In this document: positions 1 through 32,257 of the stretch, in pieces
How positions within the stretch are numbered: the stretch's first letter is position 1
Layout: every line of letters begins with the position of its first letter
Translations under genes and position numbers: made by a program
Assembly (NCBI GenBank): GCA_913060615.1
Contig: CAJXUL010000011.1
Coordinates: 1-32,257, forward strand
DNA: 32,257 nt
Source: an uncultured Gammaproteobacteria bacterium
GTDB lineage: Bacteria; Pseudomonadota; Gammaproteobacteria; Pseudomonadales; Azotimanducaceae
Direction: 5' to 3'
Notes under the pieces: generated by a model
Told to the model about the DNA's origin: nothing
Databases searched by the model: none
What the model saw: the letters and a program-made list of their open reading frames with translations, nothing else

Positions 1-13
1 GTATAAGAGACAG
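1..13. other. Tn5/Nextera mosaic-end remnant (artefact)
   Basis: The first 13 bases, GTATAAGAGACAG, are the 3' part of the Tn5 mosaic end used in Nextera libraries. The other contig end carries the matching full adapter, so this is untrimmed library sequence and not genome. Confidence 0.95.
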
Positions 14-25
14 ACTTGTTATAAC
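14..25 (-). repeat. Partial attC of cassette 3 (R'' end only)
   Basis: On the minus strand the sequence after the third cassette gene reads GTTATAACAAGT, matching the R'' end and first bases of L'' of the neighbouring attC sites (TATAACAAG...). It then runs into the adapter, so the rest of the site is missing. Confidence 0.75.
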
Positions 26-36
26 TACTTTTGATT

Positions 37-267
37 TCAGAGATTCAATGCGTCATTGTGCTCTAGTGCAGCTATGCAAACTTCGACCGTTTCTCTTAAC
101 TCACTAGACAGCGCTTGTGAATCTACTTCCCAATCAGGACATGCTTCATTAAGTATTTTGTCTATAGTATCCAATAAAGCAACGGTCGCGGTTGGTCCTC
201 CCATATCATCAATTACATGGTTGAATAAGGACTTCTGGTTCTCGTTAAAATCCAAAACTTTACTCAT
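37..267 (-). CDS. Cassette 3: hypothetical acidic 76-aa protein
   Basis: I do not recognise this 76-residue acidic protein. It has no signal peptide and no membrane segment, and looks mostly alpha-helical (for example ETVEVCIAALEHNDALNL at the C-terminus). The ATG start is well supported: a strong Shine-Dalgarno sequence, AGGAGGGG, lies 6-7 nt upstream, inside the short leader between the cassette core site and the gene. The stop is followed within about 12 nt by the start of an attC. It is the third gene of the integron array and reads away from intI like the other two. Cassette genes usually depend on a promoter near attI or on their own weak promoter; none is obvious here. Function unknown. 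Confidence 0.8.
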   Translation of the reverse strand: MSKVLDFNENQKSLFNHVIDDMGGPTATVALLDTIDKILNEACPDWEVDSQALSSELRETVEVCIAALEHNDALNL

Positions 268-288
268 TAATCACCCCTCCTATTAGTA

Positions 289-380
289 GTTATAACGCTT
301 TGGTAAACGGCTGCGTTTTTCGCAGTCCGACGGAAGCCGCGCTTTTTGCGACTGGAGTGTATTTAACCAACTTGTTATAC
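289..380 (-). repeat. attC recombination site of cassette 2 (92 bp)
   Basis: Read on the minus strand it begins GTATAACAAGTTGGTTAAA (R'' and L'') and ends TTTACCAAAGCGTTATAAC (L' and R'). L'' and L' are complementary apart from a base offset, as expected for the extrahelical base that sets strand choice. The inner part is a second imperfect inverted repeat around GCAAAAAGCG and CGAAAAACGC. The fold as single-stranded DNA is inferred, not computed. Confidence 0.9.
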
Positions 381-391
381 GTTGTTTCAAG

Positions 392-688
392 CTAAACCAT
401 TTTTCCTATTATAGCTTCTATTTCAGTAACACTTAAATTTCTATATTGCTGATACAAACGCTTAGTGTTTTCTGATGCATTTGAATGCTTATTAACGCCT
501 GCAACAGATTTATAATTGCTTACCGTTGCACTGATATTACCAACATCGAGATTAGTATTTAGCGAGAGTGTTTGGCAATACTCCATTTGCTTTCCCCTTG
601 GAAATTTTTCAGCTTCTAGCTTTTTAAATATAACTAGACACTCCATTTCACTTTTCTCATCCCATTCTGACGATTCATTATATGACAT
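392..688 (-). CDS. Cassette 2: hypothetical 98-aa protein, possible DNA-binding domain
   Basis: A 98-residue protein with no signal peptide or membrane segment. Its middle (ISATVSNYKSVAGVNKHSNA followed by ENTKRLYQQY) resembles, by eye, the N-terminal region of some HNH-endonuclease-type proteins, where a helix-turn-helix-like part is followed by a 'GLSNAS..' stretch. No HNH nuclease motif is present, so at most this is the accessory domain alone. That resemblance is weak and from memory. The gene starts 32 nt after the attC core of cassette 1 and its TAG stop lies 11 nt before its own attC. It is intact, with no frameshift. Confidence 0.8.
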   Translation of the reverse strand: MSYNESSEWDEKSEMECLVIFKKLEAEKFPRGKQMEYCQTLSLNTNLDVGNISATVSNYKSVAGVNKHSNASENTKRLYQQYRNLSVTEIEAIIGKMV

Positions 689-714
689 AGATAAAACCTT
701 GACTTACTAAAGAC

Positions 715-789
715 GTATAACGCCCACATAAGCGGCGCGTCTTTTGCGTCCGGCGACCGAAGGGAGCGAACTTAATGTGCTTGTTATGG
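715..789 (-). repeat. attC recombination site of cassette 1 (75 bp)
   Basis: On the minus strand the site runs from CCATAACAAGCACATTAAG (R'', L'') to CTTATGTGGGCGTTATAC (L', R'). The outer arms pair as GCACATTAAG against CTTATGTGGGC with an offset base. The central part is GC-rich with a short imperfect stem. It is shorter than the attC of cassette 2 and differs in its interior, so the two sites are related only in architecture. This is less uniform than the repeats of Vibrio superintegrons. Confidence 0.9.
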
Positions 790-796
790 GTTTGCT

Positions 797-1117
797 TCAA
801 TGTACTTGCTCTATTGCTTTTATGAAGTAATTTTTCCAACGAGCCTTCTTTGACGACTCGGGTTTTTCAAACATTGCATAACCTGTTTTAATATTACCTT
901 TCCCGAAATACTTTAGTGGTTTTGCTTTGCCGCTCGAGAGCAACCTAGTGACCTCTGATTCCGATAATTTAAAAGCGAGGCCACCTGGCGACCATGAAGC
1001 ACATATTACTTCATTGGAATAAAGCGCAGCACCACTAAAAAAGTGTTTTATCTCGATATTTCGTGATACCTCAGCCTCAATTTCAAGATCTGAAATTAAC
1101 TGAGACAATTTTTTCAA
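797..1117 (-). CDS. Cassette 1: TfoX N-terminal domain-like protein
   Basis: A 106-residue protein that fits the TfoX/Sxy N-terminal domain. The family pattern of a 'F.G..LY....' strand, a LAFKL strand, and then 'F.Y..KG....YAMFE.P' before a C-terminal helix is visible as FFSGAALYSNEVICASW, GGLAFKLSE, LKYFGKGNIKTGYAMFEKP and WKNYFIKAIEQV. TfoX/Sxy proteins are coactivators of competence genes; many stand-alone N-domain proteins have no proven role. The apparent start is TTG at 1117 because an in-frame TAA lies 18 nt upstream and no ATG is available. An out-of-frame ATG at 1133 opens a 16-codon ORF that overlaps it. It is the first cassette, so the most recently inserted and best placed for expression. 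Confidence 0.82.
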   Translation of the reverse strand: MKKLSQLISDLEIEAEVSRNIEIKHFFSGAALYSNEVICASWSPGGLAFKLSESEVTRLLSSGKAKPLKYFGKGNIKTGYAMFEKPESSKKARWKNYFIKAIEQVH

Positions 1118-1391
1118 AATACACTTTAGCCATTAGTGTTCAGTGACCCATAACATTTGTATATTGCGCATGCGCATTTAGCTGCTTTCTCTAATTTAGG
1201 AAGACATCACAAGGCGCTTGATTTCGTTGGGCATTATTCAAAAACGGTACGGTTCTTTCCAAACAAAGCGCGCATGCGTAATAACATTTCCTGCGATGTG
1301 CGTTAGTGCCCTAAGCTAACAGAGGACTATGGATGCGGTTTACACTCACTAGGATTCAGACAATTGGGATGTTTTTTGCGCCAGACGGCAT

Positions 1392-1412
1392 CCGGTTAGA
1401 GAAACTAACCGG
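1392..1412. other. Perfect 8-bp stem-loop between attI and intI
   Basis: CCGGTTAG, a 5-nt AGAAA loop, and CTAACCGG. No T-run follows on either strand, so it is not a standard intrinsic terminator. It lies 135 nt upstream of the intI start and could act in the intI leader or on transcripts from a promoter inside intI. Confidence 0.6.
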
Positions 1413-1506
1413 TGGGGAGTTTCCTGCTTTATAGCTATATGCGTTGTGTAAATGCGCACACGCTGTGGATCAAAGGCGAACGCTCATGTGACATCTGGAA
1501 AATATA

Positions 1507-1522
1507 CTGCATATTTATACAG
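1507..1522. promoter_or_regulatory. LexA/SOS-box-like operator upstream of intI
   Basis: CTGCATATTTATACAG matches the gammaproteobacterial CTG-N10-CAG core exactly and the longer TACTGTATATATATACAGTA consensus with few differences. It ends 24 nt before the intI ATG and overlaps possible -10 hexamers (TATACT, TATACA). SOS control of integron integrases is established in several integrons. Confidence 0.8.
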
Positions 1523-1546
1523 AGTGCTTTCAGAGCGAGGAAAACT

Positions 1547-2515
1547 ATGGCTAGCCCATTCATGGAGACTTTAAGACGAGATATCAGGCTACGCGGCTAT
1601 AGTATGCGTACTGAAAAAACCTACATATATTGGGTTCGCAGTTTTATCTATTTTATTGATAAGCGCCACCCATCAGAAGTTGGTGCCGTTGAAGTTAAAG
1701 CGTTTCTTACCTACCTTGCCGTAGATCGTCACGTGGCCGCAAACACGCAAAAAGTCGCATTGAATGCGTTATTATTTCTTTATCACAAATTTTTTCAAAT
1801 TCAACTGGGCGACTTAGGGTTCACATTAGCCACTAAACAACGTGTTTTACCAGCCGTCTTAAGTGTCTATGAGGTGAATAGAATTATAGAACGCTTAAAA
1901 GGGCGTAATAGGTTTATCGTTGAGCTACTCTACGGCAGCGGTTTGCGAATTTCCGAATGCCTGCGATTGCGCATCCAAGATGTTGACCTTGAGCGCCTAT
2001 GCATTACGGTTAAAGACGGTAAGGGTAATAAGGATCGTCAAACATTACTTAGCCCGAGAGTTGTTCCCGCGATGGCGTCCGCAATCTCGAACGCAACAGA
2101 ACTGTTGACGAGCGATAACTCGCTGGGTGTCGGCCCTTCGTTGCCTTTTGCTTTGGACCGAAAATACCCCAATGCTTTTCGATCAGCCCAGTGGGCATTT
2201 ATTTTTCCCTCCTCTGGGTTATGCAACCACCCCCTTACCGGCACTATATGCCGACATCATTTGCACACATCGGTCATAAGGAAGGCTTTACACAGCGCGG
2301 TTAAACAGGCGGGAATTTACAACAAAAAGGTTAACTGTCATACATTTCGGCATTCTTTTGCTACTCACCTCCTTGAGGCGGGAACGGATATAAGAACTGT
2401 GCAGGAATTACTTGGTCACAATGATGTAAAGACAACCCAAATATACACTCATGTTTTGGGCCAGCACTATGCGGGAACCACCAGCCCCCTAGATAAACTG
2501 CCACTCCAAATATAG
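1547..2515 (+). CDS. intI: Integron integrase (tyrosine recombinase IntI)
   Basis: A tyrosine recombinase that exchanges cassettes between attI and attC sites. The IntI-specific extra domain is present: the LDRKYPNA stretch, then FIFPSS, then RHHLH. Numbered from ATG 1547 the catalytic residues are R134, H265, R268, H291 and Y300. Each equals the IntI1 residue (146, 277, 280, 303, 312) minus 12, so the core is collinear and intact. The ORF-track start at 1412 is rejected: ATG 1547 has GAGG 6 nt upstream, gives a family-typical 322 aa, and starts right after a LexA-type box that a longer gene would contain. The gene diverges from the cassettes, the standard integron geometry. It appears functional and SOS-inducible (inferred). 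Confidence 0.97.
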   Translation: MASPFMETLRRDIRLRGYSMRTEKTYIYWVRSFIYFIDKRHPSEVGAVEVKAFLTYLAVDRHVAANTQKVALNALLFLYHKFFQIQLGDLGFTLATKQRVLPAVLSVYEVNRIIERLKGRNRFIVELLYGSGLRISECLRLRIQDVDLERLCITVKDGKGNKDRQTLLSPRVVPAMASAISNATELLTSDNSLGVGPSLPFALDRKYPNAFRSAQWAFIFPSSGLCNHPLTGTICRHHLHTSVIRKALHSAVKQAGIYNKKVNCHTFRHSFATHLLEAGTDIRTVQELLGHNDVKTTQIYTHVLGQHYAGTTSPLDKLPLQI

Positions 2516-2625
2516 GCGAATTTGTGTCTCAGCAAAACTAATCACTCTTTAAGAATCCTCCACTCTCACTCGCCCATTTTGCTACCATCTACTCCTCTAA
2601 ATAGTCACTTGGTCTGGAGAGTCCC

Positions 2626-4971
2626 ATGGGTCGTTTTTTTCTAAACTTTGCTTTATCCCTTTCGCTGCTTTGTATGAGCGCTGTCGCTGTTGCCGAGCAA
2701 CCTAACCCCTTGACTGCAGATTCAACCTACAAGGTTGCTGGGCTTTCGCTGCCTGCCGAAATTATTGTGGATGAGTGGGGTGTGCCGCATATCTACGCTA
2801 ACGATCACTACGATGTGTTTTTTACTCAGGGCTTTAATGCGGCGCGGGATCGTCTTTGGCAGATTGATACTTGGCGTCGTCGTGGTTTGGGTCAGTTGTC
2901 GGAAGTCTTCGGTGCTGACTATGTGGCGCAGGATAAAGCTGCGCGTATGTTTCTTTACCGCAAGGACATGTACAGCGAGTGGCTGGCTTATGGCAACGAT
3001 GCCAAGCGTATTACGGAGTCGTTTGTTGCGGGTATAAACGCCTTTGTTAAGGTGGCCCAACAAAACCCTGACCTGATGCCTCCTGAATTTGCATTACTAG
3101 GTTATGCCCCCTCTATTTGGCAGCCTGAGGATGTTGTGCGTATTCGCAGCAATGGTCTTTGGCGTAATGTGGTTACTGAAGTTTGGCGCGCCAGACTCGC
3201 ATGCAAAGATCAATTGGAAGAAGCGGCTCAATGGAAGGTGCTGGAACCGTCTTGGGAAGCTAAGGTGCCTAAGGGTTTGGACCCTTGTGTGATTCCTGAT
3301 GATGTTTTAGACAACTACTTGCTGGCGAAAGCGCCGGTGAAGTTTCAGGCGGACCCAAAGCGCCAGACGTTGGCTCAAGCTGTGGTTGATGCCCATAGGT
3401 TAGACGTGGGCAGTAACAACTGGGTGGTTGCTGGCGATCGCACCACCACTGGCCGTGCTATATTGGCAGATGACCCTCACCGTGGTCATGCGGTGCCTTC
3501 CCTGCGTTATATAGCCCACTTGAATGGTCCGGGCATTGATGTCATTGGTGCCGGCGAGCCGGCGTTGCCTGGCATTTCTATTGGTCATAATGAGCGCATT
3601 GCTTTTGGTTTAACTATTTTTCCTATCGACCAAGAAGACCTTTATGTTTACCGCAAGGCTAAGAACGGCTATCGCTACCAGAATGGTGTTGAGCCTTTTA
3701 CTAAGGTCACTGAAGTTATCAAGGTTAAGGGTGCGCCTAGCCAGAGCGTTGAGCTGTTGTTCTCTCGTCACGGCCCTATTGTTAGCCAAACTAAAAAGCA
3801 TGCCTTTGCTGTGCGCGCTGCGTGGTTGGAACCGGGTATGTCGCCCTACTTTGGCAGCATTGAATATATGCGCGCTCAGAACTTCCGCGAGTTTGTTGGT
3901 GCATTGAATCGCTGGGGCGCGCCTTCTGAGAATCAGGTCTATGCAGACACTGACGGCAACATTGGCTACAAGCCTGCGGGCAGATTTCCTAAGCGCGACA
4001 ATTGGGATGGGCTTTTGCCTGTGCCCGGTGACGGCAGCTATGAGTGGGATGGCTACTTCGACATGGATGTACTGCCTGAAGAATATAACCCTGAGCGTGG
4101 TTTCAGCGGCACCGCTAACGCTATGAGCCTGCCTGACGACTACCCTATTGAAACTTATAAGGTGGGCTTTGAATGGTCTGCGCCTTGGCGTTATCGCCGC
4201 TTGTGGGAAGTACTTGAGTCAGATGACGAGCATTCCATGGAAGATTCGTTAGCGCTACAAAGAGACTACGAGTCGGTTTTTGCTCGCTCTGTACTTGCCC
4301 AAGTGCCGGTGCTTTTATCGCGCAAAGCTGCGCCATCGCAGTTGTTGGCTGACTGGGACCATAAGCTCACCACAGACAGCCCTGCTGCGGCTCTGTGGAA
4401 TGTTTGGTACTACCGTCACCTTGGACCGGCCTTAGGCGAAACCCTATCGAAAGAACCTGGTGCTGCCAGCCCAAGGATAGATACACAGACTGCCTTAAAG
4501 CTACTAGAAACTGAGCAAGGTCAAAGTATTGCTTCCAGTACGCTGGACGCTGCTTGGAATGAAACCAAAGATCTTTTGGGTGATGAGCCTGGTGATTGGC
4601 TGTGGGGGGATTTACATAAAATCAAGTTCTCACACCCTTTGCTGGCCATGGCTACGGGGGAACTGAAAGCGCAAATGGCTATTCCCGAGTATGCTCGTGG
4701 TGGCAGCGAGAACACCACCAACAATACCGGCTATAACCCAGACAACTTTCTGGTTAGAAGCGGCGCTTCTTTTAGGATGGTGGTAGATGTGGGTAATTGG
4801 GACGAGGCGAAAATGACCAACGCACCAGGACAGTCTGGCAACCCTGGCTCGCCCTACTATGACAACCTATTGAAGAACTGGGCCACAGACAGTCATCTGC
4901 CTATGGTTTATTCAAGAGCCAGAGTGGAAGCGCACAAGGCGTTTACCATTACCCTTGAACCTGCGGAGTAG
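2626..4971 (+). CDS. Penicillin acylase / acyl-homoserine lactone acylase family Ntn hydrolase
   Basis: A 781-residue precursor of the penicillin amidase family (S45), which hydrolyses amide bonds of acylated substrates in the periplasm. Members act on penicillins or on N-acyl-homoserine lactones (PvdQ, QuiP type). Residues 1-23 form a Sec signal peptide ending AVA. The alpha-chain pattern (VDEWGVPHIYA, DRLWQID) comes first. The autocatalytic nucleophile is Ser263 in VGSNNWVV, which becomes the N-terminus of the beta chain after cleavage. The conserved DDPH, GHNERIAFG and ENQVYAD.GNIGY stretches follow. Length is normal. GGAGAG precedes ATG 2626 at good spacing. The substrate cannot be told from sequence; quorum-signal degradation or scavenging is possible. 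It stands alone between intI and a convergent hydrolase gene. Confidence 0.93.
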   Translation: MGRFFLNFALSLSLLCMSAVAVAEQPNPLTADSTYKVAGLSLPAEIIVDEWGVPHIYANDHYDVFFTQGFNAARDRLWQIDTWRRRGLGQLSEVFGADYVAQDKAARMFLYRKDMYSEWLAYGNDAKRITESFVAGINAFVKVAQQNPDLMPPEFALLGYAPSIWQPEDVVRIRSNGLWRNVVTEVWRARLACKDQLEEAAQWKVLEPSWEAKVPKGLDPCVIPDDVLDNYLLAKAPVKFQADPKRQTLAQAVVDAHRLDVGSNNWVVAGDRTTTGRAILADDPHRGHAVPSLRYIAHLNGPGIDVIGAGEPALPGISIGHNERIAFGLTIFPIDQEDLYVYRKAKNGYRYQNGVEPFTKVTEVIKVKGAPSQSVELLFSRHGPIVSQTKKHAFAVRAAWLEPGMSPYFGSIEYMRAQNFREFVGALNRWGAPSENQVYADTDGNIGYKPAGRFPKRDNWDGLLPVPGDGSYEWDGYFDMDVLPEEYNPERGFSGTANAMSLPDDYPIETYKVGFEWSAPWRYRRLWEVLESDDEHSMEDSLALQRDYESVFARSVLAQVPVLLSRKAAPSQLLADWDHKLTTDSPAAALWNVWYYRHLGPALGETLSKEPGAASPRIDTQTALKLLETEQGQSIASSTLDAAWNETKDLLGDEPGDWLWGDLHKIKFSHPLLAMATGELKAQMAIPEYARGGSENTTNNTGYNPDNFLVRSGASFRMVVDVGNWDEAKMTNAPGQSGNPGSPYYDNLLKNWATDSHLPMVYSRARVEAHKAFTITLEPAE

Positions 4972-5006
4972 AGCCTGAGAAGTAGCACCTGAAAAGTAGC
5001 GCCTAA
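4965..5006. repeat. Three 14-bp tandem repeats spanning the acylase stop codon
   Basis: Units GGAGTAGAGCCTGA, GAAGTAGCACCTGA and AAAGTAGCGCCTAA lie head to tail. The first unit contains the TAG stop codon of the acylase gene, so the array is a degenerate triplication of the gene's end. Confidence 0.7.
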
Positions 5007-5104
5007 AAATAGACCAGAGCAGCATTACCCGCTGCTCCAGTCGGAGCCCCAAACTGATAAATAGGCCAATAACGACTGGGGTTTCTAGTGAAATCTATGT
5101 TGCG

Positions 5105-5142
5105 GATTACTAGGCCTATTACTGATAAAAGTCCTAGTAATC
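5105..5142. terminator. Perfect 10-bp inverted repeat between convergent genes
   Basis: GATTACTAGG and CCTAGTAATC are separated by 18 nt, midway between the convergent acylase and alpha/beta-hydrolase genes. A smaller hairpin, GAGCAGC-attaccc-GCTGCTC, lies at 5017-5037. Neither has a clear T-run, so a bidirectional transcription end is inferred from position only. Confidence 0.45.
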
Positions 5143-5158
5143 GAAGCTGGGTGAAGCG

Positions 5159-6055
5159 CTAGGCCTTAGCCGCTAGTTCCGCGCAGATTTCACCCAACGC
5201 TTCAACGAAAGCTAAGGGCTGATCTAAAAACAAGTGATGTTGCGCATCTGCAATTTCTCGCACGGGGAAGTCTTGGGGAATTATTTCCTGCATGTAAGCC
5301 AAAGTCTGCTTTGAGAACAAATTACTTTGCGCACCATAGATCAGCGCCAGCGGAATCTTAATGGCCTGAAAGTCTTCGGGCTTGCGTTCCACGTCGGTCA
5401 ACGTGGTCAGCAGATCTTCATCAAACTTCCATGCCCAGCCGTCTTCATCACGCATCAATGAATTCTTCGCAATGTACTGCAATATGTATTCGTTCTCACA
5501 AGGCTGAGGCGGTTGCAAACGAAAACGCATTAACGCGGACTCGCGGTCTGGGTAGATCTTGCCTGTGGCTCCACCCATTTTTGGCGGATCTGGAATGGGT
5601 TCATCTGGATGACGAATGCCTGAATCTACCAATACCAATCCGCCAAAGCGTTCTGGATATAAGTTAACCGCCTTCACCGACATATAGCCGCCAAAACTAT
5701 GGGCGACAATCAGGGCATTGGTATCAAAGCCTGCATCGTCCATTACAGCGACTATTTCTTTAGCGTAGGTTGAACTGGAATATTCGTATCTGTAGTCAGA
5801 GTCACCCATGCCGGTAAGGTCCATAGCGGCAACTTGATATCTGTCTAGGAGTTGTGGGGCGATAAAATCCCACCATCTGGAATGGGCGTTCATACCGTGT
5901 ATTAGGAGAAGGCCTGGTTTACCCGGGGATGGGTAAAAACGGTAAGCAACATCGCACTCTTCCACTTCTACCGTGCGGGACTGCGCTTCGGTGTCTACTG
6001 CTTGCCAAAACCAGTCAGGGATAGTTGGCCCTTCACTTTTATCCCAACGTGCCAT
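5159..6055 (-). CDS. Alpha/beta-fold hydrolase
   Basis: A 298-residue cytoplasmic alpha/beta hydrolase with no signal peptide. The oxyanion-loop motif LLIHGMN is near residue 50, the nucleophile elbow is AHSFGG with Ser120, and the C-terminal ADAQHHLFLDQP supplies the catalytic His (273 or 274). A cap domain lies between about 145 and 225. These features fit esterases, C-C bond hydrolases and haloalkane-dehalogenase-like enzymes; the substrate is unknown. The ATG has GAGGGGGG about 5 nt upstream. On the minus strand it lies 246 bp downstream of the acyl-CoA dehydrogenase pair. It may therefore belong to the same catabolic block, but the spacer is long and holds repeats, so it probably has its own promoter. 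Confidence 0.9.
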   Translation of the reverse strand: MARWDKSEGPTIPDWFWQAVDTEAQSRTVEVEECDVAYRFYPSPGKPGLLLIHGMNAHSRWWDFIAPQLLDRYQVAAMDLTGMGDSDYRYEYSSSTYAKEIVAVMDDAGFDTNALIVAHSFGGYMSVKAVNLYPERFGGLVLVDSGIRHPDEPIPDPPKMGGATGKIYPDRESALMRFRLQPPQPCENEYILQYIAKNSLMRDEDGWAWKFDEDLLTTLTDVERKPEDFQAIKIPLALIYGAQSNLFSKQTLAYMQEIIPQDFPVREIADAQHHLFLDQPLAFVEALGEICAELAAKA

Positions 6056-6097
6056 ATGCCCCCCTCACGGTGTCTTTCTCTTTTGGTCTTTTTGTGG

Positions 6098-6152
6098 TCT
6101 TTCTTTGATCTTTCTTTGATCTTTCTTTGATCTATTACGGATCTATTACGGA
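6098..6152. repeat. Five-unit tandem array with 11-bp period
   Basis: TCTTTCTTTGA occurs three times in a row (6098, 6109, 6120), followed directly by TCTATTACGGA twice (6131, 6142) and a degenerate sixth unit. The period is exactly 11 bp through both unit types, about one helical turn. It lies 43-97 nt upstream of the alpha/beta hydrolase start. A second 11-bp direct repeat, TAATCTCTAAC/TAATCTCTAAA, sits at 6270-6291 in the same spacer. Confidence 0.9.
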
Positions 6153-6171
6153 TCTTCTTAGACCCTCTTCA

Positions 6172-6249
6172 GCTTTAGCTAAACGCTTGTTCTAAAGCCC
6201 TTAGCTAAAGCAGCGGTTACAACAGGTGAGCAGCCCCTCGCCGCTCACC
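6172..6249. terminator. Two hairpins in the acyl-CoA dehydrogenase/hydrolase spacer
   Basis: A perfect 11-bp inverted repeat, GCTTTAGCTAA (6172-6182) and TTAGCTAAAGC (6201-6211), is followed by GGTGAGC (6225-6231) pairing with GCTCACC (6243-6249). Both are downstream of the acyl-CoA dehydrogenase on the minus strand. There is no clean U-tract, so transcription termination is a positional inference. Confidence 0.45.
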
Positions 6250-6301
6250 CATTTCTACTTCTTTATAAGTAATCTCTAACTAATCTCTAAAAGAGTAGAA
6301 G

Positions 6302-7432
6302 TTATAGGCTACCGAAACGCTTCAAGTGAAAGTCTACATTGCCGAATAGTGTTTCGATAATGGTCAAACGCTTGAAGTAATGTCCAATGCTCAGCTCTTC
6401 TGTCATGCCCATGCCGCCGTGCAATTGCACTGCGTTTTGGCCAACAAACTTGCCAGACTTACCAATTTGAACTTTAAACGCACTGATCGCTTTTTGCGCT
6501 TCAGGGCCATAGCCTTCGTCGATACGCATGCCTGCCATGAACATTAGCGACTTAGATTGCTCATGTTCCATAAACATATCTACCATGCGGTGCTGTAGCA
6601 CTTGGAATTTACCAATTGCCTGACCGAACTGCTCGCGCTGCTTGCAGTACTCTACAGTTTCTTTGTAGAGTTTTTCCATGCAGCCAACTGCTTCTGCGCC
6701 TACTGCAAGAATGCCGTCGTCAATTGCGTGCTCTAGTGCCGCAAAGCCTTGGCCTACTTCACCAACAACGCTGTCTGCGCCAACTTTGACATTATCAAAG
6801 GTAATTTCAGATGCGCGGAACGCATCTACTGTTGGATAGTCTCTACGCGAAAGACCAGCAGTCTTGGTATCTACTACAAATAAGGTAATACCGTCTTGGT
6901 CGCGCTGATCACCTGAGGTGCGAGCACTGACCACAACAAAATCTGCGCTTGGGCCGTTCAGTACCACTGCTTTGTGACCGTTAATTACAAAGCCGTCACC
7001 GTCTGCAGTTGCAGTAGTGGTTACATCAGCTAAGTTAAAACGAGCCTGTGGCTCTGCATAGGCCAACGCGCTTTGTGCACTGCCATCTATAATGCTGGGT
7101 AGGTACTTAGCTTTAAGCGCTTCGCTGCCACCGTGCTTGATTGCGCCGCCGGCTAGAATAACGGTACCCAGCATTGGCTCAATGACCAAGCCATAACCAA
7201 ATTGCTCCATCATTACCATGCATTCTACTGCGCCGCCGCCAAAGCCGCCGTCAGCTTCGCTGAAACCAACGCCCAACCAGCCTAGTTCAGCAAATGTCTG
7301 CCAGTTTTGCTCGCTGTAACCTTGCTCAGAGCCAACTGCTTTTTGACGATCGTCAAAGCTGTAATCGTTCTGAATAAATCGCTCAATACTTTCTTGTAAC
7401 AGTGTCTGTTCTTCTGTGAAGGAAAAATCCAT
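6302..7432 (-). CDS. Acyl-CoA dehydrogenase, small-subunit (pimeloyl-CoA dehydrogenase-like) type
   Basis: A 376-residue FAD-dependent acyl-CoA dehydrogenase, which forms 2,3-enoyl-CoA from an acyl-CoA. The N-terminal helical domain starts DFSFTEEQ and carries GWLGVGFSEADGGFGGG. The beta domain contains ALAYAEPQARFNL. The C-terminal domain has KQREQFGQAIGKFQ, which contributes the flavin-contacting Arg, and LHGGMGMTEE. The end (RLTIIETLFGN) differs from the YEGT stretch that carries catalytic Glu in short- and medium-chain enzymes. Such members usually work as heteromers with a partner, as in PimC/PimD and the steroid side-chain FadE pairs. The partner gene is directly upstream. ATG 7432 is preferred over the adjacent TTG 7435. 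Confidence 0.92.
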   Translation of the reverse strand: MDFSFTEEQTLLQESIERFIQNDYSFDDRQKAVGSEQGYSEQNWQTFAELGWLGVGFSEADGGFGGGAVECMVMMEQFGYGLVIEPMLGTVILAGGAIKHGGSEALKAKYLPSIIDGSAQSALAYAEPQARFNLADVTTTATADGDGFVINGHKAVVLNGPSADFVVVSARTSGDQRDQDGITLFVVDTKTAGLSRRDYPTVDAFRASEITFDNVKVGADSVVGEVGQGFAALEHAIDDGILAVGAEAVGCMEKLYKETVEYCKQREQFGQAIGKFQVLQHRMVDMFMEHEQSKSLMFMAGMRIDEGYGPEAQKAISAFKVQIGKSGKFVGQNAVQLHGGMGMTEELSIGHYFKRLTIIETLFGNVDFHLKRFGSL

Positions 7433-7609
7433 CAACCTACCCCTTTTGTTTTAGCAAAACTATTTTCGTTACGAACCTAGAAATATTTATTTCTATAGCT
7501 CCATTTGTTTGAGATCTAAATATTCTCAATGAGTTCTATTAACTCGCTGTTCAACATCACCGACCCGAGTATGCGAGAGTCGATGGCCACGTTCTGGAAG
7601 CATAGTGGC

Positions 7610-7628
7610 CTTAGACTGAAGGTCTAAG
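7610..7628 (-). other. Hairpin immediately after the large-subunit stop codon
   Basis: CTTAGAC-tgaag-GTCTAAG is a perfect 7-bp stem beginning 2 nt after the stop codon of the upstream dehydrogenase gene on the minus strand. No U-run follows. It could protect the mRNA end or attenuate expression of the next subunit. Confidence 0.5.
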
Positions 7629-7629
7629 A

Positions 7630-8925
7630 TTACCTGTTTTCTTCAGATGTGTCGTTCAATCCTAATTCGCTGCCCGCCAAAATGTCCTTTAACTCGAACT
7701 CCTCGCGCCCGCCACCTAAACCAACCAACCCCTGTCCAACCAGACTTGAGGCGTTTTGTTCAAATAAGTGCGCTTGAGGATAGATTGGTCCCTCGTTATC
7801 AAACAAGCGTGCATCAAAATCCGGGAGAGCATAATACCCGAAGCTCGCTATTTGTAGAGCACCTAATTTTGCTCTAATTTTGTCCGCGCTAATTTGCAAA
7901 ATCAGCGGGGAAAGTGTTTTTCCTTCAGATTGGGCGCCTTCTGAGTCTGGGTTTTGATTTTGCGCCAGCACCCGCAGCTCTAACGCATGTAGCACGGCTA
8001 AATCTACGCCTAGTTCGTTTATATCACGACTGAGCTCTTCATCATCAACGTAACCCTGTTGTGCAATATAGCCTTGTATATCTGTCAATTGACGTTGCAA
8101 TGCGGGCGCAGTTACTTGAATTTCCGTGCCCATATTACCGGCTACTACAACCGCAACTTCGCCTTGAGGCTCTGAACTGGCGGACTGTTGAGCAATACGC
8201 TGAATAAAGGCCTGACCAGAAATAGACAAAATATCTGCTTGGTCGAGCACAACGTTGGTGAAAACCACTGCACCAAACTGGCTTTGGCTGGCGCTGGAGG
8301 GCCGTACATCAACGCCCTGAGCGGTTAGATCAACAATACACAGACCGTATTCTTCATCATCCGGGCTCGTGCTCTGATCAAGAATTTGCGCCGCTCCTTG
8401 ATCTGCTTTTTGCGTGAAACCCACCAACATCCAACGAGCTGCCAGCACACCTAAAACCGCGCGCTTCTCACCGTTTAACAGATATTTGCCGGTGTCTACG
8501 GGCGCAAGCGTGGTGGCCATATGTTGGCTTAGGTCAGGCCACTGGGCTTCCTTCCAACCAAAACACCAGCCTTGAGTGAAATCTCGGATGCCTGGCAGAT
8601 ATTCACTCAGCAGCACTTGTGGCGCATATTCAAATAGCAATGGTCCGACATGCTCGGTGGCAAAAGTTCGGGTTGCTGGAGCATTAGCCGCCATGCAGCG
8701 ACTCTGCCAAATATAATGTTCGACAGCCGACCACTGGGTACCGCCAAATTCGACTGGCCAGCCAGGCACACTCCACCCCATGTCCACCACCGCCTTGTAC
8801 CAAACCTGCGCCTGTCCTGAACTGCGGCTGCTATGCACGGCCGTTTCAGCCGGCCAATACTGTGCGATAAACCCGTCCACTTGGGCGCAAAACGCTTGTT
8901 CCTGTTGAGAAAATTGAATCTGCAA
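7630..8925 (-). CDS. Acyl-CoA dehydrogenase, divergent large subunit (pimeloyl-CoA dehydrogenase large-subunit-like)
   Basis: A 431-residue member of the acyl-CoA dehydrogenase fold, matching the large-subunit layout: MQIQFSQQEQAF at the start, GWSVPGWPVEFGGTQW near residue 60, then GKYLLNGEKRAVLG and a helical C-terminal domain. The motif normally written EP.AGSDLA, which contacts FAD and substrate, is replaced by KEAQWPDLS. The protein may therefore not bind flavin in the usual way and may serve as the structural half of a heteromer with the next gene. TTG 8925 is the only reasonable start, with AGAGAG about 7 nt upstream. A 197-bp gap with a hairpin separates it from the small subunit. It diverges from the crotonase gene. 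Confidence 0.85.
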   Translation of the reverse strand: MQIQFSQQEQAFCAQVDGFIAQYWPAETAVHSSRSSGQAQVWYKAVVDMGWSVPGWPVEFGGTQWSAVEHYIWQSRCMAANAPATRTFATEHVGPLLFEYAPQVLLSEYLPGIRDFTQGWCFGWKEAQWPDLSQHMATTLAPVDTGKYLLNGEKRAVLGVLAARWMLVGFTQKADQGAAQILDQSTSPDDEEYGLCIVDLTAQGVDVRPSSASQSQFGAVVFTNVVLDQADILSISGQAFIQRIAQQSASSEPQGEVAVVVAGNMGTEIQVTAPALQRQLTDIQGYIAQQGYVDDEELSRDINELGVDLAVLHALELRVLAQNQNPDSEGAQSEGKTLSPLILQISADKIRAKLGALQIASFGYYALPDFDARLFDNEGPIYPQAHLFEQNASSLVGQGLVGLGGGREEFELKDILAGSELGLNDTSEENR

Positions 8926-9142
8926 CGCTGCTCTCTTTAACCTCTTTTTAGCAATTATCTAGGATCGATTTAACATTTGTTTCTATTGTCCAACTTCTGC
9001 TCAAGTGAGCGTTGGTAAGCATACCGCCTAGCTGAGAATTTTGCTTTCGCCTAAGATGCAAATGGCCAAATCACATAGATAAAAGCAACCAAGATAGGCA
9101 CCATACAAACAAAGAAAAAAGTCGAATTATAGGGGAAACAAG
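8926..9142. promoter_or_regulatory. Divergent promoter region with a candidate operator
   Basis: This 217-bp spacer separates the divergent dehydrogenase and crotonase genes and should hold both promoters. The clearest symmetric element is GCTCAAGTGAGC at 8999-9010 (5-bp arms, 2-nt centre), flanked by CAAC and GTTG. It is a candidate binding site for a local catabolic repressor, but no regulator gene is nearby. Confidence 0.4.
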
Positions 9143-10000
9143 ATGAGTTACAGCACCATTCTTTACGAAGTTGAAGACAGCATTCTGACCATTACATTGA
9201 ATCGGCCAGAAGCGCTCAATGCATTCAACAATGAGATGCTTTTTGAATTAATAGACGCATGCGACAAGGCCGACGCAGACGACGATGTAAAAGCCATTAT
9301 TGTCACCGGCGCGGGCAGAGGTTTTTGCGCTGGCGCAGACCTATCCGGCGGCGGCGACGCCTTCGACTACGACTCTAGAGCCGATAAAGAAAGTGGCCTA
9401 AGCCGAGATGGCGGTGGTCGCTTAACCCTGCGACTGTACGAGCTTAACAAGCCCATTATTGCGGCTATTAACGGCCCTGCTGTTGGCGTGGGCGTGACCA
9501 TGACTTTGCCCATGGATATTCGCTTGGCCTCAACCAACGCCAAATTTGGCTTCGTATTTGCACGCCGAGGCATTGTTCCTGAAGCTTGCTCAAGCTACTT
9601 CCTGCCTAGAGTTGTGGGTATCAGCAAAGCGTTGGAGTGGTGTTACTCGGGTAAAGTTTTCCCTGCCAGTGAAGCTATGGACGGCGGGCTACTGAGAAGT
9701 TTGCACGAACCTGAAGACTTGCTGGTGGAGGCGAGAAAAATCGCCGCTGAAATCAGAGACAACACCTCCGCTGTGTCTATTACCTTGGTCCGCCACATGA
9801 TGTGGAAGATGCTAGGCGCAGATCACCCAATGGAAGCGCATAAAATTGATTCTCGTGGCATTTATCATCGCGGTAAGTCACCAGATTCCAAAGAAGGTGT
9901 GGTTTCTTTCTTAGAGAAAAGACCGGCCGAATTTCCGGGTAAAGTCTCTACCGATATGCCGGAATTTTTCCCTTGGTGGGAAGCTCGAGAGTTTTCTTAA
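9143..10000 (+). CDS. Enoyl-CoA hydratase/isomerase family (crotonase fold)
   Basis: A 285-residue crotonase-superfamily enzyme, expected to hydrate or isomerise the enoyl-CoA made by the neighbouring dehydrogenases. The first oxyanion-hole region is GRGFCAGADLSGG and the second is NGPAVGVGVTMTLPMDIRLAS. In FGFVFARRGIVPEACSS the Glu matching rat mitochondrial Glu164 is present, while the Glu144 position in the usual QPEI segment appears replaced. The single acidic residue is more like isomerases and atypical hydratases, so the exact reaction is uncertain. The start is ATG 9143 with AGGGG about 9 nt upstream. An intrinsic terminator follows. Confidence 0.92.
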   Translation: MSYSTILYEVEDSILTITLNRPEALNAFNNEMLFELIDACDKADADDDVKAIIVTGAGRGFCAGADLSGGGDAFDYDSRADKESGLSRDGGGRLTLRLYELNKPIIAAINGPAVGVGVTMTLPMDIRLASTNAKFGFVFARRGIVPEACSSYFLPRVVGISKALEWCYSGKVFPASEAMDGGLLRSLHEPEDLLVEARKIAAEIRDNTSAVSITLVRHMMWKMLGADHPMEAHKIDSRGIYHRGKSPDSKEGVVSFLEKRPAEFPGKVSTDMPEFFPWWEAREFS

Positions 10001-10040
10001 CCCCCTGAAAGCGCCTAGGCTTCTGACCCAAGTTATAGAT

Positions 10041-10072
10041 CTAGTACCACAGTTGGTACTAGGCCTTTTATT
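10041..10072 (+). terminator. Intrinsic terminator after the crotonase gene
   Basis: CTAGTACC-acagtt-GGTACTAG forms a perfect 8-bp stem followed by GCCTTTTATT. The 3' arm can also pair as ACTAGGC with GCCTAGT near 10086, an alternative fold just before the next gene. Confidence 0.75.
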
Positions 10073-10138
10073 GCGGTCAGCTAAAGCCTAGTATCCGCTT
10101 TATTATCCTAATTAGATCAATACCATTAAGGAACGAAT

Positions 10139-10387
10139 GTGAGTAACCCAGTCGTAGCACAAAAATCTCCCTACCCAGTCGACGTCGTTGAAGGCAAAAA
10201 GTACTTTTGGTGCTCTTGCGGAAAAAGCGCAAGACAACCACTTTGCGATGGTTCTCATGAAGGCACAGACTTTCTCCCCATGACTTATACCGCAGAAAAA
10301 ACAAAGACTATGTTTTTCTGTGGCTGCAAACACACAAAAGGTGCGCCTCTTTGTGATGGCGCTCATAACGCACTGCCCCAGGATTAG
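10139..10387 (+). CDS. CDGSH iron-sulfur domain protein (tandem motif)
   Basis: An 82-residue soluble protein with two CDGSH-type [2Fe-2S] motifs: CSCGKSARQPLCDGSH (about residues 25-40) and CGCKHTKGAPLCDGAH (about 61-76). Both keep the three Cys and one His that ligate each cluster, although the second reads CDGAH. Bacterial tandem-CDGSH proteins (MitoNEET-like, Miner2-type) are linked to redox and iron-sulfur handling; the exact role here is unknown. The start is GTG 10139, overlapping an out-of-frame ATG, with AAGGAA 5 nt upstream. The stop is 7 nt before the DUF349 gene, so the two form an operon. Confidence 0.95.
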   Translation: MSNPVVAQKSPYPVDVVEGKKYFWCSCGKSARQPLCDGSHEGTDFLPMTYTAEKTKTMFFCGCKHTKGAPLCDGAHNALPQD

Positions 10388-10394
10388 TAAGCCC

Positions 10395-13124
10395 ATGTTT
10401 AAGCGTCTGTTTAACTTTGATGAAAGGTCAGCTCAAAAATTAGTGACCCAACTGGAATCTAGCGACGATCTTGGGAAAGTAGATATCCTTAGGTCTCTGG
10501 CCAACAACCAAGGTTCCGCAGGGTTAACAGACCCGCTTAAAAAGACTGTAGAAAATATATTGCAGTCCTCTTCTAACGACGAAGTTAAAAGATCTGCGAT
10601 GCAACTCATTGAAGACCACAGCTTATTAGAACCATTCTTGAGCAATGAAAATCTTGGGCCTGCCGCTGCAGCAAAGATAATTTCATTGGTTGGCGGCGAC
10701 CTAGCCAACCCGCTAATGACAGATCCTCGAATAGTAAATGCGCGCATTGCTAATGTATGCGCTGAAGATGTTGACAGTTTAATTGGGCATGCAACTTCGC
10801 TGGACCAGCTTTGCCAGTTAGCCATGCGCGGCAACGAGGCCTCTTTACACAAGATATTGAGCAAAACAGAGATGCGCAGCGAAGCCGCGCTTACCCTATT
10901 AGAGAAGTGTTCTAGGGGGCATGACAAAGCGACCAATCGTTTGGCGCGAACTCAACTAGAGACCATTAAAGGCGCGAAGTCGTCTAAAGCTGCAAATATC
11001 GAAAGCCTTGATGCTGTAGATGACAACATCAAAAAAACTCTAAAGGTAAAGGCGACCAATCTAGATGCCCTTATCGTGCAACGAAAAAAACTCAACTTAT
11101 TGAATGGCAAACGCAGCGATGCGATAAGCGCTATTGCACAATCTGAAACCGAGTTGAATGCGTTAATAGAAGGCGAGGCAACCTATTCTGCTACTGCAAA
11201 TCCGCTAGAACATATCGACATTTCTGTGCCTGATGCCTCAAGCAACCCCTATCCTGATCTAATTAAACGACTAGAACAGATTGAAGTCGCGGTTAACGAA
11301 GAAAACGCCCTAGATAACTTGCAACAGCTCATCTCAGCGAAGCAGATGGTTGCACACGCTTGGTCTATTGCATCAGAGCAATTTCCACCAAATCAAAGCC
11401 AAGAAGACATTTACCGAGGTGCCAGTTCCAAAGTACAGCAACTGGTTAATGCCGCAGAAAGACTTGGTAAAGTCGCTCCCGCAGTGTTATCGCCGTTTAA
11501 GCAACCCGCCGAAAAGAATGTTAAGCGCTTGTTAGACGCTAACAAAAAATGGACTTCACGCGCAGCGCAAACACTGTCGCAAATAGCCTGGCCAAAAGAG
11601 CTGGCTGAACCGACCTTACTCAGAGAGTTTGCCGCGTCAATACAATCAGCCACTGCCGTAGTCGCTGATCTATCCGCTGAACAAAAGAAGTTAACCTCGG
11701 ACCTAGAGGGCCTAATAAAGAGCATAACTGAAGCGGTAGAAGCCGGCAGTCTAAAGCAGGCTAGCCAAACATTAAGCCAAGCGCGCGCCATTCAAAAGCG
11801 CGGCATCTCCGGCTTCGAAAAAGACATTAATGCACTGAGCGGGCAAGTGGGTGAAATGCGCGATTGGCAAGATTTCGCCACGCACCCCAAACGCGACGAA
11901 CTCACCACCGATTTACAACATTTGGTCAACAACCCACTGGATCCGGAAAATCAAGCAGATCGCCTCAAAGATTTGCGCCGCCAGTGGAATGCCCTTGGCA
12001 ACCTACGCCGCGAAGAAGCCGAACTGCAAACTCGCTTCGACGCGTTGGCTGATCAGGCGTTTGCCGTGTGTAAAACCCACTACGCAGAACAAAACACCAT
12101 AAAGAAAGAGAACCTGAAACGACGCAAGGTACTGTGCGCAGAAGTACAAAATTATCTACAAAACACAGATTGGGCGAAGGCCGACATTCAAGCAGTTGAA
12201 GGCATCATGCGCGCTGCGCGAACAGAGTGGCGCACCTACCACCCCTGCGACATCAAAGCGCTTAGAGTGTTGGAGAAAGAATTTGAGGCGGCCCAGGCAC
12301 AACTATACCAACATATAAAAAGTGGTAGGGACACTAACATTGCGGCAAAAGAATCCATTGTTGCTGACGCTAAAGCGTTGTTAGAGCTTGAAGACATAGA
12401 AGCTCAGACCGGCCGAGCGAAAGAACTACAAACTCGCTGGAAAACTATTGGCAGCACGCCTAGAGGCATAGACCAACGTTTGTGGAAGGAATTTCGTAGC
12501 GTCTGCGACGAAATATTTAAGCGGCTAAATACTTCCAGAAATGCAGCCGCAATAGCTAACAAAGAACAACAAAAGGTAATGGATGATGCCATTGCCGCTT
12601 TTAATACCAAGCAAGTCGATCCAAGCGTATTCAGGGCGGAATTCGAAACATTGGCAGAGTTGGCAGACCAAACCGCTTTAACCGGCGACCACATAAGGCA
12701 GCTGAAAGGCTTGCGGGCATTAATGGAAGGTCTGCAACAAAATGCTAAGCAGGCCAAAGTGAAATCTCGCCTGCAACAATGGAGCGAATGGGATACCGCA
12801 GTAAGTGAGGGCGAGCAAAATAATGAACCTATAGCATCGCCTCATACTATTTTTGTCAGCCGCATTAATGGCGTCTCAGCAGGCGAAGACCTCGAGAAGC
12901 TCACGCTTGAAGCGGAGATTGCGGCCGATCTACCTAGCCCAGAGAAAGACCAAGCCTTGAGAATGGCCTTACAGGTTGAACTCATGAACGCAGGGCGGCG
13001 CAACATGCAGCTTATAAATAACCAAGAATTTATCGATCGCTGGTGCGCAACCGGACCCAAGCTGAAGAAACACAATGCACTAAGAAAACGTTTCTTCAGC
13101 GCATTGGAGCACCGCTTAGGTTAG
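10395..13124 (+). CDS. DUF349 domain-containing protein, large coiled-coil/HEAT-like
   Basis: A 909-residue soluble protein, almost wholly alpha-helical. The N-terminal ~230 residues look like short HEAT-type repeats. A long charged coiled-coil middle follows. At least two recognisable DUF349 units occur in the C-terminal half, with signatures LRRQWNALGNLRREEAEL and LQTRWKTIGSTPRGIDQRLW, and a weaker one between them. DUF349 proteins are widespread in gammaproteobacteria and poorly characterised. The ORF-track start at 10320 lies inside the CDGSH gene in another frame. ATG 10395, 7 nt after the CDGSH stop and opening MFKRLFNFDE, is the natural start, with AGGA inside the upstream gene's end. 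Confidence 0.92.
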   Translation: MFKRLFNFDERSAQKLVTQLESSDDLGKVDILRSLANNQGSAGLTDPLKKTVENILQSSSNDEVKRSAMQLIEDHSLLEPFLSNENLGPAAAAKIISLVGGDLANPLMTDPRIVNARIANVCAEDVDSLIGHATSLDQLCQLAMRGNEASLHKILSKTEMRSEAALTLLEKCSRGHDKATNRLARTQLETIKGAKSSKAANIESLDAVDDNIKKTLKVKATNLDALIVQRKKLNLLNGKRSDAISAIAQSETELNALIEGEATYSATANPLEHIDISVPDASSNPYPDLIKRLEQIEVAVNEENALDNLQQLISAKQMVAHAWSIASEQFPPNQSQEDIYRGASSKVQQLVNAAERLGKVAPAVLSPFKQPAEKNVKRLLDANKKWTSRAAQTLSQIAWPKELAEPTLLREFAASIQSATAVVADLSAEQKKLTSDLEGLIKSITEAVEAGSLKQASQTLSQARAIQKRGISGFEKDINALSGQVGEMRDWQDFATHPKRDELTTDLQHLVNNPLDPENQADRLKDLRRQWNALGNLRREEAELQTRFDALADQAFAVCKTHYAEQNTIKKENLKRRKVLCAEVQNYLQNTDWAKADIQAVEGIMRAARTEWRTYHPCDIKALRVLEKEFEAAQAQLYQHIKSGRDTNIAAKESIVADAKALLELEDIEAQTGRAKELQTRWKTIGSTPRGIDQRLWKEFRSVCDEIFKRLNTSRNAAAIANKEQQKVMDDAIAAFNTKQVDPSVFRAEFETLAELADQTALTGDHIRQLKGLRALMEGLQQNAKQAKVKSRLQQWSEWDTAVSEGEQNNEPIASPHTIFVSRINGVSAGEDLEKLTLEAEIAADLPSPEKDQALRMALQVELMNAGRRNMQLINNQEFIDRWCATGPKLKKHNALRKRFFSALEHRLG

Positions 13125-13170
13125 TCGAACTGACAGAGCGTTAGCCCACGCGCTTACGCTCTATTAATTC

Positions 13171-13211
13171 GTTGAAGTCAGTGCGTTGAAGTCAGTGCGT
13201 TGAAGTAAGTC
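13171..13211. repeat. 14-bp tandem repeat, about three units
   Basis: GTTGAAGTCAGTGC occurs at 13171 and 13185, followed by GTTGAAGTAAGTC at 13199. It lies in the convergent spacer between the DUF349 and phoQ-like genes. No clear terminator was seen in this 175-bp spacer. Confidence 0.9.
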
Positions 13212-13299
13212 AGCTAGTTCGATAACACTGGAGCAGAGTTTGGGACAGCATTTTCACAGTCGTCTAAAAAGGTCGTTTCAAAAAGTCGTCCGCAATCTG

Positions 13300-14658
13300 T
13301 CAAAGACCCTTGAGAGGAAAATTAAGAGCAATCTTGGCTCCGCCCATTTCGCTGTCGCTGATAGATAAACCACCTTCATATAAAGCCACCAATTCCTTCG
13401 CCACAGCCAAGCCAATACCCTGACCTGACACTTGAGTATCTAAACGCAAGCCGCGACCTAGAACTTCCTCACGCATGGTATTTGGAATGCCTGGACCGTC
13501 ATCTTCAACAGTTATTCTAATGCCACTGTCAGCGGCGTGCGCTACTGCACCTTCATCAACGCATATGCGCACCGAGTATTTACCGTACTTACAGGCATTC
13601 TCAATAACATTGCCCAGTATCTCTAACAAATCTCCCTCGTCGATTCGCAACTTGGGTTGCGTATGCAGTTCTAACAACAAATCCATCTTCGGGAAGGCTA
13701 CTTCTAACGTACGCACCAGCTTCCGTGTTACCTCAGCTACATCTATTTGCGTGCTCAACATCACTGGCGCGGCCACCACCACACGAGCCAATTGGCGACT
13801 CACAGTATCTTGCATTCGGTCAATTTGATCTTTGATCAAACTTTTATCTATCACCACCTCTACTAACGCATTGCGTAAAACGCTCAACGGCGTCTTTAAA
13901 CTGTGCGCCAAGTTATCCAAAGCTTGTCGATAGCGCACACGCTGCTGTTGTTCGTGACTGGCAAAGCGCTGCAAATTTTCCGCCAGCCCTGACAGCTCCA
14001 AGGGATATTCATTGCTCAGTTCACTGCGCGTGCCGTGCTCTAACTCGCGCACTTCTTTTTGCATAACCAGCAATGGTTGCAACCCCCAGTTTAAAGCCAG
14101 TAGTTGGGCAAGGATAAAGAACAACGTGGCACCGCCTAGGCCCAGCCAGAGATTCTGTCGAAAATCATCTATAGCGGCTAAGTAAGGGGCTTGGTCAACT
14201 ATGGCTGTAAAAACCACTTGATTAGGTTCAATACCCTCCCATATCACCGCATAACTCAGCTGAAACTTTGCCGGGGCACTATCAATATTGGAGAATGTAA
14301 AGACGCCCGGAGCAACGTTTGTAAACGATAAACTATCGCTAAAGTTTGATGAATCGATAGATTGAAGTGAAGGCGAGCGCCAAAGAATTTGCTTTTGATC
14401 AGTAGTTACTATGGCATAAAGACCAGATTCTGCTTGAGCCAGGCGCGGGTCAGCAAGTGATTGATTAAACACTAAACTGGCGCCCTCTTCTTCGGCAGCA
14501 CCCATAAGCGCGTAGACCACTAACTTTAATTGTTCACCTGCACCTTGAACAATACTAGCCGAATAAGTGCGATCCAGCACCCAGCCCGTGGAAGTCAAAA
14601 AGACCACCAAAATCAGACTGGTGATTGAGATGAGTCGGCGCTGAATTGAACCTGGCAT
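13300..14658 (-). CDS. phoQ: PhoQ-like sensor histidine kinase
   Basis: A 452-residue inner-membrane sensor kinase. The first membrane helix is at about 9-27 and the second at about 170-190, enclosing a ~140-residue periplasmic sensor. A HAMP-like stretch follows. The phospho-acceptor His252 sits in LAHSLKTPL, the HSLKTPL form characteristic of PhoQ. The ATPase domain shows N-box NVIENACKYG, VEDDGPGIP, and GQGIGLAVAKEL. The partner regulator is directly upstream, so this is the second half of a PhoP-PhoQ pair. Whether it senses Mg2+ or cationic peptides, as in enterics, cannot be inferred. ATG 14658 is preferred over the in-frame TTG 6 nt upstream. Confidence 0.93.
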   Translation of the reverse strand: MPGSIQRRLISITSLILVVFLTSTGWVLDRTYSASIVQGAGEQLKLVVYALMGAAEEEGASLVFNQSLADPRLAQAESGLYAIVTTDQKQILWRSPSLQSIDSSNFSDSLSFTNVAPGVFTFSNIDSAPAKFQLSYAVIWEGIEPNQVVFTAIVDQAPYLAAIDDFRQNLWLGLGGATLFFILAQLLALNWGLQPLLVMQKEVRELEHGTRSELSNEYPLELSGLAENLQRFASHEQQQRVRYRQALDNLAHSLKTPLSVLRNALVEVVIDKSLIKDQIDRMQDTVSRQLARVVVAAPVMLSTQIDVAEVTRKLVRTLEVAFPKMDLLLELHTQPKLRIDEGDLLEILGNVIENACKYGKYSVRICVDEGAVAHAADSGIRITVEDDGPGIPNTMREEVLGRGLRLDTQVSGQGIGLAVAKELVALYEGGLSISDSEMGGAKIALNFPLKGL

Positions 14659-14751
14659 TAGCAACTCGGCGCCGCAGCCAGCTGCGTATTAGTCCAACAA
14701 CCCACCTTGCATAACAGGCAACTCAGTCTATGCCGGGGCAGGCAGCGGCGT

Positions 14752-15426
14752 TTAAGTGCCATTGTGAGCTGCACTAAATCTATAACCCTGACCACGAATA
14801 GTTTTGATCAAATTAAGTGGCGCTATTTTTTTGCGCAAGCGACCAACAAATACTTCAAGCACATTACTGTCACGGTCAAAATCTTGTTCGTACAAATGTT
14901 CGGTAAGTTCGGTCTTGGAAACAATACGTTCTTGATTGAGCATCAGATACTCCAACACCTTGTATTCAAACGCCGTCAGCTCAATGGCATTTCCCTGCAA
15001 GGTCGCAATCTTGCGACTGGTATCTAAGCTCAACCCTGCGCAGTCAATTATTGGCGTAGCATGACCGGCAGAGCGACGGATCAATGCATTGAGTCGTGCT
15101 AGCAATTCTTCCATTTGAAACGGCTTGGTCAAGTAATCATCGGCACCTGCATCAAGCCCACCCACTTTATCTTGCCAATGACTTCTAGCCGTAAGTACCA
15201 GTATGGGGAATTCACGTTTTGCGGCGCGTAATGATTTAATCAAATCAACACCATCCAACTTGGGCAAACCTAAATCAATAACGGCAGCGTCCACAGGATA
15301 TTCGCTACCGTAGTAAAGGCCTTCTTCGCCATCCACAGCCACATCTACCACATAGCCTTCGCCGCGAAGATGTGTGGCGAGTTGCTCGCGTAGATTCGCT
15401 TCATCTTCTACAACGAGAATGCGCAT
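14752..15426 (-). CDS. phoP: PhoP-like response regulator (OmpR family)
   Basis: A 224-residue two-component regulator. The receiver domain has MRILVVEDE, the phosphorylated Asp51 in VIDLGLPKLDG, and TARSHWQDKVGGLDAGADDYLTKPF. The C-terminal winged-helix domain carries LTAFEYKVLEYL and ends VGRLRKKI...TIRGQGYRF. Similarity to enteric PhoP is strong along the whole length, including LTAR.SWQDKV and IVSK. It starts 3 nt after the stop of the PepSY gene and ends 93 nt before the kinase gene, so the three form one operon in the order PepSY, regulator, kinase. Confidence 0.95.
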   Translation of the reverse strand: MRILVVEDEANLREQLATHLRGEGYVVDVAVDGEEGLYYGSEYPVDAAVIDLGLPKLDGVDLIKSLRAAKREFPILVLTARSHWQDKVGGLDAGADDYLTKPFQMEELLARLNALIRRSAGHATPIIDCAGLSLDTSRKIATLQGNAIELTAFEYKVLEYLMLNQERIVSKTELTEHLYEQDFDRDSNVLEVFVGRLRKKIAPLNLIKTIRGQGYRFSAAHNGT

Positions 15427-15429
15427 AAA

Positions 15430-15747
15430 CTACCTACTTTTTTGTACACGGCCACGATCATCTACCACCACGGTTAACACCCGACCACCATCGAGCAGTA
15501 GGCGAATATGATGGCGTTGACCTTGGCCATTTTTTGATTGAGCTGAAAGCAAACGGCCACCATTTTGACTGAGCGCAATGTTAATGGCTTGTTGCAAGGA
15601 TACTTGCGGTGCGTTGCGCACTCCGGGTTTAGCCAAAAAGCCTTGGCGAGATGGGTTATTTTCGGCGTAGGCAGTTGTCCCGACCATTGGCCAAGGCGTA
15701 ACAAGGGCACCAAGAAGTACCCAATAACAGATTTTTTTCATACTCAT
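15430..15747 (-). CDS. PepSY domain-containing small exported protein
   Basis: A protein of about 105 residues. MKKICYWVLLGALVTPW and a following AYA form a Sec signal peptide. The mature part holds one PepSY unit: VSLQQAINIALSQNGGRLLSA, then HHIRLLLDGGRVLTVVVDD.GRV. PepSY domains often inhibit proteases or occur with sensor kinases in the periplasm, and a PepSY gene heading a PhoP/PhoQ-type operon is a recurrent arrangement. It may modulate the kinase sensor domain (inference). Start choice is open between ATG 15747 and ATG 15741; neither has a strong Shine-Dalgarno. The track start at 15768 adds residues that do not fit a signal peptide. Confidence 0.85.
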   Translation of the reverse strand: MSMKKICYWVLLGALVTPWPMVGTTAYAENNPSRQGFLAKPGVRNAPQVSLQQAINIALSQNGGRLLSAQSKNGQGQRHHIRLLLDGGRVLTVVVDDRGRVQKSR

Positions 15748-15800
15748 GATGGAAATATAGCAGGCCATTTACTTAATTACCCAAAACAAATAGCTGTAGT

Positions 15801-15848
15801 AACTATCTAACAGAACTATCTAACAGAACTATCTAAGAGAACTATTTG
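15801..15848. repeat. 13-bp tandem repeat upstream of the PepSY-phoPQ operon
   Basis: AACTATCTAACAG at 15801 and 15814, AACTATCTAAGAG at 15827, and a partial AACTATTTG at 15840. On the minus strand this reads as repeated CTGTTAGATAGTT about 55-105 nt upstream of the PepSY start. OmpR-family regulators bind direct repeats, so autoregulation is possible, but the usual PhoP-box period is 11, not 13. Confidence 0.85.
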
Positions 15849-16042
15849 AAAAAAACAGAAGTGACAAATAGTTGTCGCAAACAAGAGAGTCCAAAACGAC
15901 GACAAAAACCCAGGCTGTTATGAGAGGTAATTATCGCCGGCCGGATTTTTGTAATGGCCTCTCGATCATCCGCTTGGCGTAAGTTAATTTGCCACCAAGC
16001 GTGCACCGGGCCAAACCCTAGCTAGCCCGCAACTAAACCGGA

Positions 16043-16633
16043 CTAAGCTGGATTGACTCTAACTCTAACGCGCAAAGATTTTCCTGGATCACGGTCTAAA
16101 CGTGTTTGATAAGTTTGTCCGGCATAGACATAACTTACATCGTAGCCAAGCAAATGGTCTTCCGTTCGTTCTTCATAAACAACGTTGCACACTTGCTCGT
16201 GTCTGTAGGTAACAGCCGCATTCCTTCGATTTGCCTGGTGGCGACGGCTAATGTCTCGACCAATGGTGTAACCCAATATGCCACCAACGGCGGCACCTAC
16301 TCGCTTATTGGATTTTTTACTCCCTACCGCGTTACCCAGAGCACCGCCTATTAAAGCGCCTACAACACCGCCCGTTTTAGAGTCGCGGACCGGTTCTTGA
16401 TAAGCCACCCGCTCTTGTCGGCAGACCTCTTTGGGCTCCTCATAAACGACGGTTTCATAAACTGGAGTAGATGACACCACTCTGGCCTGCTTGTAACTGG
16501 ACTCCGCGAATGCAGCCGTTGAAAAGAGGCTGAGACCTGCAACCAATACCGCAGATTTTAGTCTGTTACTTGTCGTACCGACTGGATTTACGTTGTTGTC
16601 TAACGAACCATTGGAAAGATTTTTATCTGTCAT
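16043..16633 (-). CDS. Glycine-zipper 2TM domain envelope protein
   Basis: A 196-residue exported protein. The hydrophobic core LKSAVLVAGLSLFSTAAFA ends in a signal peptidase site, after an unusually long polar N-region of about 25 residues. The mature part has a Tyr/Val-rich stretch with CRQERV, then the glycine zipper GGVVGALIGGALGNAVG and VGAAVGGILGYTIGRDI, and a conserved C-terminal segment with EQVCNVVYEERTED. This layout is that of the Rickettsia 17-kDa antigen / UmoD-like family of outer-membrane-associated proteins, with no defined reaction. ATG 16633 is preferred over GTG 16642 because AGGTG lies 6 nt upstream of it. Confidence 0.88.
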   Translation of the reverse strand: MTDKNLSNGSLDNNVNPVGTTSNRLKSAVLVAGLSLFSTAAFAESSYKQARVVSSTPVYETVVYEEPKEVCRQERVAYQEPVRDSKTGGVVGALIGGALGNAVGSKKSNKRVGAAVGGILGYTIGRDISRRHQANRRNAAVTYRHEQVCNVVYEERTEDHLLGYDVSYVYAGQTYQTRLDRDPGKSLRVRVRVNPA

Positions 16634-16789
16634 CGCTGTCACCTATCATTAGATATTCAAGTTGATAGAACAATAGCTGGGGTTAACTGAACACACTCTG
16701 AATAGCAGCAAAAGACGAATTATCGTCTAGCACGTACAATACGCCTCCTACTAACATTGCTTCGCTCAAGCCTAGAGGACAGTAAACCT

Positions 16790-17203
16790 GTGAACGGAAA
16801 CAAACTCCGGCTAACCCTTACCGAAGGCGGCATGATTCTTTATTGGATTTTTGCCTCATTGGTGGCCCTTGATGTACTCATGGTTGCACCAGAATATATG
16901 TACTCGGACTACACCAATCCAACAATGGTCGCCAGGAACTGGTCGTTCTTACCTATAGACGCACTTTTTGCCGTTGCAGGCCTTTACGGCCGTTTTGGAA
17001 AAACCGGTGGCTTAGGACGAAACATACTTTCGACATTCTCACAGTCACTAATGCTCTGCGCGGGCGTAATGGCAATTTCGTTTTGGATTGTAGTAGGTAG
17101 CTTTGATCCGTTTTGGTGGTCTATGAATTTATGGTTAGTTGCGCTGGCATCATGGGCGTTACTAAAAACTTATCGGACTCGCGGACGTTTTATTGCTGAC
17201 TGA
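16790..17203 (+). CDS. Small four-helix membrane protein, YvaD/DUF5360-like
   Basis: A protein of about 137 residues with four predicted membrane helices, beginning at ILYWIFASLVALDVLMV, FLPIDALFAVAGLYG, LMLCAGVMAISFWIVVG and NLWLVALASWALL. The loop EYMYSDYTNPTMVARNWSF and the FDPFWW motif before the last helix recall the Bacillus YvaD family of unknown function; that match is from memory. The track start is TTG 16757. GTG 16790 with GAGG upstream, or ATG 16832 with AAGG 4 nt upstream, are better candidates, and I cannot choose firmly between them. It is convergent with the kinase gene. Confidence 0.75.
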   Translation: MNGNKLRLTLTEGGMILYWIFASLVALDVLMVAPEYMYSDYTNPTMVARNWSFLPIDALFAVAGLYGRFGKTGGLGRNILSTFSQSLMLCAGVMAISFWIVVGSFDPFWWSMNLWLVALASWALLKTYRTRGRFIAD

Positions 17204-17243
17204 CTGCTTTTAACTGGCCCGAGATCGGCATAATACTCAGTAG

Positions 17244-18164
17244 TTAACTTAACGACACTGCGCGAACGCTGTGATCTTCTGCTAGTGTAACATTCAGTCC
17301 CGGCTGCAGGTTTGGTGACTGCCACTGCCAGCGTGTTAGCCGCTCGTAATGTTCTATGAAGCGCTTTAGCTGTACCCAGGACATGCGCTGAGGCTTGGGC
17401 AGGCGCGCTTCTTGTTCTCCACGCCATTCATGCACCTGAGCAAAACTCGGCGCTTTAAGCTGCACCCAATAGTCCACATGGGGCCATAAATCAGTGTAGC
17501 CATTTTGAATTTGCTGGTTCACCCAGCGCCGCCATAGACCATCTTCATCTTCGGCTTCTTCAAGTGCATTTACGGCTTTATCCAACAAATGCTCAGGCTG
17601 AGGCTGCACACCTAAACACCAACCTTCGAGCACTAATACTGAGGCCGCAACGTCACTAAAACCGTTGCGGTCATCCATACCCTTGTTAAAACTAGGCAGG
17701 TTCATTTTCACTGGCGGCCTTGGGGCATTGTTGAACTCAGGCGCATTGATTGTTGAGATTGTCTCTAGTACTTGTTGCAGCAATGCCACGTCGTGAGTAC
17801 CGGGCACACCCCGAGTCTGAAGTAACGGATGCACCGTTGCAGCAAGCGAACTACGTTGCGCACGAGTTAGATAAAAATCATCCAAAGAAACCGCTACGGC
17901 ACTGACACCCAAAGCAGATATTGCAGAGACCAAATACTCGGCAAGAGTGGACTTACCAGAGCCTTGGCTACCACAAATACCCACGACACTCAGCCCTTTT
18001 TCAACAACCATCGGCGCCAATGCGCTACTGAACAGTTGCCAATCCGTAAAACCCACTGGGGTGATTTTGCTGCCAGCATTTTTGCTGCTAGCAAAGGCAA
18101 CATCGCTATTTGCAGCCGACGCCAACTGTTGCTGTAACTTTTTTAAATTCAATGATGCCCCCAC
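17244..18164 (-). CDS. D-glycerate 3-kinase-like P-loop kinase (GLYK/YggC/Tda10 family)
   Basis: A 306-residue cytoplasmic kinase of the PRK/uridine-kinase superfamily. The Walker A motif GSQGSGKST is at about 65-73, followed by SLDDFYLT, the family-diagnostic TRGVPGTHD, PSFNKGMDDR and LEGWCLG. These are the motifs of plant D-glycerate 3-kinase, yeast Tda10 and E. coli YggC. Plant GLYK phosphorylates D-glycerate to 3-phosphoglycerate in photorespiration; bacterial members are largely untested. The start is GTG 18164, or TTG 18152, which is nearer a GGGGG run. The two cannot be separated from sequence alone. Confidence 0.9.
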   Translation of the reverse strand: MGASLNLKKLQQQLASAANSDVAFASSKNAGSKITPVGFTDWQLFSSALAPMVVEKGLSVVGICGSQGSGKSTLAEYLVSAISALGVSAVAVSLDDFYLTRAQRSSLAATVHPLLQTRGVPGTHDVALLQQVLETISTINAPEFNNAPRPPVKMNLPSFNKGMDDRNGFSDVAASVLVLEGWCLGVQPQPEHLLDKAVNALEEAEDEDGLWRRWVNQQIQNGYTDLWPHVDYWVQLKAPSFAQVHEWRGEQEARLPKPQRMSWVQLKRFIEHYERLTRWQWQSPNLQPGLNVTLAEDHSVRAVSLS

Positions 18165-18598
18165 TTTCTAGCAGTTTTTTGCCATCGAAATCGCCCCAGT
18201 TGCGCGCTTCAAATTGCCGCGCACCGCCAATTGCGTCGTCAGTATACGAGTAGGCGTTGTCTTTGAACTCCTACCTTTGATCTACACTGGGTTATTCCGC
18301 CCCTTTATCTAGTGTACTTTACCTCTTACAAAGCGACGCTTATCGAGTAGCGCTGATTATTTAGCACGGTAAAATCGCGCTTATACGAAACATACACAAA
18401 GATTAGTTTAATCTTCTAGTGGTATTAGGCTAAATCTACGCTCAAGCATGCACCCGCTACTAAATAAAACCTACTAGGGGGGATCTGGATTGAGAAAAAA
18501 CGTAGCGCAGCCCTAGCTGATTGAACCAGCTCATATTTTTAAACGAGGTTGATCAAAAGGTTAATCCATCACCAGTACACTATTACGGAGTAGGTAAA
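18165..18598. promoter_or_regulatory. 434-bp divergent intergenic region
   Basis: I see no convincing gene between the divergent kinase and M16 peptidase genes. It should hold both promoters. The clearest element is a palindrome AAGATTA-gtt-TAATCTT at 18399-18415, about 185 nt before the M16 start. The ORF-track start of the peptidase at 18521 extends into this region without a ribosome binding site. Confidence 0.5.
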
Positions 18599-21412
18599 TT
18601 GAACACTAAACTGTTTGGTTTTTGTTGCACGACGCTCGTCATCGGCTCAATCCAGGGCTGCGCTGTGTCAGAGCAAGCGTCCATCACTGAAAACACTGCT
18701 GAACCAATAACTGTGCGCAAGAGTCCCAACGATGACAGAGATTATCGCTACGTTGTGCTGCCAAATAAAATGCGTGTCTTATTAGTCTCAGATCCGAGTA
18801 CCGACAAAGCGGCTGCGGCGCTGTCTATTTATAGAGGCAGTTTTCACGAGCCCGACTCACGCCCCGGCATAGCGCACTTTTTAGAGCACATGCTATTTAT
18901 TGGTACAGAAAAATACCCAGAGGTAGACAGCTTTCAAAACTTCATCACAGGTAATGGCGGCTCCTCAAACGCCTATACAGCCCAAGACCACACCAACTAC
19001 TTCTTCGACATTCAAACCAGTGGATTCAATGAGGGTCTAGACCGTTTTGCGCATTTCTTTATCGACCCTCTTCTTTCCCCAGAATATGTGGAGCGGGAAA
19101 AAAATGCCGTACATTCAGAATATCAAATGCAGATTAAAGACGATGGCTGGCGCGGCTATATGGTCAGCAAGCAAGCCCTGAACCCTGCACACCCCGGACA
19201 TAGATTTACTATAGGCTCTTTGGAAACATTGAAGGGCGATGTCGGCAGCGACCTTATGAGTTTTTTTGCGCAAAACTACTCTGCTGACCAAATGGGCCTT
19301 GTGGTGTTATCTAATCAGTCTTTGGACGAGTTAGAAACGCTGGTAACACCCTTGTTCAATCAAGTTAAGAATACCGATATCGGCTCTAGCTATCCTGATA
19401 AAGCGCTTTTCACCAAGGCTCAACTACCCGTTGTGCTGACGTCTATTTCGCTTAAAAAGAAATATCAAATCGCCTATAACTTCCCCATGCCCAACACACG
19501 GGAAGTCTATAAAACCAAACCTGAGCAATACATTAGCAACCTCTTGGGACATGAAGGCCAAGGCAGTTTGCACAGTGTCTTGAACGAGCAGGGCTGGATC
19601 GAAACCTTAAGTGCCGGCACCCAAAGTTTTGACCGCCAGAACAGCCTACTGTCAATTAATATTGAACTAACGGATGAAGGTCGCTCGCACATAGCAAAAA
19701 TAACCGACCTACTATTTCAATATATTGACTTGCTTAAAGCTGGCACGCCAGAGGAACGTATTTACCTCGAACAAGCCAAGGTTGCGGAACTGAGTTTCCG
19801 CTTTCAAGAAAAAGGTTCAACTGTGGGCTTTGTTTACCAAATGGCGCCTCGTTTAGACGAATACCCGGCTGAAGACCTGCTTGTTGCACCCTATTTAATG
19901 GAAGGCTTTGACGCAGCACTGATCAGCAAATCTTTGAGTTTTCTGCGCAAAGACAATGTGTTTATGGAAATTTCTGCACCGGACTTAAAAACAGACCAGG
20001 TAGAACCTTGGTTTAACGTACCTTACTCATTACGTGTGGGCGAGCTTGAGAGCGTGAAACTTGAGGGTGCAAGTTTAAACTTACCGCCGGCCAACCCTTA
20101 CTTACCCAACAATCTAAACTTACTGCCAGAAGACAGCGAAACCATTAAGCGCGTAACCAACAGGCCCGACCTGCAACTATGGCTAGACACCGATGTAACC
20201 TTTGGCACGCCACGAGCGAACACCAGCATATTGCTACTAACCAATAATGGCCTGAGCAATCTCAAAGATGCGGCGTATGCAGCGTTATATCGTCGCTTGG
20301 TGAACGACACCTTAAGCACCACTGTATATCCCGCCTATCTCGCGGGCCTTGGTTACAGCCTTAGCAGTAACGAGTCTGGATTTAGCATTTCGCTTAATGG
20401 CTACCAAGACAAGCAAATGCAATTACTTGATACCGTAATAGATCATCTGCTTAACTCTGAGTTAACCAAGGAGCGTTTTGCTACCTTTAAGACCGGGTTG
20501 ATTAAGGATTGGCAGAACGCAGCCAAGAACAAACCCTATACTCAAACACTTAGTGCGCTTAACACTGTGCTGGTCTCATCCAGTTGGTCGCCTGAGGCGC
20601 TAGCTAACATTTTGGCACCCCTAGAACTCAAAGAGCTGGAAGCATGGCGAAAAATTAAACTAGCAAAAATAGGCGTTATCGCTGGGCTACACGGCAACGT
20701 GTCAGCTAAAGACGCTCGAGCGCTAGAAGATTTACTGCAACAAAAACTGCCTATGGCCGCCATTGCGAAAGAGCAGTCGTCGGTGTCCGACATTACCGAA
20801 CAGCTGCTATTGAACCTTAATGTTGATCATAACGACGCTGCGCTTTTGCTTTACGTTCAAGACCCAGACGATAGTTTTGCCAGCAGGGCCAAGAGTGGTT
20901 TAGCAGGTCAAATTTTGCGTTCGGCTTATTTCTCTAGTCTACGTACAGACCAACAACTGGGATATGTGGTGAGCGCGGGGGTACGTCGATTAAATACACG
21001 CAGTGGTAACCTGTTCCTTGTGCAGTCTCCAAAAGCTGGCGCCGAGGATCTAGAGCTAGCAACACTGACATTTATGCAAAACTACATAGACCGTTGGAAA
21101 GATCTAAGTGATGCGGAATTTGCCCAGCAAAAGTCAGGCCTGATCAGTCGACTCACGGAATCTGACAAAAACTTAGGTCAACGCAGTCAGAAGTACTGGC
21201 AGAACTTAAACGATGAAAACTATAACTTTGACTCCAATGAGCAAATTGCTGCCGAAGTGGAAAAACTCAGCAAGGCTGAAATGGGCGCGTTTATGCAAGA
21301 TATCCTCGAGCGTTTGCAGAGTAAGCGCATACTTATTTTCAGCCCGGGCAAGTTTGAGCAAACTCCCAACGAAGGACGTTTGTTAAAAGATTCATTGGTG
21401 TTTAAGAAGTAA
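18599..21412 (+). CDS. M16 family zinc metallopeptidase lipoprotein (pitrilysin/insulinase type)
   Basis: A 937-residue member of the pitrilysin/insulin-degrading-enzyme group, which degrades peptides in a closed chamber made of two half-barrels. The inverted zinc motif HFLEH is at 93-97 and the third ligand Glu174 lies 77 residues on, matching pitrilysin spacing. The C-terminal half is the usual inactive copy. The start is revised to TTG 18599, with GGAG 8 nt upstream. This opens MNTKLFGFCCTTLVIGSIQG followed by Cys21, a plausible though imperfect lipobox, so the enzyme is probably a periplasmic lipoprotein. The track start at 18521 puts a charged 26-residue tail before the signal and lacks a ribosome binding site. 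Confidence 0.92.
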   Translation: MNTKLFGFCCTTLVIGSIQGCAVSEQASITENTAEPITVRKSPNDDRDYRYVVLPNKMRVLLVSDPSTDKAAAALSIYRGSFHEPDSRPGIAHFLEHMLFIGTEKYPEVDSFQNFITGNGGSSNAYTAQDHTNYFFDIQTSGFNEGLDRFAHFFIDPLLSPEYVEREKNAVHSEYQMQIKDDGWRGYMVSKQALNPAHPGHRFTIGSLETLKGDVGSDLMSFFAQNYSADQMGLVVLSNQSLDELETLVTPLFNQVKNTDIGSSYPDKALFTKAQLPVVLTSISLKKKYQIAYNFPMPNTREVYKTKPEQYISNLLGHEGQGSLHSVLNEQGWIETLSAGTQSFDRQNSLLSINIELTDEGRSHIAKITDLLFQYIDLLKAGTPEERIYLEQAKVAELSFRFQEKGSTVGFVYQMAPRLDEYPAEDLLVAPYLMEGFDAALISKSLSFLRKDNVFMEISAPDLKTDQVEPWFNVPYSLRVGELESVKLEGASLNLPPANPYLPNNLNLLPEDSETIKRVTNRPDLQLWLDTDVTFGTPRANTSILLLTNNGLSNLKDAAYAALYRRLVNDTLSTTVYPAYLAGLGYSLSSNESGFSISLNGYQDKQMQLLDTVIDHLLNSELTKERFATFKTGLIKDWQNAAKNKPYTQTLSALNTVLVSSSWSPEALANILAPLELKELEAWRKIKLAKIGVIAGLHGNVSAKDARALEDLLQQKLPMAAIAKEQSSVSDITEQLLLNLNVDHNDAALLLYVQDPDDSFASRAKSGLAGQILRSAYFSSLRTDQQLGYVVSAGVRRLNTRSGNLFLVQSPKAGAEDLELATLTFMQNYIDRWKDLSDAEFAQQKSGLISRLTESDKNLGQRSQKYWQNLNDENYNFDSNEQIAAEVEKLSKAEMGAFMQDILERLQSKRILIFSPGKFEQTPNEGRLLKDSLVFKK

Positions 21413-21537
21413 CCCCCCATAAATTGCTATAAAACCGCCCTTGATAGAGTTTTCTCGACCCTTAGGCGGAGTATCGGTACTCAGACCTCCACAATCACGC
21501 TTACTTAGCTTTTATCCGTTTGGACTAATAAGTCATT

Positions 21538-22152
21538 GTGAACTCTTTTGCTTCGAGAAAAAATTTGGCGGCACTGTATTGGCCAAATCAGGCACAAGGC
21601 GGGCTGCCTTTTTCTATACTCTTAATATTGTTTGGCGTGTTGATTATCAGTATCTCTGCGCAGATCCAAATTCCCTTTTACCCAGTACCAGTAACTATGC
21701 AGACTTTCGCGGTACTCGTTATGAGCATGGCATTTGGCCGCTGGCTTGGCGCAATGACAGCTAGCGTTTACTTAGTCGCCGCAATCCTCGGCCTACCTGT
21801 TTTGGCAGGCAGCAGCGAAACATCCGCTAACTTTGCATTATTGACCAGCCCAACTAGCGGCTTCCTGGTGGGTTTCATAGTCGCTGCCTGGACAGTTGGC
21901 TGGCTTGGAGAATTAGGCTGGGGAAAAAGTTTCCGTTGGACACTGTGCGCAATGGTTTTTGGCACTTGTATCATTTTAATACTGGGCATGCTGTGGCTAA
22001 CGTTTACTTACAGCTGGAGTGAAGAACAAGTATTAAAGACTCTAATGCGCTTAGCACCCGGCGCAGTCTTAAAAATATTGATGGCCTCAATCTTAATGCC
22101 TTTGCTTTGGCGCAAAGGCCAAACCTTAAGCCGCAGGCGAAATGCGCGTTAG
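21538..22152 (+). CDS. bioY: BioY family biotin transporter (ECF S-component type)
   Basis: A 204-residue membrane protein with about six helices. The BioY signature is present: ISAQIQIPFYPVPVTMQTFA in the first helix and loop, then FGRWLGAMTASVYLVAAILGLPVLAG and SPTSGFLVGFIVAAWTVGWL. BioY captures biotin and either works alone or with the EcfA/EcfT energising module, which is not in this window. GTG 21538 is the likely start, but no clear Shine-Dalgarno is present, and TTG 21565 is an alternative. No biotin-repressor operator could be recognised upstream. The stop codon overlaps that of the convergent helicase gene by 2 nt. Confidence 0.93.
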   Translation: MNSFASRKNLAALYWPNQAQGGLPFSILLILFGVLIISISAQIQIPFYPVPVTMQTFAVLVMSMAFGRWLGAMTASVYLVAAILGLPVLAGSSETSANFALLTSPTSGFLVGFIVAAWTVGWLGELGWGKSFRWTLCAMVFGTCIILILGMLWLTFTYSWSEEQVLKTLMRLAPGAVLKILMASILMPLLWRKGQTLSRRRNAR

Positions 22153-24227
22153 GGCATATTGCTGGGCAGATCTAGCCTAAAAGGTGGCAGCGACTCAATA
22201 AGCGCACGTCCATAACGTTGGGTAACGATACGTTTGTCGAGCATAGTAATGGTACCGAAATCTTTTTCATGGCGAATTAGACGGCCACAAGCTTGAACCA
22301 ATTTCAGTGCAGCATCAGGTACGGAAATTTCATAAAAGGCATTTCGCCCCCGCGCTTCCGCCCACTCTGCAATGGCTTGGTCAATGGGGTCATCTGGCAC
22401 CGAGAAGGGTAACTTCACGATAATCACATGGCGGCAGTAAGCACCGGGTAAATCTAGCCCCTCTGAGAAACTGGAAAGCCCAAATAGATACGAGCCTTCT
22501 TTGGCATCAACGCGCCGTTTATGTTCCACAATCAGCGCCTGCTTGCTGCCATCGCCTTGCACCAACAAGCCATCTGAGAGCTTATCCGGCAACGCCTTTA
22601 CAACCGCATTCAATTGCCGCCATGAAGTGAACAGCACCAAGGCCGATTCTTCGCGTTTTAACAAATCCGGCAAGAGCTCGGTAATTTCCGCGCTATGGGC
22701 TTCAAAATCTCGCGGGTCTGATTGCATACTGGGCACATGAAAAGTGGCAATTTCCGGATAGTTAAAGGGGCTAGCAATAACCAATGTTGGCACATCCACA
22801 TTCAAGCCCACCCGTTCAATAAAACGGTCAAATCGCCCCAGGGCGGTGATGGTAGCTGACGTACAAACCGCGCCATAACAACGTTGCCAAAGTACTTCTT
22901 GCAGAATGTGTCCAGGCTCAATAGGCGCACTGACCATTTCTACATCATAGGAATTTCTATTCAACCAACGAGCGTAACGCCGTTGTTGCTTAGACCCACT
23001 GGCGTAATCTTCAAGTAGAGCCTTGGTCGCCAAGGCTCTACTTTGCAACTGACCCACCGGAAGCAACCAGTCTTCCGCCTCGAAGGCTTTTTCCCAATCC
23101 AAATTGCCGGCAACGGCTTCTTGCAATAGATCGTGGACGCGCTCTAAATCATCACAAAGCTTGTTCATGGATGGCAGCGTGGCCAGCGACAGGTCCATTA
23201 ACGTCTCAGGCACTTCACCTAAAGGAAAACGGTAAATCTCGCGGTCTTCGTCCTTCGTCTCGAAGGGCATCATGTTAAGACCAGCAGACAGCGCCTCGAA
23301 CATAGACTGCAGCGCCACAGTTTCTCCAGCCACACTGGTGGCTAAGGCGAGCAAATTGTGTGGGCGGGCAAAACGCTGTGTCAGCGAACTGAGAATATTA
23401 TTGACGTTGTCTAGCCACTGATAAGTACTGTTAATACGTGCGCTGGTAGAAAAATGATTCTGAGTTTTGTCAGCAATATGGTGGGCTTCATCAAGGACAT
23501 AAATGCAGTCTTCTGGATCAGGTAGCACCGCACCGCCGCCTAAAGCTAAATCCGCAAGTACCAAATCGTGATTGGCAACAATGACATCCGAGCCTTCCAA
23601 ATTACCCCGAGCGCGGAAAAATGGGCACTGCTTAAAAAACGAGCAACGGTTATTACTACATCCGCGGTGGTCCGTGGTCACGGTAGACCAAGCGCCGTCT
23701 GCCATAGATTCGGGCCAACTATCAAACTCACCATCCCAAGCGCCTTGACCATAGCGGCTGAGCATTTCTTGGTAGAGCACGGTGTGATCTTCATCGGACA
23801 CGTCAAAAATCGGAATGGCCTGTTGTTCTTGGTACTTTAAATGATCGTCAAGACGCTTCAGGCAAACGTAACGGCCGCGGCCCTTGGCCAAGCTAAGGCT
23901 AAAGGATAGCCCCGATCTTTCTTTAATGTCCGGCAAATCTTGCAGCACCACTTGCTCTTGTAGCGCCACAGTAGCGGTACTGAGCACTACGGTTTTCCCT
24001 AGGCTTTGGGCCACTGGAATGGCGGCCAAACAATAAGCAGCGGTCTTACCGGTACCCGTCCCAGCTTCCACTACGGTCACTCGATCGCCATCACCTGCCA
24101 AGGTGCGAGCTATCTGGGCAATCATCTCACGCTGACCACGACGTGGCTTGAAATCTCTAGATTCCAACCAAGTGCGGTAAGCAGTTTGAATTTTGTCTTT
24201 TACTTTGTCGGTAAGGGCTGAGGGCAT
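22149..24227 (-). CDS. dinG: DinG-type ATP-dependent iron-sulfur DNA helicase
   Basis: A 692-residue superfamily-2 helicase of the Rad3/XPD group. Walker A EAGTGTGKT is at 54-62 and the DEAH box is in YVLDEAHHIADKT. The [4Fe-4S] cluster ligands are Cys122, 190, 195 and 201, with the C-x4-C-x5-C spacing of E. coli DinG. Later motifs include SSFSEGLDLPG and QACGRLIRH. DinG unwinds R-loops, D-loops and forked DNA and is an SOS gene in E. coli. I found no CTG-N10-CAG box upstream here. ATG 24227 (MPSALTDKVKD) aligns with the DinG N-terminus; the track's 50-residue extension is not family-like and runs into the divergent gene's leader. Confidence 0.94.
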   Translation of the reverse strand: MPSALTDKVKDKIQTAYRTWLESRDFKPRRGQREMIAQIARTLAGDGDRVTVVEAGTGTGKTAAYCLAAIPVAQSLGKTVVLSTATVALQEQVVLQDLPDIKERSGLSFSLSLAKGRGRYVCLKRLDDHLKYQEQQAIPIFDVSDEDHTVLYQEMLSRYGQGAWDGEFDSWPESMADGAWSTVTTDHRGCSNNRCSFFKQCPFFRARGNLEGSDVIVANHDLVLADLALGGGAVLPDPEDCIYVLDEAHHIADKTQNHFSTSARINSTYQWLDNVNNILSSLTQRFARPHNLLALATSVAGETVALQSMFEALSAGLNMMPFETKDEDREIYRFPLGEVPETLMDLSLATLPSMNKLCDDLERVHDLLQEAVAGNLDWEKAFEAEDWLLPVGQLQSRALATKALLEDYASGSKQQRRYARWLNRNSYDVEMVSAPIEPGHILQEVLWQRCYGAVCTSATITALGRFDRFIERVGLNVDVPTLVIASPFNYPEIATFHVPSMQSDPRDFEAHSAEITELLPDLLKREESALVLFTSWRQLNAVVKALPDKLSDGLLVQGDGSKQALIVEHKRRVDAKEGSYLFGLSSFSEGLDLPGAYCRHVIIVKLPFSVPDDPIDQAIAEWAEARGRNAFYEISVPDAALKLVQACGRLIRHEKDFGTITMLDKRIVTQRYGRALIESLPPFRLDLPSNMP

Positions 24228-24346
24228 GTGCGAACTCTGCGGGAAAGCGCTGCGTAATCCAAGCAGATAGGTAAGATATTTCTGCTCACAACGAATTGTA
24301 AAGTCGCTAAGGCATGACATTGAATAGTTTAAAGGAGTGTGCGACT

Positions 24347-25636
24347 GTGCAGCCATATCTAATAAATGACAAAACAATGATCAAAACACTTACCAACGCG
24401 CCGACTAACCCCGTTACCAGAACAATTATTAAAACAAGGGGGAAACTCGCTACTAAAAGCGCTGTAGCGGCGCTAAAAAACCGATCAACCTACTTAAATA
24501 TCGCCAAAAATCTAGCATCTGTCTTGGCTTTGAGCGCCCTCATACTCGGCGCTCACGCCGACCCTAGACTGACTACACCGCCGGGCTTCAGTATTACCAA
24601 ACTACCGTTTTCAGTGCCCAAAGCGCGACAGCTCGCCCTTACAGACAACGGCACGCTTATTGTCGGTTCGCGCAAATCTGGCAACGTGTACGCAATACCC
24701 AACGCTTTAACCGCCGCAAACCCCAAGGTCATCACGTTATTTGACGACCTTAATGAGCCCAGTGGTCTAGCCTTGGCAAATGGCGACTTGTACATTGCCG
24801 CAGTGTCAAAAGTGCTTCGGATAAACGATATTGAAGATCAGTTAAAGGCCAACCCACTGTTTGATGTAGTGACGGATACGCTGCCGACAAAAGCGCATCA
24901 TGGCTGGAAGTACATAAAGTTTGGCGAAGACGGCATGCTTTATGTGCCCGTTGGCGCGCCATGCAATATTTGCCTTTCCCAGGATAAGCGCTTTGCCACG
25001 ATGCTGCGTATGGACCCAGCAACAGGGGCAACTGAAATCATCGCCGAGGGTCTACGCAACGTTGTGGGCTTTGCATGGCATCCAGAAAGCAAAGACTTAT
25101 GGGTGAGCAATAATGGTCGAGATATTTTGGGCGACGATATACCAGCCGACGAGCTGAATGTGATCCCTGCGAACAACTCCAAACCACTGCACTTTGGCTA
25201 CCCTTTCGTCCACTCCAACAATGCAGGCGACACCGCCGGCTTAATCAAGGACCCCAAGTTCGGTGATCATGAGGATGCGGCCAAGCATACTTTTGAGCCC
25301 GCTGCTGTGCGTATCCAAGCACACTCTGCGCCTATTGGGATGACTTTTTATACGGGTTCTGAATTCCCAGCCCAATACAAAAACGCGCTTTTCGTCGCTG
25401 AACGTGGTTCGTGGAATAGAAGTTCCAAGGTGGGCTATCAATTAGCTGTTATGACTATGGACGCGTCGGGTAACCCCGTATACGAACCCTTTATCTATGG
25501 CTGGCTGGAAGGTGAAGAAGCGTGGGGCAGACCCAATGACGTGCTGCAAACTAAAGAAGGTCACCTCCTGATCTCCGATGACAAAGCAGGCGCTGTCTAC
25601 TTAGTGCGTTACAACCAAGCACTGGCGTCAAACTAA
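24347..25636 (+). CDS. PQQ-dependent sugar dehydrogenase-like protein (L-sorbosone dehydrogenase family)
   Basis: A 429-residue exported six-bladed beta-propeller. The membrane-targeting core LASVLALSALILGAHA is preceded by about 50 residues, a long N-region. The mature protein starts near DPRLTTPPGF. Family motifs include HHGWKYIKFGEDGMLYVPVGAPCNIC, GLRNVVGFAWHP, VSNNGRD and APIGMTFYTG, then ERGSWNRS and GRPNDVL. These match soluble PQQ glucose/sorbosone dehydrogenases, which oxidise sugars or aldoses in the periplasm; the true substrate is unknown. GTG 24347 is chosen because AAAGGAG ends 9 nt upstream. The track ATG 24314 has no usable spacing. No PQQ biosynthesis gene is nearby. Confidence 0.88.
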   Translation: MQPYLINDKTMIKTLTNAPTNPVTRTIIKTRGKLATKSAVAALKNRSTYLNIAKNLASVLALSALILGAHADPRLTTPPGFSITKLPFSVPKARQLALTDNGTLIVGSRKSGNVYAIPNALTAANPKVITLFDDLNEPSGLALANGDLYIAAVSKVLRINDIEDQLKANPLFDVVTDTLPTKAHHGWKYIKFGEDGMLYVPVGAPCNICLSQDKRFATMLRMDPATGATEIIAEGLRNVVGFAWHPESKDLWVSNNGRDILGDDIPADELNVIPANNSKPLHFGYPFVHSNNAGDTAGLIKDPKFGDHEDAAKHTFEPAAVRIQAHSAPIGMTFYTGSEFPAQYKNALFVAERGSWNRSSKVGYQLAVMTMDASGNPVYEPFIYGWLEGEEAWGRPNDVLQTKEGHLLISDDKAGAVYLVRYNQALASN

Positions 25637-25663
25637 CCGCCACCCAAACAAGACGCTCGTTAT

Positions 25664-25698
25664 GCCAAGCCCCAAGAATTTCTCGGGACTTGGCCTTT
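25664..25698 (+). terminator. Intrinsic terminator after the PQQ dehydrogenase gene
   Basis: GCCAAG-C-CCC pairs with GGG-A-CTTGGC around an 11-nt loop, a 9-bp stem with one mismatch. CTTTACG follows, a weak T-run. The hairpin begins 28 nt after the stop codon. The rest of the 203-bp spacer shows nothing clear. Confidence 0.6.
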
Positions 25699-25839
25699 AC
25701 GTGCTAGAGGCCTACCAGCCCCGTCACTCCCACACCGGACAGGGTACGCAACCCGTGACTCGGCGATTTCATTCATTAGGATTTTAGCCCGCGCGTCGAC
25801 AACAATTTTCAGTGAATCCGTCAAGCTAAGAAGAACACC

Positions 25840-27510
25840 TTAATCGCGTATATCTACCTCAACTTTTTGCTTCGGCATGAGAGATATTTCCATAGGGGCA
25901 AAGTGCTCCATATCTACATCAATGAGGTATGGACCCTTTGTCTCCATCGCCAAATCCATAGCTTCAGCAAATGCTTCGACACTGGCAACACGCTGTCCGG
26001 GCACGCCCATACTTTGCGCCATCTGAGCAAAGGCCACTTTACCTAAATCAGTTTCGTTTACTCGACCAAAACGGTTTTGCTGCAACCAGCGCAAAATCCC
26101 GTATCCCGAATCGTTAAATACGCAAATAATCAACGGCACCTGATACTGCGCACAGGTCGCAAGTTCTGTCGCATGAAACATAAAGCCACCATCGCCGTGG
26201 ATGACCATAGTTTTGCGCTTGCTGGCTATGGCTGCCCCCACACTCATAGGAAAGCCGGGGCCAATCGCACCAGAAGTGGGATTTATTGAGGTACGCGGTT
26301 CTAAGATAGGGAACTGCTGATTGCCCCAGTTGTAGGCTGAAATTGTTTGATCCCGAACAAACACGCTGTCTCTCGGCAACTTTTCACGAATGCAGTCCAT
26401 TACCAGGGGCCAATCATCGCCTAAGCGAGCGCGCATAGCGCCACGCACGCCATCCCTAGACTCCCAGAGTTTGGCATTGAATTGACCGTCGTTGGGTAGT
26501 GTTTCCAAGCAGCCAGCGTTGATTCCTTGCAGCGCCAGCTTCGCGTCAGCGATAACACCAATATGCGCAGTGTGCGTGCGACCGATCATGTTGCCATCAA
26601 TATCAATGTGCACCAGCTTACCCGGAGGGGTTTGACTGGCAAATTGCCCGTCCACGCCCACCGCGAACTTAGTACCAATAGCCAAAGTTAAATCTGCACC
26701 CTGTATAGCGTTATAGATGCCTGCGGAATTGTAATAGTTACCCATGCACAACGGATGATCTTCAGGAATAACACCGCGTCCATCCACAGTGGTCAAAACA
26801 GGCGCATCGAGATACTCAGCCAACGCCAAAAGCTCTTTGTGAGCATTTGCGGCAATCACACCGCCACCAGCAATGATAATACGTTTGGCGGATTGGCTGA
26901 GGGCATCAACAACTTTGTTTATGCGGCCTTCGTCGGGTGCAAAGGCCTGATTACTTGGCAAAGATACTTGTACTGGCTGAGCGTCGGCATATTGAATATC
27001 TATGGGTATTTCAATTGCCCCTGGGGCACCTCTACCGGTGAACATATCGTTTATTACTGCACTAAAAGCGCCGCCTAACTGGTTTACGTGACGGGGGCTT
27101 TCTACTCTGCGACAAACCGAGGCCAACATGGGGACCTGATTTTCTGCTTCGTGAATGTAGCTAAGACCACGTCCATAAAAGGCAGTTTCCGCCTGACCGG
27201 TAATTACCAAGACTCTAGAAGACCCATACTGGGCTTCATAAAGACCAGTAACGGTATTTGATGTGCCAGGGCCAGTAGACGCAATCATCACACCAAGCTT
27301 GCCGCTTGCTCGGGCATAACCATCGGCTGCATGGGTTCCGGCTTGTTCGTGGCGCACGTCAATAATTTTGCTTTTACCGAGTCGATTTATGGCATCTAGT
27401 ATTGGCATATTGTGGATACTAACAATGGCGAAAACATGCTCCACCTCAAGTTGGGCCAAGGCGTCGGCGATTAAATCTGCACCGGTAAAACCGGCCGTAT
27501 TGCTGGACAT
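25840..27510 (-). CDS. ThDP-dependent enzyme, acetolactate synthase-like
   Basis: A 556-residue three-domain thiamine-diphosphate enzyme. The PYR domain has Glu55 in DVRHEQAGTHAADGYAR, the residue that activates the cofactor, and ASTGPGTSN. The central domain has RIIIAGGGVIA. The PP domain has the GDGGFMFHATEL to VFNDSGYG motif that binds Mg2+ and diphosphate. This layout is shared by acetolactate synthases, benzoylformate decarboxylases, glyoxylate carboligases and oxalyl-CoA decarboxylases. No regulatory subunit gene is adjacent, so a catabolic role is more likely than branched-chain synthesis, but the substrate is undetermined. ATG 27510 has AGGAG about 6 nt upstream; the track's extra 13 residues are rejected. 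Confidence 0.9.
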   Translation of the reverse strand: MSSNTAGFTGADLIADALAQLEVEHVFAIVSIHNMPILDAINRLGKSKIIDVRHEQAGTHAADGYARASGKLGVMIASTGPGTSNTVTGLYEAQYGSSRVLVITGQAETAFYGRGLSYIHEAENQVPMLASVCRRVESPRHVNQLGGAFSAVINDMFTGRGAPGAIEIPIDIQYADAQPVQVSLPSNQAFAPDEGRINKVVDALSQSAKRIIIAGGGVIAANAHKELLALAEYLDAPVLTTVDGRGVIPEDHPLCMGNYYNSAGIYNAIQGADLTLAIGTKFAVGVDGQFASQTPPGKLVHIDIDGNMIGRTHTAHIGVIADAKLALQGINAGCLETLPNDGQFNAKLWESRDGVRGAMRARLGDDWPLVMDCIREKLPRDSVFVRDQTISAYNWGNQQFPILEPRTSINPTSGAIGPGFPMSVGAAIASKRKTMVIHGDGGFMFHATELATCAQYQVPLIICVFNDSGYGILRWLQQNRFGRVNETDLGKVAFAQMAQSMGVPGQRVASVEAFAEAMDLAMETKGPYLIDVDMEHFAPMEISLMPKQKVEVDIRD

Positions 27511-27678
27511 AAAAACTCCTAAATAGACAAAAATTGAAAGGACCGACAAGGTGATAAATCTCCTCCAGCCTCTCCAAACAGAGAGTTAGAACTATTAGGC
27601 GACAAGCCCAACCTGTCAAGTAAAGGAGATTGGCGACACAAAAACGGCGAAGAACACTGAAGGCCCAACTTAAAATGA

Positions 27679-27720
27679 GGTTGAAGGGCGGCTTGAAGAA
27701 CTGGTTGAAAGCCTGGTTAA
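27679..27720. repeat. Degenerate ~12-bp direct repeats
   Basis: GGTTGAAGGGC, GGCTTGAAGAACT, GGTTGAAAGCCT and GGTTAACAC follow one another between the ThDP enzyme and papain-like genes. They are less regular than the other tandem arrays in this window. Confidence 0.5.
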
Positions 27721-27766
27721 CACACCCTTTTAAAAAGGCTGCAAAACTCTGTGAGAAATTTGAAAA

Positions 27767-29749
27767 TTAGCCATTGGAGCTACCAAAGTGATCTGACCTG
27801 AAGCGAATAATTGGGCGCTGACCCAAAATACGTCGCAAGATATGGTTCATAGTGGCAGGATCGCGTTCAAAATCATTATGACGACGACTGGTAGAATTTT
27901 TATTCCGCTGCACATTGCCTTGGCTAATGACGAAATCCACATCGTCTATATTTTCAACACCCCGCTCGTCAACGTCTCGACTCAAACCCAAAAGAGGTAC
28001 GACAGAACCGTCGCTGCAACCTTCTTCCAATACTCTAGAGATCAGATGAAGAATTGATTTACCGTAAATACCGGCAACATTGTCCTCCAACTCGAGATTT
28101 TCGCTCAAGTTATATACCGCTATATCATCAATGTTCGACATTTGGGGCCGATACATAGTTGCATAAGTGTCTATGGTTAAAGTTGGCGCCAGCAATGACA
28201 GTGTAGCGATTTTCGGCTTGGCGCTGTTATTAACTAGCGAATTTAGGAGGTGGCCCAAAAGCAAGCTGCCGGCGCCGTGTCCAGCAAGGTGAATTTTCTT
28301 ACCCTTTAAACCTTGCGAAGATTCTACCAAATACTGAAGGAATGTATTCGCCACCTTTATCCCGTCACCCTTGGGCGCAAACCCAGACTCCGCACCGTAT
28401 TTCATTTCTCGCCATAGCGCCCTACCGCTGCGACCCAACAAAATCTCTGTTAGACGATCTGAAAGCTCATGACCCGAACCCAAGCGCGCTTCGGATTCAT
28501 CGCTACGATCGGACAAAAGACTTTTCACATCATCAACAAAACCGGAGCCATACATAAAGTGATAGGGGTAAATACGGTTAGCTTTGAAGACAGGCTGCAT
28601 GACTGCAATTTTTTGCGCGCAGGCTTTTGGGCTACTAAAGCTATCGTGAGCATAAAACAATATATGATCGTAGCTGTCGCTGTCAGCGACTCGCTTTGCT
28701 GTTTCTGCGACGTCCTCCGAGCTACTAAAGTAACGCCCGCGATTATAGAAATTGCCATCATCTAAATGAACGAAGTGGCCCATAATCTCATTACGACGTG
28801 GCGCACGTTGAATCGATAACCCCGCAGAAATAGCTTCACGCGCGTGGCCTGGGAAAACTTGAGGTGTAGGTAGTGCCAACTGAAACACCCACGCGTCTCT
28901 GATGTTTTCCTGCCAATCCTCATACGACCAATGGGCCACACCTTTGTTACCCCAACCTTCACCGCGAGAATTTTGCACATAGAAGCCTGTGGCGTCGTAA
29001 CCTACAATGGCAAACGCATGACCACCGGTGGCAGCATAAGTGTTGCGCCAGTTTATTTTCCCTTTGGCAATTTGATTCATTGCCCAACCCTTATGGATCA
29101 TTGCAGATACATAAATAGCGCCTGTTTCATTCAACGCTGCATGGAAATCCGCTATCGACAAACTCACCCTGTAATAAGCGCCAATGGTTACCCTCCTGGC
29201 TTCTTCGGCGCGATAGGCTGTTAATTGGCCGGGCTTATTAGTGGTGAAGGACCAATCGGTACTGGAACAAACACCCATATTAAACAGGCCTTTTATGGCA
29301 CCTCTACAACTTGCGCCTACATAATCCTCACCAGGCCAATCATCAAATTTCTTCGCCATTTCATAAAGCATGCGCGGACTAACTACAATTTCTCGACCTT
29401 GCTTTCGAGCCAACAAATTGAGTACAGCCGCCAATGCAAAACCTGCGCATGCCCCTTCGGTTTTTTGATCAAGAACATTTAAATAGAGCGGTGGATGTAT
29501 TTGTGGTGGCAGGGGTTTCAACGAAGGGCTGTATATACGATCGCGGAAATCTAAAACATCTGGCACCAGAGAGCCCAAATACCCATCATTGGTCTCTGAG
29601 CCCATTTGTTCATAATCTAATGCAACCGAGCTTTCGCCCGGCGCAGCTTGATCTTTCAACAACGTAGATACATCAGATTTAGAATCTGTATTCGCCTTCT
29701 TACCTGGAACGGTATTTTTACTGCCGTTTTTTGTTACCTTGCTTTTCAT
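27767..29749 (-). CDS. Papain-like (C1) protease fused to an alpha/beta-hydrolase-like domain
   Basis: A 660-residue protein with a Lys/Ser-rich N-tail and no signal peptide, so apparently cytoplasmic. Residues about 60-295 form a C1 peptidase domain. Gln95 and Cys101 in LDQKTEGACAGFALA are six apart as in papain, His244 is in GGHAFAIVGYD, and Asn260 is in VQNSRGEGWGNKG, so the catalytic set is complete. Residues about 310-660 resemble a lipase/alpha-beta hydrolase: strand-turn KIHLAGHGAGSLLLG matches a nucleophile elbow, but the serine position of G-x-S-x-G is Gly492 (codon GGC). The second domain is thus probably inactive or a binding module. ATG 29749 has GGGGG 5 nt upstream. It diverges from a winged-helix/TPR regulator. 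Function unknown. Confidence 0.82.
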   Translation of the reverse strand: MKSKVTKNGSKNTVPGKKANTDSKSDVSTLLKDQAAPGESSVALDYEQMGSETNDGYLGSLVPDVLDFRDRIYSPSLKPLPPQIHPPLYLNVLDQKTEGACAGFALAAVLNLLARKQGREIVVSPRMLYEMAKKFDDWPGEDYVGASCRGAIKGLFNMGVCSSTDWSFTTNKPGQLTAYRAEEARRVTIGAYYRVSLSIADFHAALNETGAIYVSAMIHKGWAMNQIAKGKINWRNTYAATGGHAFAIVGYDATGFYVQNSRGEGWGNKGVAHWSYEDWQENIRDAWVFQLALPTPQVFPGHAREAISAGLSIQRAPRRNEIMGHFVHLDDGNFYNRGRYFSSSEDVAETAKRVADSDSYDHILFYAHDSFSSPKACAQKIAVMQPVFKANRIYPYHFMYGSGFVDDVKSLLSDRSDESEARLGSGHELSDRLTEILLGRSGRALWREMKYGAESGFAPKGDGIKVANTFLQYLVESSQGLKGKKIHLAGHGAGSLLLGHLLNSLVNNSAKPKIATLSLLAPTLTIDTYATMYRPQMSNIDDIAVYNLSENLELEDNVAGIYGKSILHLISRVLEEGCSDGSVVPLLGLSRDVDERGVENIDDVDFVISQGNVQRNKNSTSRRHNDFERDPATMNHILRRILGQRPIIRFRSDHFGSSNG

Positions 29750-29982
29750 ATCGCCCCCAATCAACTACTAAAAGTGTTCAAAAATCATCATAAATACCGC
29801 CAAAAAAATCAAAATATAAACTTTTGGTAGACATTATTTACATAAAAACTGTTAGGTTATTGCTTTCACTCATCATAGAGTGCCACTTTAAATGCAGCGA
29901 AGTTCTTAGGCTTTTCTGATTTTTTTTATGACGGGAGATCACTGTTAGATTAATCTTCAATTAACTTTTTTGAGATAATCCC
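29750..29982. promoter_or_regulatory. AT-rich divergent promoter region with palindrome
   Basis: This 233-bp AT-rich spacer lies between the papain-like and regulator genes. A perfect 10-bp palindrome, AGATTAATCT, lies at 29947-29956, about 27 nt before the regulator ATG, and GTTA/TAAC flank it. It is a candidate operator, possibly for autoregulation. No firm -10/-35 pair could be assigned. Confidence 0.4.
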
Positions 29983-31527
29983 ATGAACGCGTTCGAATTC
30001 GGAGAATGGAAGTGCGACCCCAAATCTCTGACCATCAAATCTAAGGGTGCTGTTGTAAAGTTAGAACTGAAGGTAATGACCGTTCTACAAATACTTGCAG
30101 CCAAAGCCCCAAACGTTGTTAGTCAAGATGAACTAATGACTGCTGCGTGGCCTGGTGTCATCGTCAGTGACGGAGCCATTTATAGAGTCATCGCTCTTTT
30201 AAGACGTGCTATGAATGACCGCAAAAAACCGCACAAATATATTGAGTCAATTCCTCGAGTTGGCTATCGCCTCAAGCACAAAATAAACATCGAAAAAGAC
30301 AAAGTGCCGCAACTTTCACCCAAAGAACGACAGCGTCGAATAAGCCTAACCATTGCTACTAAAGGTAAAAATAATCACCCCTGTCTGGAAGAATCTATCA
30401 CTATGATTGAACGCCATGTCAGCTGGAACAGCCCAACATTTTCAATTCAGCGACGGCGCGCAGTCGAACAAAGCGACTATCAGGTCGAAATCAGCCTTAG
30501 CAAAAACGAGAAGGACATAGAATTACAGTGGCAAATATTCTGTAAAGAAGAAAATGAATTAGTTTATTCAGGCCTACACAATGAGACCAGACTGTCCTCT
30601 GAGCCATTGCCACCAAGGGTGGCGGAGTTAGTCGCTGAGAGCATAAGCAAACAATCTCTACGTCATCGCCATAAAGAAATAGGAGACACCAGTGACCTTA
30701 GATATTTGAACTACTGGGATCTCATAAATTTTGGCGAACGATTCGTTTCCATGCACACAGAACAAATTGAGTTGAGGCGTAAATCCCTCAATTACGTTGT
30801 AAAAATGGCACCAGCTATAGCCGTGGGTCACTCAGCACTCGGTAAACTGTTGTCTTGGGAGGTTATTAACGGTGTTGCCAAGAATACTAAGCAAAATATC
30901 AATCTGGCGATTGAGTGTGCGGCACGGGCCATTGATATCGACCCTAACGCCCCCTATGTAACCAGTTCTTGTGGCCTCATAAATAGCCGAATGGGTAAAC
31001 ACAATTTAGGCATCGAACTGTGTCGTCAAACCTTGTCGACGGCTCCTTCAGCTCATGCCAAAGACGCTCTGGCAATGTCTCTTAGTTTCGCAGGAAAGCC
31101 GGATGAAGCCATCGATTTATATCTGCAAGTATTTGCCAGCATGCCTGCGGGCCAGATTTTCCATTTTGGAAAACTCGTCCTACCTCTTGTACAAAGCGGT
31201 CAAATTGAACGTGCTCTAGAGTATGCAGACCTAGGGACTATTTATCTTCCCGGAGATTTCTTTTCGTGGCTCCTACGTTGTAATGTATCGGCGCAATTGG
31301 GAAATTTAGACGGCGCGAAAGCAGACCTTATTCAAGCACAAAAACTGATGCCTTCACTAAACCTACTCAATATTATCTCAAACATAGAACGTAACTATGG
31401 TCGTACCGAAAGTCAGAAGCGATGCCTTACATCCGGATACAAAAGGCTTCTAAACGACAATTCAGGCAAGTACACCGACCCAGAAAAACCTTATCTCACG
31501 CATCAAGAACAACTCCGAACGCATTGA
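29983..31527 (+). CDS. OmpR-type winged-helix regulator with TPR region (CadC/HilA-like)
   Basis: A 514-residue transcription regulator. Residues 1-100 are an OmpR/PhoB-type winged helix without a receiver: LELKVMTVLQIL, VVSQDELMTAAWPGVIVSDGA, VIALLRRAMND and the wing YIESIPRVGYRLK. A linker and a mixed middle domain follow. From about 290 onward there are TPR-like helical pairs (IECAARAIDIDPNAPYV, ALAMSLSFAGKPDEAIDLYL, ALEYADLGTIYLPGDF). No membrane helix is visible, so it resembles soluble HilA-type activators more than membrane-bound CadC. It diverges from the papain-like gene and is the obvious candidate to control it (inference). The Shine-Dalgarno before ATG 29983 is weak. Confidence 0.88.
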   Translation: MNAFEFGEWKCDPKSLTIKSKGAVVKLELKVMTVLQILAAKAPNVVSQDELMTAAWPGVIVSDGAIYRVIALLRRAMNDRKKPHKYIESIPRVGYRLKHKINIEKDKVPQLSPKERQRRISLTIATKGKNNHPCLEESITMIERHVSWNSPTFSIQRRRAVEQSDYQVEISLSKNEKDIELQWQIFCKEENELVYSGLHNETRLSSEPLPPRVAELVAESISKQSLRHRHKEIGDTSDLRYLNYWDLINFGERFVSMHTEQIELRRKSLNYVVKMAPAIAVGHSALGKLLSWEVINGVAKNTKQNINLAIECAARAIDIDPNAPYVTSSCGLINSRMGKHNLGIELCRQTLSTAPSAHAKDALAMSLSFAGKPDEAIDLYLQVFASMPAGQIFHFGKLVLPLVQSGQIERALEYADLGTIYLPGDFFSWLLRCNVSAQLGNLDGAKADLIQAQKLMPSLNLLNIISNIERNYGRTESQKRCLTSGYKRLLNDNSGKYTDPEKPYLTHQEQLRTH

Positions 31528-31558
31528 AAGCTTGAGACAAGGTCTTACATCAAGATGA

Positions 31559-31942
31559 TTATAAGTATGAAGCCCCTGAACAAACCCCGCCCATCACGCG
31601 AAGACGTCCAGCAGAACTCATCAGACGTGTGCGCACCTTAGCAACTCGCGCTTCGGTCTGCACACAGGCTTCAGTAAAATCTTCAACTGAAATCGTAGAT
31701 CTGCCGTCTTCTCGGGCGAAATTTGCCGCTAGGTGACCGGCTCTACGCGCACAGCTCAGGGTTTCTTCCAAGAGATAGGAGTGCTCATCAAAGTTCACTG
31801 CGTTACCTTCTACATGTCCGTAGTAGCCCCTCTCTCGCGCGACTTCAACACACAGCTCATCCATATCCATAGCTGCTCTAGCACCAAAGGCTTGCCAAAA
31901 CTGTGCTGCATACTGATCTGCTAAGTTAATTTGGTTTTCCAT
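31559..31942 (-). CDS. Hypothetical 127-aa helical protein
   Basis: I do not recognise this protein. It is helical and soluble with no signal peptide, and its C-terminus is Gly/Ser-rich (VMGGVCSGASYL). The segment ARRAGHLAANFAREDGRSTI followed by SVEDFTEA resembles the helix-loop-helix pattern of histone folds and AAA+ lid domains, but on its own that is a weak match. The start is good: GAGGAAA lies 7 nt before the ATG. It is convergent with the regulator gene, 31 nt apart. A possible small ORF upstream overlaps its start by 22 nt, so translational coupling is possible. Confidence 0.7.
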   Translation of the reverse strand: MENQINLADQYAAQFWQAFGARAAMDMDELCVEVARERGYYGHVEGNAVNFDEHSYLLEETLSCARRAGHLAANFAREDGRSTISVEDFTEACVQTEARVAKVRTRLMSSAGRLRVMGGVCSGASYL

Positions 31943-32097
31943 ATCACTTTCCTCAAAAAAAGATCTTCAATTAGTTCAGTTTGTAACTGCGCCTCATTGG
32001 CAGCAGCAGGGACAACATGACATGCACAAAGAGCAGAAACCTTACATAGAACTGATGAAAAACTCATATCTGCATAGCGCATAGCCAGCAAAATCAT
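31921..32097 (-). CDS. Possible 58-aa small ORF overlapping the next gene's start
   Basis: An open frame just below the track's length limit. It starts ATG 32097 (MILLAMRYADMSF...), contains CHVVPAAANEAQLQTELIED and ends TAG within the first codons of the 127-aa gene. No good Shine-Dalgarno precedes the first ATG; internal ATGs are also possible starts. The four-fold reason to list it is the 22-nt overlap with the following start codon, an operon-like arrangement. Codon evidence is thin and it may be chance. Confidence 0.3.
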   Translation of the reverse strand: MILLAMRYADMSFSSVLCKVSALCACHVVPAAANEAQLQTELIEDLFLRKVIWKTKLT

Positions 32098-32118
32098 TGG
32101 TGAAATATAAATTTTGCT

Positions 32119-32210
32119 CTAGTCAGAAATTGGACCTACGCCAGCGACTGAAGACCCTAAAGCGACAGTTAGCTTATCTACAGGAGTGAAGAATAAGACA
32201 CATTCTGCTC
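32119..32210 (-). CDS. Possible C-terminal end of a truncated gene
   Basis: A minus-strand frame enters from the contig end and stays open for 29 codons, ending ...VDKLTVALGSSVAGVGPISD and a TAG at 32121-32119. The composition is protein-like, but the fragment is too short to identify and could be chance. Confidence 0.3.
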
Positions 32211-32257
32211 CTGTCTCTTATACACATCTGACGCTGCCGACGAATAGAGAGGTGTAG
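32211..32257. other. Nextera adapter with i5 index (artefact)
   Basis: CTGTCTCTTATACACATCT (mosaic end) is followed by GACGCTGCCGACGA (read-1 adapter complement), then ATAGAGAG, the reverse complement of an i5 index CTCTCTAT, then GTGTAG, the start of the P5 complement. This is read-through adapter sequence left in the assembly. Confidence 0.98.

Follow-up and report, generated by a model that had tools for sequence, protein, structure and literature searches.

A protein in which a papain-like protease shares its chain with a hydrolase-like domain that lacks the nucleophile raises the question of whether this combination is a system of its own and what a cell might gain from the apparently dead half. 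Such a protein is encoded in a stretch of 32,257 nucleotides (here called the window) from an uncultured marine gammaproteobacterium of the Azotimanducaceae. The gene lies at positions 27767–29749, as the initial annotation had placed it, on the minus strand, with an ATG at 29749 and a stop at 27767, and codes for a two-domain protein of 660 amino acids; full-length relatives agree with these ends, and a TTG five codons upstream of the ATG is a possible alternative start. One copy is present in the genome. Domains, residues, conservation, neighbours and selection were computed for the present analysis. Residues 1–63 are hydrophilic and disordered in the AlphaFold2 model (pLDDT<50), and neither a signal peptide nor a membrane segment was found in the N-terminus (highest 19-residue hydropathy 0.12), which agrees with the lack of a signal peptide noted earlier. 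As judged from the sequence, the protein probably has no secretion signal and appears cytoplasmic.

The first half is a papain-like (C1) protease domain of about residues 64–292 (28874–29560, minus strand), including a xylellain-type leader with the family consensus DxPDxRDxxYxP. It matched Pfam PF00112 above the cut-off (E=8.7e-6), and xylellain (PDB 3ois) was the top match both by sequence (E=3.5e-14) and by fold in a Foldseek search with the AlphaFold2 model (E=5.5e-18, probability 1.00). All four residues claimed for this domain were found on the minus strand: the oxyanion glutamine Gln95 (29465–29467), invariant in the close family; the nucleophile Cys101 (29447–29449), a cysteine in all members covering the site; and His244 (29018–29020) and Asn260 (28970–28972), both invariant in the close relatives that cover them. 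With a C1 fold and Gln, Cys, His and Asn in order, the domain belongs to the xylellain-like C1A peptidases and is predicted to be an active protease. A tryptophan after Asn-Ser (the NSW motif) is common in papain family C1A and is not essential for membership. In the close-family alignment, Arg262 (28964–28966, minus strand) takes the place of this tryptophan in the window protein and its sister only, and the rest of the close family has Trp. The same change from NSW to NSR occurs separately in Paracoccus proteins with a pseudo-hydrolase domain.

The second half, about residues 316–657 (27779–28804, minus strand), was modelled with good confidence (pLDDT 89, pTM 0.91). Structure prediction and Foldseek, run on both halves, related it at a remote level to alpha/beta-hydrolases: the best match was a lipase of A. 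fulgidus (2zyr; E=1.6e-3, probability 1.00, TM 0.37), followed by DDHD/Nir domains, cutinases and CALB, and no PDB entry matched at E<0.001. Pfam DUF900, Abhydrolase_6 and Ser_hydrolase matched members of the hydrolase-domain family. These remote matches point to an alpha/beta-hydrolase fold with a central parallel sheet that carries the nucleophile elbow. The elbow reads GHGAG at residues 490–494, as had been reported, with Gly492 encoded by GGC (28274–28276, minus strand), and none of Ser, Asp or Cys occupies the nucleophile position. Asp556 (28082–28084) and His624 (27878–27880), both on the minus strand, are invariant and kept in the window; from their order, and for Asp556 also from its position after strand 540–548, they are the probable acid and histidine of a triad. 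The loop after modelled strand 362–367 (residues 368–372, 28634–28648, minus strand), probably the oxyanion-hole loop, reads HDSFS here versus HGGLN in the family alignment. The hydrolase domain of the window is therefore expected to be inactive. Matches to MetW and CARF in the C-terminal half were weak, below the cut-off or without one, and were taken as chance.

Relatives were sought in one genome per species. Most of the 47 that were found are full-length two-domain proteins, with identities of 38–51% save for one sister at 88%, and they come from Gammaproteobacteria, Desulfobacterota, Planctomycetota, Nitrospinota, Campylobacterota and Alphaproteobacteria. Distribution is patchy, since matches occurred in 8/392 sampled genomes of the order, 18/369 of the class and 15/399 of the phylum. 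Within the genus of the window, 2 of 40 species hold the gene, the other being the sister ('K189A clade bacterium', genome G016, locus L003, which contains locus L002). No whole-protein relative was present in viral contigs and one partial C1 match was found among phages, so a phage origin was set aside. Because the family is conserved and dN/dS, computed for all but a few pairs, is about 0.06–0.09, the observation is far beyond chance. The fusion itself turned out to be widespread, with the hydrolase intact in almost all relatives.

The initial annotation would have been given up if Ser were common at position 492 and the window the only exception, and in the close family this is what was found: Ser in 45 of the 46 aligned members covering the site versus one Gly, in the window. 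As the sole departure from Ser among close members, the window thus brought the earlier reading near to refutation. A rival explanation starts from here: Gly492 could be a base confined to this draft genome, of recent date or an error, with the protein an ordinary member of a bifunctional family of protease-hydrolases and nothing depending on the change. The codon is GGC in the window and AGT in the sister, and Ser to Gly needs a single base from AGC; Asp556 and His624 are kept; and the window alone shows no sign of accelerated decay, as window and sister differ at only four near-invariant positions (92, 395, 401 and 492) since their split. What speaks against an isolated accident is the state of the sister. 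It retains Ser492 but has also lost HGGLN, carrying HDSFS like the window, and each of the two has 22 of 87 near-invariant hydrolase columns altered; the next most altered hydrolase domain among close members has 8/82. In the protease, 7/91 near-invariant columns are altered in the window (p=0.002 against the hydrolase, Fisher test) and 6/91 in the sister (p=0.0008). The domain was already altered in the common ancestor, because the sister with its serine shares this extent of change and the lost loop. Ser492 would then have been lost after the split, of this pair in the lineage of the window only. Between window and sister, dN/dS is 0.064 for the C1 domain and 0.081 for the hydrolase domain, and the latter value indicates that the altered domain is still maintained by purifying selection. 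The main doubt is that Gly492 in the window depends on a single nucleotide in a draft genome, which may be a sequencing or assembly error, whereas the decay common to both species does not.

Further evidence came from wider relatives, which have a GHSAG-type elbow nearly throughout, except for ten alphaproteobacterial proteins. These fall into two sets. The first, with the elbow C/V/A-D/E-G-A-G, comprises proteins of Sinorhizobium meliloti, S. chiapasense, S. terangae and S. mexicanum, Rhizobium CC1099, Palleronia and genome G1053; the second, with GFGMG, SVGLG or SAGLG, comprises those of Roseivivax and two Paracoccus and has a trypsin-like domain at the N-terminus in the two members scanned and a similar region in the third. 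All ten have Gly at the nucleophile position and have lost the HGG loop, and the triad histidine is gone where alignable, while Cys101, His244 and Asn260 are retained in every one. By profile comparison, the C-terminal domain of each set is homologous to that of the window (99.8%, E=1.4e-27; 97.2%, E=3.1e-11). The window is thus not a lone pseudo-hydrolase, a view overturned by these ten relatives. Among the wider relatives, loci L058, L059 and L067 encode trypsin-C1-pseudo-hydrolase fusions, each adjoining a divergently oriented gene whose product, about 2300 amino acids long, looks secreted.

Parsimony on a C1-only tree gave three losses of the serine, or two leaving out the window. A single clade for both alphaproteobacterial sets was not rejected (p-AU 0.416); the two clades were not counted as surely separate losses since one common loss may suffice, and the number of independent losses is therefore given as at least two. 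The residue at the elbow of such hydrolases sits in a strained backbone conformation, and glycine is for this reason a plausible replacement for the nucleophile. That every other loss of Ser in the family likewise gave Gly weighs against a private or erroneous base at 492, and together with the altered sister it makes this explanation unlikely.

Taken together, the hydrolase would have become non-catalytic at least twice, with the protease kept. The repeated loss of the one and retention of the papain triad in the other suggests that the protease is the part that must stay working. What had been described as an active protease tied to a pseudo-enzyme holds in so far as an intact papain triad is combined with a nucleophile-less domain, a combination that recurs in alphaproteobacteria; it does not hold as a separate undescribed system, being a derived state of a larger family. 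A more far-reaching formulation is that the same Ser-to-Gly change, at least twice and perhaps three times, made the hydrolase a pseudo-enzyme with the papain triad never lost, and that the domain serves as an evolvable targeting or allosteric module, in some lineages together with a fused trypsin. This is put forward tentatively, with the chances for and against it not far apart.

At the window locus, a CadC/ToxR-like winged-helix plus TPR regulator is encoded divergently and upstream of the protease gene (29983–31527, plus strand). Within the genus, a close homologue of this regulator occurs in just one further species, the other holder of the protease gene (75% identity), and the acetolactate-synthase-like gene on the other flank is present in 36 of 40 congeners. 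The segment 27768–32099 (taken without regard to strand) is common to the sister at 78.5% DNA identity. In two further congeners that were compared, it was not found beside this flanking gene, and DNA similarity to the window ends at 27620 or before; protease and regulator accordingly came, or stayed, together as a segment. It is probable, from this arrangement, that the regulator controls the protease gene. Counts of promoter and terminator sites were no higher than in shuffles. Next to the regulator lies a gene for a 127-amino-acid protein (31559–31942, minus strand), conserved in the sister at about 95% (tblastx); its match to a histone fold is weak and did not reach the cut-off (NCBIfam archaeal histone, E=0.054).

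The company of the relatives gives an idea about a possible function. A GH108 muramidase with a peptidoglycan-binding domain lies directly downstream in 7 of 46 close-family loci, from at least three places in the tree (two of the seven were identified by Pfam and the others grouped by BLAST), and besides GH108 no other conserved operon partner was found among the 46 loci. Beyond these, GH19 is fused in L050 and L052 (Pfam) and L051 (similarity) and adjacent in L105 (Pfam) and L106 (similarity), a muramidase (PF11860) is fused in L080, CHAP is adjacent in L063, L107 and L057, and an annotated amidase is adjacent in L062. No peptidoglycan hydrolase was found beside the window gene or beside most close-family genes. 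Several other arrangements were seen: in L099 and L100, Amidase_2 is joined straight to the alpha/beta-hydrolase domain of the family, without C1; in L063 and L106, a GDSL-lipase-caspase fusion follows the protease gene, which in L106 is preceded by a GH19-like enzyme; and in L004 and L015, the gene immediately upstream of the family member resembles that of a zinc metalloprotease (HExxHxxGxxHE motif, recognised by eye). An attack on the envelope is favoured because relatives often adjoin, or are fused with, peptidoglycan hydrolases, and in envelope breakdown its members are probably partners of enzymes that cleave peptidoglycan. On this indirect evidence, the protease might cleave peptide parts of envelopes and the intact hydrolase their lipid or ester parts.

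The best explanation, which is considered rather probable, is that the window protein is a pseudo-hydrolase-bearing member of a family of xylellain-type proteases fused to alpha/beta-hydrolases, in which the protease is the retained activity and the hydrolase a non-catalytic module, with a role in envelope breakdown. Most members of the family seem to have two competent enzymes, with Cys101-His244-Asn260 and Ser492-Asp556-His624 as triads. In the ancestor of window and sister, the hydrolase would have lost the conserved oxyanion loop together with roughly one in four of the near-invariant residues, and in the lineage of the window the nucleophile would have followed, with Ser492 changed to Gly. 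Since the domain still folds and purifying selection persists, a non-catalytic role in binding or positioning is proposed; most likely, the module would position the protease on the substrate of the ancestral hydrolase, or bind this substrate, and the protease would be the activity retained. The same outcome would have been reached at least once more, in alphaproteobacteria. Envelope breakdown might take place after lysis, after export or in the producing cell itself, and expression would here probably be governed by the divergent CadC-like regulator. No visible route to the envelope was found, the protein having no signal peptide and the genome no TssC.

The same lack of a signal peptide would suit another explanation, by which the protein is an intracellular conflict (suicide) effector, a latent cytosolic protease triggered by infection or damage, comparable to multi-peptidase conflict systems. 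Some rhizobial relatives adjoin caspase, trypsin and YEATS-associated genes, those of Paracoccus and Roseivivax carry a fused trypsin, and alphaproteobacterial effectors have been described in which lysozymes and papain-like peptidoglycan peptidases are coupled with trypsin and NucA (PMC7159879). However, no NTPase, EAD1, NucA or sensor gene was seen as a conserved neighbour of close-family genes, the window gene has only a transcriptional regulator for company, and there was no PADLOC match (best E=0.059), by which a known anti-phage defence system was also rejected; the explanation is accordingly regarded as doubtful. An antibacterial effector that is injected into rivals through a type VI or comparable secretion machine is very improbable. 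The mix of lipase-like, papain-like and lysozyme domains resembles known effector chemistry and papain-like effectors such as Cpe1 are known (PMC12136450), but TssC occurs in only 11 of 49 holder genomes and is missing in 38, including the window genome and the sister, and neither a PAAR/VgrG/Rhs domain in the members scanned nor a conserved immunity-like neighbour was found.

Beyond the preferred reading, a retained protease with a non-catalytic hydrolase module, the analysis draws attention to a protease-hydrolase family that is widespread, has no name and keeps company with peptidoglycan hydrolases. Eukaryotes are well known to have pseudo-hydrolases. In this bacterial family, one fused domain exists in apparently active and in dead form next to a constant protease, so that the role of the dead domain is directly testable. 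In the literature searched, no account was found of a family that combines C1 with an alpha/beta-hydrolase, nor of the loss of nucleophiles within it.

Several known systems share parts of this architecture. The Nir DDHD domain, which was among the top Foldseek matches, is non-catalytic. Like the second domain of the window, it has an alpha/beta-hydrolase fold, as have the NDRG proteins, which have lost the catalytic triad and are described as non-enzymatic (PMC7022630); unlike the window protein, both are eukaryotic and are not fused to a protease. The toxin Cpe1 is, as here, a papain-like cysteine protease of Gram-negative bacteria, but is accompanied by an immunity gene and by parts for T6SS/CDI delivery, and neither was seen for the window family. 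In the alphaproteobacterial 'System 3' conflict systems, which are predictions too, papain-like peptidases and lysozymes are coupled with peptidases of the trypsin type; the surroundings of the rhizobial and Paracoccus relatives are similar, whereas the NucA, EAD1 or STAND NTPase partner of 'System 3' is neither present at the window locus nor conserved in the close family. Xylellain, the short C1A protease of Xylella fastidiosa, has the same C1 fold and the conserved leader, but is a single domain without the fused alpha/beta-hydrolase. Multidomain bacterial C1A peptidases have been noted, without analysis, in PMC10380794, and those in plasmid records are annotated only as 'C1 family peptidase'; as in the window family, the C1 domain is joined to other domains and the distribution is sporadic.
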